A stretch of DNA of 64,000 bases, taken from an uncultured Clostridia bacterium (GTDB taxonomy: Bacteria > Bacillota > Clostridia > Oscillospirales > CAG-272). The stretch is from the NCBI GenBank assembly GCA_944381085.1, contig CALWJX010000007.1, forward strand, positions 1-64,000, written 5' to 3'. A program made the position numbers and the translations under genes. Position 1 is the first letter of the stretch, and each line of letters begins with the position of its first letter. Below the pieces are notes generated by a model. The model was given only the letters and a program-made list of their open reading frames with translations, did no database searches and was not told the DNA's origin. This document shows, piece by piece, positions 1 through 64,000 of this stretch.

Positions 1-22
1 CGGGGGCTTTCTGTCCTTTTTG

Positions 23-352
23 TCATCGTTCCGTTACGCAGAATTCGATTTCTGCTGTTGCGCGGTGTTGCCTTAAGAACACAACAAAAGCATTGCACTT
101 TACGGCTTCCGATATGTCAAGTCTCATCAGTGCGGCAATTGCCCTGGTTCCCCCGCAGATGGGACAGTAGATATGAAACAAAAGGGTGCTGGGACATTTG
201 GTAAAAAGGCTCAAAATATGCAATTCATTATGGCTGACTGTAAAATTTCTGAAAACTACCGTAATTACAGCCATTATCAAAACCGTAGCATTTAAAATCA
301 GGTATGTTTTGAGTCTTTTTTTCTTTATATCGTGCGATTTATCAACACCCAT
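23..352 (-). CDS. DUF2752 membrane protein, C-terminus probably disrupted
   Basis: The protein (109 aa) has one clear N-terminal membrane helix (about residues 17-35) and the family hallmark CPICGGTRA at about residues 63-71, a Cys-Pro-x-Cys-Gly-x-Thr-Arg motif that defines DUF2752. The function of the family is unknown. In relatives the motif is followed by another hydrophobic helix; here the sequence turns polar after KCNAFVVFL and ends in TAEIEFCVTER, which looks unlike the family, so a frameshift or a rearrangement breakpoint is likely. It is divergent from the DUF4190 gene to its right. The ATG at 352 has only a weak GAGG far upstream. The domain call is firm; the integrity of the gene is doubtful. 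Confidence 0.7.
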   Translation of the reverse strand: MGVDKSHDIKKKRLKTYLILNATVLIMAVITVVFRNFTVSHNELHILSLFTKCPSTLLFHIYCPICGGTRAIAALMRLDISEAVKCNAFVVFLRQHRATAEIEFCVTER

Positions 353-446
353 GTGGCAGTTCTGACCTCTCTATCATAAAGTGATTCAATTATAACTTTA
401 TTTTGTATATATATTATTAATATTTTATGAATATTTAAAATTTCCG

Positions 447-475
447 TTGTATTTAATACAAAATTATGTTAAAAT
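447..475 (+). promoter_or_regulatory. putative sigma-A promoter of the DUF4190 gene
   Basis: TTGTAT (447-452), a 17-base spacer and TAAAAT (470-475), about 35 bases before the GTG start. The -35 is imperfect; the spacing and AT-rich setting support it. Confidence 0.5.
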
Positions 476-509
476 AGATTATCAATAATTAGAAGATGAG
501 GGCTTGACC

Positions 510-1025
510 GTGAACGGAAATTACGATTCGGAAAATAATTTTAATTATAACGGCAATAATATAAACGACAAAAGCGATAACAATTTAAAAAACACCGAAG
601 AACCCGGACAATACAGCTCTGACAGCTTTTATGTAAATAATTCCGGAGCAGGCGACTTACACCAAAATGTACAGAGCAATAACTCCAATGAAAATATAAA
701 AAAAGAAAATAATTATTCATACGCCTCGTTGATTCTGGGACTGTATACCTTGTTAAGTCTGTTTATTTGCTGTGGATTTCTAAACCTTGTAACAGGAATA
801 ATATCAATAGTATTTGCAGTTAAAGCAAAAAGCGAAAATCGCATAAAAACCATGAATTCCAAGGCAATTGCCGGTCTGATATGTTCAATCATAGGTATCG
901 TACTGACATTTTTAACATATATTGCCTTGGTAGTGATGATAATGTGGAATGAGGCATTAATCACGGGAGAAAGTTCAACTTTATTTGGCAGTGAATTTTT
1001 TGTAATAAATTATTTACAAAAGTAA
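510..1025 (+). CDS. DUF4190 domain membrane protein
   Basis: Small membrane protein with a long polar, Asn-rich N-terminus (about the first 70 residues) and a C-terminal DUF4190 domain with two membrane helices: YASLILGLYTLLSL starts the first, a short basic loop with KAIAGLICSIIG leads to the second. Proteins of this type are common in Clostridia, often beside zinc-ribbon or DUF2752 proteins; the role is unknown. Start choice: TTG at 504 would leave one base to the GATGAGGG ribosome binding site, whereas GTG at 510 lies seven bases away and begins MNGNYD, so GTG is preferred. Reading to 1025 ends with TAA. Confidence 0.72.
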   Translation: MNGNYDSENNFNYNGNNINDKSDNNLKNTEEPGQYSSDSFYVNNSGAGDLHQNVQSNNSNENIKKENNYSYASLILGLYTLLSLFICCGFLNLVTGIISIVFAVKAKSENRIKTMNSKAIAGLICSIIGIVLTFLTYIALVVMIMWNEALITGESSTLFGSEFFVINYLQK

Positions 1026-1165
1026 ATAAATGATTTTTTTATTAACCAATGATATAAAAATAATATATTTTGAAATTAAAATAAATATATCATATATAGA
1101 GCATATCTTAAAAAGTATAATGTATGAGAAAAGCATTATCGGATTTTGGATATGCTCAATTTATA

Positions 1166-1251
1166 TTCAAATAAGGGGTTATTCCCCGTCATTCAACATT
1201 TTCAGTGGGAGATTTTTTCTCCATGCAGAAAAAATCAAGTAATTCCCCGCC
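1166..1251. repeat. dispersed repeat, copy A
   Basis: This stretch resembles 33391-33469. Both have attcaa, a GGGG-N5-CCCC or GGG-TATATAT-CCC mini-hairpin, then cccgtcattcaa, a TTTCA-N-GGGAGATT-like block and gaaaaaatcaag, though the last blocks are in a different order. The rest of 1026-1490 is AT-rich and holds no gene I can support; a small hairpin (GGAGCaaaaGCTCTC near 1318) lies in it. Confidence 0.45.
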
Positions 1252-1423
1252 TCAAAAAAGAATGCGGGATACATTTTAATTTAGTTATAACAAAAAATAC
1301 CGAGATTGCAAAATAAAGGAGCAAAAGCTCTCAAAAAATAACTCAAAATCTCGAATTAAATTTCAGTTTTTTCTTACCTGACATGTATTTTTCATATGTG
1401 TACTGCGGAGATAATCATGCATT

Positions 1424-1464
1424 AAAAAGGGAAAAGGTCTTCGGAAATCTCCAAAGACCTTAAA
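1424..1464 (-). terminator. rho-independent terminator of the ribosomal superoperon
   Basis: On the minus strand AAGGTCTT and AAGACCTT form a hairpin (1434-1463) with an inner GGAGATTTCC arm, followed by TTCCCTTTTT, just after rplQ. Confidence 0.85.
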
Positions 1465-1490
1465 ATTCGGTTTATCTGCCGATGTGAAGT

Positions 1491-1874
1491 TTATTTTTTC
1501 TCTTCTGCCACCGCGGGAGCGGTGGTTTCCGAATCTATAAGCTTAACAACAGCCATTTCCGCAGCATCTCCTCTGCGGGGACCTATCTTAAAAACCTGAG
1601 TATATCCGCCGTTGCGCTCTGCATACTTCGGAGCTATTTCGCTGAACAGCTTTGTAACAACGCTTTCCTTTGTAATATATGCAAGAGCCGCTCTGCGGCT
1701 GGCAAGTGTATTTTTCTTACCGAGTGTAATCATTTTTTCTGCAATGGAACGAACTTCCTTTGCTCTGGCGAGAGTCGTCTCGACCTGTCCGTTCTCAAGC
1801 AGCAGGGTAACCATTCCGCGGAGCATTGCCTTTCTGTGTGCGGTAGGTCTGCCAAGTTTTCTGGTTCCGGGCAT
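1491..1874 (-). CDS. rplQ: 50S ribosomal protein L17
   Basis: L17 is a large-subunit protein near the polypeptide exit tunnel. The N-terminus [18 protein letters not shown] and the block [17 protein letters not shown] are diagnostic. The length, 127 aa, includes a short acidic/alanine tail (about residues 115-127) beyond the usual fold. It is the last gene of the cluster, downstream of rpoA by 34 bases, with a strong GGAGG and followed by the operon terminator. Nothing is missing. Confidence 0.98.
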
Positions 1875-1908
1875 TTATTTTTCCCTCCTTCTGCCTAATT
1901 ATAATTTC

Positions 1909-2883
1909 TTACTCCTCTTCACGCTTCAGGTCAAGACCGAGTGAATGGAGCTTCTGAATAACTTCGTCAAGCGACTTCTTACCGAGATTGCGGACTCTTA
2001 TCATATCCTCTTCGGTACGATTTGTAAGATCTTCAACAGTGTCAATGCCCGCGCGCTTCAAACAGTTGAAGCTGCGCACAGACATGTCAAGTTCCTCAAT
2101 GGTCATCTCAAGAACCTTTTCTTTTATAGTTTCTTCTCTCTCAACCATGATTTCAGTCTTCTTTGCATCATCAGACAAATCCACAAACAAGTTGAGATGC
2201 TCATTGAGAATCTTGGCTCCGAGTGAAATCGCTTCTTTCGCCGAAATAGTCCCGTCTGTAAGCACGTCAAGCGTCAGCTTATCGAGGTCTGTATTGCTTC
2301 CCGAACGGGTATTTTCGACATGGTAATTAACCTTATAAACGGGGGTGTATATTGAGTCTGTGAATATCGTGTTGATAGGCATGGAAGAATTCATTCCCAT
2401 CATCTCACTGTGAAGCTGCTTGTTGCGCTCCTGTGAAACATAACCTCTGTCACAGTTGAAAGTAAGTTCCATATAGAATCTCTCGTTTTCGGCAACCGTT
2501 GCTATATGATGGTCCGGGTTAAGAATTTCTATATCCGTGTCCTGCTTGATATCGCCCGCGGTTACATCATGCTCGCCTACCACGTCAATAACTACTGTCT
2601 TGGGACCTTGACAATGAAGCTTCGCGGTAATGCCCTTGACATTCAATACGATTTCGGTTACATCCTCTGTAACACCGGGAATTGTGGAGAATTCGTGCAA
2701 CACACCGTCAATTTTGATATTCGTAACCGCAACGCCGGGAAGCGAACTGAGCAGCACTCTGCGCAGCGAGTTGCCAAGTGTTGTGCCGAAGCCTCTTTCA
2801 AGCGGTTCTATAACAAATGTTCCGCTGGATTCGTCTTCACTCAAATTTACGGTCGTTATATTGGGCTTCTCTATCTCAATCAT
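1909..2883 (-). CDS. rpoA: RNA polymerase alpha subunit
   Basis: Alpha dimerises to nucleate RNA polymerase assembly and its C-terminal domain contacts UP elements and activators. The protein is 324 aa, close to the usual 314-330. The N-terminal domain (about 1-230) holds the signature [24 protein letters not shown]; the C-terminal domain (about 250-318) holds [13 protein letters not shown] and the helix-hairpin-helix segment [11 protein letters not shown]. It sits between rpsD and rplQ, the standard alpha-operon order. The ATG is preceded by AGGAGG. Confidence 0.98.
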
Positions 2884-2997
2884 TCCAAATAAAAACCTCC
2901 TGTTATATTTTTGTTCAAGATAATGTCTTGCTTCAGGGTAATGCGGATATCTGACCGGGGATTTTATAAAACCGCCGACATCCGTTCATACGCGGTA

Positions 2998-3624
2998 TTA
3001 CTTGGAGTACAACTCAACGATAAGCTGTTCGTTGAAATCAAAGTCAATATCCTCTCTTGCGGGGAACGCGGTTACCTTTGCGCTGAGAGCCGATTTATCA
3101 ACATCAAGCCACTTGGGAGCCGTCTTGGTTTCAAGCGATTCCGCGATTGCCTTGAATTTTGCGCCCGAGCGACTGGATTCCTTTACGGCAATAACGTCTC
3201 CGGGCTTAACAAGCAGCGAAGGAATATTAACCTTTTTTCCGTTGAGCGTAAAATGAGCATGAAGAACCAGTTGGCGAGCTTCCTTATGAGATTCAGCCAT
3301 ACCCATTCTGTATACGGTATTGTCGAGACGGCGCTCAAGGAGAACCAAAAGGTTTTCACCCGTCATACCCTCTTTGCGTGCTGCCTCCTCATAGTAATTC
3401 TTAAACTGTTTTTCAAGAACTCCGTAATATCTTCTTGTAGCCTGCTTCTCACGAAGCTGAAGTCCGTATTCTCCGGTTTTCTTTCTTGTCGCGCCATGCT
3501 GACCCGGAGCTGTGCTTCTGCGGTCTATGGCACACTTTCCGCTCGTGCATCTGTCGCCCTTGAGGTAAAGCTTTTTACCCTCTCTGCGGCAAAGTTTGCA
3601 TACGGGACCTGTATATCTTGCCAT
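2998..3624 (-). CDS. rpsD: 30S ribosomal protein S4 (zinc-binding form)
   Basis: S4 is a primary 16S rRNA binder that starts 30S assembly. It is 208 aa with the S4 RNA-binding domain near residues 98-160 ([20 protein letters not shown]). Four cysteines at 9, 12, 26 and 31 match the zinc-binding (C+) form; many Firmicutes have the cysteine-free form, often with rpsD elsewhere in the genome. Here rpsD is inside the alpha operon, between rpsK and rpoA. No S4-binding leader was searched for beyond inspection. Confidence 0.97.
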
Positions 3625-3647
3625 TTTATATCTGCCTCCTGTTTAAA

Positions 3648-4046
3648 TTATACGCGTCTGCGTTTGGGCGGTCTGCATCCGTTATGAGGTATCGGAGTAA
3701 CATCTTTTATAAGAGTAATCTGAAGACCTACTGTCTCAAGCGCGCGGATTGCGGATTCGCGTCCTGATCCGGGACCTTTTACATATACTTCAACCGATTT
3801 CAGACCATGCTCAACTGCCGCTCTTGCCGCTGCCTCAGACGCTGACTGAGCCGCAAAAGGAGTAGACTTTCTTGAGCCTTTGAAGCCCAACTCCCCAGCC
3901 GATGCCCAGGAAATCGCGTTGCCGTTAACGTCGGTAATAGTTACTATTGTATTATTAAAGGTAGCCTGAATGTGTACGGTACCCTTTTCAACATTTTTTC
4001 TCTCGCGGCGTCTTTTGACAACTTTCTTTGCCGATACTTTTGCCAT
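3648..4046 (-). CDS. rpsK: 30S ribosomal protein S11
   Basis: S11 helps shape the platform of the small subunit and the mRNA exit channel. At 132 aa it has the expected motifs: [18 protein letters not shown] near residues 22-39, the [19 protein letters not shown] block, and the C-terminal [15 protein letters not shown]. It lies between rpsM and rpsD with short gaps and its own Shine-Dalgarno GGAG. Confidence 0.98.
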
Positions 4047-4061
4047 ATTCTTGCCACTCCT

Positions 4062-4430
4062 TTATTTCTTCTTGTTAGCAATAGTCTTCGCGGGACCTTT
4101 TCTTGTTCTCGCGTTAGTCTTTGTTCTCTGACCTCTTACCGGAAGTCCCTTTCTGTGTCTGATACCGCGATAGCAGTTTATCTCAACCATTCTCTTTATA
4201 TTGAGAGACACATCTCTGCGCAGGTCGCCTTCAACCGTATAAGAATTTTCGATTTCATCACGGAGCTTTGCTATTTCTTCCTCGGTAAGATCCTTTGCTC
4301 TGGTATCGGGACTGATACCTGTCTTGGAAAGAATGTCGTTCGCGCTTTTGCGGCCTATACCGTAAATGTAAGTAAGGGCTATTTCTACGCGCTTGTTGTT
4401 CGGAATATCAACACCAGCTATACGTGCCAT
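4062..4430 (-). CDS. rpsM: 30S ribosomal protein S13
   Basis: S13 sits in the head of the small subunit and contacts the P-site tRNA and bridge B1. The 122-aa protein begins [14 protein letters not shown], carries the helix-hairpin-helix core ([14 protein letters not shown]) and ends with the basic C-terminal tail [14 protein letters not shown] that contacts tRNA. It follows rpmJ and precedes rpsK as in most bacteria. Confidence 0.98.
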
Positions 4431-4483
4431 TCTGTTTTTTCACCTTTCTGATTAGATTGAATCGGTAACTTCTGTGTAATTTT

Positions 4484-4597
4484 TCAACCCTGTTTTTGTT
4501 TATGCTTGGGGTTTTCGCAAATCACCATAACTTTACCTTTTCTTTTGATGATCTTGCATTTTTCGCAGATCTTCTTTACGGACGGTTTAACTTTCAT
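4484..4597 (-). CDS. rpmJ: 50S ribosomal protein L36 (zinc-binding)
   Basis: This very short gene was read from the sequence: ATG at 4597, TGA at 4484-4486, 37 aa. It starts [15 protein letters not shown] and has the zinc ligands Cys11, Cys14, Cys27 and His32, the C+ form of L36. It lies between infA and rpsM, its normal place, with an AGGCAG-type ribosome binding site. L36 binds 23S rRNA and joins the large subunit late. Confidence 0.97.
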
Positions 4598-4670
4598 TTT
4601 CTGTAAACCTGCCTTTCTTTAAAGTATTTTTTGCGAAATTCGCCTGAATAACATTTTACAATATCATTCA

Positions 4671-4889
4671 TTATTTTGAGCGCCAGGTTATGCGTCCTTT
4701 TGTAAGGTCATATATAGATACCTCTACCGTAACGTGGTCTCCCGGCAAAATTTTAATATAATTGAGTCTGAGCTTACCGGAAATATGCGCGGTAACCATA
4801 TGACCGTTTGTAAGCTCAACTTTGAATGTCGCGTTAGGCAAAGCTTCAACCACCTTACCCTCAAATTCGATTACATCATCTTTCGGCAG
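4671..4889 (-). CDS. infA: translation initiation factor IF-1, non-AUG start
   Basis: IF-1 binds the A site of the 30S subunit during initiation. The OB-fold body is clear: [30 protein letters not shown] and the end KGRITWRSK. The first ATG/GTG/TTG codon in frame is GTG at 4853, which would remove the first 12 residues, a beta strand of the fold. Reading upstream restores them exactly: CTG-CCG-AAA-GAT-GAT-GTA-ATC, so (M)[12 protein letters not shown], matching the usual MxKDDVIEVEG start. The in-frame codons before it are ATT, ATT, then GGAGGG (Shine-Dalgarno, 4896-4901) and an upstream TAA. CTG at 4889 is six bases from the Shine-Dalgarno; ATT at 4892 or 4895 is the alternative. The product is 72 aa, the family's normal length. 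Confidence 0.9.
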
Positions 4890-4935
4890 AATAATCCCTC
4901 CTCTGTTTCTTTGACCTTAGCCAAAACATAAAAAC

Positions 4936-5697
4936 TTAAAAATCTTCCTCTATCAGCGTCATATTCAAAACACCGTCAGCAGTAAGCGCGACAGTATTTT
5001 CATAATGCGCGGACAGTTTTCCGTCTTCTGTTTTTACCGTCCATCCGTCCGACAATTCCCTGACTCTGTCGGTACCCACATTTACCATGGGCTCTATGGC
5101 AAGAGTCATACCGGTACACAGTCTCGCGCCTCTTCCGGGAGTACCGTAGTTCGGAACATCCGGAAGCTCGTGAAGCTCATGACCGACTCCGTGACCGATA
5201 TACCGTTTCACGGTGCTATAGCCGTTCCGCACCACAAAGGCATCAATTGCGTGACCTATATCACCGATCCTGTTGCCGGGCTTAAGCATTTTTATACCCT
5301 CAAAAAAACTGCTTCTTGTAACCGTTATCAGACGCATTGATTCTTCGTCCACCTTACCGACCGGTATAGTCCTTGCGGCGTCTCCGTGAAACCCCTTGTA
5401 AAAAGCCCCTACATCGACTTTAACAATATCCCCTTCACGAAGTATTTTTTCCTTTGAGGGAATGCCGTGAATAACCTCATCGTTAATGCTTATACATGCG
5501 CTGCCCGGAAAGCCCGCATACCCGAGAAAAGAGGGTTTTGCGCCGCACGACTCAATATATTTCCTGATTATACTGTCAAGCTCATACGTGCTGATACCCT
5601 CACGGATATGGTCACGGGCGACAAGCAGAGCCTCGCCGGTTATTCTTCCGGCTTTTTTCATTTGCTCTATCTGCGACGGATTCTTCAACTGTATCAT
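4936..5697 (-). CDS. map: methionine aminopeptidase type I
   Basis: Removes the initiator methionine from nascent proteins; acts at the ribosome exit. The 253-aa protein has the full set of metal ligands: Asp95 and Asp106 (VDVGAFYKGFHGDAA), His169 (YIGHGVGHELHELP), Glu202 (IEPM) and Glu233 (ENTVALT), with His78 (IHGIPS) as the substrate-binding histidine. No N-terminal SH3-binding extension is present. Its position between adk and infA is standard for Firmicutes. Confidence 0.97.
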   Translation of the reverse strand: MIQLKNPSQIEQMKKAGRITGEALLVARDHIREGISTYELDSIIRKYIESCGAKPSFLGYAGFPGSACISINDEVIHGIPSKEKILREGDIVKVDVGAFYKGFHGDAARTIPVGKVDEESMRLITVTRSSFFEGIKMLKPGNRIGDIGHAIDAFVVRNGYSTVKRYIGHGVGHELHELPDVPNYGTPGRGARLCTGMTLAIEPMVNVGTDRVRELSDGWTVKTEDGKLSAHYENTVALTADGVLNMTLIEEDF

Positions 5698-5722
5698 CCG
5701 AAAATCTACCTCGGTTCTTATA

Positions 5723-6361
5723 TCATGCTTTTATCCCGTCAAGAGCCTTGAATACGAGGGCGGTCGTATCTTCAACCTTCTCCTGACCGATTACCGTGAC
5801 AAGAAGTCCCTTTGCCTCATAGAATTCCTTGAGAGGTTCGGTCTGCTCGTGATAGGTCTTAAGCCTGTTTGCAACGGTTTCCCTGCTGTCATCATCCCTG
5901 ATATAAAGCTCATTTCCACACTTGTCACATATATTTTCGGTCTTGGGAGGATTGTACTCCACATGGTATGAAGCCCCGCAGGAGCATACCCTTCTTCCGC
6001 TCATTCTCTCTATTATCTTATCGTCCGGAACCTCTATGCTCAGGACAACATCAATCTTAACTCCAAGATTATCGAGCGCCTGAGCCTGAGGAATCGAGCG
6101 CGGAAACCCGTCAAGTATAAAACCGTTTTTACAGGCATCTGTCGAAAGATATTCCTTAATAATTCCTATAACCACATCGTCAGGCACAAGCTTTCCGGCA
6201 TCAATATAGCTCTTTGCGGATTTTCCAAGTTCTGTCCCGGCTTTGATTGCTCCCCGGAGAATGTCTCCTGTCGCTATTGCGGGAATTTTGTACTTTTCCG
6301 AAATTTTCGCGGATTGTGTTCCTTTACCTGCGCCGGGCGCACCCATTAAAATTAAATTCAT
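5723..6361 (-). CDS. adk: adenylate kinase with zinc lid
   Basis: Catalyses ATP + AMP to 2 ADP. The P-loop GAPGAGKGT is at residues 7-15, the AMP-binding region TGDILRGAI follows, and DGFPRS is at 84-89. The lid carries four cysteines, 126, 128, 145 and 148 (CSCG and CDKCG), the structural zinc site of Gram-positive long-form enzymes. The first pair is C-x-C, one residue shorter than the common C-x-x-C, so zinc binding should be tested. The protein is 212 aa, between secY and map. Confidence 0.96.
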   Translation of the reverse strand: MNLILMGAPGAGKGTQSAKISEKYKIPAIATGDILRGAIKAGTELGKSAKSYIDAGKLVPDDVVIGIIKEYLSTDACKNGFILDGFPRSIPQAQALDNLGVKIDVVLSIEVPDDKIIERMSGRRVCSCGASYHVEYNPPKTENICDKCGNELYIRDDDSRETVANRLKTYHEQTEPLKEFYEAKGLLVTVIGQEKVEDTTALVFKALDGIKA

Positions 6362-6404
6362 CGTTTACCTCCGGAATTTTTTTGTTAAAGGTGTGTGTTT
6401 ATAA

Positions 6405-7733
6405 TCAATCAAGGAATCCTTTATAGTTACGCATTGTAAGCTGTGCTTCAAGCTCGCGTATGGTTTCAAGCGCGACGCCGGTTACGATAAGCAACGACGA
6501 ACCGCCGAAAGCAAGTTCCGCAAGTCCGTTAAAATTAAACAGCATCGCTATAGCGTTCGCGATAAGCGGTAAACCGGAAATGCAGCACAGGAAAACCGCG
6601 CCTATAAAAGTAATACGTTTCAGTATTTTCTGTATATATTCTATTGTAGGTCTTCCGGGACGAATACCGGGAATAGCTCCGCCGTTATTCCTTATATTGT
6701 TCGCCACCTCTACCGGGTTAAACGAAATCATTATATAGAAGAACGAAAACCCTACCAACAACAGAATAAAGATTACAATATAAAGAGGCTTACTGTAATT
6801 GAAAATGTTGTTTACTCCCTGCCAGAAACCACTGTTCGGGAAAAAGCTTGCTATGGTTGCGGGGATAGCGACTATTGAGTTTGCGAAAATAATCGGCATG
6901 ACTCCCGACATATTAAGCTTCATAGGCAGACTGGAGGACTGACCCCCATACATTTTACGCCCGACAACTCTCTTTGCGTACTGAACAGGTATTCTTCTTT
7001 CTGAGTTTGTAAACCAAACAACAAAGTATATAACCGCAAGTACCGCAACTATTATAAGCACTACCCAAAGAATTCCGAGAGGCTTGAAGCTGCCGTCATA
7101 GATCATGTTCCAAAGATTTGCCACATAGGTGGGAACTCTTGCTATGATGTTCGCGAAAAGAATGATGGATATACCGTTTCCGATACCGAATTCATTGATT
7201 CTTTCGGCAAGCCACATAACCATTGCTGCGCCTGCGCAATAACATGCTATCATTACAATTATCTTAAATACCGCGCCCTCGGAGCCTACCGCAAAGGTAA
7301 TCATCCTCTGACCGTTGTAACTGAAATTGTAAAGATACATCGCGTAACCGAATGATGTAATCAACGCGAGAACCACTGTAACAATTCTTGTAATGGCGGA
7401 AATTTTCTTTTTACCGCTCTCGCCCTCTTTAGCCAATGCTTCCAGTTTGGGAATGGCAATGGTAAGAAGCTGCATAACTATAGAAGCGGTAATGTACGGT
7501 GAAACCGAAAGTGCGAACAGAGTAGCTCTTCCGAATGCGTCTCCGGAAAGCAGACTCATATACTGCAATATAGTACCGCTGGTTTGCGCCTCAAAGTATG
7601 TTATTGCGTTTGAGTCTACCCACGGCACCGGAATATTCGCCCCAAGGCGGTAAAGGATAACGATAAGCAATGTGAAGAGGAGCTTTATCTTAAGCTCCGG
7701 AGTCTTCCAAGCATTTTTTAACGTCTGAAACAT
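6405..7733 (-). CDS. secY: preprotein translocase subunit SecY
   Basis: Central channel of the Sec translocon in the cytoplasmic membrane. It is 442 aa with ten predicted helices, the plug region near residues 60-75 (SLLSGDAFGRATLFALSVSPYI) and the cytoplasmic loop NSERRIPVQYAKRVVGRKMYGG. The gene sits between rplO and adk, two bases after rplO, so translation is probably coupled. secE and secG are not in the window. Confidence 0.98.
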   Translation of the reverse strand: MFQTLKNAWKTPELKIKLLFTLLIVILYRLGANIPVPWVDSNAITYFEAQTSGTILQYMSLLSGDAFGRATLFALSVSPYITASIVMQLLTIAIPKLEALAKEGESGKKKISAITRIVTVVLALITSFGYAMYLYNFSYNGQRMITFAVGSEGAVFKIIVMIACYCAGAAMVMWLAERINEFGIGNGISIILFANIIARVPTYVANLWNMIYDGSFKPLGILWVVLIIVAVLAVIYFVVWFTNSERRIPVQYAKRVVGRKMYGGQSSSLPMKLNMSGVMPIIFANSIVAIPATIASFFPNSGFWQGVNNIFNYSKPLYIVIFILLLVGFSFFYIMISFNPVEVANNIRNNGGAIPGIRPGRPTIEYIQKILKRITFIGAVFLCCISGLPLIANAIAMLFNFNGLAELAFGGSSLLIVTGVALETIRELEAQLTMRNYKGFLD

Positions 7734-7735
7734 CC

Positions 7736-8176
7736 TTATACCTCCTCTGCCTGTCCACCTGCTGCTATTATCTTTTCTTTCGCAGTTGCTGAAAAGACTA
7801 CCGCTTTAACAGTAAGTTTTTTATTGATTTCCCCAGTGCCCAGAACCTTCAGGCCATCCAAAGGCTTGCGGATAATTCTTTTTGCGAGAAGAGTATCAAT
7901 GTCAACGACTGCGCCATCCTCAAAGCTGTTGAGAACGGATACATTTACTATCGCATAATTTGTTGCAAATTTGTTGTTAAAGCCTCTTTTGGGATGCTTT
8001 CTGTAAAGAGGAAGCTGACCTCCCTCAAATCCCGGTCTTACGCCTCCGCCTGAGCGCGCGTTCTGACCCTTATGACCTTTTCCGGCGGTCTTTCCGTTTC
8101 CGGATGCGGTTCCTCTTCCTCTTCTGAAAGAAGCCTTTACCGAGCCCTCTGCCGGCTTTAGTTCGTTAAGTTTCAT
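7736..8176 (-). CDS. rplO: 50S ribosomal protein L15
   Basis: L15 is a late-assembly large-subunit protein with a long N-terminal extension that enters the rRNA core. The 146-aa sequence begins [20 protein letters not shown] and has the Gly/Arg-rich block [20 protein letters not shown] plus the [11 protein letters not shown] motif. It follows rpmD and abuts secY. Confidence 0.98.
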
Positions 8177-8193
8177 TATCTTATTACCTCCTT

Positions 8194-8373
8194 TTAGTCT
8201 TCAACGGTCTCAACCGTTACCAGATGAGAGATAATTTTTATCTTGCCTGCAAGAACGGCGTCATCCGCGTGAACTATACTGTCACCTATCTTTGTAAGGC
8301 CGAGGGATTTTGCCGTTGCTCTCTGATTCGGCTTGGATGAAATAAGACTCTTTGTAAGCGTTACTTTCTTCAT
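8194..8373 (-). CDS. rpmD: 50S ribosomal protein L30
   Basis: Read from the sequence: ATG at 8373, TAA at 8194, 59 aa, normal length for the short bacterial L30. It begins [20 protein letters not shown] and contains [21 protein letters not shown]... of the family, with the usual Lys/Leu-rich helix [20 protein letters not shown] ribosome binding site precedes it. Position between rpsE and rplO is standard. Confidence 0.95.
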
Positions 8374-8387
8374 AATCTCTTTCCTCC

Positions 8388-8891
8388 TCAGCCCTTTATC
8401 TGTTCAACGGGAATGTTGCGTATATTTGCAACCTCCTGAGCCGTGCGAAGCTCCTTAAGACCCTCCATTGTAGCCTTAACCACATTGGTAGGATTGTTGG
8501 AACGAAGGCACTTTGCCCTTACGTTGGAAATACCCGCCGCTTCGAGAACGGCTCTTACCTTTCCGCCCGCGATTATACCGGTACCGAGTGCGGCAGGCTT
8601 TATAAGCACCTTGCCGGCGCCGTATACTCCGATAACCTCGTGGGGAATGGTGGTGCCCTTAAGCGCTACGGTAATCATATTTTTCTTTGCGTCCTCTATT
8701 CCCTTGCGTATAGCTTCGGGAACCTCGGCTGCTTTGCCAAGACCTACTCCTACATGTCCGGCTCCGTCGCCGACAACCATGAGAGCCGCGAAACGCGAAA
8801 TGCGTCCGCCCTTTACAGTCTTGGAAACACGGTTCAGCGAGACGAGCTTTTCGGTGAGCTCAACCTCAGCCGGATTAAATTTCTGTGCCAT
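8388..8891 (-). CDS. rpsE: 30S ribosomal protein S5
   Basis: S5 sits at the mRNA entry channel and influences decoding accuracy. The 167-aa protein has the double-stranded RNA-binding fold at the N-terminus ([36 protein letters not shown]) and the C-terminal domain with [15 protein letters not shown]-like sequence. It lies between rplR and rpmD. Confidence 0.98.
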
Positions 8892-8969
8892 TTAATGGTT
8901 TCCTCCTGAAAATTGTTCAAATTTGGTTTGAACAGTGTACAAACCGGATCTCTTAGGATTATAAATCCG

Positions 8970-9329
8970 TCAGAACTTCAGACCGCCTTCGCGCGCGCCC
9001 TCCGCCAACTCCGATACACGTCCGTGATATAGATAGCCGCCTCTGTCAAACACGACCTCTGTAATTCCCATGGCTACCGCTTTCTCGGCAAGCTTTTTGC
9101 CCACTTCGCGAGCAGCCTCTTTATTTCCGCCGTTTCCTTCAAAACCTGCTCCGTAAGTAGAAGCGGAAACCAATGTTTTTCCTGCCGTGTCGTCAATTAT
9201 CTGTGCGGAAATATTCGCGTTTGAACGATATACTGCCAGACGCGGACAAGCAGCAGTACCTGAAATCTTTGCTCTGACTCTCTTATGTCTCTTAAGACGA
9301 GCCTTATTGCTGTCCTTTCTTGATACCAT
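8970..9329 (-). CDS. rplR: 50S ribosomal protein L18
   Basis: L18 binds 5S rRNA with L5 in the central protuberance. The 119-aa protein begins [19 protein letters not shown] and ends [20 protein letters not shown]-type sequence followed by EGGLKF, both diagnostic. It lies 18 bases after rplF. The 78-base gap to rpsE holds no evident feature. Confidence 0.98.
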
Positions 9330-9347
9330 TTTACTCCACTCCTTTCA

Positions 9348-9968
9348 TTATTTACCGGTCTTTCCGGCTTTACGGCGAACTCTTTCGTCGATATAACGGA
9401 TTCCCTTGCCGTGATAGGGCTCCGGCGGGCGTTTTCCTCTGATGACTGCCGCCATCTGACCTACCGCCTGCTTGTCGGCGCCGCTTACCACTATGATAAG
9501 TCCGCTGCTGACCTTCTCGGTCGTCATCTGGTCGATACCAAGTTTCTTTATCTCGTCCTCGTTGGGAACCGAAAGCTTAACCGTATCGGTATCGCTCATA
9601 ATGTACTTTTCCTGAGGAAGAGCATTGGTGGGGACAAGAGAGTAGCCCAAATAAAGCTGCAGGTCTTTTCCTACCTTGACAGCCTTATAGCCGACGCCGT
9701 ATATCATGAGAACCTTCTTAAATCCTACATGAACGCCCGTTACCATATTCTGAACCAAGGCGCGTGTCAGTCCGTGCAGGCTCTTATCCTCTTTTTCATC
9801 GGAAGGACGCGTTATTACAACCTTGTTATCCTCAACGCTTATAGTCATTCTGGGGCTAAAGGTTTCAGTGAGCGTTCCTACCGGTCCCTTCGCGGTAACC
9901 TTGTTACCTTCAACAGTTACTGTTACGCCTGCGGGTATTTCGACAGGCATTCTACCGATTCTTGACAT
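9348..9968 (-). CDS. rplF: 50S ribosomal protein L6 with an internal insertion
   Basis: L6 supports the GTPase-associated region of the large subunit. The start was set at ATG 9968 (MSRIGRMPVEIPAGV), since the longer reading adds 13 residues unlike L6. At 206 aa it is about 25 longer than the usual 178-182. The extra residues lie in the second domain between LYLGYS (about residue 107) and GADKQAVGQMAA (about residue 160), where relatives run GYSHPV...PEGI without the TNALPQEKYIMSDTDTV segment. The C-terminal RPPEPYHGKGIRY is intact. Confidence 0.96.
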   Translation of the reverse strand: MSRIGRMPVEIPAGVTVTVEGNKVTAKGPVGTLTETFSPRMTISVEDNKVVITRPSDEKEDKSLHGLTRALVQNMVTGVHVGFKKVLMIYGVGYKAVKVGKDLQLYLGYSLVPTNALPQEKYIMSDTDTVKLSVPNEDEIKKLGIDQMTTEKVSSGLIIVVSGADKQAVGQMAAVIRGKRPPEPYHGKGIRYIDERVRRKAGKTGK

Positions 9969-9990
9969 ATCAAGTATACCTCCCGTCCTA

Positions 9991-10386
9991 TTACCATACA
10001 AACACAAGCACTTCGCCGCCGACTTTAAGCGCGCGTGCTTTCTTGTCTGTCATTATTCCTTTGGACGTGGACACAATAGCGATTCCAAGTCCGTTCATAA
10101 CCTTAGGCATGTTCTCATATCCGGCATATATACGCAGACCGGGCTTTGACACACGCTTAAGACCTCTTATTACCTTCTGTTTGCCGACATACTTAAGGGT
10201 CACTCTGAGTATTCCCTGCTTTCCGTCGTCAATTACTTCATAGCTTTTGATATAACCCTCTTCAACAAGGATCTTAGCTATTGCTTCTTTCATGTTCGAT
10301 GCCGGAATGTCAACTGTCGCGTGCTTTACATTGCTTGCGTTTCTTATTCTTGTGAGCATATCGGCAATAACATCGGATATCTGCAT
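9991..10386 (-). CDS. rpsH: 30S ribosomal protein S8
   Basis: S8 binds helix 21 of 16S rRNA and is a regulator of the spc operon in other bacteria. The start is ATG 10386 ([17 protein letters not shown]), preceded by AGGAGG; the upstream in-frame extension is not S8. The product is 131 aa with the C-terminal signature [18 protein letters not shown] and final EVLVFVW. A 150-base gap to rpsN holds no recognisable feature. Confidence 0.97.
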
Positions 10387-10536
10387 TTTTCTTTCCTCCT
10401 GATGCAAGTAAACTTTCTTGCTGCCACAAATTCTGGCCGCATACCGGCGGTTAAGTCCAACGCAAAGGATGATGCGATTAACTTCCTTCCGGTAGTTAGG
10501 GGTTTTCAAACCAACACTTAAATTTCGATAAGGATA

Positions 10537-10722
10537 TTACCAGCTTGACTTTTTGACGCCGGGAATCTCGCCCTTATACGCAAGATTTCTGAAGCAGATT
10601 CTGCAAATTCCGTACTTACGCATATAAGCGTGGGGACGTCCGCAGATTTTGCATCTGTTGTATTCTCTTGTGGAATACTTCTGGGGCTTCTGCTGCTTGA
10701 GTATCATTGACTTTTTAGCCAT
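10537..10722 (-). CDS. rpsN: 30S ribosomal protein S14 type Z
   Basis: S14 is in the 30S head. The 61-aa short form has zinc ligands Cys24, Cys27, Cys40 and Cys43 (CKIC and CRIC), the type Z, zinc-dependent paralogue that is in the spc operon of Firmicutes. It ends with IPGVKKSSW as expected. It follows rplE. Confidence 0.97.
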
Positions 10723-10737
10723 TATCTTTACCTCCGA

Positions 10738-11277
10738 TTATCTCGCAAAGGGAGCGCCCATGAGTGAAAGCAGCTCTCTTGCCTCGTCATCCGTCTGTGC
10801 CGTTGTGACAAAACAGATGTCCATTCCGCGGATTTTATCCACCTTATCGTACTCAATCTCGGGGAATATAAGCTGTTCCTTAAGACCGAGAGAATAATTT
10901 CCGCGTCCGTCGAAAGCATTGGGATTGATACCCTTGAAGTCACGGACTCTGGGAAGCGCGAAATTGAAAAGTCTGTCCATAAACTCATACATCTTCTCGC
11001 CGCGAAGTGTAACCTTTGCGCCTATCTTCATGCCCTCGCGGAGCTTGAAGTTTGCGACCGATTTCTTTGCGTACGTGGGGACAGCCTTCTGTCCGGAGAT
11101 AATTGTAAGGTCATTTATTATTGAATCGATAACCTTTGAATTTTCCTTCGCGTCGCCGGCTCCGATGTTGATAACTATCTTGTCAAACTTCGGAATCTGC
11201 ATTACGCTTTTATAGGAATACTTTTTCATGAGGGCGGGAGCTGCCTCTGAAACATATAAATCTTTAAGTCTTGACAT
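10738..11277 (-). CDS. rplE: 50S ribosomal protein L5
   Basis: L5 binds 5S rRNA and contacts the P-site tRNA. The 179-aa protein begins [20 protein letters not shown] and has the conserved [35 protein letters not shown] and [17 protein letters not shown] segments. Between rplX and rpsN, as usual. Confidence 0.98.
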
Positions 11278-11291
11278 TTCTCGCTACCTCC

Positions 11292-11627
11292 TCAATCAAA
11301 CTTATGACCGCAAGGCTTACCGTCTCTTTTTCCGGAGCATACACGGATCTTTTTGTTATCAATAAATTCTGTGTGCGTACGCACGCCTTTTCCGCAATCG
11401 GGGCAGTAAAGCGCGACCTTTGAAGCGTACATCGCTCCCTCAGCGTCGATTATCCCGCCGGTCTCTCCCTGTCTGCGGGGCTTTACATGCTTATGAATTA
11501 TATTGGCGCCCTTAACGATTACTTTTCCTTCCTTGGGAGACGTCGCTATGACCTCGCCCTTTACACCCTTTGAGTTGCCGGAAAGCACCACAACAGTGTC
11601 GCCGGCCTTTATATGAAGCTTTGACAT
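11292..11627 (-). CDS. rplX: 50S ribosomal protein L24
   Basis: L24 is an assembly-initiator protein with a KOW fold (MSKLHIKAGDTVVVLSGNSKG, residues 1-19). The 111-aa protein has a C-terminal extension with a Cys pair YCPDCGKG (about residue 76) and a second pair CSGKRDGKPCG, a zinc-ribbon-like feature common in Clostridia. It follows rplN. Confidence 0.97.
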   Translation of the reverse strand: MSKLHIKAGDTVVVLSGNSKGVKGEVIATSPKEGKVIVKGANIIHKHVKPRRQGETGGIIDAEGAMYASKVALYCPDCGKGVRTHTEFIDNKKIRVCSGKRDGKPCGHKFD

Positions 11628-11641
11628 ATCGCGATACCTCC

Positions 11642-12010
11642 TTACAGTACTTCGGGAGCCAGAGAAAGAATCTTAAGAAAATCTCTCTCTCTCAACTCTC
11701 TTGCCACAGGACCGAATATACGTGTTCCTCTGGGTGTATTGTCTTCTCTTATAATTACGGCTGCGTTTTCGTCAAATTTAATGTAAGAGCCGTCGGCGCG
11801 TTTAGTGCCGTGTACGCTTCTCACTATTACAGCCTTTACAACATCGCCTTTTTTTACCATGCCGCCGGGTATTGCTTTCTTTACCGAGCAAACCACAACA
11901 TCGCCGATATTTCCGTATCTGCGGCCCGTTCCGCCCAGAACGCGAATGCACATCAGCTCTTTGGCGCCGGTATTGTCGGCGACCTTCATCAATGTCTGCT
12001 GTTGAATCAT
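11642..12010 (-). CDS. rplN: 50S ribosomal protein L14
   Basis: L14 lies at the subunit interface (bridge B8). The 122-aa protein begins [20 protein letters not shown] and carries the signature [18 protein letters not shown] near residues 88-107. It follows rpsQ by 69 bases. Confidence 0.98.
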
Positions 12011-12079
12011 TTTTCCTCCTACTGTTTCAATACGCTTCGACGTACCTACTATTCGAATTCGATATTTTTATATACCTGA

Positions 12080-12343
12080 TTATTTAGCCTTTTCGATTAT
12101 TTCGACTACACGCCATCTCTTTGTCTTGGAAAGCGGTCTTGTCTCCATAATCTTGACCTTGTCACCGACGCCGCACTCGTTTTTCTCATCGTGAGCGTGA
12201 ACCTTGAGGGTATGCTTGATGATTTTTCCGTATACGGGATGCTTGACGTTGTCCTCGATAGCTATCACAACGGTCTTATCCATCTTATCGCTGACAACCA
12301 TGCCTACTCTTACTTTTCTGAGTGTTTGTCTCTGTTCTGTCAT
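12080..12343 (-). CDS. rpsQ: 30S ribosomal protein S17
   Basis: S17 is an early 16S binder with an OB fold. The 87-aa protein contains [31 protein letters not shown] and the family block [14 protein letters not shown]-like sequence [17 protein letters not shown]. It lies between rpmC and rplN. Confidence 0.98.
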
Positions 12344-12355
12344 GACTGCCCCTCC

Positions 12356-12544
12356 TTATGCGTTCTTCTCTCTGAGAACTGTCAGAACACGCGCGATATC
12401 ATGCTTCACCTCTGTCATCTTATGAGGATTTTCAAGCTGATTTACCGCATGTTGAAAACGGAGGTTGAAAAGCTCTTTTTTAAGTTCCGTAAGCTTCGCG
12501 TTGAGCTCTTCCGCTGTCATTTCTCTGAGTTCCTTTGCCTTCAT
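12356..12544 (-). CDS. rpmC: 50S ribosomal protein L29
   Basis: L29 is a small helical protein near the tunnel exit and part of the docking site for trigger factor and SRP. The 62-aa sequence MKAKELREMTAEELNAKL and RFQHAVNQLENPHKM are typical. It begins four bases after rplP ends, so the two are probably coupled. Confidence 0.97.
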   Translation of the reverse strand: MKAKELREMTAEELNAKLTELKKELFNLRFQHAVNQLENPHKMTEVKHDIARVLTVLREKNA

Positions 12545-12548
12545 GAGC

Positions 12549-12971
12549 TTATGCCTCCTTTTTCTCTTCTTTTTTCACAAACTTTGTTTTAATGGGGAGC
12601 TTATGACCGGCAAGACGCATAGCCTCGCGCGCGATCTCTTCGGTGACTCCGTCCATTTCAAACATAACTCTGCCCGGCTTAACCACAGCTACCCAATACT
12701 CCGGAGAACCCTTACCGGAACCCATACGGGTCTCAGCGGGCTTCTCTGTGATAGGCTTATCCGGGAATATCTTTATCCACACCTGACCGCCACGCTTGAT
12801 ATAACGGGTCATGGCGATACGGGCTGCTTCTATCTGGTTGCTTGTAATCCAAGCCGGCTCAAGCGCCACAAGGCCGTATGAACCGTTTGAAACAGTGTTG
12901 CCTCTCGATGCTTTACCCTTAAGTCTTCCGCGCTGCACACGACGGTACTTAACTCTTTTAGGCATTAACAT
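12549..12971 (-). CDS. rplP: 50S ribosomal protein L16
   Basis: L16 organises the A-site region of the large subunit. The start is ATG 12971 ([15 protein letters not shown]), eight bases after GGAGGT; the upstream GTG in frame would sit inside the ribosome binding site. The 140-aa product has [21 protein letters not shown] and [17 protein letters not shown]. It overlaps the end of rpsC by 14 bases, which suggests translational coupling. Confidence 0.97.
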
Positions 12972-13770
12972 TTTTAGCACCTCCGTCTCTCTGTGTTCTG
13001 TCAGCTCTGGGCGCCCTGTCTCTACGGTCCTGTCCCTGACGGTTGCCGCCGTTTCTTCTGTCGCGCCTGTCGCCGTTCTGTCTTCTGTCCTGGCGGTTGT
13101 CTCTTCTGTCCGCGTTCTGCTGCTGTGCGGGACGGTTTACTTCATTGAGAACTTCGCCCTTGTATATCCACACCTTTACGCCGATCTTGCCGTATGTGGT
13201 ATTTGCTTCCCAGAAACCGTAATCAATGTCGGCCCTGAGAGTCTGAAGCGGAATCGTTCCCTCATGATAGTGCTCGCTTCTCGCGATTTCCGCGCCGCCG
13301 AGACGTCCGCCGCATGTGATCTTGATTCCCTTTGCGCCAAGTCTCATGGTGTTTCTTATAGCCATTTTCATGGCGCGGCGGAAGGATATACGCTTTTCAA
13401 GCTGAGACGCGATATTTTCCGCGACGAGCTGAGCGTCAAGATCGGGCTGTCTGACCTCAACGACATTGAGAGAAACCGGCATACCGACCATTTTCTCAAG
13501 CTGCGCCTTGTACTTTTCTATTTCCACACCGCCTTTTCCGATAACCATTCCGGGCTTCGCGCAGTGAATAAATACTCTTACTCTGCGGCTGTCGCGCTCA
13601 ATCTCGATTTTCGGGATGCCCGCGTCCTGCAGTTCTTTCTTCAGATATTTTCTGATATTATAGTCGGATACAAGAGTGTCGCCGAAAACTTCGTCCTTTG
13701 CGAACCATCTCGAATCCCAGTTTTTAATTATGCCCACACGCAAGCCGTGGGGATTAACCTTCTGACCCAT
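12958..13770 (-). CDS. rpsC: 30S ribosomal protein S3 with Arg/Asp/Asn-rich tail
   Basis: S3 forms the mRNA entry pore and, with S4 and S5, helps unwind mRNA. The KH domain ([18 protein letters not shown], about residues 75-92) and the C-terminal S3 domain ([22 protein letters not shown]) are clear. At 270 aa it is 40-50 residues longer than most bacterial S3; the extra part (about 222-270) is a low-complexity tail of repeated QDRR, NGDRR and DRRD units ending in GGAKNVNA. Similar tails occur in some Clostridia. It overlaps rplP by 14 bases. Confidence 0.97.
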
Positions 13771-13790
13771 CTGCTCTTGTCCTCCCTTTC

Positions 13791-14126
13791 TCAGTCTCTT
13801 TCTTTAACCACGATTGTGACGTGGCTTGTTCTCTTAAGGATCCTGTCCGCGCTTCCCTTGGCTCTCGGCATTATTCTTTTGAGAGTCGGTCCGGGAGTCA
13901 CAAAACACTCGGAGACATAGAGCCTCGATGAATCCATGTGAAAATTATTCTCCGCGTTTGCAATCGCACTTCCCAGCAACTTGATAAGATATTCGGATGC
14001 GCTTCTGGGCGTGTTTTTGAGAATTGCCAAAGCCGCTCCTGCATCCTTGCCTCTTATGAGGTCGAGAACGATCTTAACCTTACGCGGGGATATTCTCGCA
14101 TATTTGAGATATGCTTTTGCTTCCAT
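13791..14126 (-). CDS. rplV: 50S ribosomal protein L22
   Basis: L22 lines the exit tunnel with its beta-hairpin and is a macrolide-resistance locus. The 111-aa protein begins [18 protein letters not shown] and ends with the loop and strand [28 protein letters not shown]. It lies between rpsS and rpsC. Confidence 0.98.
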
Positions 14127-14149
14127 ACTTTTTCAGTCCTCCCTTTGTA

Positions 14150-14431
14150 TTACTTACCGTTATTGGATGTCTTGGAACCGGCGTGTCCCTTGAATGTTCT
14201 CGTGGGAGCAAACTCGCCGAGCTTGTGTCCTACCATATCTTCCGTTACATATACCGGAACATGTTTTCTGCCGTCGTACACGGCGATTGTGTGACCGACA
14301 AACTCCGGGAATATCGTGGAAGCGCGAGACCAGGTCTTCATTACCTTCTTCTCGCCTTTTTCATTCATTGCGCAAATGCGCGCATAAAGCTTTTCTTCAA
14401 CGAAAGGCGCTTTTTTAAGGCTTCTGCTCAT
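14150..14431 (-). CDS. rpsS: 30S ribosomal protein S19
   Basis: S19 lies in the 30S head and pairs with S13. The 93-aa protein begins [15 protein letters not shown] and has the conserved [17 protein letters not shown] and [15 protein letters not shown]. Between rplB and rplV. Confidence 0.98.
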
Positions 14432-14447
14432 TTATATTCCCTCCTCC

Positions 14448-15284
14448 TTATTTAGCATTTCTGCGTTTTACGATGAATTTGTCGGTGCGCGCCTTCTTGT
14501 TTCTGGTCTTAAGACCGAGCGCGGGCTTGCCCCAAGGCGTCATGGGCGAAGGATGACCTATCGGAGACTTTCCTTCACCGCCTCCGTGCGGGTGATCGCA
14601 CGGGTTCATTACCGAACCGCGCACCGTCGGACGGATACCCTTGTGTCTTGTTTTTCCGGCTTTACCTACTTTTACGGTATCATGGTCAATATTTCCGACC
14701 TGACCTATTACCGCCTTGCAGTCAACTCTGACAAAACGCACTTCTCCGGAGGGAAGTCTGACCTGCGCCATGCCGTTGCTCTCTTTTGACAAAAGCTGCG
14801 CTGCGGCGCCGGCGCTTCTGACAAGCTGCGAGCCCTTGCCGGGATAAAGTTCAATATTGTTTATAAAGGTACCTACCGGTATATTGGCTATAGGCAGCGC
14901 GTTGCCGGGTTTTATGTCGGCGTCGGCGCCGGAATATACCTTGTCGCCCACCTTAAGTCCTTCGGGAGCGATGATATAGCTCTTTTCTCCCGATTCATTC
15001 TGCAGAAGCGCGATATACGCGGTTCTGTTGGGGTCGTACTCTATCGCGATAACATTCGCCGGAACGGTGCTAAGACGTTTGAAATCAATGATTCTGTATT
15101 TGACCTTGTTTCCGCCGCCTCTGTGACGCACGGTAATGCGTCCGTAGCTGTTTCTGCCCGCGTGCTTCTTCTTTGTTACCACAAGGCTCTTTTCAGGCAC
15201 ATCCTTTGTGATTACATCCTTATATACAGGGACAGACATGTGTCTTCTCGCGGGTGTCGTCGGTTTATACTTTAATGTTGCCAT
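14448..15284 (-). CDS. rplB: 50S ribosomal protein L2
   Basis: L2 is essential for subunit association and peptidyl transfer. The 278-aa protein begins [18 protein letters not shown] and carries the signature [18 protein letters not shown] with the functionally important histidine in the C-terminal domain, then [17 protein letters not shown]. Between rplW and rpsS. Confidence 0.98.
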
Positions 15285-15301
15285 TTATTTCGACCTCCCT
15301 C

Positions 15302-15604
15302 TCAGTTCATGCCTTCAAAGAACTCAATCTTCTTAGAGTCCTTGGTAAGCGTTACTATTGCTTTTTTCCAAGCGCTTGTGTACCCGTAATGCACACCGTA
15401 TCTCTTGGGCTTTCTCTTCATGTTTATCGTGTTGACCGCTTCGACCTTGGTGCCGGGGAACATAGCCTCGACAGCCTTTGCTATTTCAGCCTTGTCCGCA
15501 GTCTTTGCCACCTTGAAAACATATTTGGGGCATTCCGCGCTCATCATATCCATACTTGCTTCGGATATTACAGGCTTAATGATAACATCTTCAATCATTC
15601 TCAT
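15302..15604 (-). CDS. rplW: 50S ribosomal protein L23
   Basis: L23 is at the tunnel exit and is the main docking site for trigger factor and SRP. The 100-aa protein begins MRMIEDVIIKPVISEASM, has the VEAVNTINMKRKPKRYG loop and ends KKIEFFEGMN. It overlaps the end of rplD by one base (stop/start overlap at 15604). Confidence 0.98.
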   Translation of the reverse strand: MRMIEDVIIKPVISEASMDMMSAECPKYVFKVAKTADKAEIAKAVEAMFPGTKVEAVNTINMKRKPKRYGVHYGYTSAWKKAIVTLTKDSKKIEFFEGMN

Positions 15605-16230
15605 TATGCGTATACCTCCTCAAGCATCTTAACAGCCGCAACGGTGACGACAAATGCGTCCGCATTGAGTATGTCGTAAACGTTAATGGTGTTATACAGA
15701 CAGGTCTTTGCTCCGGGAATATTGGAACAGCTCTTTATTATGCGCTTGTCAACCTCGGGAAGCACGACAAGCGGCTTCTTCTCGGCTCCGAGCGCCTTGA
15801 ACATCGCGACCATGGTTTTTGTCCTGAATTCTTCAAGCTTTATGTCGTCAACCACAATAAGTCTTCCGTTTGCCGCCTTATCCGTAAGAGCTCCGATAAG
15901 AGCAAGTCTCTTTGTCTTCTTGTTTATATCCGTGCGATAGCTTCTCGGCTTCGGGCCGAGCGCGACTCCGCCGTGAGTCCACTGAGGCGAACGTGTAGAA
16001 CCCTGACGTGCTCTTCCGGTGCCCTTCTGTCTCCATGGCTTTCTTCCGCCGCCGGAAACCTCCGTGCGTGTAAGCGTGGACTGCGTGCCCTGTCTTTGAT
16101 TGAGCAAATATGCTCTGACTGCGGCATGGAGGACTGCCGCGTTTACATTTTCCGCTCCGAACAGTACGTCCGAAAGCTCCATGGTTCCGACTTCCGCGCC
16201 GGCCATATTGTATACTTTAACTGTAGGCAT
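15604..16230 (-). CDS. rplD: 50S ribosomal protein L4
   Basis: L4 extends a loop to the exit tunnel constriction; in gamma-proteobacteria it autoregulates the S10 operon. The 208-aa protein has the tunnel loop with RQGTQSTLTRTEVSGGGRK and PWRQKGTGRARQGSTRSPQW at about residues 45-85. Between rplC and rplW. Whether it regulates this operon is not shown by the sequence. Confidence 0.98.
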   Translation of the reverse strand: MPTVKVYNMAGAEVGTMELSDVLFGAENVNAAVLHAAVRAYLLNQRQGTQSTLTRTEVSGGGRKPWRQKGTGRARQGSTRSPQWTHGGVALGPKPRSYRTDINKKTKRLALIGALTDKAANGRLIVVDDIKLEEFRTKTMVAMFKALGAEKKPLVVLPEVDKRIIKSCSNIPGAKTCLYNTINVYDILNADAFVVTVAAVKMLEEVYA

Positions 16231-16250
16231 TGTTTGTTTCCTCCTTCCGT

Positions 16251-16883
16251 TTACGCTTTGATGGAATCACGGATAAATACGATGCCGTCCTTTGCGCCCG
16301 GAATCGCGCCTTTAACCGCGATGAGATTTTTCTCGCTGTCAATTCTGACAACTTTCAGATTGAGTACAGTAACCTGTTCGTTACCGTACTGACCTGCCAT
16401 CTTCTTGTTTTTGTATATTCTTGAAGGTGTACTGTTCGCACCCATGGAACCGGGCTGACGGTGAACGGGACCGGTACCGTGTGTCATGCGGAGTATGTGA
16501 TGATTCCATCTTTTAATGCTGCCGGTATATCCGCGTCCCTTTGTCAAACCTGTTACGTCGACCTTGTCGCCTGCGGCGAAGGTATCGGCGGTTATGACGT
16601 CGCCAACGCTATATGCCGAGCAATCGTCCAAACGGAACTCCTTAAGGTGCCTTTTCAGTGAAACACCCGCCTTTTCAAAATGACCCTTTACCGCTTTATT
16701 GACATGCTTTTCCTTGACGTCGGAAAAGCCGAGCTGCAAAGCATCGTATCCGTCATTTTCGACAGTCTTCTTCTGTGCGACAACGCACGGACCTGCCTCA
16801 ATGACCGTCACGGGAATAACATTTCCCTTTTCGTCGAAAATCTGAGTCATACCGACTTTCTTTCCGATAATACCCTTTTTCAT
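16251..16883 (-). CDS. rplC: 50S ribosomal protein L3
   Basis: L3 is one of the first proteins in large-subunit assembly and reaches the peptidyl transferase centre. The 210-aa protein begins [20 protein letters not shown] and has the conserved [16 protein letters not shown] and [21 protein letters not shown]. It follows rpsJ after a 159-base gap that has no evident gene. Confidence 0.98.
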
Positions 16884-17042
16884 TTTTGATCCTCCTGTAA
16901 ATTATTGGTTGAGACGGAGCCGTCCGCCCAACATGACTTACAAAGTTACCGACGCAGCCATCGCTGCCGGCTGTTGTCTTTGTTCGCAAATGCCGAAACA
17001 CACTCAAATCCTTAAATCTTCTCCGGAAACCCGGAGCGGACA

Positions 17043-17354
17043 TCAAAGCTTGACTTCTATTTCGACGCCTGCGGGAAGTTCGACGTTCATAAGCGCGTCA
17101 ATCGTCTTCTGATTGGGCTTAATGATGTCGATAAGTCTCTTGTGAGTACGCATTTCAAACTGCTCACGGCTGTCCTTATATTTATGAACGGCGCGGAGAA
17201 TAGTCACGATTTCTCTCTCTGTCGGAAGCGGAATGGGACCGGATACCTCCGAACCGTTTGCCTTTGCAACGGTTACAATCTTTTCCGCGGCCGTATCGAT
17301 AAGAGTGTGGTCGTAGCTTTTCAGGCGGACTCTGATCTTTTCTTTAACTGCCAT
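17043..17354 (-). CDS. rpsJ: 30S ribosomal protein S10
   Basis: S10 is in the 30S head and also acts as NusE in transcription antitermination. The 103-aa protein has [18 protein letters not shown] at the N-terminus, [17 protein letters not shown] in the middle and [17 protein letters not shown] near the end. It is the first gene of the superoperon; AAAAGGAGG precedes ATG 17354. The genes rpsL, rpsG, fusA and tuf (str operon) are not immediately upstream in this window. Confidence 0.98.
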
Positions 17355-17672
17355 TGGTTTTGCCTCCTTTTAGATAATTTGTGGCGGCTGTGCCGCTCAC
17401 CGAAAAAGCGGGGCGTTCTTTCGTACACTGTGCCGTTTGTTTCATGCCACGGACATTAAAAACGGACTTTGCCCGCATCAGCATCTGACAGACAAATTCC
17501 GGAAATAAATATCTATGAAAGAAACACCGAAAGCACCACTATGCCGCATGTTGCAAGGTGTGTGTATGAAAGGCTTTTGTCGCCCGATTCATACGGACAT
17601 ACTCTGCGAAAATTCCCCCTCGGGGCGTCCCCCGAGAGCAACCTCTCGCTTCAACGCATATCAAGCCTTTCT
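17355..17672 (-). promoter_or_regulatory. 5' leader of the S10 superoperon with overlapping hairpins
   Basis: About 310 bases separate the promoter from rpsJ. Near the 5' end of the transcript two hairpins share four bases: CGAGAG-gttg-CTCTCG (17633-17648) and CTCGGGG-N5-CCCCGAG (17619-17636). Because they overlap, only one can form fully, which would suit an attenuation switch. No open reading frame here is convincing. Regulation is inference. Confidence 0.5.
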
Positions 17673-17701
17673 ATTATATACGAATTCATGGATTTTGTCA
17701 A
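17673..17701 (-). promoter_or_regulatory. consensus sigma-A promoter of the S10 superoperon
   Basis: On the minus strand TTGACA (17696-17701), a 17-base spacer and TATAAT (17673-17678): a perfect consensus promoter upstream of rpsJ. Confidence 0.9.
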
Positions 17702-18001
17702 TATGGAACAAATTTTTAATATGTAGAAATTTTTTAAAATTTCAGGCGTATTTTTATACAATTTTACCACATCAATTAATTCCACACAGTATTTCCCTGA
17801 AAATGCGTTGTCATACTTGTGTTGGTTTATCATCCGTAAACGAACGTAACAATGATTTAAAATGTATTCAAGGCGATTGAGCTTTCAATACGATATCGGG
17901 AAATCAATGTTAACAAATTCGTAACAACTAAACCGTCGCAGACGTGTTATAATAATGTAATTAAAATATCAAGTCGATTGCAAACGGAGCTTAAAACAAA
18001 T

Positions 18002-18874
18002 ATGAAAAACAAATCAAACTCAAAGATAACGGTTAAAATCTTCAAAATAATATCAATTGCCCTGTCGCTCTGCTGTGCCGTATGTTTTTTTCTTTGCTTT
18101 TTGTTATTCTTTGACGGGGACATAGGGTACTTTGAGAAGTCTCCGTTTGTAACTGTTTCCAATCTGCTCCTTTTAATATCGGCGGCATTCTCTGTTATCT
18201 GTCCGTTCTTTATTTCCAAAGATGTTAAAACAGCGGATGATGATCGAAAAAACAGAAAACTCACGGTCAGCGCCGTCGCAGCCGTTTTATATATGATTTA
18301 TGTATTATTTGAAATTTACGTTATTATAATGAACGGTTTTTCTGTCATCAGACTGCTTTTGACCGTATTTGCCTTTTTTTCATTTTTATATCATTATGTA
18401 ATATTCACCGGAACAAAAATCGGCGAAACCTCATTCGTTCTGCTCGGCATCTCACAGATAGCGTGGTGCACGCTTACCATAGCATATTCGTATTTCGATT
18501 ATACCGTTGAACTTAACAGTCCCGCAAAGCTGCTCTTACAGTTTGCCTGTGTGATAATAATGCTGTTTACCACCGGCGAGATGCGTCTTGTCTTGGGCAA
18601 GCCGCGTCCGAGAATGTACCTCGCCTTTAGTTCATGCGCGCTGTCTGTTCTTCTTTCGGCCGGCGCGGGAAGCCTTGCGGCTGCCCTACACCCGGAGTAT
18701 ATGACGACAAACGGTCTCAGAATATACGAGAACATTATATATTCTCTGATTTTTATCGCTATGTATATATATATATTGACTCGACTGATACATTTCGATT
18801 CGGCACCCGAAAAAATATCCGCGACGGACTTTCGGGCTTCGTCCGACGACACTACTGAAAACAACCGAGTTTAG
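18002..18874 (+). CDS. multi-pass membrane protein of unknown function
   Basis: I do not recognise this family. The protein (about 290 aa from ATG 18002) starts with a basic segment (MKNKSNSKITVKIFK) and then has about eight hydrophobic segments spread over its length, e.g. IISIALSLCCAVCFFLCF, FFSFLYHYVIF, ACVIIMLFTTGEMRLVLG and IIYSLIFIAMYIYILTRL, so it is an integral membrane protein without a large soluble domain. A TTG at 17978 would add eight residues but has no ribosome binding site; CGGAG lies about 12 bases before the ATG. It is divergent from the S10 operon and followed closely by the WYL-like regulator. Confidence 0.65.
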   Translation: MKNKSNSKITVKIFKIISIALSLCCAVCFFLCFLLFFDGDIGYFEKSPFVTVSNLLLLISAAFSVICPFFISKDVKTADDDRKNRKLTVSAVAAVLYMIYVLFEIYVIIMNGFSVIRLLLTVFAFFSFLYHYVIFTGTKIGETSFVLLGISQIAWCTLTIAYSYFDYTVELNSPAKLLLQFACVIIMLFTTGEMRLVLGKPRPRMYLAFSSCALSVLLSAGAGSLAAALHPEYMTTNGLRIYENIIYSLIFIAMYIYILTRLIHFDSAPEKISATDFRASSDDTTENNRV

Positions 18875-18953
18875 CGCAGTCGTTTTATTCTTAGAATCCG
18901 TAAATTTCATTAATAATTCTCCATAAATATTTAATTGTAAGGAAAGATTAAAT

Positions 18954-19517
18954 ATGACCTCATCATCGAAAAACGCCGCCGAAGTGCGTATACAATGGCT
19001 GCATAAAAAAATCACCAACATGTATTACCCCAACGCCATGCGTCTGGCGGAGAGGTTCGGCATTTCACACAGGCAGGCTCAGAGAGACGTGGATTATCTC
19101 AAAAAAAATCTCGGAGCGCCTTTGGAATACAGCTCCGAGCACAGAGGATATTATTATACCGAGCAGTTTTCCCTGCCCTTTGTCGTGTCCTCCGACAACG
19201 ACGACGCGCTTTCCGAGCTTGTGGATACCATATCCGGAGCCGAGATGAACGCGGAAAACACATTTGTTCAAATGCAATTGCCCTACACCGCGACGGTTGA
19301 AATAACCGACAAGCTCGCCGTAAATTCCTTTAAAGCTTTCATCATATCAAAGGAATCACGCAATCGCTACATCTGCGAATTTCACAATATCGAGCAATTT
19401 CTGGGAGCTTTTATAACACTCAGATCGGACGCGAAAATAATAGAACCTTTCTGGCTGCGCGAAAGACTTGTGCGTATGGCTGAAAACATAATAAAAAACA
19501 ATAAATTTGATAAATAA
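18954..19517 (+). CDS. WYL-family-like transcriptional regulator lacking the WYL core
   Basis: The N-terminal 60 residues form a winged helix-turn-helix of the HTH_11/DeoR type (RIQWLHKKITNMYYPNAMRLAERFGISHRQAQRDVDYL), the DNA-binding module of WYL proteins, followed by the wing GAPLEYSSEHRGYYYTE. The last 80 residues (ATVEITDKLA through LRMAENIIKNNK) look like the C-terminal WCX extension. The WYL ligand domain that normally lies between them is missing, giving 187 aa rather than about 310. It precedes rplJ but the rplJ promoter lies between. It may have lost ligand control; function unknown. Confidence 0.65.
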   Translation: MTSSSKNAAEVRIQWLHKKITNMYYPNAMRLAERFGISHRQAQRDVDYLKKNLGAPLEYSSEHRGYYYTEQFSLPFVVSSDNDDALSELVDTISGAEMNAENTFVQMQLPYTATVEITDKLAVNSFKAFIISKESRNRYICEFHNIEQFLGAFITLRSDAKIIEPFWLRERLVRMAENIIKNNKFDK

Positions 19518-19627
19518 ACCGATACGTCATAAATGTAAACTGTCCGTTCATCGAGACTTGCGCAATATAATATTTCGTCAATGTAAAAGCCAATCCGCAA
19601 AAAATCAAAAAAAATTTCAAAAAACTC

Positions 19628-19656
19628 TTGACAAAGCACTGAATATGTGATATTAT
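19628..19656 (+). promoter_or_regulatory. promoter of rplJ-rplL
   Basis: TTGACA at 19628-19633, 17-base spacer, TATTAT at 19651-19656 (a TATAAT lies three bases further). It sits just before the L10 leader. Confidence 0.8.
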
Positions 19657-19682
19657 AATTAGGTAAATTTTTAAAATCCTAT

Positions 19683-19745
19683 CCAAAGACAGCAGGTTCC
19701 CGTAAAAGCGCAAGCCATCCTGCCGAGGAGAAGCTCCTTTGAATA
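19683..19745 (+). ncRNA. L10 leader (ribosomal protein L10 binding site)
   Basis: The stretch holds the conserved AAAGACAGCAGG and CCTGCCGAGGAG halves that pair to form the kink-turn domain bound by L10(L12)4, followed by the aag-CTCC arm. This matches the Rfam L10_leader consensus as I know it. The L10-L12 complex represses its own synthesis through this element. Confidence 0.9.
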
Positions 19746-19770
19746 TATGTTTCGGAATATTTTCAGGTGT

Positions 19771-19825
19771 CTTTCTGTCCTCGCGGCACACGCGCTGTGC
19801 GGGATATGAAAGATTTTTTTATTTT
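19771..19825 (+). terminator. attenuator hairpin of the L10 leader
   Basis: CTTTC...GAAAG closes a hairpin with an inner GCACA-cgcgc-TGTGC stem (19771-19812), followed by ATTTTTTTATTTT. It is between the L10 leader and rplJ, so it is likely the terminator that L10 binding promotes. Confidence 0.75.
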
Positions 19826-19860
19826 ACACGGTTTATTTCGCTACGGGAGGTGAAAAACAA

Positions 19861-20430
19861 ATGCCAAGTAATGCAATACTCGAACAAAAGCAAAAAATCG
19901 TTGCTGACCTTGCAGAACAGATAAAAACAAGTGCATCCGGCGTAGTTGTCAATTATCAGGGAATAACCGTCGATAAAGATACCGCTCTCAGAAAAGCTCT
20001 CCGCGAAGCAGACGTCAAGTATGTGGTAATGAAAAATACCCTTACCGGCAGGGCCTGCGAAATGTGCGGATACGGCGACATGAAGCAGTATCTCAACGGA
20101 ATGACCGCAATTGCAATCAGTCAGAACGACCCGGTCGCACCCGCGAAAATACTCAAAGAATACGCAGACAAAATCGAATCCTTTAAGATCCTCGCGGGAT
20201 ATGTGGACGGCGGTATTATCGATGCAAACGGCGTGGAGCAGCTTGCTTCCATTCCGTCCAAGGAAGTGCTCATCGCAAAATTCCTCGGCTCCATCAAATC
20301 GCCTGTATATAAGCTTGCTTATGCTCTCCAGGCAGTTGCCGACAAGAACGGCGAAGGAGAAGCTCCGGCGGAAGAAGCGTCCGCGCAGGACACGGCGGAA
20401 ACCGCGGCCGATACCGCGGCTGCAGAATAA
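19861..20430 (+). CDS. rplJ: 50S ribosomal protein L10
   Basis: L10 anchors the L7/L12 stalk and regulates its own operon. The 189-aa protein has the rRNA-binding N-terminal domain (SGVVVNYQGITVDKDTALRKALRE, about residues 26-49; MKNTLTGRACE follows), and a C-terminal helix that binds L12, ending in an Ala/Glu-rich tail. GGGAGGTG precedes ATG. Relative to most bacteria the upstream rplK-rplA genes are missing here. Confidence 0.97.
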   Translation: MPSNAILEQKQKIVADLAEQIKTSASGVVVNYQGITVDKDTALRKALREADVKYVVMKNTLTGRACEMCGYGDMKQYLNGMTAIAISQNDPVAPAKILKEYADKIESFKILAGYVDGGIIDANGVEQLASIPSKEVLIAKFLGSIKSPVYKLAYALQAVADKNGEGEAPAEEASAQDTAETAADTAAAE

Positions 20431-20489
20431 TCCGCTTTGAAACAATTTAATTAAAAGTTTTATTTTTACATTTCAGGAGGTATATTAAA

Positions 20490-20873
20490 ATGGCATCCGA
20501 AAAGATTACAAATATTGTTGAAGAAATCAAGTCTCTTACAATTATGGAGCTCAATGACCTTGTCAAAGCGGTTGAGGAAGAATTCGGCGTTTCCGCAGCG
20601 GCTCCCGTAGGCGTAGCGGTTGCGGCCGCAGGCGGCGCAGCAGCTCCCGCAGCTGAGGAAAAAACTGAATTTGACGTTATTCTTACCGCGTTCGGCGACA
20701 AGAAGCTCAATGTCATCAAGGCTGTTCGTGAAATCACAGGTCTTGGACTTAAGGAAGCTAAGGATATGGTCGAGGGTTGCCCGAAGCCTGTTAAGGAAGG
20801 CGTTTCCAAGGACGAAGCAGAAAAGATCAAGGCTGCTCTTGCCGAAGCAGGCGCTACAGTTGAAATAAAGTAA
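20490..20873 (+). CDS. rplL: 50S ribosomal protein L7/L12
   Basis: The stalk protein recruits translation GTPases. The 127-aa protein has the N-terminal dimerisation domain ([19 protein letters not shown]), an Ala/Pro-rich hinge (about residues 36-56) and the C-terminal factor-binding domain with [21 protein letters not shown] and [19 protein letters not shown]. It is followed by a terminator, not by rpoB. Confidence 0.98.
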
Positions 20874-20938
20874 TTCAACCGCAAACTTTGCCCTATGGCA
20901 AACCAGATCTGCTGATTTTTAATAGGATAAATTACAAT

Positions 20939-20974
20939 GCCGAAAGGAGATTCTCTTCTTTCGGCTTATTTTTT
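20939..20974 (+). terminator. terminator of rplJ-rplL
   Basis: GCCGAAAG (20939-20946) and CTTTCGGC (20958-20965) form a hairpin followed by TTATTTTTT. Confidence 0.92.
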
Positions 20975-21029
20975 GAATAAACGGCTTTGCGGACGGCAAA
21001 AATAATTATAAATAATTTTCAATTACCTC

Positions 21030-21058
21030 TTGACAAATTTTGCGTTATGTGATAATAT
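21030..21058 (+). promoter_or_regulatory. promoter of the SGNH hydrolase gene
   Basis: TTGACA (21030-21035), 17-base spacer, TAATAT (21053-21058), 42 bases before the ATG. Confidence 0.75.
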
Positions 21059-21099
21059 AGTATTGTAAACCATATTTGATGTTTTTAGGAAGTGTTTTT

Positions 21100-21786
21100 A
21101 TGGCTTTTAATAACAAAATAGCTGTCATCTGGGGGGATTCGGTCGCAAAAGGCGTAATCTGGAACGAGGAACGAGGAAGATACACTTTATCTCCTCATGC
21201 CGCCGCCGCAATCGTATCCGAAAATACCGGAATCTCCGTAAACAACCGTTCAAGAATGGGACTCACTTCATCCGAGGGGATGGCTCTCATGAAATCAGAC
21301 ATTGATAAAGGAGTCAAAGGAGACTATGCAGTTATAGAATTCGGCGGCAACGACTGCGACTTTTTGTGGAAAGAAATCAGTGACAATCCGAACGGCAGGC
21401 ATTACCCGAGAACAACCGCCGCAGAATATGAAGACAATATAAAGGAAATGGTAAAAAAAGCAAGAGAACACAGAATGAAGCCCGTGCTGCTCACGCTCCC
21501 TCCTATCAACTCCAGACTTTATTTTAACTTTATCTCAAAGGGAAAATCGCCCGAAAACATTTTGTCATGGCTGGGAGACACCGGCCATATATACAGATAT
21601 CATGAAAGATATTCGGCTATTGTGACAAAAATCGCGAGAGAATGTCATTGCCGCTTAATAGATATCCGTTCGGCTTTTCTCGACATCTGGGATACTAAGG
21701 ATTTTTTCTGCGTCGACGGCATACATCCCTCGCAAAAAGGTCAGGAATTTATAGGCAACACTATACTAAAAGCCGTGTCAGACTAA
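21100..21786 (+). CDS. SGNH/GDSL-family hydrolase
   Basis: A cytoplasmic esterase or lipase-like enzyme. The block I nucleophile is in IWGDSVAKG (about residues 11-17), the Gly of block II may be in NRSRMGLTSSEG, block III is EFGGNDCD (GxND, about residue 81) and block V is VDGIHPSQKG (Asp-x-x-His, about residue 212). No signal peptide is present. The ATG at 21100 with AGGAAG upstream is preferred to the TTG at 21076. Substrate unknown; the family includes acyl-hydrolases of lipids and glycans. Single-gene transcription unit. Confidence 0.85.
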   Translation: MAFNNKIAVIWGDSVAKGVIWNEERGRYTLSPHAAAAIVSENTGISVNNRSRMGLTSSEGMALMKSDIDKGVKGDYAVIEFGGNDCDFLWKEISDNPNGRHYPRTTAAEYEDNIKEMVKKAREHRMKPVLLTLPPINSRLYFNFISKGKSPENILSWLGDTGHIYRYHERYSAIVTKIARECHCRLIDIRSAFLDIWDTKDFFCVDGIHPSQKGQEFIGNTILKAVSD

Positions 21787-21903
21787 AAAACGACTTTCCG
21801 CTAAAACCTGATTATAATATTAATTTATTCAATTCAGATTTATAACGGCGGGCAATACAAATCTCCTGTTGTATTGCATAGGCCATTTCATTATACAACA
21901 AAA

Positions 21904-21952
21904 TGGGGGACTGACGCGCCAAGCATCTCTTGGTATAGCGTCAGTCCCCTGT
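21904..21952 (-). terminator. terminator of trpB
   Basis: GGGGACTGACGC and GCGTCAGTCCCC form a 12-bp stem (about 21905-21951) with an inner arm, and the minus strand continues CATTTTGTTG. It may act on both strands. Confidence 0.8.
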
Positions 21953-22000
21953 TATTTATGCGTCTTCCGAGTATTTTCGAAAACAATTTTTTTCAAAATA

Positions 22001-23377
22001 TTACACGTCCACACGGGGAAGCTTGTCAAAATTCGCCTGTATCTCCTCGTCCGTAGGAATATAGTCGGTCATCTGACCGTCGTTGTACTTCTGATAAGCC
22101 ACCATATCGAAATAACCCGTTCCGGTAAGTCCGAAAACTATAGTCTTCTCCTCCCCGGTCTCCTTGCACTTCATAGCCTCGTCAATAGCCACACGTATCG
22201 CGTGAGCGCTTTCCGGTGCCGGAAGAATTCCCTCAACTCTGGCAAACTGAACGGCCGCCTCAAAGACATCGGTCTGAGCGACAGACACCGCTTCCATAAG
22301 CTTATCATGGTAAAGCTGTGAAAGTACGGAACTCATTCCGTGATATCTCAACCCACCCGCGTGATTTGCAGACGGAATAAAGCCGCTGCCTAAAGTATAC
22401 ATCTTGGCAAGCGGGCATACCATGCCTGTATCGCAATAATCATACGCGAATTTACCTCTCGTAAAGCTGGGGCAGGACGCCGGTTCTACGGCTATAATAC
22501 GGTAATCGGCCTCGCCTCTGAGTTTTTCGCCCATAAACGGAGATATAAGCCCTCCCAAATTAGAACCGCCGCCGGCGCATCCGATAATGATATCCGCCTT
22601 AATTCCGTATTTGTCGAGCGCCGTTTTTGTCTCAAGACCTATAATCGACTGATGAAGCAATACCTGATTGAGCACACTTCCCAAAACATAACGGTATCCC
22701 TTGTTTTTCACAGCCGTTTCCACCGCCTCGGAAATTGCGCAGCCCAGACTTCCCGTTGTTCCGGGATGCTCCGCGAGTATTTTTCTTCCCACCTCTGTCT
22801 CCATGGACGGCGAAGGAGTTACAGAAGCGCCGTACGTCCTCATGACCTCACGGCGGAAGGGTTTCTGCTCATAAGACACTTTTACCATATATACCTTGCA
22901 GTCAAGTCCGAAATATGAGCAAGCCATCGAAAGCGCTGTACCCCACTGCCCCGCTCCGGTCTCGGTGGTAACTCCGACAAGTCCCTGCTCTTTCGCGTAA
23001 TACGCCTGAGCTATAGCGGAATTGAGCTTGTGGCTGCCACTTGTGTTGTTGCCTTCAAACTTATAGTAAATCTTCGCGGGAGTCTGTAACTTTTCTTCAA
23101 GGCAGTACGCCCTTACAAGCGGAGACGGACGGTACATTTTATAGAACTTTTTAATTTCATCGGGAATCTCAAAATACGGCGTTGTGTCGTCAAGCTCCTG
23201 TTTTACAAGCTCGTCGCAAAATACTCCGGACAATTCCTGTGCCGTCATCGGCTTTAAAGTCTGCGGATTTAGCAGCGCCGCCGGCTTATTTTTCATATCG
23301 GCGCGCAGATTGTACCATGCTTTCGGCATTTCGGATTCTTCAAGATAAATTTTGTAGGGAATTTTTTCGTTTGACAT
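22001..23377 (-). CDS. trpB: tryptophan synthase beta-like protein, TrpB2 type
   Basis: PLP enzyme that condenses indole with serine to give tryptophan. The 458-aa sequence belongs to the long TrpB2 class rather than the alpha-partnered TrpB1: it starts with an extra N-terminal domain (KIYLEESEMPKAWYNLRAD) and has the PLP lysine Lys117 in GNNTSGSHKLNSA, the phosphate-binding GCAGGGSNLGG and the GAGQWG motif. No trpA or other trp genes are near, so it may salvage indole. ATG 23377 is five bases from GGAGG. Expression is probably controlled by the tryptophan T-box upstream. Confidence 0.93.
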   Translation of the reverse strand: MSNEKIPYKIYLEESEMPKAWYNLRADMKNKPAALLNPQTLKPMTAQELSGVFCDELVKQELDDTTPYFEIPDEIKKFYKMYRPSPLVRAYCLEEKLQTPAKIYYKFEGNNTSGSHKLNSAIAQAYYAKEQGLVGVTTETGAGQWGTALSMACSYFGLDCKVYMVKVSYEQKPFRREVMRTYGASVTPSPSMETEVGRKILAEHPGTTGSLGCAISEAVETAVKNKGYRYVLGSVLNQVLLHQSIIGLETKTALDKYGIKADIIIGCAGGGSNLGGLISPFMGEKLRGEADYRIIAVEPASCPSFTRGKFAYDYCDTGMVCPLAKMYTLGSGFIPSANHAGGLRYHGMSSVLSQLYHDKLMEAVSVAQTDVFEAAVQFARVEGILPAPESAHAIRVAIDEAMKCKETGEEKTIVFGLTGTGYFDMVAYQKYNDGQMTDYIPTDEEIQANFDKLPRVDV

Positions 23378-23492
23378 AATTGCCTCCATTCTGCCCTCGG
23401 GCTGATAAATTTATTGAATGACGCCGTTATCGACCGACAATTGTTATGCCGTAAAATATCAGACCTCATCCGGAAGTTTTCGGGACAGAAAA

Positions 23493-23776
23493 CAAAAAAC
23501 CTGTCCCAGTAAATTGCTGGGACAGGACAAATACAATCCTGCGGTGCCACCCGGCTTGACGCAAAAGCGCCCACTTACGCATACTCAAAATATGCAGACC
23601 TTTTTCTACGGAGAGTCCTGCTCCGTCTCACCTACTAAAACATAAGCAAAAAAGCAATACATTTATTCAGCTCGCCCTCGGAAGCCCATTCAGCCGCATG
23701 TTTTCCGCCGCAATCACACCGCCTGCGACTCTCTGTGGAAAAAGTGATGAAGCTTACTTGCTCTTCCTCATCGGTT
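23493..23776 (-). ncRNA. T-box leader, tryptophan specifier
   Basis: The minus strand holds the T-box bulge sequence GGGTGGCACCGCAGG (23539-23553 area), the invariant pairing site for the tRNA acceptor end. Upstream are AG-bulge and GGTGTGA stem I elements, and the specifier region reads CTGAA-TGG-GCTTCC, giving UGG (Trp), which fits trpB. Downstream a terminator hairpin, CCTGTCCCAG with CTGGGACAGG (23500-23526), is followed by TTTTTTGTTTT. Uncharged tRNA-Trp should favour the antiterminator. Confidence 0.92.
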
Positions 23777-23782
23777 TATTGT

Positions 23783-23811
23783 ATTATATCACTTTTTATC
23801 TCTTTTGTCAA
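23783..23811 (-). promoter_or_regulatory. promoter of the trpB T-box transcript
   Basis: Minus strand TTGACA (23806-23811), 17-base spacer, TATAAT (23783-23788): perfect consensus. Confidence 0.9.
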
Positions 23812-23856
23812 TAGAATTCAGCAAATTAAATTTATTTTTCAATAACGGTTTAAATA

Positions 23857-23885
23857 TTGACAACCCAATTCCAAAATGATATAAT
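23857..23885 (+). promoter_or_regulatory. promoter of the isomerase/epimerase-like gene
   Basis: TTGACA (23857-23862), 17-base spacer, TATAAT (23880-23885), divergent from the trpB promoter 45 bases away. Confidence 0.9.
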
Positions 23886-23934
23886 TAAAATACAGTCGGT
23901 TCTCCGAATTTCAAACTCTGAAAGGATAAAAATT

Positions 23935-24801
23935 ATGCTGTACTCGTCTCAAACGGAAGTATCGGTTCATACCTTCGGTCTGTATGACGGAATAAAGGCA
24001 ATGATAAACGCCGGGTTTCCCTGTATTGACCTTACAATGTTCTCGGACTACTCTTATATTTTTGAGCCCGATTGGAAAGAAACCGCAAAGAAATTAAAAA
24101 AGCTCGCAAAGGAAAACAATGTATTTTTCAATCAGGCGCACGCGCCGTTCGGCGGCGGATATGAGCACTATACAAGCGTTCTGATCCCTCAGTTCGGGCG
24201 TGTATTTGAGTTTGCCGGAATGCTCGGAATAAAAAACGTAGTGGTACACCCGCTTCAGAAAGGAGAATATTACGGGCATGAGAACGAACTCTTTGAGATG
24301 AATATGGAGTTTTATTCTTCTGTCGCCGCCGACGCAAAAAACGCGGGAGTAAAAATAGCCATTGAAAACATGTGGCAGACAACCCGTGTAAACCACCGCG
24401 TAATAGATGATGTCTGCGCCGACCCGCGGGAGCTTATAAAATATTACGACACTCTCAATGACCCGGATGCTTTCACGATATGCCTTGACATAGGACATGT
24501 CGCAATCTGCGGACGCGAACCGCAGGAAGCCATAAAAATGATCGGACACGAACGCTTGGGAGCGTTGCATGTACACGACGTCGATTACATATCCGACCTG
24601 CATACCCTGCCCGGTCTCGGAAAAATCAATTGGGATGAAGTATGCCTGGCATTGGCGAAAATCGATTACCGCGGCGAATTAACGCTTGAAGCCGATAATT
24701 TTCTCAGAAATTTTGACGATTCGTTCAAGCCGACGGCGCTCAGATTCATGTCCGAACGCGCAAAAAGTCTCGCCTGCCGGATCGACAGCCTCAGAAAATA
24801 A
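23935..24801 (+). CDS. sugar phosphate isomerase/epimerase-like TIM-barrel protein
   Basis: The protein (288 aa from ATG 23935) belongs to the xylose-isomerase-like TIM-barrel superfamily (AP_endonuc_2), which includes sugar isomerases, epimerases and inosose dehydratase-type enzymes. Typical metal-site motifs are seen: NQAHAPF (His near residue 70), KNVVVHPLQ, IAIENMW (Glu), CLDIGHVAI (Asp and His), LHVHDVD and the final LTLEADNF (Glu). Longer readings to 23857 overlap the promoter and are rejected. Substrate cannot be told from sequence; neighbours give no pathway. Confidence 0.82.
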   Translation: MLYSSQTEVSVHTFGLYDGIKAMINAGFPCIDLTMFSDYSYIFEPDWKETAKKLKKLAKENNVFFNQAHAPFGGGYEHYTSVLIPQFGRVFEFAGMLGIKNVVVHPLQKGEYYGHENELFEMNMEFYSSVAADAKNAGVKIAIENMWQTTRVNHRVIDDVCADPRELIKYYDTLNDPDAFTICLDIGHVAICGREPQEAIKMIGHERLGALHVHDVDYISDLHTLPGLGKINWDEVCLALAKIDYRGELTLEADNFLRNFDDSFKPTALRFMSERAKSLACRIDSLRK

Positions 24802-24840
24802 AAATTCAAATAAAAATCAGCGGGAAATTAAAAAAACATA

Positions 24841-24869
24841 TTGAAAAAATCCTTACATTATGATATAAT
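24841..24869 (+). promoter_or_regulatory. promoter upstream of tRNA-Arg
   Basis: TTGAAA (24841-24846), 17-base spacer, TATAAT (24864-24869). Transcription would begin about 155 bases before the tRNA. Confidence 0.8.
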
Positions 24870-24933
24870 ATACAGTGTCGCAGTTTTTACGGCGGCGCTC
24901 ACCTTAAGATACTTAATTCAAAAAAATAAAAGC

Positions 24934-25020
24934 CGAAAAACTCCGTAAATCATGTTATCTCAAATCAAAATTAAACTTTCCATATACACGGTTGATTTAT
25001 ACCGCGCACGGAGTTTTTCG
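24934..25020 (+). other. 13-bp inverted repeat in the tRNA-Arg 5' leader
   Basis: CGAAAAACTCCGT (24934-24946 area) is matched by ACGGAGTTTTTCG (25008-25020 area) with a loop of about 60 bases. It lies between the promoter and the tRNA, so it would fold in the primary transcript. Role unknown; it could mark a small RNA or a processing signal. Confidence 0.5.
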
Positions 25021-25029
25021 TTTATATAA

Positions 25030-25106
25030 CTGCCCGTGGCACAGCTGGATAGCGCGTCAGACTCCGACTCTGAAGGCCAGCGGTTCGAATCCGCTCGGGC
25101 AGGCCA
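25030..25106 (+). tRNA. tRNA-Arg (anticodon CCG), CCA encoded
   Basis: The acceptor stem is CTGCCCG (25030-25036) with CGGGCAG (25096-25102), then G73 and an encoded CCA. U8 is present, the D-loop has AGCTGGATA, the anticodon loop is CTCCGAC (anticodon CCG, codon CGG) between TCAGA and TCTGA, and the T-arm is AGCGG-TTCGAAT-CCGCT. All stems pair except one A-C in the D-stem. Confidence 0.95.
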
Positions 25107-25110
25107 ATAA

Positions 25111-25146
25111 AAAACGCAGGCAGATTTTAAGCCCGCGTTTTTTTAT
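25111..25146 (+). terminator. terminator after tRNA-Arg
   Basis: AAAACGC-agg and ccc-GCGTTTT form a hairpin followed by a T run (to 25146). Confidence 0.85.
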
Positions 25147-25230
25147 TAAGCTTATCGATTCCTATCGGCATCATATCGATGTATGTAAAGTTCATACAAA
25201 AAACAGATACAAACAAAATGTGAAAACATA

Positions 25231-25259
25231 TTGACATTTGCTCCATGGTATTGTATAAT
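25231..25259 (+). promoter_or_regulatory. promoter of the large lipoprotein gene
   Basis: TTGACA (25231-25236), 17-base spacer, TATAAT (25254-25259): perfect consensus. Confidence 0.9.
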
Positions 25260-25339
25260 TATCATAATGTACAACATCATTGTAAAAAGTCAGAAATATA
25301 TTGTGCATTACATTTAATATGTTTTTAGGAGAACAAGCA

Positions 25340-26920
25340 ATGAAAAAAATATCCTTATTGATTTCTGCGGTCCTGGTCTGCATTATGCTCGTTTTCACCT
25401 CATGCTCCGAGCAGTCCAAAGCCATGAATTATTTTAACGGTGATTTCAAAGAATCCGCCGTCTACACAACCTCCCGTCAAATAACATCCGTAGCCGGAGA
25501 GCTTGTCGGATTTGAAAACGGAATAGCCGTGTTCAGAGATGTGAAGTCAAAAACCGAAAAGTTTTATGTTTATGACATAAAAAACGATACCGTTTTGTTT
25601 GAATACACGAAAGAAGCAGACGACGACACGTACATAGAAGCTGAAACCGTAAAGAACAATGAAGATATTGCCGTCATCATAAGATATCGAAAAGCAAATT
25701 CCATCGGCGACGTCAAAAAAGCGGAGCTGTATCAAGGAAGCAATCTGATAGCAAGCTTTGAGGGTGACAAACAAATATATTACAATTCCGATGTTGTCGT
25801 TTTCGGCTCTGAGGCTTACAGATTTGATGATTCCGAGCTCAAAAAAGTCTTCGATATCCCGGAATACAAAAAAATTCCGGAAAAACTGGATACTGTAAAC
25901 GACAAATACCTGTATATATACAACGAGGACAATTCGGTAAGCGTGCTTGACAAGAGTTATAATCTGGTCACAAATTATTATCCTCCTCAGGCGGACTCCA
26001 CCCTTGCTTTTGTGCTTGACAACGGCAATATATTCTGCAGGTCCGTGACGCTTTTGCCTGACGACACGTCCGACTATACGGTTTACGACTACGCCGAAAA
26101 GTTAGGCGTGCCGGGCGAAAGCGAAGGCAAGATAAAAGCTGATATAAGATATGAAATATATGACGTTTCAAGCGAAGAATCTTCCGAAGTAAAGCTTGAT
26201 TATCTGATAAGCGCGGTATTGCCGAGGTTTTTGTATACTTCCTCCGACGAAATCATTTTCAATGACAAAGCCGACAATATCGCCGTGGGTCAAAAAATCA
26301 TAAACAATACCGTTTCAGACGATGAAGAAATTCTGGCGGTCAACGACAAACTCAAAATAAAGGCAGACCTTAATTCAATAATAAAAAATTCCTCCGCGAC
26401 CCTGCTCACGGACAAAACCTGGATGCTTAAGGACAGCAATAATTATATACGGATAATAAATGACAACGCCAAAATCATTGCTGAATTTTACGCTTCTTCG
26501 GATATTGCGGCCAACGAAAAATATATAATAACTTCATCCTGTATATACGATTTTGAAATGAACAAATTATTTGATTTCGGGGCGGAAGGATACACATACT
26601 GCGGTAAAACCTCCAAAACAGTGATACTTTCAAAGGGGTCGGATTTAAGTATTGAATATTTTGTTTACAACGGGTCAACTGTCGGGATATCAGACGAAAA
26701 CCTCAGCAACGAGCTGGTAACAGTTTCGGACAGCTACTTTACTGTTCAGTCTATAGGCGATAACGGACCGCAAAACCAATACTATAATGATTCCGGTGAT
26801 GTTATCCAAACCACAAAAAGCGGTAATATTGCCGACAAAATATATGAATATGAAGACTGCGCACTGCTTGTTTCGACCGATGATAACGAAAACATAACGT
26901 ATTACCGTTTCGGTCAATAA
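25340..26920 (+). CDS. large lipoprotein, possibly beta-propeller
   Basis: A 526-aa secreted lipoprotein. The signal MKKISLLISAVLVCIMLVF ends in the lipobox FTSC (Cys near residue 22), so it is anchored to the outer face of the membrane. The rest has no membrane segment and no enzyme motif I recognise. It shows repeated short strands of the kind DYxVYD, ExxEEILAVNDKLKI, YIIxSSCIYDFEMNKLF and EYEDCALLVSTDDNENI, which read like successive blades of a beta-propeller (inference). Start: ATG 25340 with TAGGAG; the earlier in-frame start lacks a ribosome binding site. Followed by two paralogous membrane proteins in the same direction. Confidence 0.75.
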   Translation: MKKISLLISAVLVCIMLVFTSCSEQSKAMNYFNGDFKESAVYTTSRQITSVAGELVGFENGIAVFRDVKSKTEKFYVYDIKNDTVLFEYTKEADDDTYIEAETVKNNEDIAVIIRYRKANSIGDVKKAELYQGSNLIASFEGDKQIYYNSDVVVFGSEAYRFDDSELKKVFDIPEYKKIPEKLDTVNDKYLYIYNEDNSVSVLDKSYNLVTNYYPPQADSTLAFVLDNGNIFCRSVTLLPDDTSDYTVYDYAEKLGVPGESEGKIKADIRYEIYDVSSEESSEVKLDYLISAVLPRFLYTSSDEIIFNDKADNIAVGQKIINNTVSDDEEILAVNDKLKIKADLNSIIKNSSATLLTDKTWMLKDSNNYIRIINDNAKIIAEFYASSDIAANEKYIITSSCIYDFEMNKLFDFGAEGYTYCGKTSKTVILSKGSDLSIEYFVYNGSTVGISDENLSNELVTVSDSYFTVQSIGDNGPQNQYYNDSGDVIQTTKSGNIADKIYEYEDCALLVSTDDNENITYYRFGQ

Positions 26921-27012
26921 TAAATATCGGCATTAAGATTTTCGGAAAGAAGTCATGTTAAAATACGTGTTCAACCGCTTTAAAGTTATTTATTCAAATT
27001 ATTTCTGTCTGA

Positions 27013-27035
27013 GCCGCCCGCCGGCGGCATGAGGT
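27013..27035 (+). promoter_or_regulatory. hairpin immediately before the Shine-Dalgarno
   Basis: GCCGCC-cgcc-GGCGGC (27013-27028) is followed by ATGAGGT, the ribosome binding site. The same arrangement precedes the genes at 37913 and 51982. Confidence 0.55.
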
Positions 27036-27047
27036 ATTAATATTGAT

Positions 27048-27662
27048 ATGAAAAAATCAACATTTATCTACATTTGTTTTTTCGCGTCCTCACTGTCAGT
27101 CCTGCTCATTTCCATAGTTTTTCTGCGCCGGTATCTTATTCTCCATATAGCTTCCCTTGTCCCGGCGATAGTCTGGATTGACGCTCTGTATTTGGGAATC
27201 GCCGAACAACTGAATCTGCCCATCTACAGACATCGCCATTATCACGGAATAGAACACCATATCAAATACAAAAAGGGATACGGTGCAGTATTTGTCTCAA
27301 GTGAGGATGAAGACGCTGAAGAGAAAAATATAACCAAAGAAAATTTAGTCGAAACTGTAAAAGAATATTACAAAGCCGAAAACGCAAGACACGGCTGGAA
27401 CAGTGATGTTGAAGACGACATCTTATCCTCCGTAATAATGTACGCGTCAAGTCTGATACTGTTACTTCCGATTCTGTTTTTCGGCGCGGTCGTGAAGTTG
27501 GTCATCACGGTTGTCTTCATGGTTGTAATGCTCTTCTCGATATCCGTCATTGGGAGCTATAGAATACGCAAGGAAGAAAAAGAACAGGAGGCTCTCAGAA
27601 AAATGGAGCGAAAAAAGCAGGAAGAAAATGAACAATCGGGCAATTGGAAATTAAAACTTTAA
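27048..27662 (+). CDS. four-helix membrane protein, paralogue 1
   Basis: No family is recognised. The 204-aa protein has two N-terminal membrane helices (about residues 4-24 and 30-50), a polar loop with acidic residues (SSEDEDAEEKN), two further helices (about 130-175) and a charged C-terminal helix, likely coiled coil (RIRKEEKEQEALRKMERKKQE). Its layout and C-terminal end match the protein encoded at 27869-28444 and the gene remnant between them, so these are tandem duplicates. It lies downstream of the lipoprotein; a functional link is possible but not shown. Confidence 0.65.
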   Translation: MKKSTFIYICFFASSLSVLLISIVFLRRYLILHIASLVPAIVWIDALYLGIAEQLNLPIYRHRHYHGIEHHIKYKKGYGAVFVSSEDEDAEEKNITKENLVETVKEYYKAENARHGWNSDVEDDILSSVIMYASSLILLLPILFFGAVVKLVITVVFMVVMLFSISVIGSYRIRKEEKEQEALRKMERKKQEENEQSGNWKLKL

Positions 27663-27717
27663 CAGTCAAAAGTTAATACAGTGCCTACTGTGGATACTCT
27701 GTCAAAGTCAAAGAATC

Positions 27718-27807
27718 ATGCAAAAACACTATGCCGAATATGTAAAAAAATCAAACGCCGAGCTTGAAGCGCAAAAAAAGCGCGAAGAACTCGGAAAGTG
27801 GAAATAG
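27718..27807 (+). pseudogene. C-terminal remnant of a duplicated membrane protein gene
   Basis: In frame this stretch reads HYAEYVKKSNAELEAQ then KKREELGKWK and TAG. It matches the last 28 residues of the intact neighbour (DYDEYLNKLNSELEEQ, KKREELGRWK), including most bases of the final 30. The rest of that copy is gone, so it is the scar of a third tandem member. Confidence 0.8.
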
Positions 27808-27868
27808 AAAACCGGCAAATATACTCCGAAAAATCAATCATTACCGACTTATTCCGATGGTGGTATCA

Positions 27869-28444
27869 ATGAATTTCAGAACGAAAATCTTTATTTATTA
27901 CACAGGCAGTATACTGACGATATGCCTTGCCGCGATAGTTTTGCGAAAATATTTGTATATTGATTACTATTCCCTTTGCCCCGCCCTTTTTATGTTGGCA
28001 TTGCCTTTACAGATAATAGACGAAAAATACGACCTGCAAAGACGTTTCAGAAAAATTTTGCCGGGATATGCGCTGAAATACCGCAAAGATGACGGATTGT
28101 ATGTGGATGAAGAAACCGTGAAGCAATACGCCGAAAATGTTTATTCCTCGGGAAACCGTATACCTCAGAATATAAGGAAGATCTTGAAAAAACGGCATAA
28201 AGAACTGATTTCATACAGTACGAAAATTTTTCTTATCTTTACCCCCTGGCTTACGGTTTTCATACTGTTTTTTCCGGGCTATGTCAAAATCGCTATGTCG
28301 GTGATTGTAATAATTACAGCAGCCGCAATATGCGAAACTCACGACAGAAAAATAATAAAAAAAGATTATGACGAATATTTAAATAAGCTTAATTCGGAGC
28401 TTGAAGAACAGAAAAAGCGCGAAGAACTCGGCAGATGGAAATAG
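27869..28444 (+). CDS. four-helix membrane protein, paralogue 2
   Basis: About 191 aa from ATG 27869 (GATGGTGG upstream); ATG 27857 is the alternative. The longer reading from 27764 runs out of frame through the pseudogene remnant and is rejected. It has two N-terminal helices (FIYYTGSILTICLAAIVL and YYSLCPALFMLALPL), a basic middle (QRRFRKIL, RKILKKRHKE), a helical pair around FLIFTPWLTVFILFF and IAMSVIVIITAAAI, and a C-terminal charged helix ending QKKREELGRWK. Unknown function; same architecture as paralogue 1. Confidence 0.65.
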   Translation: MNFRTKIFIYYTGSILTICLAAIVLRKYLYIDYYSLCPALFMLALPLQIIDEKYDLQRRFRKILPGYALKYRKDDGLYVDEETVKQYAENVYSSGNRIPQNIRKILKKRHKELISYSTKIFLIFTPWLTVFILFFPGYVKIAMSVIVIITAAAICETHDRKIIKKDYDEYLNKLNSELEEQKKREELGRWK

Positions 28445-28489
28445 CATCTGTTAACAATTTGTAAATTCAAACAAAATAAAAAAAACATG

Positions 28490-28518
28490 TTGACAAAACA
28501 TGTTTTTTTTGGTATACT
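28490..28518 (+). promoter_or_regulatory. promoter of tRNA-Gln
   Basis: TTGACA (28490-28495), 17-base spacer, TATACT (28513-28518), 30 bases before the tRNA. Confidence 0.88.
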
Positions 28519-28548
28519 ATAAAGGTCACGAAAAATAAATCAAGTAAT

Positions 28549-28624
28549 TGCGGCATCGCCAAGCGGTAAGGCAACGGACTCTGACTCCGTCATTACCTAG
28601 GTTCGAATCCTAGTGCCGCAGCCA
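28549..28624 (+). tRNA. tRNA-Gln (anticodon CTG), CCA encoded
   Basis: Acceptor TGCGGCA (28549-28555) pairs with TGCCGCA, then G73 and CCA (28622-28624). The anticodon loop is CTCTGAC between ACGGA and TCCGT, giving anticodon CTG (codon CAG). The T-arm is CTAGG-TTCGAAT-CCTAG. Confidence 0.95.
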
Positions 28625-28625
28625 G

Positions 28626-28661
28626 AAAAAAGACCAACTCGCAAGCGAGTTGGTCTTTTTT
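28626..28661 (+). terminator. terminator after tRNA-Gln
   Basis: AGACCAACTCGC and GCGAGTTGGTCT form a near-perfect 12-bp hairpin preceded by A6 and followed by T6. Confidence 0.95.
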
Positions 28662-28847
28662 CAACGATGTGTTCCGCTTGCGCGGAACGAGATGTGCCCT
28701 TCTGGCGTGATATATGCTTCGCAAGTGATGTGCGCTTCGCGCGTGAGGATGCGGAACACATCTCATCACTTTGCGCCTTGGCGCAATACATCACTATGTG
28801 CGAAGCGAATAACATCACATCGGCGAAGCCAATACATCACTAATCAC
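28662..28847. repeat. inverted array of short palindromic units
   Basis: A run of small GC-rich palindromes (TTCCGCTTGCGCGGAA, GCGCTTCGCGC, TGCGCCTTGGCGCA, GGCGAAGCC-like) separated by short spacers of GTGATGTG type in the left half and their complement CATCAC in the right half. The outer parts are themselves inverted: GATGTGTTCCGC (28666-28677) matches GCGGAACACATC (28751-28762). Unlike CRISPR there is no constant repeat with fixed-length spacers. Arrays of this kind occur between genes in some Clostridia; I know no name or function. Confidence 0.75.
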
Positions 28848-28912
28848 TACAAGCGATCCCGCCCTCCGCGCAAACGGAGCTTTTGCCGTTTGCTTGAATT
28901 GTTGATTCGTAG

Positions 28913-28941
28913 TTGACTTTCAAACGGAGATATGCTATAAT
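28913..28941 (+). promoter_or_regulatory. promoter of the low-GC lipoprotein gene
   Basis: TTGACT (28913-28918), 17-base spacer, TATAAT (28936-28941), 23 bases before the ATG. Confidence 0.85.
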
Positions 28942-28963
28942 AAACGTAGAAAGGCGGAGGGAT

Positions 28964-29617
28964 ATGAAAAAAATATTTTTGATTTTATTATCTGTTTTTC
29001 TTGTGATAGGATGTTGTTCTTGTGCCAAAGAACGAACCGATGTTTCTGACTATCAATATATGTATGACGGCATCGTTAAAGATTGGAACAAGAAAGCTAC
29101 TCCGGGATATGAGCGTGAGTCTTTATTGGGATTTGGTGAATATCTCTACAACTCTCAACTTCTTCTCTTTCCAAGGGAAACTCCGTCAACTCTTCAAGAA
29201 TATTATTTTCATTGGACTCCTTTAATAGATGTTGACGGTTATGCTATATATTTCACTTGCAAATTAAATGAGAGTAATTATGCGTATTTTTCGGATGGAT
29301 TAAAGAACTTTAAGTTGCAAAACGGAGAAAAAGAAATATCTCCGCTGTATGATGAAACTCATTTTGAGTTTCCCTCCTATATCCTCCAATGGACCGAAGT
29401 GGGTGAAAAATGGGAAGTATTAGAGTATATAATGCTTGACCGCGAAAACAATACTGCTGTTTTCGTATATACGATGAGCGAACTTGAGTATATTGAAAAC
29501 AACTCGTCATATAAAGTTACTCCGACTGAATTATATTTTCTCGATGAAAACTTTTCGATATATGAGGATTTTGAAAATTGCATCTATGATATCTCATTTT
29601 TAGAATATTTGGAATAA
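28964..29617 (+). CDS. lipoprotein of unknown function
   Basis: A 217-aa lipoprotein: basic start MKKIF, hydrophobic segment ILLSVFLVIG and a Cys cluster (GCCSC) as lipobox near residues 17-21. The mature part is acidic and aromatic (DYQYMYDGIVKDWNKK, LQEYYFHWTPLIDVDGY, EFPSYILQWTEVGEKW, ELEYIENNSSYKVTP) without known motifs. ATG 28964 with GGCGGAGG. Base composition is more AT-rich than the core genes, and it sits just after the tRNA-Gln and palindrome array, which suggests acquisition. No function assigned. Confidence 0.7.
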   Translation: MKKIFLILLSVFLVIGCCSCAKERTDVSDYQYMYDGIVKDWNKKATPGYERESLLGFGEYLYNSQLLLFPRETPSTLQEYYFHWTPLIDVDGYAIYFTCKLNESNYAYFSDGLKNFKLQNGEKEISPLYDETHFEFPSYILQWTEVGEKWEVLEYIMLDRENNTAVFVYTMSELEYIENNSSYKVTPTELYFLDENFSIYEDFENCIYDISFLEYLE

Positions 29618-29672
29618 GCATCTTTTTTGTCAAATGCCATCGATATAAACACAGAAAGGCGGTAAAATATAT

Positions 29673-30419
29673 ATGAAAATAGTTTTCTTCAAAAATGAAT
29701 TAAACTTTACCCCTCGGCTATCATACACTTGGGAAAATGCGGAACAAGTTATTTTAAACTCTAAATTGCAAAACTTGAAGAAGCTGTCTATATTGTTGCT
29801 TTTAATTCCTCTCATTGCATTTTTATTTGTCAATCTTAAAGACCTATCGAACAATTTGCTATTACTTTTTACAATATTGCTTCTTTGTCTACCGATACAC
29901 GAATTATGCCACGCGCTTTTTTGTTGGTTGTCGAGAAGAAAGGTTGAGAGAATATGCTTCTTTCCATACAAACAGATATTTTTTAAAGCAAATGCATACG
30001 TAAAGCCCGCTTTTGGTGTATGGAATAAGTACCAAGCAATTTTATTCGCTGCATTTCCTGTCATTATATTATCCTTTATTCCTGCAATATTGGCTATTTT
30101 CATTGCTCCATTGAGACTTTGGTTATTATATCTTTCATTATTTAATTTTGCAGCTTCGTACTCGGATATTATTGATATAATTTGCCTTTTTAAATTACCG
30201 CCAAATACTCTTTATTTTGTGGATATTATACTCACAGTTAAAGAAACGGACAAACCCGTAATAATACATCAATTATCGGTAACACCAAAACTTGACGAGA
30301 TACATCATAAATGCTTTGAATATTTCAATGGCATATTGACTGAAAAAGAACACTCTACCGATACAGTTGAGATAATGAATTTAAAGCAGGAATTTATAAA
30401 GCAATTTAATCTCAAATAA
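29673..30419 (+). CDS. DUF3267 putative zincin membrane metallopeptidase
   Basis: The 248-aa protein has HExxH at residues 76-80 (PIHELCHALF), within or next to the second of several membrane helices (about 38-55, 60-80, 118-150), and NFAASYSDIIDI after the third, the family's second conserved site that likely provides the third metal ligand (Asp). This is the DUF3267 zincin layout, related to site-2-type intramembrane proteases. The C-terminal 60 residues are soluble. AAAGGCGG precedes ATG 29673. Substrate unknown; AT-rich like its neighbour. Confidence 0.8.
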   Translation: MKIVFFKNELNFTPRLSYTWENAEQVILNSKLQNLKKLSILLLLIPLIAFLFVNLKDLSNNLLLLFTILLLCLPIHELCHALFCWLSRRKVERICFFPYKQIFFKANAYVKPAFGVWNKYQAILFAAFPVIILSFIPAILAIFIAPLRLWLLYLSLFNFAASYSDIIDIICLFKLPPNTLYFVDIILTVKETDKPVIIHQLSVTPKLDEIHHKCFEYFNGILTEKEHSTDTVEIMNLKQEFIKQFNLK

Positions 30420-30503
30420 GTTTGTCATCTATTTTCGGTCAGATTGAAAATCTGAAAAATACGGCAAAATCGTTTTTAGTAGTGTAAAAAAACTTTGAAA
30501 AAT

Positions 30504-30538
30504 TCCCCATTGCAATAGCAGTGGGGGTTATTTTTTGT
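30504..30538 (+). terminator. terminator after the DUF3267 gene
   Basis: TCCCCATTG-N-CAGTGGGGG type hairpin (30504-30528) followed by TTATTTTTTG. Confidence 0.75.
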
Positions 30539-30705
30539 CACCTTTATTCATTTTGGAAAGCCTAAACAATATTAACATATTACTCTCCTCTTCCCATTCC
30601 GGTGCTTTTTAATTTGCCTGATTGTAAAAAATCTACTATTTCATAGATATAATTTTGCTTTTTAAACAAAATAAAAATTTTCACGCCGATATTTTTTATT
30701 TTATA

Positions 30706-30734
30706 TTGACAAATATCCGATTTCATGATAAAAT
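30706..30734 (+). promoter_or_regulatory. promoter upstream of the GH172 pseudogene
   Basis: TTGACA (30706-30711), 17-base spacer, TAAAAT (30729-30734). The rest of 30539-30939 holds only an unconvincing short reading frame (see rejected). Confidence 0.65.
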
Positions 30735-30939
30735 TGGAACATGCACAAAAGGTGATTTGTCTTTGCTTAAACTTTTTACTGAAAGATTTTTCAGAATAAT
30801 CAAATTAACTAAAGGCATATTGACTGACAGTCCATATTTCAACGGCGGACTTTGACAACAGGCGTGTTCGCAATATTTCACCCATAATTACTCCGCGAAA
30901 AAGCGGGAAGAATAAATATTAATTCAAGGAGATTAAGAA

Positions 30940-31413
30940 ATGTTGAATAACCTTACATTAAAAAAAGATATCCGCACTTTTTCGGTCAGCCCCGAAAATC
31001 CGACCGGCAAAAAGGGCGAAGGAGGAAAAGCGACTCTTGAGACCGGAAGCGCGGCAAACGCCGCCCGAGAACTCGGTCAAGGCTGGAAAGTGAACCCATA
31101 CATATAGTGGACGGGGGCAAGACGGCAGTGCTTGCCGACGTCAGCGGAGAGGGCGCGATAAAGCATTTTTGGATAACCGACAGCGCAAATTACGGAAGAC
31201 AGTTGATATTGCGCATTTACTTCGACGGGCAACAAAATCCCTCCGTTCTCTCTCCCCTGTCCGACTTTTTTGCCAATGCGGATTATAATGAATACCGACA
31301 GATCAACAGTCTTGCGGTATGCTATAATCCCCGCAAAGGTATGAATTTATATTTTGAAATGCCCTACTTCAGAAATTTCCGCGTTGAAATCGAAATTGAT
31401 TTAAAAGAAGTTA
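30940..31413 (+). pseudogene. broken GH172 (DUF2961) glycoside hydrolase gene
   Basis: ATG 30940 after AAGGAGAT opens MLNNLTLKKDIRTFSVSPENP through ARELGQGWKVNPYI, a start typical of DUF2961/GH172 enzymes, then meets TAG at 31105. One base over, the frame continues VDGGKTAVLADVSGEGAIKHFWITD, LRIYFDGQQNPSVLSPLSDFFAN and MPYFRNFRVEIEIDL, all family hallmarks. A single-base loss therefore split the gene. Homology stops near 31413, about 160 of the usual 350-370 residues, where unrelated sequence and an IS-like hairpin follow. GH172 enzymes act on fructofuranosides or arabinofuranosides. Shown as forward in two frames; surely non-functional. Confidence 0.82.
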
Positions 31414-31439
31414 TCCAATATTTTTTGTTTTTATATTCT

Positions 31440-31514
31440 GCACGTAGAATGAACGACATACTCCCCCACCGTAACAGGTGGGGCTCAAGTGAAATTATGC
31501 TACGCGTCATCGGA
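31440..31514. mobile_element. probable end scar of an IS200/IS605-like element
   Basis: CCCCACC-gtaaca-GGTGGGG (31464-31470 with 31477-31483) is a subterminal hairpin like those at IS200/IS605 ends. It lies exactly between the truncated GH172 gene and the ABC-transporter tail remnant. No transposase gene remains. The assignment to a family is inference. Confidence 0.4.
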
Positions 31515-31548
31515 TAATATTCAGGCAAGCAAATTATTGATAGATTAA
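31515..31548 (+). pseudogene. 3' tail of a lost ABC transporter gene
   Basis: TAATATTCAGGCAAGCAAAT (31515-31534) is identical to 33361-33380, the last codons of the intact ABC transporter. In frame it reads NIQASKLLID and stops, against NIQASKYYG in the intact gene. So a second, tandem copy once stood upstream, and all but its tail was deleted. Confidence 0.8.
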
Positions 31549-31612
31549 ATATGCTTAGTTTAAAATCTAAACAGTCCTTTCACATATAAATATTAAGTGC
31601 GGAGTTATTATT

Positions 31613-33391
31613 ATGAAAAAACAATTCAGCAACAGTATTCAAATGTTGGGGTACATATATGAAGCGTCAAAATTCAGGATTTTTTTTGCGGTTATCAACG
31701 CAATACTGCAATCTGTAAATCCGGTATTAATCATTATAATAATTCAACAATCCATAACAATGCTCATGTCCGGGGATGAAAACTCTTTATACAGTCTTGG
31801 ATTCTTTCTGCTAATCTGTGTCGCGATTAACGCCGTAATAATTATATATGGCGGATGGTACCGGCTTATATATGGCGTTCACAGCGATTTCAAAATAAAA
31901 AAATCTATTCAGCAAAAAGTTTATCTGAAAATACAAAGCATAGATATTTCGGCGTTCGACGACCCACAATTTTACTCTGTTTATACAAGAGCCGTAAACG
32001 AAACAAGCTCAAGAGCAATAAACGTACTCTCAACATTTACAAATCTTTTGAGAAGCATCCTGACATTTATCGGAGTTATCTACATCCTCATATCGCTGGA
32101 TGCGGTAATCATCGCATTTGTCGTTATTTCCATTGTTCTGTCAATACTGTTGAACGGATTTCAAAACAAGATATCATATAAATATGACAGAGAGCAGACC
32201 AAAAATATAAGAGAACAGGAATATGTCGGACGTCTGTTTTACCTGTCCCAGTATGCGAAAGATATCAAGTTTTTTAATCTCTACGGATATTTTACCGACA
32301 AATTCCGCCATTCAATCGACAATCAGGATACCGTAAGAAAAAAGTATGACAAAAAACTTACTTTGGTAGATATTCTTCAAAATGCCGTTCAGGTATTAAC
32401 GGTTCTGGCAACCATTTTCTATTTGGGATGGAAATTTGTAATAGGCTCCATTGTCATTGCCGACTTTGCGACATTGCTGAATGCCTCTCAGGAACTGGGA
32501 GGTACGATTCAGCAGATATTCATGTTCCTGCCGCAGACGGCAAATAACAGCATGTACATCGACGACCTTAACGAGTTTCTGAATTATAAATCCACGATTG
32601 AGAAGGACGGGGGAATTACACCTTTGCCCGGAAGACATGTAATCGAAGCAAAGAGACTTCAATTCAGATACTCGTCCACCTCACCGCTTGTTCTTGACAA
32701 AATAGATTTATGTATCAATCCCGGTGAAAAAATCGCGATTGTCGGACGTAATGGCTCCGGCAAAACAACTCTGATTAAAATTCTGTTAAGATTATATGAT
32801 CCGACATCCGGAATTGTCGAAATGGACGGAAAAGACTACAGAGAGTATGACGTTCGTTCTCTGCGCAGAAGAATAGGCGTAGTATTTCAGGACTTTTCAT
32901 GTTACGCGTCATCAGTAGCAGACAATGTACTTCTGCGTTCCGTAAAATCCGAAAAGGATGAGCAAACGGTTGTCAACTCCCTGAAGCTATGTGGCTTATA
33001 TGAAAAAGTATCCGCTCTGAAAAACGGCATTTATACCGTTCTTACCAAGGAATTCGATGAAGACGGAGTGATTTTTTCGGGCGGCGAAATGCAAAAATTG
33101 GCTATTGCCCGCATGTTTGCAAACGATTACGACATTATTATAATGGATGAACCGTCGAGCGCGCTCGACCCTATAGCCGAGTATGAGCTGAACTCCAAAA
33201 TAATCGAAGCCGCCGCTAACAAAACACTTATTATTGTATCTCACCGACTTTCCACTACTAAGGACGCAGATAAAATAATATACATGGAAAACGGCAGAAT
33301 TGAGGAAATGGGTACTCATAAATCACTGATTGAACTTAACGGTAAATATGCCGAATTGTTTAATATTCAGGCAAGCAAATATTACGGCTGA
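31613..33391 (+). CDS. ABC transporter, fused permease and ATPase
   Basis: A 592-aa type I exporter half-transporter. The membrane domain (about 1-320) has six helices; the nucleotide-binding domain has Walker A GRNGSGKTT at 378-386, signature FSGGEMQ near 487, Walker B IIIMDEPSSALD and the H-loop IVSHRLST. The canonical LSGGQ is FSGGE. Such half-transporters usually work as heterodimers with a neighbouring gene; the partner here is only a remnant (31515-31548), so it may now act as a homodimer or be inactive. Substrate unknown; the long linker domain resembles lantibiotic/peptide exporters (inference). Confidence 0.85.
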   Translation: MKKQFSNSIQMLGYIYEASKFRIFFAVINAILQSVNPVLIIIIIQQSITMLMSGDENSLYSLGFFLLICVAINAVIIIYGGWYRLIYGVHSDFKIKKSIQQKVYLKIQSIDISAFDDPQFYSVYTRAVNETSSRAINVLSTFTNLLRSILTFIGVIYILISLDAVIIAFVVISIVLSILLNGFQNKISYKYDREQTKNIREQEYVGRLFYLSQYAKDIKFFNLYGYFTDKFRHSIDNQDTVRKKYDKKLTLVDILQNAVQVLTVLATIFYLGWKFVIGSIVIADFATLLNASQELGGTIQQIFMFLPQTANNSMYIDDLNEFLNYKSTIEKDGGITPLPGRHVIEAKRLQFRYSSTSPLVLDKIDLCINPGEKIAIVGRNGSGKTTLIKILLRLYDPTSGIVEMDGKDYREYDVRSLRRRIGVVFQDFSCYASSVADNVLLRSVKSEKDEQTVVNSLKLCGLYEKVSALKNGIYTVLTKEFDEDGVIFSGGEMQKLAIARMFANDYDIIIMDEPSSALDPIAEYELNSKIIEAAANKTLIIVSHRLSTTKDADKIIYMENGRIEEMGTHKSLIELNGKYAELFNIQASKYYG

Positions 33392-33469
33392 TTCAATAAG
33401 GGTATATATCCCGTCATTCAATTTTTTCAACGGAAGATTGTAGCCAGCTCCCCGCCGAAAAAATCAAGC
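33391..33469. repeat. dispersed repeat, copy B
   Basis: Starts at the ABC transporter stop codon and resembles 1166-1251: attcaataaggg, a GGG-TATATAT-CCC palindrome, cccgtcattcaa, gaagatt, ctccccgcc and gaaaaaatcaag. The remaining 33470-33730 holds a terminator and the upstream region of the next gene. Confidence 0.45.
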
Positions 33470-33519
33470 AGCAGGACATCTTAATACAGCAATATTTAAA
33501 TAATAATATTTTATGCCAA

Positions 33520-33553
33520 AGCGCCGCTTAATTTCAAACAGCGGCGCTGTATT
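33520..33553 (+). terminator. terminator after the ABC transporter
   Basis: AGCGCCGCT (33520-33528) and AGCGGCGCT (33540-33548) form a hairpin, followed by GTATTTATG; the T run is weak. Confidence 0.65.
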
Positions 33554-33730
33554 TATGTTCCCTTCCCAAAGCGGATTAATTTCGCAAATACTTAGAGACA
33601 ATAAAGCACATCGCTGAATATAATGTCTATGAGGGCTTCCTCATACGGAGCTCTCATTTAAGAGAATAGCGAAATGGCATTAGTGTGCCGTTCATTGTAT
33701 AATTCTGACACGTTACAGGGAGATAAGGAT

Positions 33731-34060
33731 ATGAATGATAAATATGAATTGACAGACCAATGCGCGGACCAGGTAGGTTGTCCCGTGGTAGGATATCAGG
33801 ATGTTAATGTATGCGTTCCGATTACCATAAAGGTATTCGGAGAAGTAGGCAACGCCGAAACACAGTGTCTTGGAAAAAGTGTTGTCTCTTCGGGATGTGA
33901 AGTCTGCTCGGGAAAACCCGGAGACGTATGCAAATTCACAATCAGTCAGAAACTTCGCGTTGAAGTGCCGGTTATATTCGGAGCCAGAGCCGAAGCCGGA
34001 GAAGCTTTTGTGGATTGCGAATGTGGCGGAAACGCAAACGGCTGTGATTCGCTCAACTGA
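33731..34060 (+). CDS. small cysteine-rich protein, conserved hypothetical
   Basis: 109 aa from ATG 33731, with GGGAGATAAGGAT before it; a longer in-frame reading has no ribosome binding site. It has ten cysteines and no signal peptide or membrane helix. Segments such as CPVVGYQDVNVCVPITIKVFG, CKFTISQKLRVEVPVIFGA and FVDCECGGNANGC recall a type of small hypothetical protein I have seen in clostridial spore- or surface-related contexts, but I cannot name a family. The Cys pairs may bind metal or form disulfides on the cell or spore surface. Single-gene unit with a strong terminator. Confidence 0.6.
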   Translation: MNDKYELTDQCADQVGCPVVGYQDVNVCVPITIKVFGEVGNAETQCLGKSVVSSGCEVCSGKPGDVCKFTISQKLRVEVPVIFGARAEAGEAFVDCECGGNANGCDSLN

Positions 34061-34071
34061 ATAAAAACCAA

Positions 34072-34120
34072 AGATACCATTGAAATCCTGGTTTTTGGAT
34101 CTCAATGGTATCTCTTGTTT
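34072..34120 (+). terminator. terminator after the cysteine-rich protein
   Basis: AGATACCATTGA (34072-34083) and TCAATGGTATCT (34102-34113) pair perfectly, with an inner ATCC-GGAT arm, followed by CTTGTTTG. Confidence 0.85.
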
Positions 34121-34192
34121 GAAAAAATTTAAGTTATTTTAAAATTTTTTTCACTTTATATCGTCATCTGGATTTTCTTTAAAGAATACTCA

Positions 34193-34633
34193 TCAGTATT
34201 CAAATTCAAATCCGGCTTTGTCGCTCACAAATTCACACAATTTCTCATTCTTAAATGAAAAACTATAACTTGCTTTACAGGACGCGCTTTCATGAATTGT
34301 ACGACACATATCTCCGTTTGTCGGAGCCAGAAGAGGATGCGCGTTTTTTTCAGTCAACTCGGCTGTAAGCTCATAATCTCCCTGCCCGACCGTCACCGAA
34401 TTTTTCCCTATTTCTTTTACCTTTGCCCCGAGATAAGTGGCTATACGGTATTCCCTGCCGTTCAGCAAAACCACTCCGATAATACCGGTGAAATGAAACC
34501 CAAGCATGGGAATATCCGCGACCGAAAGCATCAAGGAGTTATTTTCAAAGCGCAACCGTAATCGGTCATATGAAAAAGCATCAATTACATTTTTATAATC
34601 ACATGACCATTTTCTATATACAATAAAAGACAT
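34193..34633 (-). CDS. fragment resembling the C-terminal half of a tocopherol cyclase-like protein
   Basis: The 146-aa reading frame contains LMLSVADIPMLGFHFTGIIG, the strand VLLNGREYRIATYLGAKV and a C-terminal block LLAPTNGDMCRTIHESASCKASYSF. This resembles the tocopherol cyclase-like family of Firmicutes, whose members are over twice as long, so only the C-terminal half would be present. The gene overlaps the end of the MutS-like gene at 34585-34633 by 49 bases and no clear ribosome binding site precedes ATG 34633. It may be a degenerate or rearranged copy. Family call is moderate. Confidence 0.45.
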   Translation of the reverse strand: MSFIVYRKWSCDYKNVIDAFSYDRLRLRFENNSLMLSVADIPMLGFHFTGIIGVVLLNGREYRIATYLGAKVKEIGKNSVTVGQGDYELTAELTEKNAHPLLAPTNGDMCRTIHESASCKASYSFSFKNEKLCEFVSDKAGFEFEY

Positions 34634-36099
34634 TTATCCTTGTCCGACATTTTCTCAAGCTCTCTCAGATGCGTCACCAAAACACAACGAATATTACAAT
34701 CCGAAAAATATTCAAGTATATTATACAGACCCTGCGCGCCTTCTTCGTATGCCGTGCTCTGAAAAGTTTCATTCAGAAGCAGAAACGCCCCATCGCTCAG
34801 TTCATCCGCCAAAGCCGCAAGCTCACGTGTCTCCTGCTCAAAACGCCCTGCCTCGTTGCCACCGCAAAATTCTTTTTCCGCTTCGGAAAACTGTGACGCT
34901 ATCTGAGAATATAAGCATATTTTCGCGCATTCGCACGGAACAGGAAGCCCAGCCTGCCCCAAAATCTGCATTGTGCCCACAGAGCGCAAAAATGAAGTTT
35001 TTCCGCTTCCGTTATCGCCATACACTATAACCGAGTTATAGCTGTCCGACAAACAGAAATCGTTCGGAATAATTTTTCCGGGGTTATCGGTTGACATCAG
35101 AAGATACAGGTCATAAAGTGATTTAACCTTAACATTCCTGTCGGCTGTTATCTCCGGGAAACAATACGGAATATTTTTTTGAACAAGCGCTTCAATATAT
35201 TTCAACGCAACAAAATAAAACTCAAGCTCACGGTATACAGCGGAAAATTTATCAAAAATCTGCTCCGACAAAGAGGCGAACAAACCTGAAATATCAGAAA
35301 GAGCCGTAATCAAAAGACCTTCGTAAAAATCATTTTTACCGGGAAAAACACGTTCACAGCGATAATTAACCTCACTTTTTTTGAAAAACGGAAGTCCTTT
35401 TTTCTTAAGCTCTGGATCGGATACATAAATGTATCCGTGATCTATCAAAGCGTACTCTTCAATATGACCGTGTTCATTCAGACTGAATTTAAAGTCAAGA
35501 AAATCGTTGACGCTGAACTGTTCATACCTTCCGCAAAATCCAAGCAGATTCTGAAACTCCGGATTTTCACAGATCTCACGGCAAGCGGAGCTGAAGTTAA
35601 TAAGTCCGGCAGAGCGGAGATTGCAGACAGATAACAGCTCCCCGAATTTCTTTACAAAAAGCAGCGCTCTTTTCAGACAGACGGCCTGTGCCTGCAGAAT
35701 ATTTTTTGACGCAAACGCCGTATCGGCTTTGTTTGCGTTCAGGAGGTACTCGTTTTTCCTCAATGCTTTCTGAGACAAACGCAATTCCTCAAAACGCTCA
35801 TACAGAGCCGCCAGCCGTTCAAACGATCCCGGATTTTTCTGAAAATCCCGAATAATATCCTGTCGGTATTCAATCTCATTTTTATCACAAGTCAGCTCGG
35901 AAATTACCGAAAGAAAGCTCTCGCGCTTTTTTACATCAGCGCATACATACGAAAACGAACGATCAACAGACAGATGATACAGAACTTTTCTGTCAATTGA
36001 ATTTACATTCCCGCCCATATCAATATAATTCCCGTCAGGCGCGTCTTTATTAGTTAACTTTGTGCCGGTCACTTTTAAACTGAGCAGACTTATTTTCAC
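34585..36099 (-). CDS. MutS-like ATPase, second of a tandem pair
   Basis: 504 aa from GTG 36099, which follows AAAGGAGGAAG; ATG 36135 is upstream but has no such site. The C-terminal 160 residues are the MutS ATPase domain: Walker A GDNGSGKTS (361-369), the SQIASQFSEAEKEF and RFEQETRELAAL segments that correspond to the ST-motif and helices of MutS, and LLLNETFQSTAYEEG (440-454) where MutS has DE-x-GRGT; the Walker B Asp is Asn. The first 320 residues form the helical core/lever, without mismatch-binding or connector domains. It overlaps the upstream MutS-like gene by 50 bases. Related MutS paralogues are unassigned; function unknown. Confidence 0.75.
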   Translation of the reverse strand: MKISLLSLKVTGTKLTNKDAPDGNYIDMGGNVNSIDRKVLYHLSVDRSFSYVCADVKKRESFLSVISELTCDKNEIEYRQDIIRDFQKNPGSFERLAALYERFEELRLSQKALRKNEYLLNANKADTAFASKNILQAQAVCLKRALLFVKKFGELLSVCNLRSAGLINFSSACREICENPEFQNLLGFCGRYEQFSVNDFLDFKFSLNEHGHIEEYALIDHGYIYVSDPELKKKGLPFFKKSEVNYRCERVFPGKNDFYEGLLITALSDISGLFASLSEQIFDKFSAVYRELEFYFVALKYIEALVQKNIPYCFPEITADRNVKVKSLYDLYLLMSTDNPGKIIPNDFCLSDSYNSVIVYGDNGSGKTSFLRSVGTMQILGQAGLPVPCECAKICLYSQIASQFSEAEKEFCGGNEAGRFEQETRELAALADELSDGAFLLLNETFQSTAYEEGAQGLYNILEYFSDCNIRCVLVTHLRELEKMSDKDKCLLLYIENGHVIIKM

Positions 36100-37540
36100 G
36101 GTTCTTCCTCCTTTCAGTGAGAGAATCCTTATCAAGTCGGTATTTTCTCAGAATATCGTATGCATATGAAGCTACAGCACTTTTCGACCTTACAATTTTG
36201 AAAGTCCTTCGGTTTCCGTCCTCCGGACAAACTTCGGAAATCAAAACCGGAAAATCCAGATTAATGACTTCATGAAAATGCGTGACATACAGACAAAAAT
36301 GCCCCGCCGCCCTGATATTTTCCGAAATATTTTTGACAAGCTCAAAACCTCTGCGCTCATCGGTCCCGCTGAAAGTTTCGTTGAAAAGCAAAAATGCCGT
36401 TTTGTTTTCCGAAGCGGAAAGCATTCCAAACGAACGCCGCAGTTCCTCGTCAAGTCTTCCCACGCCGTCAAACCGTTCATCCTTCGGAAAATGTGAAGCC
36501 GCAAAATCAAACCTATATATGCTCGCCCGTTTCGCAAAAACGGGACATCCGGCAAGAAACAAAACAAGATTTATGCCGACCGCGCGCAGATATGTGGTCT
36601 TTCCTCCGCCGTTTGCCCCGGTCAGGAAGAAAAAACGATTTGTTTCGGTGAAATCAACGTCATTAGGTATAATCCGCTCACATTCTTTCGCCATAAGCGA
36701 AATATCGTATACATCCGCAGCAAAATATCCCGGAACCGGCGATATCTCGGCTATGCAGTGAGGCACGCCGATTTTTTCCGCCTTCCGTGTAAGCTCATAA
36801 ATTTCCAAAATAAATCTTATCTGCGGAATATACCCTGTCGGCTCATTAAAATCAACCGAGGCATATTTCCGAAATATACTCCCGATTTCCCCGATCTCGG
36901 CAAAATACAGCCGGCATACGGCGTCCGAAAAAGTAATATCGGGCTTTGTGTCCGATTTTTTTCTGACCGGAACGGTAAAGCCAAGCTTTTGCGCGACGGA
37001 CGCGATTTTATCAGACTCTATTACAGCCCCGCGATCGGGAGTAATCCAGTTCTTAGAAGAGAATGACAAAAGTCCCGAATTTATCTTGCCCAACAGTTCA
37101 CTTATCCTGCCCAAGTCGGTTTTTATTTCGGAAAAAAATCGCCGCCGCTCGTCCGATAAAAAATATTCCGATACCTCGGACAACGACTGTCCGCAATCTT
37201 CAAAAGCAGACAGAGATTCACACACATTTACATAATCCGATAATACATCCGAATAAAGGTAATAACTGTTGAGCGGAACTTTTTCACTGTGCCACAGCAT
37301 TAACGACCGCTCCAGCTTCAACAAATTCGACAGACAAATTTTCAATCTGCCGAGCACTTTTTCGTCTTCAACCAAACCGAACAATTCCTGACGGCGCAAA
37401 ATCTCATCCCCGCCGCACGGCTTTTGCAAAAAGCACAACGCCTGAGGACTCAATATTCCGTCAAGCCGAATATCGGAAAGCAATTGAGGCGGCAGCACTG
37501 TCTCACCGCCGCAATACAACAATTGAGGAGCTGTTAACAT
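36050..37540 (-). CDS. MutS-like ATPase, first of a tandem pair
   Basis: 496 aa from ATG 37540 with GGAG eight bases upstream. It has the MutS-type core (about residues 1-280) and ATPase domain with Walker A GANGGGKTTYL (308-318), FDGVGRLDEELRRS (357-370) and FLLFNETFSGTDERRGF (383-399), again Asn where Walker B has Asp. VTHFHEVINL near 420 is the H-loop. No Phe-x-Glu mismatch-binding domain is present. The two genes, 20-25% identical by eye in the ATPase region, probably form a heterodimer (inference). Their downstream reading frames overlap. Confidence 0.8.
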   Translation of the reverse strand: MLTAPQLLYCGGETVLPPQLLSDIRLDGILSPQALCFLQKPCGGDEILRRQELFGLVEDEKVLGRLKICLSNLLKLERSLMLWHSEKVPLNSYYLYSDVLSDYVNVCESLSAFEDCGQSLSEVSEYFLSDERRRFFSEIKTDLGRISELLGKINSGLLSFSSKNWITPDRGAVIESDKIASVAQKLGFTVPVRKKSDTKPDITFSDAVCRLYFAEIGEIGSIFRKYASVDFNEPTGYIPQIRFILEIYELTRKAEKIGVPHCIAEISPVPGYFAADVYDISLMAKECERIIPNDVDFTETNRFFFLTGANGGGKTTYLRAVGINLVLFLAGCPVFAKRASIYRFDFAASHFPKDERFDGVGRLDEELRRSFGMLSASENKTAFLLFNETFSGTDERRGFELVKNISENIRAAGHFCLYVTHFHEVINLDFPVLISEVCPEDGNRRTFKIVRSKSAVASYAYDILRKYRLDKDSLTERRKNRENKSAQFKSDRHKVN

Positions 37541-37706
37541 ATCAATTCTCCATATCCGCAAATTTTTCAAACAACAAAATATGCGTGAAAATTACATCGT
37601 CAAATTATCAGACTTTAATAAATTATAACATGATTAAATACGGTTTTCAATACAATATACAAAAGTTTCTTCAAAATTTCGCCCGATTTCGGGTTTTATC
37701 TGCATT

Positions 37707-37913
37707 TTATTTATACGGTTCCCTCTGATCCGTCAGCCCGAGCAGATAATCAGTAGAGGTATGATAATATTTTGCCAAGGCTATCAACACGTCTATAGGT
37801 AGCTGCCTTTGCCCGTTTTCATACTGTGAATACGTGTTTTGCCTGATGTGCAGATACTCCGCGATTTCCCGCTGAGTAAGATCACTGTCTTCTCTTAAAT
37901 CCCTTATTCTCAT
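37707..37913 (-). CDS. XRE-family helix-turn-helix regulator
   Basis: 68 aa from ATG 37913 (AGGTGAT upstream). The five-helix Cro/C1 fold is complete: LREDSDLTQREIAEYLHI, with recognition helix IRQNTYSQYENG, then LPIDVLIALAKYYHTSTDYLLG. It is a short, single-domain repressor of the type found in phage-like and antitoxin systems. It is divergent from the membrane protein at 38211; the dyads at 38137-38165 may be its operator. A hairpin lies before its ribosome binding site. Confidence 0.9.
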   Translation of the reverse strand: MRIRDLREDSDLTQREIAEYLHIRQNTYSQYENGQRQLPIDVLIALAKYYHTSTDYLLGLTDQREPYK

Positions 37914-37920
37914 TGTAATC

Positions 37921-37942
37921 ACCTCATGCCGCCATAGGCGGT
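37921..37942 (-). promoter_or_regulatory. hairpin before the Shine-Dalgarno of the XRE regulator
   Basis: On the minus strand CCGCC-tat-GGCGG (37928-37942) is followed by CATGAGGT and then ATG 37913, matching the arrangement at 27013. Confidence 0.5.
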
Positions 37943-38136
37943 TCAAATAGACATATTTTTCGGTTTCATAAAAAGAAAAAATTCTTCATAGCCAAACAAA
38001 AATCCAAACATCCTTTAGCGTGAAAAGCGTTCGGCTTTTCAGAAAATATATACTTGAGATAATATGCGCTTTGACGCGGTAAAGAAAACCTTCACGCTAT
38101 CCTCCGATATATTATTAATATGTTAATTATATAAAA

Positions 38137-38180
38137 TCTCATTATGAGATATCGACAAATATCTCAATTTGTGATACAAT
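38137..38180 (+). promoter_or_regulatory. operator-like dyads over a promoter
   Basis: TCTCATTATGAGA (38137-38149) is a perfect palindrome overlapping GAGATAT-N6-ATATCTC (38146-38165). A promoter TCGACA (38152-38157), 17-base spacer, TACAAT (38175-38180) lies across them. A bound repressor there would block transcription of the membrane protein gene. Confidence 0.6.
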
Positions 38181-38210
38181 AAGACAGTTATATTATTCGG
38201 AGGCAATCAA

Positions 38211-38720
38211 ATGCATATAAATTCCCCGGAAAAACAAAACAAAAAATATTTTTTGAGGCTGACTGAGGCGCAGATGATACTGACAATGATATTGATATTC
38301 TCCCTGCTGTTTCTGCCTGTCCTGAGCTGTACGGATACCGAAACAGACATGACAATAAAATTTTATTTATGCGAAACCGCGAAAATCTCATTTACATATC
38401 CGACCTCGGCGCTTCTGTATCTTCTCTGCGGCTTTTTCACCTCAGCCCACGCGGGCATAACTTCAACAGGGCGCAAAAACAGAGTATTGCCGCGCATATT
38501 CTTCTCTGTCGGAACAGTGTTTTTTATCGCCGCGAGTCTGATTTTTATTATTTCAACGGAGCATATAAGCAAAAGCTCGTCCGAATGTACGGTAATTCAA
38601 CCCGGAATCGGATTTTGGACAGCCTTTATTTCGGGCCTTATGTCGCAGACACTGTCATTTTGCAAAATAACCCTGACAGGTTGTCAGTATCTCAAAAAGC
38701 ACGGAAAATATCAGAATTAA
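38211..38720 (+). CDS. small membrane protein of unknown function
   Basis: 169 aa with GGAGG five bases before ATG 38211. It has about four hydrophobic segments: MILTMILIFSLLFLPVLS (residues 22-39), LLYLLCGFFTSAHAGI, IFFSVGTVFFIAASLIFII and IGFWTAFISGLMS. The N-terminus and C-terminus (CQYLKKHGKYQN) are basic and probably cytoplasmic. No conserved motif is recognised. It is divergent from the XRE regulator, which likely controls it. Confidence 0.6.
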   Translation: MHINSPEKQNKKYFLRLTEAQMILTMILIFSLLFLPVLSCTDTETDMTIKFYLCETAKISFTYPTSALLYLLCGFFTSAHAGITSTGRKNRVLPRIFFSVGTVFFIAASLIFIISTEHISKSSSECTVIQPGIGFWTAFISGLMSQTLSFCKITLTGCQYLKKHGKYQN

Positions 38721-38828
38721 GACCTATTCAAACAGACGAAATTAATAAAAATATTTTTGAAATTTCTATTGCAATTTTGCACAATATCGGTTATAATAAA
38801 GTCAACAATGAATTGAGGAGGTTCAAAT

Positions 38829-40121
38829 ATGAAAACCGTTAAAATCGGCGTCATGGGTGTGTACCGCGGCACCGCTATGATAAATTTCTGCAAAGCTTCA
38901 AAGAACGCCAAAGTTGTGGCCATCTGCGACAAAAGCGAGCAGGCAATGGCTGAACAGAAAAAATATATAGACGACTCGGTCACCTGTTACTCCACTTTTG
39001 ATGAATTTATAAAGCACGACATGGACGCGGTTGTCCTCGCCAACTATGCCAACGAGCACGCCCCTTTCGCAATACGCTGCCTTGAGGCGGGTAAACACGT
39101 GTTCAGCGAGGTATTGCCCGTTCAGACAATGAAAGAAGCCGTCGAGCTTGTCGAGGCGGTAGAGCGCACGGGAAAAATATACGCTTACGGTGAGAACTAC
39201 TGTTACATGCCGGGACCCTACCGCATGAAAAAGCTCTACAGAGAAGACAAAATAGGCGAGTTTGAATACGGAGAGTGCGAATATGTGCACAACTGCGAGC
39301 CGATCTGGCACAGCATAACCTACGGCGAGCGCGACCATTGGCGCAACAACATGTACGCCACATTTTACTGCACGCACTCAATAGGTCCCATTATACATAT
39401 GACAGGTCTGCGTCCGGTCTCCGTAGTCGGATTTGAGGGACCTCATATCGAGAGAAATATCCGCACGGGAGCCAAGGGCGGCGGCTTCGGGCTTGAAATG
39501 ATTACTTTGAACAACGGAGGCATCATAAAAAGCATACACGGAGGTCTGTACGAAAACTCGGTATGGTACTCGGTATACGGCTCTAAGGGGCGGATGGAAA
39601 CCGCGCGTGAATCGGCAAGAGCCGGAGACGTCGGAAGACTTTACATTGACTATGACGAATATTCGGGTCAATACAGCGGGGCTTACTCCTCAATCGACCT
39701 TAACGCGGAACAGAACGACACCGTGGCGCATTTCGGACACGGCGGCTCCGACTTTTTCTCAATGTACAATTTCGTGGAAAAAATACTCGGCAATCCCGAC
39801 GCCGACACAATAGACGTATATGAAGCGCTGGATATGTTCCTGCCCGGAATGTTCGCGTACCGCTCTGTGCTGAACGGAAACATTCCCATGGAAGTGCCTG
39901 ACCTCAGAGACAAAAACATCCGCGACAAATGGAGAAATGACACCATGTGCACAGACGCAAAGGCGGCGGGAGATCAGCTCATACCGAGCTTTTCAAAGGG
40001 AAACCCCGATATTCCCGACGAAGTATACGACAAAATGAGGGAAAAATGGCTCAAAGAGCTTGCGGATGACAGCGGCTATGTCAAATCCGCCTTTACGCAA
40101 AGCTCCGTGGACAATTCGTAA
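38829..40121 (+). CDS. Gfo/Idh/MocA family oxidoreductase 1
   Basis: NAD(P)-dependent sugar/polyol dehydrogenase family. The 430-aa protein starts with a Rossmann segment IGVMGVYRGTAMINFC (residues 6-21), then the catalytic region: HVFSEVLPVQTMKEA holds the position of the usual EKP motif, here EVLP, and the C-terminal domain has GPIIHMTG. ATG 38829 follows GAGGAGG. First of three adjacent family members; the missing Lys of EKP suggests altered chemistry. Confidence 0.85.
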   Translation: MKTVKIGVMGVYRGTAMINFCKASKNAKVVAICDKSEQAMAEQKKYIDDSVTCYSTFDEFIKHDMDAVVLANYANEHAPFAIRCLEAGKHVFSEVLPVQTMKEAVELVEAVERTGKIYAYGENYCYMPGPYRMKKLYREDKIGEFEYGECEYVHNCEPIWHSITYGERDHWRNNMYATFYCTHSIGPIIHMTGLRPVSVVGFEGPHIERNIRTGAKGGGFGLEMITLNNGGIIKSIHGGLYENSVWYSVYGSKGRMETARESARAGDVGRLYIDYDEYSGQYSGAYSSIDLNAEQNDTVAHFGHGGSDFFSMYNFVEKILGNPDADTIDVYEALDMFLPGMFAYRSVLNGNIPMEVPDLRDKNIRDKWRNDTMCTDAKAAGDQLIPSFSKGNPDIPDEVYDKMREKWLKELADDSGYVKSAFTQSSVDNS

Positions 40122-40213
40122 TATACCGCTGTACCGTTCGGACACAAAGAATAATTTACATAAATTCTTTTTACAAAAAATATCGGCAAGTCGGTAAAAC
40201 AGGAGAATTTTTT

Positions 40214-41299
40214 ATGGACAGAATAGTTAAGGTAGGTATCATCGGATGCGGAGGCATCGCAAACGGAAAGCACATGCCCTCGCTCAAAACAATTCCCAAT
40301 GTGCGCATGGTGGCTTTCTGTGACATAATCATTGAAAAAGCCCAAAAGGCCGCAAAGGACTACGGAACACCCGACGCGAAGGTCTACACCGACTATAAGG
40401 AACTGCTGGCGGACCCCGAAATCGAAGTTGTTCACGTCCTGACTCCGAACCGTGAACACGCGGACATAAGCATCGACGCTCTGTATGCCGGAAAGCATGT
40501 CATGTGTGAAAAGCCTATGGCAAAATCCGCCGCGGACGCTCATCGTATGCTTGAAGCCGCGAAAAAAACCGGCAAAAAGCTCACGATCGGATATCAGCAC
40601 AGACAAAAAGAACAGAGCAGATACGCAAAGCAATACATAGACAGCGGAGCTTTGGGAGAGATATACTACGCAAACTGCTACGCTATACGCCGCAGAGGCA
40701 CGCCCAACTGGGGAGTATTCCTCAATGAGGAGGAACAGGGCGGCGGTCCTATCATAGACATCGCTACCCACTCGCTTGACCTCACTCTCTATCTTATGAA
40801 CAATTACGAGCCCGCCATGGTTATAGGCAAGACCCACAAGAAGCTTGAACATCCCGAAGCCGGAAACATCTGGGGCGATAACGGCGTCAGCACCACCCCG
40901 CTTGAAGAGGCTGCCTGCGCTATGATAGTCATGAAAAACGGCGCTACAATTATGCTTGAAACCAGCTGGGCGCTCAATACCGACGAACCCATAGCCGAGG
41001 GAAGCTGCCGTCTCTGCGGAAGCAAAGCGGGACTTTCAATCAAAAACGACCGCCTTACCGTAAACAAAGTGGAATACGGCAAGCCCGTCGTTACCGATGT
41101 TGACGTCAGCGTAGGCGGAGTTGCTTTCTATTCCGGAGCTCAGGCGTCCCCCGCGGTAACCGAGGCGCATAACTGGATACGCTCCGTAATCGAGGACACC
41201 GACCCCGTGGTGCTTCCCGAACAGGCGTGTGTGGTTTCGGACATTCTCGAAGCCATTTACACCTCATCCAGGACCGGAAAGCCGGTGTATTTTGACTGA
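40214..41299 (+). CDS. Gfo/Idh/MocA family oxidoreductase 2
   Basis: 361 aa. The Rossmann motif GIIGCGGIANGKHMPSL (about residues 8-24) and the canonical EKPMAKSA (about residues 98-105) are both present, with HRQKEQSRYAKQYID and the catalytic region GGGPIIDIATHSLDL (Asp-x-x-x-His). ATG 40214 has AGGAG. It overlaps gene 3 by one base (TGATG). This is a complete enzyme, probably acting on a sugar, sugar acid or inositol derivative; substrate unknown. Confidence 0.92.
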   Translation: MDRIVKVGIIGCGGIANGKHMPSLKTIPNVRMVAFCDIIIEKAQKAAKDYGTPDAKVYTDYKELLADPEIEVVHVLTPNREHADISIDALYAGKHVMCEKPMAKSAADAHRMLEAAKKTGKKLTIGYQHRQKEQSRYAKQYIDSGALGEIYYANCYAIRRRGTPNWGVFLNEEEQGGGPIIDIATHSLDLTLYLMNNYEPAMVIGKTHKKLEHPEAGNIWGDNGVSTTPLEEAACAMIVMKNGATIMLETSWALNTDEPIAEGSCRLCGSKAGLSIKNDRLTVNKVEYGKPVVTDVDVSVGGVAFYSGAQASPAVTEAHNWIRSVIEDTDPVVLPEQACVVSDILEAIYTSSRTGKPVYFD

Positions 41300-42252
41300 T
41301 GAAAGTAGCAATAGCCGGCGTGTGGCATGTACACGCAAAAGAATATACCGAAACCGCAAAAAAATTCGGTGAGGTCATAGGCGTTTACGACCGTGACCCT
41401 GTTTTCGCGGAGAATTTCGCAAAGGAATGTAATCTTCCGGTCTTCGATACATTTGAAAACCTGCTTGAGTCTGACGCTGAGGGAGTTATCGTCTGCTCCG
41501 CGTCGAGCGACCACGCGGACATGATGGTGGCGATTGCAAACAGAGGAAAGCATATATTCACGGAAAAAGTTCTCGCGCTGACCGTAGAGGACTGTCTGCG
41601 GGTAAAAGAAGCGGTAGAGAAAAACGGCGTCAATTTTGTCATTTCGATGCCGCAGAGATGTATGCCGGGACCTCTGACGGTAAAAGCGCTGATAGATGAC
41701 GGCAAGCTCGGGCAGATAAACTATATCCGTTTCCGCAACTGTCACAACGGCAGCAGCGCGCACTGGCTGCCCGCGCATTTCTACAATGAAAAGGAAACCG
41801 GAGGCGGCGCGATGATTGACCTCGGCGCGCACGGCATGTACCTTATAGACTGGTTGCTCGGAGAACCGGAAACCTATTCTTCAACATTTACACATGTCTG
41901 CCGTGACGAGAAGGACGCCGTGCTCAATCCCTCAAAGCTTGAGGACAACGCTGTCACCGTGATGTCCTACCCCGACGGAGCAATAGCGGTCAATGAAACG
42001 GGATTTGTTTCCTCAGGCTCTCCCATGACCCTTGAGGTTGGAGGAAGCCTCGGATACGTGCATTTTGACGGCAAGGTAATACTCAACGCAAGCTCAACCG
42101 GATTCCGTCCCACGGAAATCCCAATGGAAGCGGGAAAAGACCTTCCGATAGTTCAGTTTATGAAGGGTATTTCGCCCTCTGACTGTTCAATAAACGACGC
42201 CATCGCGCTCACACGCATGATGGTGGGGGCTTATTCCGCAATTGTCAGATAA
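41299..42252 (+). CDS. Gfo/Idh/MocA family oxidoreductase 3
   Basis: 317 aa, overlapping the stop of gene 2 by one base (TGATG), so translation is coupled. It has a short Rossmann start MKVAIAGVWHVHAKEY without the usual GxGxxG and EKVLALTVED in place of EKP, then GGGAMIDLGAHGMYLIDWL (Asp and His retained). Such divergent partners of Gfo/Idh/MocA enzymes sometimes form heteromers. A bidirectional terminator follows. Confidence 0.87.
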   Translation: MKVAIAGVWHVHAKEYTETAKKFGEVIGVYDRDPVFAENFAKECNLPVFDTFENLLESDAEGVIVCSASSDHADMMVAIANRGKHIFTEKVLALTVEDCLRVKEAVEKNGVNFVISMPQRCMPGPLTVKALIDDGKLGQINYIRFRNCHNGSSAHWLPAHFYNEKETGGGAMIDLGAHGMYLIDWLLGEPETYSSTFTHVCRDEKDAVLNPSKLEDNAVTVMSYPDGAIAVNETGFVSSGSPMTLEVGGSLGYVHFDGKVILNASSTGFRPTEIPMEAGKDLPIVQFMKGISPSDCSINDAIALTRMMVGAYSAIVR

Positions 42253-42323
42253 AAATCTGTCCCTCATTTATAAAAGTCAGGCTTATCCCATTATTAACTC
42301 GGATTAATCCTGTAAAGTACAAA

Positions 42324-42375
42324 GCAGAAACGGTATGGCGTTTGTCTTACATCCGCCATACCGTTTCTGCATATT
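42324..42375. terminator. bidirectional terminator between convergent genes
   Basis: GCAGAAACGGTATGGCG (42324-42340) and CGCCATACCGTTTCTGC (42354-42370) form a 17-bp perfect stem, followed by atatttt; it serves the oxidoreductase operon and the opposing ABC exporter. Confidence 0.85.
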
Positions 42376-42399
42376 TTCCGATAAATTCTCGTTTTACAA

Positions 42400-44160
42400 T
42401 CAATTTTCCGAATACAGCTTATAAAGCTCGCTGTATAAACCGTTCGCGGCGACAAGCTGTTCATGGCTTCCCGATTCGACGATTCCGTCCTGAGTCAGCA
42501 CTAAAATCCTGTCGGCATTTTTTACGGTAGTCAGACGGTGGGCTATTGTAAATGTAGTCCTGCCCTTCGCGAGACGTTCGAGAGACTGCTGCACAAGTTT
42601 TTCGCTTTCATTGTCAAGCGCGCTTGTAGCCTCGTCAAGAATCAGCACCGGCGGATTTTTCAGAAATACTCTCGCTATTGAAATTCTCTGCTTCTGTCCT
42701 CCAGACAGCTTTATTCCCCGCTCGCCGACATAAGTATCATATCCGTCCGGCAGCTCGTTTATAAACTCATCCGCTCCCGCAAGCCTTGCCGCCTCCTGTA
42801 TCTCTCCGTCGGTAGCGTCGTCTTTTCCGTACGCGATGTTTTCTCTTATGGTTCCGGAGAACAGATAAACGTCCTGCGCAACCACGCCGATATTGTTGCG
42901 CAGCGAGCTTAATGTCACGGTCTTTATATCTGTCCCGTCAATCAGCACTCGTCCCGACGTAACGTCATAAAACCTTGGGATAAGCGAACACAATGTGGTC
43001 TTACCTCCTCCTGACGGACCGACAAGCGCGATGCTCTCCCCGGCTTTCACCTTGAGATTCAGATTAGTAAGCACGTTTTTATTTTCACTCTCATATGAAA
43101 AACTGACATTGTCAAATTCTATTTCACCCTTTACATTTTCAAGAATCTTGGCGTCTTTGGAATCAACGATATCGGGTTCGGTATCCATAATTTCCGAAAA
43201 ACGCTCTATTCCGGTCATACCCCGCTGGAACTGCTCCGCAAACTCAACTATCCTGCGTATAGAGGTAAGCAGGGTGGTCACAAACATCAGATATGCCGTA
43301 AAATCCGCGGCGGTAATCTTTCCGTAAAGCATGAAAAACCCGCCCGCCACAACAACGACTATATACATTATACCGTCAAAAAGTCTGGTCGAGGACTGAA
43401 ATCCCGCCATAACCCTGTACACTCTCGCTTTTATGGAAAGAAACTTTTCGTTTCCCTTCTCGAATTTTTTCTGCTCAAGGTCTTCATTGGCAAAGGATTT
43501 GACAACTCTTATTCCGAGCAGACTGTCCTCCACCTGCGAATTCAGCTCTCCGACCTGCTTTCTGGAATCCCTGAAACCGTCGCGCATCTTGCGGTTGAAT
43601 ATCATAAGCACGATTATCATAGGCGGTATTACCGAAAATACTATGAGTGTCAGCGGCACATTCATGGTGCACAGTATAATAAAAGAACATACTATTTTTA
43701 TACCCGCTATGAAAAACTCCTCGGGACAGTGATGAGCAAATTCCGTGACGTCAAATAAATCATTGGTAATTCTCGACATAAGCGAGCCTATTTTGGCGTT
43801 ATCGTAGTATGAAAAGGAAAGCTTTTGCAGATGCGCGAAAAAATCGCTTCGCATATCTGTCTCTATCCTTGAGCCCATTATGTGACCTACCGACGCCATA
43901 TAATAGTTTGCCGCGGTGTCAATAATCCTGAGTACCAGATAGAAAATTCCGCACCTGAGTATCAGACGCGCGGTAAGCCCCGCCCCGTCGGTTGCCGCCG
44001 ATGTTATATCCCTGACTATCATAGGAAGCACCAGCTCACAGACGGTTGTAAGCGAGGCGCAGAACAGGTCTATAATCATTATCCATTTATATTTTCTGTA
44101 ATACGGCAAAAATCTCTTGATTAATTTAAAGTTCCGCTTTTTCTTTTCTTTTTTGACCAT
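42400..44160 (-). CDS. ABC exporter, fused permease and ATPase
   Basis: 586 aa from ATG 44160 with GGAGGG upstream; the longer reading has no such site. Six-helix exporter domain (LPYYRKYKWIMIIDLFCASL, RIIDTAANYYM, VVAGGFFMLYGK), then ATPase with Walker A GPSGGGKTT, signature LSGGQKQR, Walker B PVLILDEATSALD and H-loop TIAHRLTT. All motifs are canonical, so it is likely a working homodimer. This is the MsbA/LmrA-like type; substrate not indicated. Single-gene unit. Confidence 0.9.
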   Translation of the reverse strand: MVKKEKKKRNFKLIKRFLPYYRKYKWIMIIDLFCASLTTVCELVLPMIVRDITSAATDGAGLTARLILRCGIFYLVLRIIDTAANYYMASVGHIMGSRIETDMRSDFFAHLQKLSFSYYDNAKIGSLMSRITNDLFDVTEFAHHCPEEFFIAGIKIVCSFIILCTMNVPLTLIVFSVIPPMIIVLMIFNRKMRDGFRDSRKQVGELNSQVEDSLLGIRVVKSFANEDLEQKKFEKGNEKFLSIKARVYRVMAGFQSSTRLFDGIMYIVVVVAGGFFMLYGKITAADFTAYLMFVTTLLTSIRRIVEFAEQFQRGMTGIERFSEIMDTEPDIVDSKDAKILENVKGEIEFDNVSFSYESENKNVLTNLNLKVKAGESIALVGPSGGGKTTLCSLIPRFYDVTSGRVLIDGTDIKTVTLSSLRNNIGVVAQDVYLFSGTIRENIAYGKDDATDGEIQEAARLAGADEFINELPDGYDTYVGERGIKLSGGQKQRISIARVFLKNPPVLILDEATSALDNESEKLVQQSLERLAKGRTTFTIAHRLTTVKNADRILVLTQDGIVESGSHEQLVAANGLYSELYKLYSEN

Positions 44161-44283
44161 GATAAGATTCCCTCCGTTTGCAAACATACGGATTGTATTA
44201 TAACACAGCCGTAAAAAAATGTCAATACCCGTCATCGGCGACTCAAAACGCCAATATTCAATAAAAATACCGCGATACAAATA

Positions 44284-44333
44284 AAGCGGCGGGACAGCCT
44301 GTTTCCGAAATACCGGAACAAGCCGCCCGCCGC
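44284..44333 (-). terminator. terminator of the Amt-PII gene
   Basis: GCGGCGGG (44286-44293) and CCCGCCGC (44326-44333) flank further pairing; the minus strand continues TTTATTTGTAT. Confidence 0.75.
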
Positions 44334-44395
44334 GTATGTTTTTTATGATTAAAATATGTTTACACGACCATGAATATACTTACAATGAATAACCG

Positions 44396-46141
44396 TCAAT
44401 CCTTGCCCGATTTCATCATCTCAAGTTCCGCGTCGTCCTGAAGCGCGTCATACCCTTCCTCGCCGGTGCGTATCTTTACTACGTTTTCAACATCGTAAAC
44501 AAATATCTTTCCGTCGCCTATATGTCCTGTATAAAGCACATCTCTCGCGGTCCTTATCACGGTATCCACAGGTACTTTGCTTACGACTATATCAACCTGT
44601 ATTTTCGGAAGCAGATTGGTTTCAATCTGGACTCCTCTGTAATACTCGGGCTTGCCCTTTTGTATACCGCAGCCAAGAACATGAGATACCGTCATTCCGG
44701 TGATACCGATACTCATCATAGCCTCTTTTAACGCCTCAAATCTTGACTCCTTGCATATTATCTCTATCTTTGTCAGTTTCGGCGTTCCGTCATCCACCGA
44801 TACAACTTTCTTTACGGGCACCGCTTCGGCTGCCGGAACATCTCCCGCAACCGCGACCGCATCTTCATATCCGTAATATCCACCGTCAACAGCCGGAGCA
44901 AAATCCGGATAAGCGCTGTTTCCATGCTCTCCGATATCAAGACCCGCGAGCTCTTCTTCGGGTGAAACACGGATGCCGATTGTCTTTTTAAGCACCAGCC
45001 AGACAATTGAAGATGATACAAATACAAACGCGCCCACAGCTACTATTCCGAGAAGTTGTACGCCGAGAAGCCTGAATCCGCCGCCATAGAAAAGCCCGTT
45101 TTCGGTGGAAAGCGAAGTAACGCCCTCTTTCGCAAACAGTCCGACAAAAACAGTTCCCAGAACCCCGCAGCCGAGGTGAACGGACGTCGCGCCCACAGGG
45201 TCATCGATCTTGATGCGGTCAAAGAACATTACCGCAAATACGACTACCACGCCTGCAATCGCGCCTATAAGCAGTGAGATCTCAATGCTTACATACGCGC
45301 ACCCTCCGGTCACGGCGACAAGTCCCGCCAGACAGCCGTTGATAGTCATGCCAAGGTCCGGTTTGCCTATAAATATCCACGCGGTAACCGTAGACGTCAC
45401 AACCGCCGCGATCGCCGAAGTATTGGTTGTCATTAAAATATGCATGATGTCGGAAGTGTTCTGGAAGCTCATGGTAGAACCGGGGTTAAAGCCAAACCAT
45501 CCGAGCCAGAGCACAAACAGACCGATAACCGCAAGCGACATATTGTGTCCGGGAATCGCGCGGGGCTTTCCGTTTTTATCGTACTTGCCGATACGGGGAC
45601 CCAAAATCAACGCTCCCGAAAGCGCCGCCCATCCGCCGACGGAGTGAACCACTGTATCTCCGGCGAAATCCTTAAAGCCCAGATCAGCAAGCCAACCGCC
45701 GCCCCAGACCCAATGCCCGACTACCGGGTATATAAACAATGTGAGTATAAAAGAAAATATGATAAATGATATGTATTTTATTCTTTCCGCAACGGCGCCC
45801 GAAACTATAGTAGCGGCGGTACCGCAGAATACAAGCTGAAAGAAAAATTTGCCCCAGAACGGCACGCTTGAAGTCAATGTGTCGTCATAAGCCGACAGAT
45901 CGGCGTTGCCTAAAATCCACAAGTTTTCAGTGCCGATAATCGGATTGTCGCCGCCGAACATCAGCCCCCACCCCAAAAGCAAAAATCCAAGTGAGGATAT
46001 TGCGAAAACAATAAAGTTTTTGGAAAGAATATTTACGGTGTTCTTAGACCTCGCGAACCCGGCTTCCACGGAAGCAAATCCAAGGTTCATGAAAAAGACA
46101 AGAATCGCGGCTAAAAATACCCATAAAGTATCAATCAGCAT
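44396..46141 (-). CDS. amt: ammonium transporter fused to a P-II regulatory domain
   Basis: 581 aa. Residues 1-400 form an Amt/Rh channel with eleven helices: FASVEAGFARSKNTVN, FFFQLVFCGTAATIVSGAVAER, SVGGWAALSGALILGPR (twin-His region), HNMSLAVIGLFVLWLGWFGFNPGS. A linker of about 55 residues is Ala/Val-rich. The last 110 residues are a P-II (GlnB/GlnK) domain: TKIEIICKESRFEALKEAM, T-loop KGKPEYYRGVQIETNLLPK and the ATP-binding TGHIGDGKIFVYDV. The T-loop tyrosine site is replaced (RGVQI versus RGAEY), so uridylylation is unlikely. GAGGTGAT precedes ATG 46141. Amt channels are normally gated by a separate GlnK, here built in. Confidence 0.93.
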   Translation of the reverse strand: MLIDTLWVFLAAILVFFMNLGFASVEAGFARSKNTVNILSKNFIVFAISSLGFLLLGWGLMFGGDNPIIGTENLWILGNADLSAYDDTLTSSVPFWGKFFFQLVFCGTAATIVSGAVAERIKYISFIIFSFILTLFIYPVVGHWVWGGGWLADLGFKDFAGDTVVHSVGGWAALSGALILGPRIGKYDKNGKPRAIPGHNMSLAVIGLFVLWLGWFGFNPGSTMSFQNTSDIMHILMTTNTSAIAAVVTSTVTAWIFIGKPDLGMTINGCLAGLVAVTGGCAYVSIEISLLIGAIAGVVVVFAVMFFDRIKIDDPVGATSVHLGCGVLGTVFVGLFAKEGVTSLSTENGLFYGGGFRLLGVQLLGIVAVGAFVFVSSSIVWLVLKKTIGIRVSPEEELAGLDIGEHGNSAYPDFAPAVDGGYYGYEDAVAVAGDVPAAEAVPVKKVVSVDDGTPKLTKIEIICKESRFEALKEAMMSIGITGMTVSHVLGCGIQKGKPEYYRGVQIETNLLPKIQVDIVVSKVPVDTVIRTARDVLYTGHIGDGKIFVYDVENVVKIRTGEEGYDALQDDAELEMMKSGKD

Positions 46142-46237
46142 TTAAATCACCTCTCAATATATTTACTTAAAATTGATAAACTATTATAACAGGGACTTCC
46201 CGGAAATGAAACCTAAATCCTCCGAAACGCAAAACAT

Positions 46238-46265
46238 GCATCCGAGAGTTTTACTCTTCAGATGC
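46238..46265 (-). terminator. terminator of glutamine synthetase
   Basis: GCATCcGAGAGT and ACTCTtcAGATGC pair (46238-46265); on the minus strand it is followed by ATGTTTTGCG. Also acts between glnN and the Amt promoter region. Confidence 0.6.
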
Positions 46266-46294
46266 ACGTCATTGTGTATTTATATAATATTCAA

Positions 46295-48388
46295 TTATTG
46301 ACAGTAAGTCATTTCACCGTATGAGGGAAGCGGCCAGAGCTTTTTGGGAACAAGCATTTCCATCTCGTCGACAGATTTTCTCAATTCCGCCATAGCCGGA
46401 ATTACAACGTCCTTAAACGCTACCGCTCTCTTATCGGTATCCTCAATATCCTGAACTTTTTTCTCAAGCTCGCCAAGCTTCTCCACAGCCTTATAGGTCT
46501 GCGAGTTAAGCTTTGACAGCTTGGATACAAGCTCCTTTTCGACATACAGACAATCTTCTTCGGAACACAGCCCACGCTTAGCCTCAGCAGTCTTCGCAAC
46601 ACTCAGGACATATTCTTCAACCGCGGGGATAATCTGTTTTTTAGCCATGTCTATCATTGTCAACGCTTCTATATTGATTATCTTTGCATAGTTTTCAAAG
46701 AGTATCTCCTCCCGTGCTCTGAGCTCAACCTCGCTCATTACGCCCAGCTCTGTAAACAGGCTTATATTCTTTTCTTTAGTAAGGCACGGATATACATCGA
46801 CAGACGTCTTTAAATTGAGAAGTCCTCTCTTCTCCGCTTCAACCGGCCACTCGTCCGAGTATCCGTCGCCGTTGAAAACTATTCTCCTGTGAGCGGTCAA
46901 TGTTTCCTTTATAAGTTTTTTGGCGTCCGCCTCAAGGTCTTCCGCTTTTTCAAGCCTGTCTGCAAAATCCCTGCAGACCTTTGCCACGGCGCTGTTGAGA
47001 ACTATATTCGGCATCGCTATATTCTGCGACGAACCCAGCATACGGAATTCAAACTTATTTCCGGTAAACGCGAAAGGAGATGTTCTGTTGCGGTCGGTGG
47101 AATCATATCTGAAAGTAGGCACGCTCGGAACACCGAGGTCCATTGTCCGCTTTCCTTTTGCTTTATAATCGACATCCCCCACAATCGAATCTATGATCTC
47201 CTCAAGCTCATCGCCCACAAACATGGATACAATCGCCGGAGGCGCCTCGTTCGCGCCCAGACGGTGGTCGTTGCCCGCGCTTGCGACCGATAGTCTCAAC
47301 AGATCCTGATAGTCGTCTACCGCTTTGATAATTGCGCTTAAAAACAGCAAAAACTGAGTGTTCGACGCGGGATCGCTTCCCGGGTCAAGCAAATTTTTAC
47401 CGGTATCGGTGGAAATAGACCAGTTGTTGTGTTTTCCGGAACCGTTTACTCCCTCATAGGGCTTTTCATGAAGCAGAGCCACCATTCCGTGCTTTTCGGC
47501 TATCTTTTTCATAGTTTCCATTATAACCAGGTTCTGATCGACAGCCGCGTTTGTCGTGGCGAATATAGGAGCAAGCTCATGCTGGGACGGAGCCACTTCA
47601 TTGTGCTTTGTTTTCGAGCTTATTCCAAGCTTCCAAAGCTCGCAGTCGAGCTCCGACATAAACTCCGCCACCTTTGTCTTGAGAGGTCCGAAATAATGAT
47701 CCTCAAGTTCCTGCCCCTTGGGAGCCGGCGCTCCGAAAAGCGTTCTTCCGGTAAACAGCAAGTCCTCTCTCTGATCGTAGTATTTCTTATTCACAAGGAA
47801 ATACTCCTGCTCAGCTCCGACGGTTGTCGCAACTCTCTGAGACGCGGTATCACCGAACAGTGCAAGTATACGAAGCGCTTCGCGGCTTATCACATCCATT
47901 GACCTCAAAAGCGGCGTCTTGGAATCCAAAGCCTCTCCCGTATACGAGCAAAATACAGTAGGAATATAAAGTGTATCATCCTTTACAAATGCATAAGAGG
48001 AAGGATCCCATGCCGTATATCCTCTTGCGTTGCAGGTTTCTCTCAGACCGCCCGACGGAAATGAGGAGGCGTCGGGTTCACCCTTGATAAGTTCCTTTCC
48101 CGAAAACTCCATCACCACCTGATCCGCGGCAACCGGAGAAATAAACGAATCGTGTTTCTCGGCTGTAACGCTTGTAAGCGGCTGGAACCAGTGAGTATAG
48201 TGAGTAGCGCCCTTTTCAATCGCCCAATCCTTCATTGCGTTTGCCACGACATTCGCGATAGAGACATCTATCATATTGCCTGTCGCGATAGTTTTTGTCA
48301 GCGACTTATATACTTCTTTGGGAAGCCGCTGACGCATCACCGCGTCGTTGAACACCATACTTCCGTAAATCTCCGGTACGTTTTTCAT
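46295..48388 (-). CDS. glnN: glutamine synthetase type III
   Basis: Assimilates ammonia: glutamate + NH3 + ATP to glutamine. The 697-aa protein has the type III layout: N-terminal signature NVPEIYGSMVFNDAVM, the ATP/metal region GLRETCNARGYTAWDPSSYAF and VGAEQEYFLV, the NHRLGANEAPPAI glutamate-site segment, and PFAFTGNKFEFRMLGSS (the type III form of the PFVGNKFEFR region). ATG 48388 was chosen as the family start; the ribosome binding site is weak. Located upstream of the Amt-PII gene in the same direction. Confidence 0.95.
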   Translation of the reverse strand: MKNVPEIYGSMVFNDAVMRQRLPKEVYKSLTKTIATGNMIDVSIANVVANAMKDWAIEKGATHYTHWFQPLTSVTAEKHDSFISPVAADQVVMEFSGKELIKGEPDASSFPSGGLRETCNARGYTAWDPSSYAFVKDDTLYIPTVFCSYTGEALDSKTPLLRSMDVISREALRILALFGDTASQRVATTVGAEQEYFLVNKKYYDQREDLLFTGRTLFGAPAPKGQELEDHYFGPLKTKVAEFMSELDCELWKLGISSKTKHNEVAPSQHELAPIFATTNAAVDQNLVIMETMKKIAEKHGMVALLHEKPYEGVNGSGKHNNWSISTDTGKNLLDPGSDPASNTQFLLFLSAIIKAVDDYQDLLRLSVASAGNDHRLGANEAPPAIVSMFVGDELEEIIDSIVGDVDYKAKGKRTMDLGVPSVPTFRYDSTDRNRTSPFAFTGNKFEFRMLGSSQNIAMPNIVLNSAVAKVCRDFADRLEKAEDLEADAKKLIKETLTAHRRIVFNGDGYSDEWPVEAEKRGLLNLKTSVDVYPCLTKEKNISLFTELGVMSEVELRAREEILFENYAKIINIEALTMIDMAKKQIIPAVEEYVLSVAKTAEAKRGLCSEEDCLYVEKELVSKLSKLNSQTYKAVEKLGELEKKVQDIEDTDKRAVAFKDVVIPAMAELRKSVDEMEMLVPKKLWPLPSYGEMTYCQ

Positions 48389-48510
48389 AGTTTTGTGACC
48401 ATGCCTTTCTTTTATATTAAAGCTATTGTGACAAATTAATTTACAGATACATATCAAGTATTGACTGTTTCTACGGGAAAATACAGAAAACCTGACTCTG
48501 TATTCAATTA

Positions 48511-48545
48511 AAAAAATTGCGCTGCGAACTCACGGTTCACAGCGC
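48511..48545 (-). terminator. terminator of spoIIE
   Basis: GCGCTGcGAAC (48519-48529) and GTTCaCAGCGC (48535-48545) form the stem; minus strand continues AATTTTTTT. Confidence 0.85.
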
Positions 48546-48661
48546 CTTTGCTGTTATGCAACTATTATATACCCTTGTTTGAAATTTGTCAATAGTATAT
48601 TTTTACAAATTTCTTGTTTTCAAAAAAACAGTTTTTGTAAATTTTATATCGTGTGAAACAA

Positions 48662-51325
48662 TTATGCCACCAGCACTACCGAAACCGATATATCATCAGG
48701 AGCCCTGCCCTTAGGATTATTGTCTCTGGCGGCTTTCAGTATTTTGTCCCTCATCCTGTCCGTCCATTCTCCTCCGATACCGGAAAGCTGAGTCTTTTCG
48801 GGAAGCTCAACCTCATTGAGAATATCTACAAGCCACGGGCAATCCTCGCTGTCCGGACAGCATCCGTCGCTTATCATAATCACAAGGTCGCCCTGCTTCA
48901 TATCAAACTTTGTGAGCCTCGCGTCTGGATTTTCTATTATTCCTATAGGCATAGTCCTGGAATTTACCTTGTAAACGGTTCCCTTTCTCAATATATACGT
49001 GGGAGCCGCTCCGCTTTTTATAAAAGACGCCGCTCCGCTCATAAGGTCAAGCTCCATCAGATCCACCGTAACCGAACACTCCCTGCCGCTGCTGCTGTTT
49101 TCCGAGCGAAGAAAATTGTTGAGCATTCTCAGGGTGATATCCGCGCGGTTTCCCGCCGAAAGCATTTTTTCAATAAACATCGCGCTCATGCCGGAATTGA
49201 ATGCCGCCTGCGCTCCGCTCCCCATTCCGTCGCTCAACAGAGAATAAAAATACAAATTATCTGTTAAAAACGCGTCTGTGGTATCTCCGCAGCTGTTATC
49301 GGCTTTTTCATTTTCCGACTCGTCAAACGGGTCCAGCAATATCTGCTCGGACATGTCCTTTGCGGGCATTTCCTGACACGCCGCGATCCTTCCGTGCGAG
49401 CATATAGCCCGAAATCCCGGTCTGGACCCGAAAAGCATCAAAGTGCCGTCGCTTCCCACCTCAAAAACGGGACCCGTCATTCTGACCCCCACAATATCGC
49501 TTATCCTGCGGCATATTTCCCCGCCTTTGCTGCTGTCCGTATCATCCTTAAGACTTACCCCCTTTATTATTACCCGACGGAATCTTTTGCCGCAAACTAC
49601 CACTCCCTTAATATCAAATCCTATTTTTGTAAGATACTCATACACCCTGCCGCCCGCTTCGGTATCACACTCGTATTCATCCTTTTCACTTTCAAGCGCG
49701 TCTTTGAGAATAGAGGTTATATCATCGTAATTTGAGGCAAACACCCCTATTTTCTCGCTTCTTATTATCCTCTCGGTCACCTCGGCGCAGGAAGCGTTTA
49801 CATCGTCAATCACTTTATCTATACGCATACAGCATTTTACAAAATTATCAGGCAAATCCTTTAATTCCACATATCCTTTCGTATGCAGCCCGGAGGTAAT
49901 GCATCTTTCAGCCTCAAGAGTTTTGCTATAATCCGCTCCCCTGCAGACATCCCTGTTGCGACAGCCCTCGCAGACCTTCGAAAATGAATCCTCTGTTATT
50001 TTTTTCAGTCCCAATATATCCGGTCTGCGAAACCTGTCACTGAGACGGTAAAAGGTCTGTGAAAGCGATGAAAAAGCATCCGATAAGGAATTCAGCTTAT
50101 CCTTTACCGCTTCAGATTTGTTTTTTTCGGTAACCGCAGCGGCAAAATATATTCCGTCGGAAGCATTATAGGAGACAGGCGCCTGATTCGGATATGCGAA
50201 ATCAAAATATTTATCAATAACAATAAAAACAGGTATTGAGAGCAGCATGGGAGGAAGCACGCCGACAAGACCGCTCGTACTGCCGAAATAGTAGCACCAA
50301 GTAACTATTGCCGCGCAGACCGCCGCCAGCCCCGCCGTTTTTTTCAGAGGAGATATCAGACACAGCAAAACCGAAGAGATCACAAGCAACGGAATATATT
50401 TTACATTGAACAAAGCGCCGCATATCAAAGCACACATGATTCCCAGCGGCAGCCGCCTGCGGGATGATACGCAAAGCACAAAGAGCATGGCAAGCATCGG
50501 CTGCATGGACATTCCGAACAGTTCGATTTCCCGTGATGCATATGTTGCGGCGGCAATTGCCGTTCCGACCGCTACAGTATTGCTCCAGCCTCCCGGCACA
50601 GCGTCACGGTCCGACAGTCCGGAAAACAGCAGGACGGCAATCGGGCAGAGCAGTATAAGGAAAAAAGCCCCGTAAAGATTGTAATATGAAAAATCACTCT
50701 CGATCAGTCCGAAAAGTCCGGCGACAAATCCTCCTACGCCCGCGCACAGCATACGGAACATTATATTCTCACAGAATATTCTCCCGTCGTCCGGATTTTC
50801 CCCGTCTTTTTCTCTGTGTTTGATACCGAAAAATTTTTCAATCGACAATAATACCCGGCTGCCGTTTTTCCCCGCCGACGTCTGTCCTTCGATCTGTTTG
50901 CCGTGCTCCCGCGCCATATAAAAATCGGCTTTGTCTTTACCGCCCGATTTGGCGCCGTCCTGTGCTTTTGCATGTATATTCGGAGCATAGGAAATTATAA
51001 ACCTCACAAGTAAAACACACAGATATGCAAACACATATTCAACCTCAACCTTACCGGTTACAAAGCCAAGCAGCAGTCCTCCGGAAATGGGTACAAGATA
51101 TATTCCCGTAGCGCAAAGCAAGGCAATACCGAGAGGAAAAGTACCGAAAAAAAATTCCGCTCCGCCTAAAACATATGAAGTCAGAAACAGCATTCCCGCC
51201 GACACCGCGCGAATGACCCGGCTTCTCACCTCGTCCGCCTGCTTCTGCTTAAGCCTGTCCGTAAGATTTGAAAATATACTTTTTTCCTTTTCTCCGCTTT
51301 TTTTATACTCCGTTCCGTTCTGCAT
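48662..51325 (-). CDS. spoIIE: stage II sporulation protein E
   Basis: Membrane phosphatase at the asymmetric septum; dephosphorylates SpoIIAA and so activates sigma-F in the forespore. 887 aa. An N-terminal part with about ten helices (residues 1-400, with a polar insert around 115-185), a linker with a Cys cluster (CEGCRNRDVCRG, about residue 440), then the PP2C phosphatase (SLLSDGMGSGAQAAFNSG near 705, and DLVIMISDGCCPDSED near 830). GGTGAG precedes ATG 51325. Supports a spore-forming ancestry. Confidence 0.95.
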   Translation of the reverse strand: MQNGTEYKKSGEKEKSIFSNLTDRLKQKQADEVRSRVIRAVSAGMLFLTSYVLGGAEFFFGTFPLGIALLCATGIYLVPISGGLLLGFVTGKVEVEYVFAYLCVLLVRFIISYAPNIHAKAQDGAKSGGKDKADFYMAREHGKQIEGQTSAGKNGSRVLLSIEKFFGIKHREKDGENPDDGRIFCENIMFRMLCAGVGGFVAGLFGLIESDFSYYNLYGAFFLILLCPIAVLLFSGLSDRDAVPGGWSNTVAVGTAIAAATYASREIELFGMSMQPMLAMLFVLCVSSRRRLPLGIMCALICGALFNVKYIPLLVISSVLLCLISPLKKTAGLAAVCAAIVTWCYYFGSTSGLVGVLPPMLLSIPVFIVIDKYFDFAYPNQAPVSYNASDGIYFAAAVTEKNKSEAVKDKLNSLSDAFSSLSQTFYRLSDRFRRPDILGLKKITEDSFSKVCEGCRNRDVCRGADYSKTLEAERCITSGLHTKGYVELKDLPDNFVKCCMRIDKVIDDVNASCAEVTERIIRSEKIGVFASNYDDITSILKDALESEKDEYECDTEAGGRVYEYLTKIGFDIKGVVVCGKRFRRVIIKGVSLKDDTDSSKGGEICRRISDIVGVRMTGPVFEVGSDGTLMLFGSRPGFRAICSHGRIAACQEMPAKDMSEQILLDPFDESENEKADNSCGDTTDAFLTDNLYFYSLLSDGMGSGAQAAFNSGMSAMFIEKMLSAGNRADITLRMLNNFLRSENSSSGRECSVTVDLMELDLMSGAASFIKSGAAPTYILRKGTVYKVNSRTMPIGIIENPDARLTKFDMKQGDLVIMISDGCCPDSEDCPWLVDILNEVELPEKTQLSGIGGEWTDRMRDKILKAARDNNPKGRAPDDISVSVVLVA

Positions 51326-51723
51326 CTTTTTTACTCACCTTTCCGTCTGTCCGCGACCGGACGCAAACAATATCCTTTTGTATATGTGGCTCACCGGTTT
51401 TGAAAAAAGCCAAAATCGTTAAAAATCAAAAAAATTAAGTTTTAACACGTACTTTCCGGGCATTTTACCGTTTACGGCCTCACACGAGTGAATCGCTATA
51501 TACATTATAAAGGAAAGGCGCCAAAGTTTATGTCAAAATCGGTACGGCGTAAATTACCTTCTTTTGTCCCCGAATGTCAACGTCTAAAAAAAAAGAAAGC
51601 AGCAGGTCGCTTTCGTGGTAATATTTTATCAATAAAGTTGTATGCTTGTATTATTTTGATGAACGATTTATTAAGCATTTAATTAAAAACTATAAAAAAT
51701 ATCGCTTTTTTCCCAAAAAATAT

Positions 51724-51752
51724 TTGCAAAACCTGAACATCTGTGCTATAAT
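51724..51752 (+). promoter_or_regulatory. promoter upstream of the SLOG-fold gene
   Basis: TTGCAA (51724-51729), 17-base spacer, TATAAT (51747-51752), about 230 bases before the ATG. The rest of 51326-51950 holds no gene I can support; a weak Ser/Lys-rich reading frame near 51488 is not convincing. Confidence 0.7.
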
Positions 51753-51952
51753 TAATGTGAGCGCAAATTAAACCGTAATATAATTCGGGAAATGTTATAG
51801 CGTGAAAGTTTTATTTTTCAGCATCAAAGCATATATGATTTCACGCGTAAATTTTCTAAAAGCTTAACGTTTTTTGTTTTGCGGAGCAAAATTGTTTCGC
51901 TATCCGAATTTGTTTCTCTATCCGAAACCGAAGATTTTTTATATCTATTTGC

Positions 51953-51975
51953 GCTGCCTTAAGGCAGCATGGGAG
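51953..51975 (+). promoter_or_regulatory. hairpin before the Shine-Dalgarno of the SLOG gene
   Basis: GCTGCCTTAAGGCAGC (51953-51968), a perfect 16-base palindrome, is followed by ATGGGAGAT, the ribosome binding site, then ATG 51982, as at 27013 and 37921. Confidence 0.55.
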
Positions 51976-51981
51976 ATTAAT

Positions 51982-52479
51982 ATGGAGCATAAAACAGACA
52001 GCGCGTGCTTTACCGGCCACAGAAATATAGCGCAAAAAGACGCCTTGCTTTTGCCTTCCGCATTAAATAAAGTGACGGAAAGCCTGATTGTGCAAGGAGT
52101 GTCACATTTCAGAGCGGGAGGCGCGATAGGATTTGACACAATAGCAGCGCTGTGCGTACTTGAATTAAGACAAATTTATCCGCAGATAGCTTTGGACCTT
52201 ATACTTCCGTGCAAAGATCAGTCAAACACGTGGGATGAGCTGAACAAAAGAACCTATAATTACATACTCTCAAACGCGGATTCGGTGGAATACATTTCCG
52301 ATAAATATGCCGCGGGATGTATGTACGAAAGAAACCGTCGGCTGGTTGACGGCAGCAGGTACTGTATCGCGTACTGTACCCATAACTCCGGCGGAACCGC
52401 GTATACATGCTCCTACGCGTCAAAGCAAAATATTGAAATTATAAATATTTATGATATACTGAGACGAAACACGCCGTAA
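51982..52479 (+). CDS. SLOG-family (DUF1273, YpsA-like) protein
   Basis: 165 aa from ATG 51982 with GGGAGAT. CFTGHRN near residues 9-15 and GGAIGFDTIAALCVLEL (about 48-64) are the Rossmann-like nucleotide/ligand-binding signatures, then ILPCKDQSNTWDE and YERNRRLVDGSRYCIAY (DGS motif) of the DUF1273/SLOG fold, related to DprA. Role not established; SLOG proteins are often linked to nucleotide-derived ligands. No neighbouring conflict-system gene is seen. A terminator follows. Confidence 0.85.
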   Translation: MEHKTDSACFTGHRNIAQKDALLLPSALNKVTESLIVQGVSHFRAGGAIGFDTIAALCVLELRQIYPQIALDLILPCKDQSNTWDELNKRTYNYILSNADSVEYISDKYAAGCMYERNRRLVDGSRYCIAYCTHNSGGTAYTCSYASKQNIEIINIYDILRRNTP

Positions 52480-52502
52480 TTACAGTACACCGATAAAATA
52501 CC

Positions 52503-52556
52503 GGGAGCGGCTGCTCGATGGCATTTCACCGTCATCAGGCAGCCGCTCCCTAATTT
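52503..52556. terminator. bidirectional terminator
   Basis: GGGAGCGGCTGC (52503-52514) and GCAGCCGCTCCC (52539-52550) form a 12-bp stem, then TAATTTATTG, between convergent genes. Confidence 0.85.
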
Positions 52557-52560
52557 ATTG

Positions 52561-53595
52561 TCAATATCCTTCCTCAACCAGACGCGGGCAGTCTTTTCCG
52601 GCTTTGTATGCCTCTATGTACTGCTTCATCCATTGATAATACTGGTCTCCGTGACCTCCCTCCATAGGCTCTATGTCACGGCTGTACTCCTGATTGTAAT
52701 TGTCGACAAACGCGGTCTGACCGTCCACTATGAACCTCTGGGCAGCCCATTCGTTCCACCACGTAAGGGTCACCACCTTGGGACGCACCTCAAACGCCTC
52801 TGTCCACTGCTCATAGAAAAATATACCGTGATTTCTTCCGTGTGCGGTGGGCATGGACATATAAGTTTCCTGAGACGCGACGGCTACGCTTATCTGCTCA
52901 TAAGCCCCGTCTCTTTTATACGCGGTATCATCGTTGTCAATATTTAAGAATCTCCAGCACCTGTCCGTAGTCAATCCCCACATGCGGCGTACCGTAAAGA
53001 GGTCTTTGGCGGGAAATTCCGCCTCGGAGACAGTATAAAGCATAAATGGCTTTCCTTCCCAATAAACAAAGCAGTCTTCCCACTTTTCCTCCGTGTAAAA
53101 CTTGTCGTAAAACGCCTGAATAAGCGGACCTTCGGACTTTCCGCACCAAAGCACGATATACGGCGTTTTCTGACCCTCCGCTCTCATCTCCATTATGGTT
53201 TCGCACAAAGCGCGAAGCGGGGCAAACGCCCATACCTCTCCGGTCGCCGAATTCGTAATATATCCGTCATTCGCGTTTGTATAGTCAAGAATTATAAAGT
53301 CCACATCCGCGTCCCCCAGAAGCTTCATGTTGTTTCTTATGGCATTTTTGTCGGTGCTTCTGTAATATCCCTGAGCGGGCTTCGCCCAATAATGGAAAGC
53401 GGTCTCCCCGCCCCATTCTCTTTTTCCCTCAAGCACTTCGGTGACATTGTTGAAATCTGTCACAGGCTCGGTTCCGGTTCCGAGAATCCCGTCAAACCAT
53501 ACCGAGTAGCAGATACTTACAAGGTCCTTTTTATCGGTAATATCAAGACCGAGAGTAGCCCCGGGCTCCGGCACCGCAGTTATTTCTTTCTCCAC
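52561..53595 (-). CDS. glycoside hydrolase-like protein, GH71/GH99-like
   Basis: 344 aa, GTG start at 53595 with AAAGGAG. No signal peptide in the reading frame. Segments VDFIILDYTNAND (about 98-110), LCETIMEMRAEGQKTPYIVLWCGK, WEGKPFMLYTV and VVTLTWWNEWAAQRF are typical of TIM-barrel enzymes acting on glycans, with candidate acidic residues in DYTNAND and WNEW. This resembles endo-acting GH71/GH99-type proteins, but the family is not certain. It follows the ConA-like lipoprotein by about 20 bases. Confidence 0.5.
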   Translation of the reverse strand: MEKEITAVPEPGATLGLDITDKKDLVSICYSVWFDGILGTGTEPVTDFNNVTEVLEGKREWGGETAFHYWAKPAQGYYRSTDKNAIRNNMKLLGDADVDFIILDYTNANDGYITNSATGEVWAFAPLRALCETIMEMRAEGQKTPYIVLWCGKSEGPLIQAFYDKFYTEEKWEDCFVYWEGKPFMLYTVSEAEFPAKDLFTVRRMWGLTTDRCWRFLNIDNDDTAYKRDGAYEQISVAVASQETYMSMPTAHGRNHGIFFYEQWTEAFEVRPKVVTLTWWNEWAAQRFIVDGQTAFVDNYNQEYSRDIEPMEGGHGDQYYQWMKQYIEAYKAGKDCPRLVEEGY

Positions 53596-53615
53596 TTTTT
53601 CAGACTCCTTTTCTC

Positions 53616-54599
53616 CTACAAGTATTTTACATTATCCATAACACACGCTCCGCCGTTGTGAGCGAAAACCGTAAAATGGTCTCCCGCGCAGCTTGACGGG
53701 TCATTGGGTACGGAAATCACAAGCTCTCCGCTGCTGTCATAAACCGAGATTTCGGTCTCGCTCATCGCGGTCTTCAGCAACAGCACGCTTTCTTTGCCGT
53801 CATACGAGGCATATATATAAGTGTCGTGATCCTCGGTACACACAATATCTATATGCCGCATTTCCCCGAAGCCCTGTTCAATCTGCACCTTAGCAAAACC
53901 GGCAGGCCAGCCGTTATCGTTTCCTCCGAGTATAGTGATCTCATTTTCCGGAGTAAACGTGAACCAGAGACCGTCTCCCGGTGTATCAGGTATCTTATTG
54001 GCGTAGTCTGACACATAGCATCCGATAAAGGTTGAAGTCCACGAGTTTGTCTCAGACGAATTTGGTCTGAAGCTCTTCATATCCGCGGAAAACTGCACCT
54101 GTATATAGTCCTTTACCGACGCGCCGACCACCGGGGACCACGTGCTCCAATTTCCGAGAAAATCTTGCCCGTCATGCGGAAAATAAAGCATTCCGTCCTT
54201 CACCGCCGCAGCATTTGCGTCGCGGAAGCTTGCCTCGCCGCCTACAGTCTTGTCTCCGTCCTCATAATCGGCGAAGAAAAGCGATTTGACGCCCGTTTCG
54301 TCCTCGGACATTATACTTCCCTTTTTTGACAGGTCATAGCCTTCGGTTTTAACTGTGGTTTCTTTTACAATGTAATTGACCTTCGGCTCATCCTTGGACT
54401 CGTCGATACTTCCTCCGGTTGTATTTTCCTCCGGCAAAGAACCGCTTTCGGTCTCGCTTTCGGTTTCTGTCGGATGCTCCGACCCGTCGGACTCTGTCCC
54501 TAAGTCGTTCGTACCCGTATTGCATGACACAAACATAAACAGAGTTAAAATTGACAGAATCAACGCCAGACTTCTGACGGCAAATTTTTTGGTGCTCAT
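53616..54599 (-). CDS. lipoprotein with ConA-like (LamG-type) domain
   Basis: 327 aa. Signal KKFAVRSLALILSILTLFMF ends in lipobox VSC (Cys near residue 26). A Thr/Glu/Ser-rich linker (about 30-70, e.g. TETESETESGS) leads to a beta-rich domain with FFADYEDGDKTVGGEASFRD, GLWFTFTPENEITILGG, HIDIVCTEDHDTYIYASYDG and VMDNVKYL, the pattern of laminin-G/3-keto-disaccharide-hydrolase-type jelly rolls. It probably displays a carbohydrate-binding domain on the cell surface. GAAGGAGG precedes ATG. Confidence 0.7.
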   Translation of the reverse strand: MSTKKFAVRSLALILSILTLFMFVSCNTGTNDLGTESDGSEHPTETESETESGSLPEENTTGGSIDESKDEPKVNYIVKETTVKTEGYDLSKKGSIMSEDETGVKSLFFADYEDGDKTVGGEASFRDANAAAVKDGMLYFPHDGQDFLGNWSTWSPVVGASVKDYIQVQFSADMKSFRPNSSETNSWTSTFIGCYVSDYANKIPDTPGDGLWFTFTPENEITILGGNDNGWPAGFAKVQIEQGFGEMRHIDIVCTEDHDTYIYASYDGKESVLLLKTAMSETEISVYDSSGELVISVPNDPSSCAGDHFTVFAHNGGACVMDNVKYL

Positions 54600-54646
54600 A
54601 CATTTCCTCCTTCAAAAAATTTAATTTTATAAAACGCATCGGCATT

Positions 54647-56116
54647 TTATATAGCCGTATCAAGACTTTCCCGCCTTAAAAGAGAGCGGGCTACACCTGA
54701 TTTTTTCGGCGGGTAAATACAATCTCTAAACGAAAACAATGTACAACGGGGCTTTGCCGCATATTGAAAAATCCCCGATTCATTTTCGGACAAGCCGTGT
54801 GCTTTTCGTTTTTCGGACATTTTCCCGCCCAATCCGGAGATTATACTGTTAAGGTCATTCTCTATGTTTATCTTTATATATTTGTCCGTACCCTCCGACA
54901 GACTTTCATATCGGCGCCGTACTTCGTCCGCATTTCCGTCATGCAACAGCCTGCTCAATTTAACCGTAATGACCTCGCTGTAAGAAACTTCCGAAGATTC
55001 TTCATGTCCGTCAAGGCAATTGTCTCTTATGCTGCGCCACACCGGGCGGTATCTTTCGTACTTATCATCCATGAACCAATTGGCGATTCCCACGACCTGA
55101 CATCCGTGACCGAAACATTCCAAGCCCTGCTTTTGATACTTTTCCGGAGTCGCGCCTGTCTGAGAGGGTCCGTCGATCTCCTGAGCAAGGTACGCGCCGC
55201 AAGGAAGATTGGAGAGGGTGTAATCGCAGCTAAAAGCATGATTGTAATCGGGCGCGTCATCCACCCAGACAAGGTCGGTCTTTTCGCAAAGCTCCCAAAA
55301 CATGACCGTTCCCCTTAAAAGTATGCTTTGATCTATCGTGCTGCCGAACTGCACCGAAAAACCCGTCGCCTTGTCAGAGCAAATATCATGTACCGTATCC
55401 GCGCAGGAATCTATAAATCTTTTCAGCATTTTGTGGCGGTAAATATACCAATGTAAGCTCAGCATATTTCCGACGTCCGAGCAGTCCGGCGGTATAATTT
55501 CCTCAAAAGATGCATAACCCGTATGAAACGTATTGTTCAGATTCTCCGTATTACCGAAGATATCTTTGAGATACAGCGAAAATCCCTGTTTTGCCGCTTC
55601 GGAATAATCATACCCGCCCGTGCACCAATACTCGGTCTCACAGTAGGGTGTGTTTGCGGCAAGATAATATAAAACTTTTTTGCCGTATTTATCATTAAAG
55701 TGTGTAACCGTGCGCCGTAGAAAGCCAATCATTTTTTTCATGGCGCTTCCGCTGGAAAAAGAAGGCATGACGCGGGACTCAAAAGCTCCTCCCGCCCCCA
55801 CATTTCCGAAACGATCACGCTGCACCTCGTCCGAGAGAAGCACTCCGTCCCTGTCAAGCATACGTGTAAATCTGCAAAAATCCACAAGAATAATTACCGG
55901 CAGACCTTTTACGTCAATAATATAATCCAGCATCCGCTCATACGGCTCAAAATCATATTCGTCCGCCCCCGGCTGCGCGCGGGACCATAAAATATGCACC
56001 GCGATTGCATTGAATCCGTCAGTCATCGCTCTGTCAACGGTATTCATCACCTCTTCTATGGGCGTTACCGAAAAGTTCCATATTTTGTAAAGAAAAATTC
56101 TCTTTCCGTAATGCAT
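54647..56116 (-). CDS. glycoside hydrolase-like TIM-barrel protein (beta-galactosidase-like)
   Basis: 489 aa. VDRAMTDGFNAIAVHILWSRAQP near residue 26 and PVIILVDFCRFTRML resemble the N-terminal strands of GH42/GH35-type barrels; DKYGKKVLYYLAANTPYCETEYWCTGGYDYSE (about 140-170) contains the typical NxxE acid/base region in altered form (ANTPYCETEY). YLAQEIDGPSQTG (about 330) may carry the nucleophile Glu. No signal peptide. First gene of a three-gene minus-strand set followed by a lipoprotein and another GH-like enzyme. Family assignment is moderate. Confidence 0.55.
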   Translation of the reverse strand: MHYGKRIFLYKIWNFSVTPIEEVMNTVDRAMTDGFNAIAVHILWSRAQPGADEYDFEPYERMLDYIIDVKGLPVIILVDFCRFTRMLDRDGVLLSDEVQRDRFGNVGAGGAFESRVMPSFSSGSAMKKMIGFLRRTVTHFNDKYGKKVLYYLAANTPYCETEYWCTGGYDYSEAAKQGFSLYLKDIFGNTENLNNTFHTGYASFEEIIPPDCSDVGNMLSLHWYIYRHKMLKRFIDSCADTVHDICSDKATGFSVQFGSTIDQSILLRGTVMFWELCEKTDLVWVDDAPDYNHAFSCDYTLSNLPCGAYLAQEIDGPSQTGATPEKYQKQGLECFGHGCQVVGIANWFMDDKYERYRPVWRSIRDNCLDGHEESSEVSYSEVITVKLSRLLHDGNADEVRRRYESLSEGTDKYIKINIENDLNSIISGLGGKMSEKRKAHGLSENESGIFQYAAKPRCTLFSFRDCIYPPKKSGVARSLLRRESLDTAI

Positions 56117-56152
56117 AAGTATGTTTCCTCCTCTCCGAAAAAACGCCGGAAA

Positions 56153-56680
56153 TCAGGCTTGATTTTTCACTTTCCACTCAAGCGCGGCGCGCTCCAAAGC
56201 CTTTACAAATTCATCCTTTCCGTCGCAATAGGCTTCTATATCATAGGGAAAGGTCTTTGCCAGTCTCTCCTTCAGCCTGCCGTACTCGTCGGCGGCCTCC
56301 TTATGCGTCCGCAAATAATCCCTAAGCGCAAGATGTCTTTCAATCGCCGCACTATTGCTCGCCTCAAAAATATGTATCTGATGTGTTCTTTCATCCCCGC
56401 CCTTGCGCAGATATCGCCTGCCGGGTATTCCGAATTCACCCAGATACTCATACCCCGCCCTTTCAAACTCGCCTGCCAGACAATCCACTTTTCCAATCTC
56501 CGCTACAACGGGCATAATATCAATAATCGGTTTGGCTTTAAGCCCCTCGACCGAGGTACTGCCTATATGGTGTATGGAAATAAGGTTATCCTTAAGAATA
56601 TTTTTAATTATCTCGGCTTCTCTTTCAAATTTCACTTTCCAGTCGGGGGAATATTCGGTTACAACCACATGCTGAGGCAT
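56153..56680 (-). CDS. GrpB family protein (UPF0157)
   Basis: 175 aa from ATG 56680 (AAGGAA upstream). MPQHVVVTEYSPDWKVKFEREAE, HHIGSTSVEGLKAKPIIDIM (about residues 36-55) and HLALRDYLRTH are the GrpB/UPF0157 signatures, a nucleotidyltransferase-superfamily fold, sometimes fused to dephospho-CoA kinase. Function of stand-alone copies is unproven. It is on the same strand as, and upstream of, the glycan-related set. Confidence 0.93.
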   Translation of the reverse strand: MPQHVVVTEYSPDWKVKFEREAEIIKNILKDNLISIHHIGSTSVEGLKAKPIIDIMPVVAEIGKVDCLAGEFERAGYEYLGEFGIPGRRYLRKGGDERTHQIHIFEASNSAAIERHLALRDYLRTHKEAADEYGRLKERLAKTFPYDIEAYCDGKDEFVKALERAALEWKVKNQA

Positions 56681-56832
56681 ATAAATTCCTTTCAAAGACG
56701 ATTTTCCGTCTAAATAAACTATTTGTTTTTCAACTCGGCGGAATCGACGCGAACACCTGATTCGCCGTCCGATTCAAATCAAACAGAATATTAATTTTCG
56801 GTAAATACAAAATAAAAAACAAACTTTATAAC

Positions 56833-56861
56833 ATTTTAGCACAGTGCAATTTTAATGTCAA
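56833..56861 (-). promoter_or_regulatory. promoter of the GrpB-family gene
   Basis: Minus strand TTGACA (56856-56861), 17-base spacer, TAAAAT (56833-56838). Confidence 0.85.
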
Positions 56862-56931
56862 CCTTTTTACGCGATAAATTAAATTTCATTACAATGCACA
56901 AAATACAAGCCTTCAAACTATACATAATAAC

Positions 56932-56962
56932 AAAAAAGGAACCGGTTCAGAATCCGATTCCT
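56932..56962 (-). terminator. terminator of the plsC transcript
   Basis: GGAATCGG and CCGGTTCC form an 8-bp stem with one G-U pair, followed by TTTTTT on the minus strand. Confidence 0.85.
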
Positions 56963-57015
56963 TCGACACTGTATAAATATAAAAAAGCTTACGCAAATAT
57001 ATGATGTAAGACAAT

Positions 57016-57693
57016 TTACTTTTTGCCTTTACGGTTCATTTTTTCATGCATTTCATCCCGCAGAGCCTTGACCATGTTCTCAAATCTTGTCGCTTCACTT
57101 TCAAGATAAGCGCCGGTCAACTTCTCGGTCGGAGTAAGGCTTACCGGGGTTCCGACTATGATTCTCTGTCTTTTTCCGATAAATTTATCGTACGGACCCT
57201 CTATATATACCGGAAGAACAGGCACTTTCGCGCGGTACGCGATGGATACGAAGCCCGGCTTGAAATGTCTCATTTCCCCTCCGTAGCTCGATTCTCCCTC
57301 CGGGAACATTGTAATAGGCTTCCCTTCTTTCAGATACTTTACGGAAATTTTCAGCCACTCGGTTCCGGCGTTTCCCGAACGGTCTATCGGAACGCACCTG
57401 CTTTGCTCCATTATCCATTTTTTTGCCCTGCTGTGCTCAAACAGGTCCTTCGCCGTAAGCGAATATATCTTATTTGTAGGAAAAGTAATGCCTATAACCG
57501 CTCCGTCCTTATAATTAACGTGATTGCTCACTATGACCAGCGGCTGCTTAAGTCTGCGTCCCTGAACTTTTCTGTCATGAAAATAAAATTTGATTCTGAA
57601 TCCCACGCGGGTGCCGAGTCTTATAATGAACCGTGAACCAAACCCGAACACCGCATTATAGATTCTTATGAAAAAGTTTTTTATCTTTTGCAT
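57016..57693 (-). CDS. plsC: 1-acyl-sn-glycerol-3-phosphate acyltransferase
   Basis: Adds the second acyl chain to make phosphatidic acid at the membrane. 225 aa from ATG 57693. His58 and Asp63 (SNHVNYKDGAV, H-x4-D catalytic pair), RCVPIDRSGN and FPEGESSYGGEM (motif III) are present. The start lies 23 bases inside the end of the upstream gene (57716), so translation is probably coupled, though its ribosome binding site is weak. Length is normal. Confidence 0.93.
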   Translation of the reverse strand: MQKIKNFFIRIYNAVFGFGSRFIIRLGTRVGFRIKFYFHDRKVQGRRLKQPLVIVSNHVNYKDGAVIGITFPTNKIYSLTAKDLFEHSRAKKWIMEQSRCVPIDRSGNAGTEWLKISVKYLKEGKPITMFPEGESSYGGEMRHFKPGFVSIAYRAKVPVLPVYIEGPYDKFIGKRQRIIVGTPVSLTPTEKLTGAYLESEATRFENMVKALRDEMHEKMNRKGKK

Positions 57694-57715
57694 TTGAAAA
57701 AATCCACACAGTCTT

Positions 57716-58993
57716 TTAGTTTTCGGAATATGCCACCGTACAGTTTTCCATGAGCACATCCATTATCTTTATATACAAAGCGGACTCTCGTATGTAATCT
57801 TCTCCGAGCATCTCTATGATCTGTTCTTCCGTGTATGTGCCCTGTCCCTGCGCTTTATAGTAATCTATATTGTACTGTACCTCAGCCTGAAATTCTTCCT
57901 CGGTAAGCTCCAACCCGTCAAACTGTGAAATCGCGTGGTAAATGAGATTCTGGGCAACCAAAGTTTCGCACTCCTCCGTCAGGGCGGCTTTCCAGTCCGC
58001 GCCGTCTTCAAGACCCATATACTGAACGGCAAAATCGTTGAAGTCGTCAAAAACATATCCCATGTACATGTAGTAATTCATCGCATATTCAAAATCATCT
58101 ACATATGAGTCATAATAGTACTGAATCTCGTCTTGCGGATACTTGATTATCTCGGCTTCATCAAGAAGTATTTCCCAAATGGCATTTTCAATCGCCAGTG
58201 ATTTCTCACTTTCGTTTTCTTCTTCGAGCATACCCCTGATATAAGCCTTATGCTCGCCTACCACATCGCTGCCCTCAGCCTCAAACTCCAGTGTGCCGGT
58301 GATAAAATCCTCGTCATATTCGGGAATGTCATACTGTATGGTATAGAGCACATAAACGTAAAAAGTTACATCCTTGCCGGCAAGGTCGCGGTTTCCGTAG
58401 CCATCGTCAAACTTCAGTTCAAGCGTCACCGGATTCTCGGCGCTTGTCTGACTCGGAACCACTCCCACAAGTCCCTCCTCAAAGCCTTCTATAAAGTTTC
58501 CCGACCCTATGGACAGTCCGAACGGGGTCTCGTCCGACATGTTTGAGCCGCCATCAAATTCCTCTCCGTCAATCTCTCCTCTGTAAAAAATATACGCGGT
58601 ATCTCCCCTTTTTATAGGTTCGTCCGTAACCTTCGCCCCATCGTTCGCCACGCTTTTATGGCTGAAGCAAAGCGCGTCTATGTACTCTTGCACATCCGCG
58701 TCGGTCACGATGTAATCCGGGCTTATCGTCACACTCATATCCTTACAAACAGACGTGTCAAGCTTTACATATTCATTCATATCCGCGGCAAAATAGTCAA
58801 ATCTGTTCTCTTTTTCTTCGGCTTCAGAAGTTTCGGACTCTCCCGACGTTCCGCCGTCGGTATCGGTATCAAAGACCGAGGGTCTGCCCTCCGTCCATGC
58901 CGATAATCCGGAACATGACGCAAGACATAAAGCAATAACGGCGCTCAATACGGATATGCAAACGACCTTGACGCATAATTTTCTTGATTTCAT
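57716..58993 (-). CDS. lipoprotein with FKBP domain and trigger-factor-like C-terminus
   Basis: 425 aa from ATG 58993 (GGAGG upstream). Signal and lipobox (LCLASC near residue 29). After an acidic linker, an FKBP-type prolyl isomerase domain: KRGDTAYIFYRGEIDGEEFDGG, PFGLSIGSGNFIEGFEEGLVG and VTLELKFDDGYGNRDLAGKDVTF (about residues 120-260), then a helical acidic C-terminal region (about 290-420), as in trigger factor. Probably an extracytoplasmic folding factor. The acidity is high (many Glu/Asp in the C-terminal half). Cotranscribed with plsC. Confidence 0.82.
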   Translation of the reverse strand: MKSRKLCVKVVCISVLSAVIALCLASCSGLSAWTEGRPSVFDTDTDGGTSGESETSEAEEKENRFDYFAADMNEYVKLDTSVCKDMSVTISPDYIVTDADVQEYIDALCFSHKSVANDGAKVTDEPIKRGDTAYIFYRGEIDGEEFDGGSNMSDETPFGLSIGSGNFIEGFEEGLVGVVPSQTSAENPVTLELKFDDGYGNRDLAGKDVTFYVYVLYTIQYDIPEYDEDFITGTLEFEAEGSDVVGEHKAYIRGMLEEENESEKSLAIENAIWEILLDEAEIIKYPQDEIQYYYDSYVDDFEYAMNYYMYMGYVFDDFNDFAVQYMGLEDGADWKAALTEECETLVAQNLIYHAISQFDGLELTEEEFQAEVQYNIDYYKAQGQGTYTEEQIIEMLGEDYIRESALYIKIMDVLMENCTVAYSEN

Positions 58994-59160
58994 ATATAAC
59001 CTCCGAGAACCTACGCGGCAAAAGCCGCTTCCGGCTGAAACTTTCAGCAGATTCAGTTTCATACGCAGAATTAATAATACTATATTTGCATTTAAATTTC
59101 AAGTACAATTTGAAAACTTTCTTATAAGTGACCCTATCACCTCAAAATTTTCCTCATGAA

Positions 59161-59189
59161 TTGACAAGCAAGGCAAAAAATGTTATAAT
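59161..59189 (+). promoter_or_regulatory. promoter of birA
   Basis: TTGACA (59161-59166), 17-base spacer, TATAAT (59184-59189); perfect consensus. The minus-strand transcript of the FKBP lipoprotein begins within the same 300-base gap. Confidence 0.9.
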
Positions 59190-59301
59190 TAAAATATGCG
59201 GAATGCAATTTTTCAATAAGCGCAAGGAAAATCCACGATGGTTTACAATATATACGCCATTGTAAAATATATAAATCAAAATAAGCCGAAAGGAAAAAAA
59301 T

Positions 59302-60267
59302 ATGTCGTCTGTAAAGGATAGTGTTTTAACCCGGCTGAGCGAAAACAAGGACAAATTTACTTCGGGGCAGACACTGGCAAACGAGCTGTCCGTTACACGC
59401 TGCGCGATATGGAAAGCGGTATGCGGGCTGAGAAAAGACGGATATGTAATTGAATCCGTAAGTAATAAAGGTTATAAGCTGCACGAATCCGACATACTGT
59501 CGGAAGCCGAGATAAAATCACATCTCAAAACATCCATACCGCCAAAGATAATTGTCTTTGACAGTATAGACTCTACCAATTCCAAAGCCAAGGAGTACGC
59601 CGCAAACGGGCATAAAGCGACTACTCTTATAATAGCGAACAGTCAGACCAACGGAAAAGGCAGGATGGGCAGGACATTTTACAGTCCCAAGGACACGGGA
59701 CTTTACATGTCCCTGCTCTACACCACCTCTCAGCCTCTGGAAAACGCGGTCAGCGTCACCACAGCCGCCTCCGTAGCGGTCGCTCTGGCAATAGAGGAAA
59801 TGACCGGAAGCCCCGCGCAGATCAAATGGGTAAACGATGTATATATGGACGGCAAAAAGGTGTGCGGCATACTTACGGAAGCTATGCTCGGACTCGACGG
59901 CGACGGAGAAAACGTTATCATTGTAGGTATAGGAATAAATATCACTACAAAGACCTTTCCGGAAGAACTCGCGGACAAGGCGGCGAGCACGGGAACGCTC
60001 AGCGGTTCAAGATGTATGCTCGCGGCAAAGATAATTGACCGGCTTATATATTTCATCGACAATCCGTCGGAAAAAACACACATGGGCGAATATCGGAAAC
60101 GCTCTTTGCTTGACGGAAAAAAAGTCAGACTCATTTGCGCGGGAAACGAATTTTTCGGAACAGCCATGGGGATTTCCGACGACGGAGGACTTATTTTTCT
60201 TCCGGACGGAGAAGAAAACTGTAAAGTCATTCGCAGCGGCGAGGTAAGTGTAAGATTAAACGATTAA
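59302..60267 (+). CDS. birA: bifunctional biotin ligase and biotin operon repressor
   Basis: 321 aa. N-terminal winged HTH (SVKDSVLTRLSENKDKFTSGQTLANELSVTRCAIWKAVCGL, residues 2-42), then biotin protein ligase: DSIDSTNSKAKEYA, GKGRMGRTFYSPKDTGLYMSLL (GRGRxGR-like loop), KWVNDVYMDGKKVCGILTE and a C-terminal SH3-like domain. GAAAGGA precedes ATG. Attaches biotin to carboxylases and, with biotin-AMP, represses the bio genes. Monocistronic. Confidence 0.95.
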   Translation: MSSVKDSVLTRLSENKDKFTSGQTLANELSVTRCAIWKAVCGLRKDGYVIESVSNKGYKLHESDILSEAEIKSHLKTSIPPKIIVFDSIDSTNSKAKEYAANGHKATTLIIANSQTNGKGRMGRTFYSPKDTGLYMSLLYTTSQPLENAVSVTTAASVAVALAIEEMTGSPAQIKWVNDVYMDGKKVCGILTEAMLGLDGDGENVIIVGIGINITTKTFPEELADKAASTGTLSGSRCMLAAKIIDRLIYFIDNPSEKTHMGEYRKRSLLDGKKVRLICAGNEFFGTAMGISDDGGLIFLPDGEENCKVIRSGEVSVRLND

Positions 60268-60287
60268 ATCGCGCCTTATTCAAAAAT

Positions 60288-60355
60288 CAAAAAAGACCGT
60301 AAAATATATGAATTCGGCTGAATTTATGAAATCATATAAACACGGTCTTTTGTTT
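60288..60355. terminator. bidirectional terminator between birA and queT
   Basis: AAAAGACCGT (60291-60300) and ACGGTCTTTT (60342-60351) form a stem around an inner AATTC-GAATT arm; A and T runs flank it on both strands. Confidence 0.88.
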
Positions 60356-60363
60356 TTGAGAAT

Positions 60364-60969
60364 CTACGCTTTTATTATTTTATGTATTTTCTTTTCAACG
60401 GCGAAAAACAGAATCATTCCGAGAATTCCCGCCGATATAACCTCTCCCAAAAAAACGGTGAGCGCATAGAAAGGTATTATTGACAGCACACGGTCCGACG
60501 GAGCCGTATAGCATACGTATACGACAAACGGAACCGCTATAGTATTGGCAATAATCGTCGGAACCGGAACAAGCCATCTGAGCCACTTAATACCCTTTGA
60601 GCGAAAGACGACGCCCAGAAAGTATGTTCCGAGAGCTCCCGCCAACGTAGCCACGGGACCTATCAGAATATCAAGCGCGGCGCATCCCGTCAGAATATTC
60701 GCCAGCAGGCATCCGATATAAAGCCCCGGCACAGCGGATGAGGTAAAAAACGCCAGAATACACAACGCCTCTGAAAATCTGATCTGTATGGCGTTCTTAT
60801 CCAAGCCAAACGCCATGGCAAGATATGTAAGCGCGATATAAAGCGCCGCGATTATACCCGCCTGCGCCAGATAAAGCACATTTTTTCCGGCTGATTTTCT
60901 GTTGGATTTTTTCAAGTCATTCATTTTTCTTTTCACAGGAAAAACCTGTCCGGATGTGCGCGACGGCAA
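60364..60969 (-). CDS. queT: queuosine precursor ECF transporter S component
   Basis: 201 aa. TTG at 60969 lies six bases from AAGGAG of the riboswitch 3' end and is preferred; ATG at about 60924 is the alternative. The membrane protein has six helices with the QueT pattern: YLAQAGIIAALYIALTYLAM, NAIQIRFSEALCILAFF, GLYIGCLLANIL, DILIGPVATLAGALGTYFLG. It imports preQ1/queuine with an ECF module encoded elsewhere. A preQ1-I riboswitch precedes it, confirming substrate. It follows folC on the same strand. Confidence 0.92.
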   Translation of the reverse strand: MPSRTSGQVFPVKRKMNDLKKSNRKSAGKNVLYLAQAGIIAALYIALTYLAMAFGLDKNAIQIRFSEALCILAFFTSSAVPGLYIGCLLANILTGCAALDILIGPVATLAGALGTYFLGVVFRSKGIKWLRWLVPVPTIIANTIAVPFVVYVCYTAPSDRVLSIIPFYALTVFLGEVISAGILGMILFFAVEKKIHKIIKA

Positions 60970-60974
60970 TCCGG

Positions 60975-61019
60975 TCTCCTTAGTTTTGTTTAACGTGAGG
61001 ATGGTTACGAACTCACGTA
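60975..61019 (-). ncRNA. preQ1-I riboswitch
   Basis: On the minus strand a hairpin CGTGAG-ttcgtaaccatc-CTCACG is followed by an A-rich tract and ACTAAGGAG, the preQ1-I pattern. The last bases are the ribosome binding site of queT. Binding of preQ1 would hide it and block translation. Confidence 0.92.
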
Positions 61020-61062
61020 TAGATATATGTCAACGGTCTTTCGGGAAAACCGTTGTCATCAA

Positions 61063-62361
61063 TTAATTTTTTTTACGGCATTCCGCATCCGCATACATTT
61101 TCGCGGCTTTTTTAACGTCCGCGTAAATGTAAAGCGAACCGATACAGATCACATTTTTTTTGCGTTCCGCCGCGTCCGACATGGCGGCGTATACCGCAGC
61201 TCCGATGCCGTCGTATCCCTGAGCGCTTACGCCAAGACCGTTAAATACTGCGGCGTAATCCGTCGCGGACAACGCGCGGGGATTGCCGGGAGTCAGGCAA
61301 TACACCCTTTCCGCTATTTCGGATATTTTCTTCGCGATATATCCGTAATCCTTATCCGCCAGCACGCCCGTGACCACATTCAGCTTATCTCCGCCGAAAT
61401 ATTTTCTCACGCTCTCAACCGCGCTGTCAACCCCTTCGGGATTGTGTCCGCCGTCAAATATCACAATGGGGTCACGGCATATTATCTCAAATCTCGCTTT
61501 CCATTTTGCCTCCGAAAGTCCGCCGTACAGGGCAAAGTCGCTTATTTCAAGACCGCGACCTCTGAGAATTTCCACGGCGCTTATGACATTCAGGGCATTT
61601 GTGACCTGATATGTCCCGAGCAGCGGTATTTTTAAATCCTTATATCTTCCATAGTCAAAACAGGTGCCGTCAAGCGCCTCTTTTTTTACCGTGAGCTTAT
61701 CTCTTACGACAGTATAAAGTTCCGACCCAAGCTCCGACGCTCTTTTACTTATCACCCGATACGCCTCGCTGTCATTGCCGCACCAAAGACACGGAATGCC
61801 TTTCTTTATAATCCCCGCCTTTTCCGCGGCAATCTTTCCCACCGTATCGCCGAGATACGCGGTGTGGTCAAGAGATATACCGGTTATTACGGACAAAACC
61901 GGGGTTTCTATCACATTGGTGGAGTCAAGTCTGCCGCCCATTCCGCATTCAAACACCACATAATCGCAGTTTTCTCTTTTGAAATACTCGAGCGCAATTG
62001 CGGTTATAAGCTCAAACTCCGTCGGAGAATCCCGCATACTCTCCGCAAACGGCTTCACATATCCGGTAATGGAGGCAAGCGTTTCGTCGTCAATATCCGC
62101 TCCGTTGACCTTCATTCTCTCGTTAAACCGTTCGACAAACGGCGAGGTGTAAAGACCGACACGGTATCCGGCGCTTCGCAGAATCGATTCAAGCATTGAG
62201 CAAAAAGAGCCTTTTCCGTTTGTGCCGGCAACATGAATAAACTTAAGCTTATTCTGGGGATTATTTATTTTGCCGAGCAGCTCCGCCGTTCTCTCAAGCC
62301 CCGGCTTTGAGCCTTTCCATGAAACCGAATGAATAAAATCCAACGCCTCATCGTAATTCAC
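61063..62361 (-). CDS. folC: folylpolyglutamate synthase / dihydrofolate synthase
   Basis: ATP-dependent addition of glutamate to (dihydro)folate. 432 aa. P-loop GTNGKGS (46-52), the YTSPFVERFNERMKVNG omega-loop, CGMGGRLDSTNVI, SLDHTAYLGDTVGKIAAEKAG and the C-terminal domain with FDGGHNPEGVDS. It lies between folT and queT, all folate- or related coenzyme-linked, on the minus strand. The ATG is followed 37 bases upstream by folT's stop. Confidence 0.95.
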   Translation of the reverse strand: MNYDEALDFIHSVSWKGSKPGLERTAELLGKINNPQNKLKFIHVAGTNGKGSFCSMLESILRSAGYRVGLYTSPFVERFNERMKVNGADIDDETLASITGYVKPFAESMRDSPTEFELITAIALEYFKRENCDYVVFECGMGGRLDSTNVIETPVLSVITGISLDHTAYLGDTVGKIAAEKAGIIKKGIPCLWCGNDSEAYRVISKRASELGSELYTVVRDKLTVKKEALDGTCFDYGRYKDLKIPLLGTYQVTNALNVISAVEILRGRGLEISDFALYGGLSEAKWKARFEIICRDPIVIFDGGHNPEGVDSAVESVRKYFGGDKLNVVTGVLADKDYGYIAKKISEIAERVYCLTPGNPRALSATDYAAVFNGLGVSAQGYDGIGAAVYAAMSDAAERKKNVICIGSLYIYADVKKAAKMYADAECRKKN

Positions 62362-62398
62362 TGAAAAACACTACCTTTCAATCACATCAATAAAATAC

Positions 62399-62953
62399 TT
62401 ATCTGCGCATCTTTTCAAACTGAGAATATACTCCCTTGTTTCTCAAAAGAATGTATATTACAGCCGTCTCGCATACCGCAAGAATGGCGTAATTAACAAG
62501 CCTTATCAGCATAAGCTGCCACAAAGGCCAATCGTAAGACGCCGCAAGTCCGAAGCTTTTTATGAATACCGAACCTGCCAGGTGAGCGACGCCCACGGAA
62601 AGCGCAATCTGCAAAAGCGAAAATCTGCTTACGATATAATATGAACAGACCCCGCTGACAAGCCCTATGGCTACCGCGCCAAGCGTCACCAGCGGGTTGA
62701 TAGTATATCCTACAAGCACACATCCCACAATATCGGCGACACCTCCCACCACGGCTCCGACCGCGGGACCGAACAGTATACCCGCCATTAGTATCGGCAG
62801 GTTTTCAAGGCTGAATCTCAAAACATCAAAATTGACCAAAGGAACAAACTTGCCCAAAACAATGCTCAAGGCGACAAAAATCGCCGCGCAGACAAGCACC
62901 TTTAGATTGCCGAACACGGCAAAGCTCTTTTTTACATTTTCTTTTTTGCTCAT
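62399..62953 (-). CDS. folT: folate ECF transporter S component
   Basis: 184 aa from ATG 62953 (AAAGGAGGT upstream). The six-helix S component: LKVLVCAAIFVALSIVLGKF, RFSLENLPILMAGILFGPAVGAVVGGVADIVGCVL (typical RLGFGxLPI-like segment) and GVAHLAGSVFIKS. Its leader carries a THF riboswitch, so it imports folate with a shared ECF module. Upstream of folC. Confidence 0.94.
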   Translation of the reverse strand: MSKKENVKKSFAVFGNLKVLVCAAIFVALSIVLGKFVPLVNFDVLRFSLENLPILMAGILFGPAVGAVVGGVADIVGCVLVGYTINPLVTLGAVAIGLVSGVCSYYIVSRFSLLQIALSVGVAHLAGSVFIKSFGLAASYDWPLWQLMLIRLVNYAILAVCETAVIYILLRNKGVYSQFEKMRR

Positions 62954-63019
62954 AAAAAAATACCTCCTTTTCCTCACACCATATGGCAGAAAAGAAGATA
63001 AATTCTTTGGGTGCCCTAT

Positions 63020-63136
63020 GAAGCGGGATGCAAAACACAGACCGTAGCCCTACACGGCAAAGCCGTGATACGCTTTCGTCCGATCGGCAACTCCCCGTCC
63101 GGTCGGCACTTGACGCCTGAGTTTTTACTCTTCAGC
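63020..63136 (-). ncRNA. tetrahydrofolate riboswitch
   Basis: On the minus strand GAAGAGTAAAAACTCAGGCG, then TCAAGTGCCG, GGACGGGGAGTTGCC, ACGAAAGCG and the closing TTGCATCCCGCTTC follow the THF-I order of conserved blocks, with the first and last blocks pairing. Upstream of folT, the usual target. Confidence 0.85.
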
Positions 63137-63297
63137 AAAATTTCTTCGAGATTTACGCATGTTTGAATTTATGACGTTATTCCGTATAATCTCCGAGGCC
63201 GCAAAACCGGCGCTTCGGCATAAGCGTTTCGGAGTAAATATTAAAAACACGTTGAAAGCCAATAAATATAAACTTCCGCTCTTTCCCGACGTATATA

Positions 63298-63325
63298 ATT
63301 ATACCACAAAAATTTTATTTGTCAA
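63298..63325 (-). promoter_or_regulatory. promoter of folT-folC-queT
   Basis: Minus strand TTGACA (63320-63325), 16-base spacer, TATAAT (63298-63303), about 160 bases before the THF riboswitch. Confidence 0.82.
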
Positions 63326-63369
63326 TATACGCCTAAAATTTAATTAACAAAATTCTTTATCATTTAATG

Positions 63370-63398
63370 TTGACTTGAGATATGAGCGGTGTTATAAT
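63370..63398 (+). promoter_or_regulatory. promoter of the MBOAT gene
   Basis: TTGACT (63370-63375), 17-base spacer, TATAAT (63393-63398). Confidence 0.85.
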
Positions 63399-63546
63399 GT
63401 ATAAAAAGCTTGTACAATATTGCTTTATTGATTAAAAGTATCAGATGCGACAAAGCACGGCGTAAATTCAGACATCTGCATTTTTAAAACGACGTCCGAC
63501 TCTTTTTTGCGCCTTTATAAACGCTCTCCCCGAAAGGAACTCAGCC

Positions 63547-64000
63547 ATGGTCTTCTCAAGCATGATCTTCATTTTTGTATTTCTTGTGTTGTGCTACACC
63601 TGCTACATATTCGGCAAGACAATGAAAACCCGTAATATAATCCTACTTGTATCATCTCTTATTTTTTACGCGTGGGGCGGTCCCCCGCTTGTTTTGTTGC
63701 TTTGTCTTATGACCTTTATTTGCTGGGCGGGAGCTATTATTATAGACAATCAAACAAATGAAAAGAGAAAAAACCTCTACTGCGCCATTGTGACGGGTAT
63801 TTGCCTTTCGTTGCTCTTTATTTTCAAGTATACAGTATTTTTGCTTACCGGTTTTTACGATCTTTTTTCAATCTCAGGATTCATCCCCTCAATAACTTTG
63901 CCCATCGGGATATCCTTTTATACCTTCCAGCTGATATCGTATGTAATTGACGTAAAGCGAGGCGACGTTCCGGCGCAGAAAAAATACTGGCTTCTGTTGC
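63547..64000 (+). CDS. MBOAT-family O-acyltransferase (AlgI/DltB-like), partial
   Basis: Read from the sequence; it runs past the window end. ATG 63547 with AAAGGA nine bases upstream opens MVFSSMIFIFVFLVLCYTCY. Helices follow: NIILLVSSLIFYAWGG, LLCLMTFICWAG, GICLSLLFIFKYTVF, and LPIGISFYTFQLISYVIDVKRG near residues 120-142, the segment diagnostic of AlgI-type MBOAT proteins. These transfer acyl groups to exported polysaccharides; a partner (AlgJ/AlgX-like) would be expected beyond the window. Confidence 0.88.
   Translation, partial: MVFSSMIFIFVFLVLCYTCYIFGKTMKTRNIILLVSSLIFYAWGGPPLVLLLCLMTFICWAGAIIIDNQTNEKRKNLYCAIVTGICLSLLFIFKYTVFLLTGFYDLFSISGFIPSITLPIGISFYTFQLISYVIDVKRGDVPAQKKYWLLL

Follow-up and report, generated by a model that had tools for sequence, protein, structure and literature searches.

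What do two overlapping genes for MutS-like ATPases do when both encode Asn at the position of the Walker B Asp? The question is raised by genes A and B in the window, i.e. the whole analyzed stretch of 64,000 nt of DNA from an uncultured Clostridia bacterium. A preliminary description had given the coordinates of both genes, an overlap of 50 nt, an NETF Walker B motif and an intact Walker A motif in each protein, and all of these were reproduced (Table 1). The Walker B motifs lie in the contexts LLFNETF (A) and LLLNETF (B), and the Pfam scores for MutS_V were 42.3 bits for A and 52 bits for B, compared to a cut-off of 30.2 bits. The two genes encode the subunits of a divergent pair of the MutS4A/MutS4B type, a unit of MutS core and ABC-type ATPase.

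Table 1. Features of the A/B locus in the window, and the M and sigma-70-like genes found elsewhere in the same genome.
Feature	Position	Strand	Details
Gene A (MutS4A-like, first gene)	36050..37540	-	ATG start, 496 aa, MutS core + ABC-type ATPase
Gene B (MutS4B-like, second gene)	34585..36099	-	GTG start at 36099, 504 aa
A/B overlap	36050..36099	-	exactly 50 nt
Putative ribosome-binding site of B, inside A	36107..36114	-	AAAGGAGG, read from sequence
Walker A of A	36596..36619	-	GANGGGKT
Walker B of A	36371..36382	-	NETF, Asn387 at 36380-36382
Gly361-Arg362 of A	36455..36460	-	replaces MutS STF signature-like loop
Walker A of B	34996..35019	-	GDNGSGKT
Walker B of B	34762..34773	-	NETF, Asn443 at 34771-34773
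Gly418-Arg419 of B	34843..34848	-	replaces MutS STF signature-like loop
XRE-type HTH ORF upstream of A	37728..37913	-	possible regulator, HTH_3 6.8e-17
ORF C	34193..34633	-	tocopherol-cyclase-like remnant, not part of the system
M gene, own genome contig C4	L185 7332-7940		~1.2 kb from the sigma-70-like gene
Sigma-70-like gene, own genome contig C4	L185 9151-10845		~1.2 kb from the M gene

The domain content agrees with the proposal that both genes encode a MutS core and ATPase without the mismatch-binding and connector domains. For A, the predicted absence of these two domains is supported by its length, by the AlphaFold2 model (pLDDT 89) and by a Foldseek search, in which the best matches of the model were only MutS and MSH proteins, among them 3k0s, the structure of E. 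coli D693N. When the profile of A was compared with the MutS1 of its own genome, the alignment did not extend beyond the ATPase and the final portion of the core. In the model, the clamp domain also appears to be missing, and a short beta hairpin is predicted at residues 156-168 instead. B is predicted, from its length and alignment, to have neither the mismatch-binding nor the connector domain. Without the domains by which MutS contacts DNA, the suggestion that the pair might be a DNA-structure sensor found no support in the form in which it was made. The mismatch-binding and connector domains and the Asp-Glu Walker B typical of MutS1 were thus not found, and the features of MutS2, the SMR domain and again an Asp-Glu Walker B, are absent as well; neither A nor B has room for SMR or KOW domains. 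The STF loop is missing in both proteins, and the G-R that takes its place is G-R/K across the family. Between 24 and 39 residues follow the switch His in B versus 57-75 in A, and B is without a C-terminal segment that is kept in A. This unequal C-terminal length indicates that the two subunits are not equivalent.

The conservation of these features was analyzed at 80 named loci from a scan of public genomes, the search patterns of which avoided the Walker B motif. All 80 loci are from MAGs, nearly all of which are labelled Clostridia, Clostridiales or Oscillospiraceae, and most stem from animal guts. Asn was present at the position of the Walker B Asp in all 80 A proteins, the window included, and in 73 of the 73 B proteins that have this column; the proposed conserved change of the ATPase is hence not a chance event. 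The Glu that follows is as invariant as the Asn in both proteins, and the switch His is kept in 98% of the A proteins. A was followed by B at 77 of the 80 loci, and the genes overlapped in 65 of these 77 pairs, by exactly 4 nt in 24 of them. The distance matrices of A and B were highly correlated (r = 0.93), and none of 999 permutations gave a value as high.

The origin of the pair was traced with a tree that took in MutS1, MutS2, KamC and plasmid pairs, and in which 49 rows were counted. Pair L082, both genes of which sit on long branches elsewhere, was left out of the count of first and second genes. The first genes formed one clade and the second genes another, with a single change over the 49 rows (SH-aLRT 94 and 83), and this split spans pairs from Bacillota, Pseudomonadota and Actinomycetota. 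The separate clades indicate that one old duplication made the pair. Together with the conserved pairing and the correlated distances, this single duplication makes it probable that A and B form a heterodimer, as had been suggested from the overlap.

Tandem pairs with Asn in both genes were also found on plasmids of Klebsiella, Enterobacter, Burkholderia, Caballeronia, Rhodococcus, Mycobacterium, Rubrobacter, Tsukamurella and Alicyclobacillus, and other pairs and other Asn-bearing genes are common in clostridial genomes. The comparison of gene order and Walker B motifs among homologous pairs that the preliminary description had called for thus revealed conserved pairing and universal Asn within the pairs. 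Homologues with Asp and without a partner, which it had named as evidence against the idea, do exist, but they form a separate branch, and the Asn rule inside paired genes is unbroken. Single-gene relatives with Asp, such as the C50 gene of the own genome, were inspected at three loci, L047 (3116-4726, from the window's own genome), L048 and L049, and each of these contains a gene that stands alone. In two genomes of the window's genus (L047 2078-4726, L048 9712-12186), the single-gene Asp relative adjoins a gene that was identified by eye as PHP-type phosphoesterase-like. KamC and MutS2 also have Asp in Walker B, and KamC branches with MutS2, away from the paired family. At least three changes between Asn and Asp are required, the Asp of the single-gene branch having been either retained or regained.

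Are further genes connected with the pair? At 42 of the 80 loci, including all 20 that are nearest to the window, A is directly preceded by a gene for a protein of about 190 aa, termed M, and at seven loci a sigma-70-like gene of about 550 aa lies upstream of M. The operon order in the nearest clade is (sigma-like)-M-A-B. M had no family match in Pfam. It contains a long N-terminal helix, a predicted membrane helix that was taken to be a membrane anchor. Its AlphaFold2 model (pLDDT 92) was most similar to the PD-(D/E)XK Holliday-junction resolvases Hjc and RecU, but the matches were weak (E 0.08 and worse). Asp62 and Lys75 are kept, whereas the position of the ExK Glu is occupied by A, S or C in 28/28 cases. 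Because this Glu is not kept, M is more likely to be a binding module than a nuclease.

In the window, M is not found beside A, but the same genome carries an M gene on contig C4 (Table 1). The sigma-like gene on C4 is orthologous to, and 61-67% identical with, those of L102, L103 and L132, which adjoin M-A-B in L102 and L103 and an A fragment in L132. Close M proteins (E < 1e-60) occur in only 3 of 39 relatives, and all three have A-B. We infer that the locus has been split into an M-sigma part and an A-B part in this genome. Two more distant M-like proteins are encoded on contigs C15 and C3 of the same genome. At other loci, an XRE protein adjoins A that belongs to a different family than the one in the window. 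A CpsB/CapC-type PHP gene lies directly upstream of A in L040 (10348-12461), L145 and L158, and a Methyltransf_32-type gene in L143 (6746-7978) and L160 (1757-2932).

Downstream of B, the window contains ORF C. In the same-genus genome G003, the counterpart of ORF C (L045 480-1373) encodes 297 aa with a Tocopherol_cycl match and starts 57 nt after the end of the ORF of the B fragment. About 580 bp that are present in G003 are missing from the window at ORF C, and it is this deletion that makes ORF C run into gene B. ORF C was therefore rejected as a third subunit or partner; it is the deletion remnant of a tocopherol-cyclase-like gene. Two further ORFs were noted in the vicinity. A DUF2961 ORF (31107-31517) is probably a truncated gene, since its match covers no more than the initial third of the Pfam profile, and a Cys-rich ORF of 128 aa (33674-34060) has no Pfam match and is conserved beside the locus in G003.

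The remnant next to B and the loss of M from the neighborhood could be taken to mean that A and B are themselves decaying genes without function. However, the reading frames of A and B are intact across the 80 loci, and the comparison with the gene fragments of G003 gave a dN of 0.021 and a dS of 0.110 for A, and a dN of 0.049 and a dS of 0.195 for B. The resulting dN/dS values of about 0.2-0.25 show that both genes are under constraint, and decay, already disfavored, is hardly credible. A role in defense against phages or mobile elements would be in line with the patchy spread of the pair, intact copies of the window's type being present in 6 of 39 relatives in addition to the fragments in G003. 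Yet PADLOC returned nothing but P-loop ATPase noise and no specific model, the neighbors at the 80 loci are varied and, by eye, largely housekeeping genes, and no relative was found in viral contigs. A defense system is thus very improbable.

Indications for a function came from the sister pairs. According to Rfam, the fluoride riboswitch RF01734 immediately precedes the first gene of the pair at five loci, namely L193 (M. branderi), L203 (a clostridial genome), L213 (Burkholderia), L215 (Alicyclobacillus) and L216 (Caballeronia). At L192 and L195, from Klebsiella and Enterobacter, it heads an antiporter-USP-pair operon, and in L194 it separates the pair from an antiporter gene that points the other way. 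It was not found in L214 and L217, nor, at the Rfam gathering score, at the other clostridial pairs L204-L210. In L210, an OLE RNA (6889-7501, 436 bits) was observed on the same strand right after the MutS-like pair (7682-10964), with a gene for a small membrane protein and a dxs-like gene past it. Neighbors of several sister pairs are eno (enolase), ppa (pyrophosphatase), crcB, and genes for a P-type ATPase and a universal stress protein. In E. cloacae, a fluoride operon that was tested by experiment contains similar partners but no mutS (PMC5533749).

The result was different for the window. RF01734 had no match near the pair or elsewhere in its genome, and a sequence pattern revealed no convincing site in the clade of 80 loci. 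A home-made riboswitch model also found none in these loci, although this model is weak (6 base pairs, with controls at E 1e-4 to 0.8). The set of features that indicates a fluoride response, RF01734 upstream or eno, ppa or crcB as neighbors, was not found in the window, its genome or the clade. The idea that fluoride controls the pair of the window itself was therefore rejected. The lack of a riboswitch means that fluoride links the family rather than this member, and that the connection cannot simply be carried over.

How could ATPases with such an active site operate? The water molecules around the Mg2+ are held in place by residues 693-696 in MutS of E. coli, and substitution of these residues abolishes ATPase activity (PMC3848065). 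A pair with Asn at both sites might thus be locked by its nucleotide, a scaffold or sensor that does not hydrolyze ATP and signals by ATP binding only, and the invariance of Asn in both subunits fits this possibility. However, a fixed catalytic Glu and a nearly fixed switch His would be expected only if hydrolysis matters, and we regard a locked scaffold as unlikely. The combination of Asn in both sites with these retained residues instead suggests that hydrolysis by the pair is slow or conditional and that the enzyme is not dead. The literature search found no biochemistry of any Asn-bearing member, and nothing on KamC or on Asn in Walker B in the open literature.

We tentatively favor a mechanism in which the pair is an ATP-gated switch for protein remodeling, similar to a reactivase, over a DNA sensor, and rate it as possible but short of probable. 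The preference is based on the absence of DNA-gripping domains and on the fluoride-stress neighbors of the sister pairs. Without the Asp that stabilizes the Mg-bound water, slow hydrolysis would be expected; with ATP bound, the A-B dimer would remain closed, and the client would be released upon rare or triggered hydrolysis. In the fluoride-regulated relatives, the pair might re-open or protect protein complexes with blocked Mg-phosphate chemistry. In gut clostridia, M would probably tether it to the membrane, and a sigma-like or XRE regulator of its own would probably control it. A possible precedent is the MutS-fold ATPase KamC, which we take, from its NCBIfam name (NF052383), to reactivate lysine 5,6-aminomutase. 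The position of KamC beside MutS2 and its Walker B Asp speak against the remodeling mechanism, as does the failure to find a fluoride riboswitch for the window's pair and clade, and so does the increase of homologous recombination that was reported for a MutS4 operon (PMC5742357).

That experiment is the starting point for another explanation, i.e. that the pair is a DNA-structure or recombination factor, a heterodimer similar to MSH4-MSH5 that would bind to branched DNA and stimulate recombination. In M. smegmatis, homologous recombination became more frequent with the MutS4 operon of Mycobacterium yongonense (PMC5742357), and the weak similarity of M to Hjc and RecU points in the same direction. 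However, the explanation rests on this single gain-of-function study, the model of A is without the mismatch-binding, connector and clamp domains, M does not have the catalytic Glu of PD-(D/E)XK nucleases, and the orthologues lie beside genes for enolase, pyrophosphatase and ion transporters, not beside recombination genes. A recombination factor thus seems somewhat unlikely. Because relatives in other phyla are under fluoride control, the pair probably serves a stress response rather than mismatch repair.

These results bear on an oddity that has been open since 2010, when a 'mutS' gene was noted under the control of the crcB (fluoride) RNA motif (PMC2864571). The genes under the riboswitch that were analyzed here belong to the family of pairs with Asn in Walker B, and they are not mismatch-repair MutS. 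Asn was found in every paired subunit examined, in three phyla, and annotation of such genes as DNA mismatch repair should be avoided. The oddity has become testable, the question being how the ATPase without the Asp that stabilizes the Mg-bound water acts in fluoride and what it would remodel. In gut clostridia, M and the sigma-like gene are new candidate partners. A much broader generalization, which is doubtful as a whole, would be that a site with Asn and Arg/Lys marks cross-phylum heterodimeric MutS-fold ATPases with little or altered use of Mg2+. They would be ATP-driven reactivases of metal-phosphate enzymes that fluoride induces in many bacteria, whereas those of gut clostridia would be brought to the membrane by M, controlled by the sigma-like factor and devoted to another stress.

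Comparison with known systems places the pair as follows. With MutS1 and the dimers MSH2-MSH6 and MSH4-MSH5, it shares the fold of core and ATPase and the logic of a heterodimer, but no mismatch-binding, connector or clamp domain was seen, Asn replaces Asp, and Arg replaces Ser in the trans loop. MutS2 is also an ATPase of the MutS family with a role other than mismatch repair, namely ribosome splitting (PMC10897456); it differs by its Asp, by being encoded by one gene instead of two, and by its SMR and KOW domains. KamC is a MutS-core ATPase of similar size and gave the best NCBIfam similarity for both A and B. Nevertheless, membership was rejected, because the scores for NF052383 (60.6 and 54.9 bits) are far below the cut-off of 300 and the branch is wrong; KamC in addition has an STF/SRF loop. 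The 'mutS' genes of the fluoride riboswitch (crcB motif, RF01734) belong to the same family of Asn-bearing pairs, in contrast to which the window's genome and clade have no riboswitch.

The closest counterpart is MutS4A/MutS4B. Adjacent and overlapping genes of this type have already been published (PMC5742357, which cites Lin 2007). Like them, the window's pair consists of two adjacent MutS_V proteins of about 500 aa, the stop of A overlapping the start of B, and its first gene falls with the A genes and its second with the B genes when the plasmid pair of Mycobacterium branderi, which also has Asn in both genes, is used as a proxy for MutS4. The proposal of an undescribed system thus does not hold for the pairs as such, these and the crcB-motif 'mutS' having been published. 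It may hold for what was not found in the literature consulted: the universal Asn, the G-R/K loops, the association with M and a sigma-like gene, and the gut-clostridial branch that has no riboswitch. Compared with MutS4A/MutS4B, the window's pair is about 25-30% identical, has Arg instead of Lys in the signature-like loop and a B protein without the C-terminal segment, and instead of a riboswitch its type is associated with M and a sigma-like gene.
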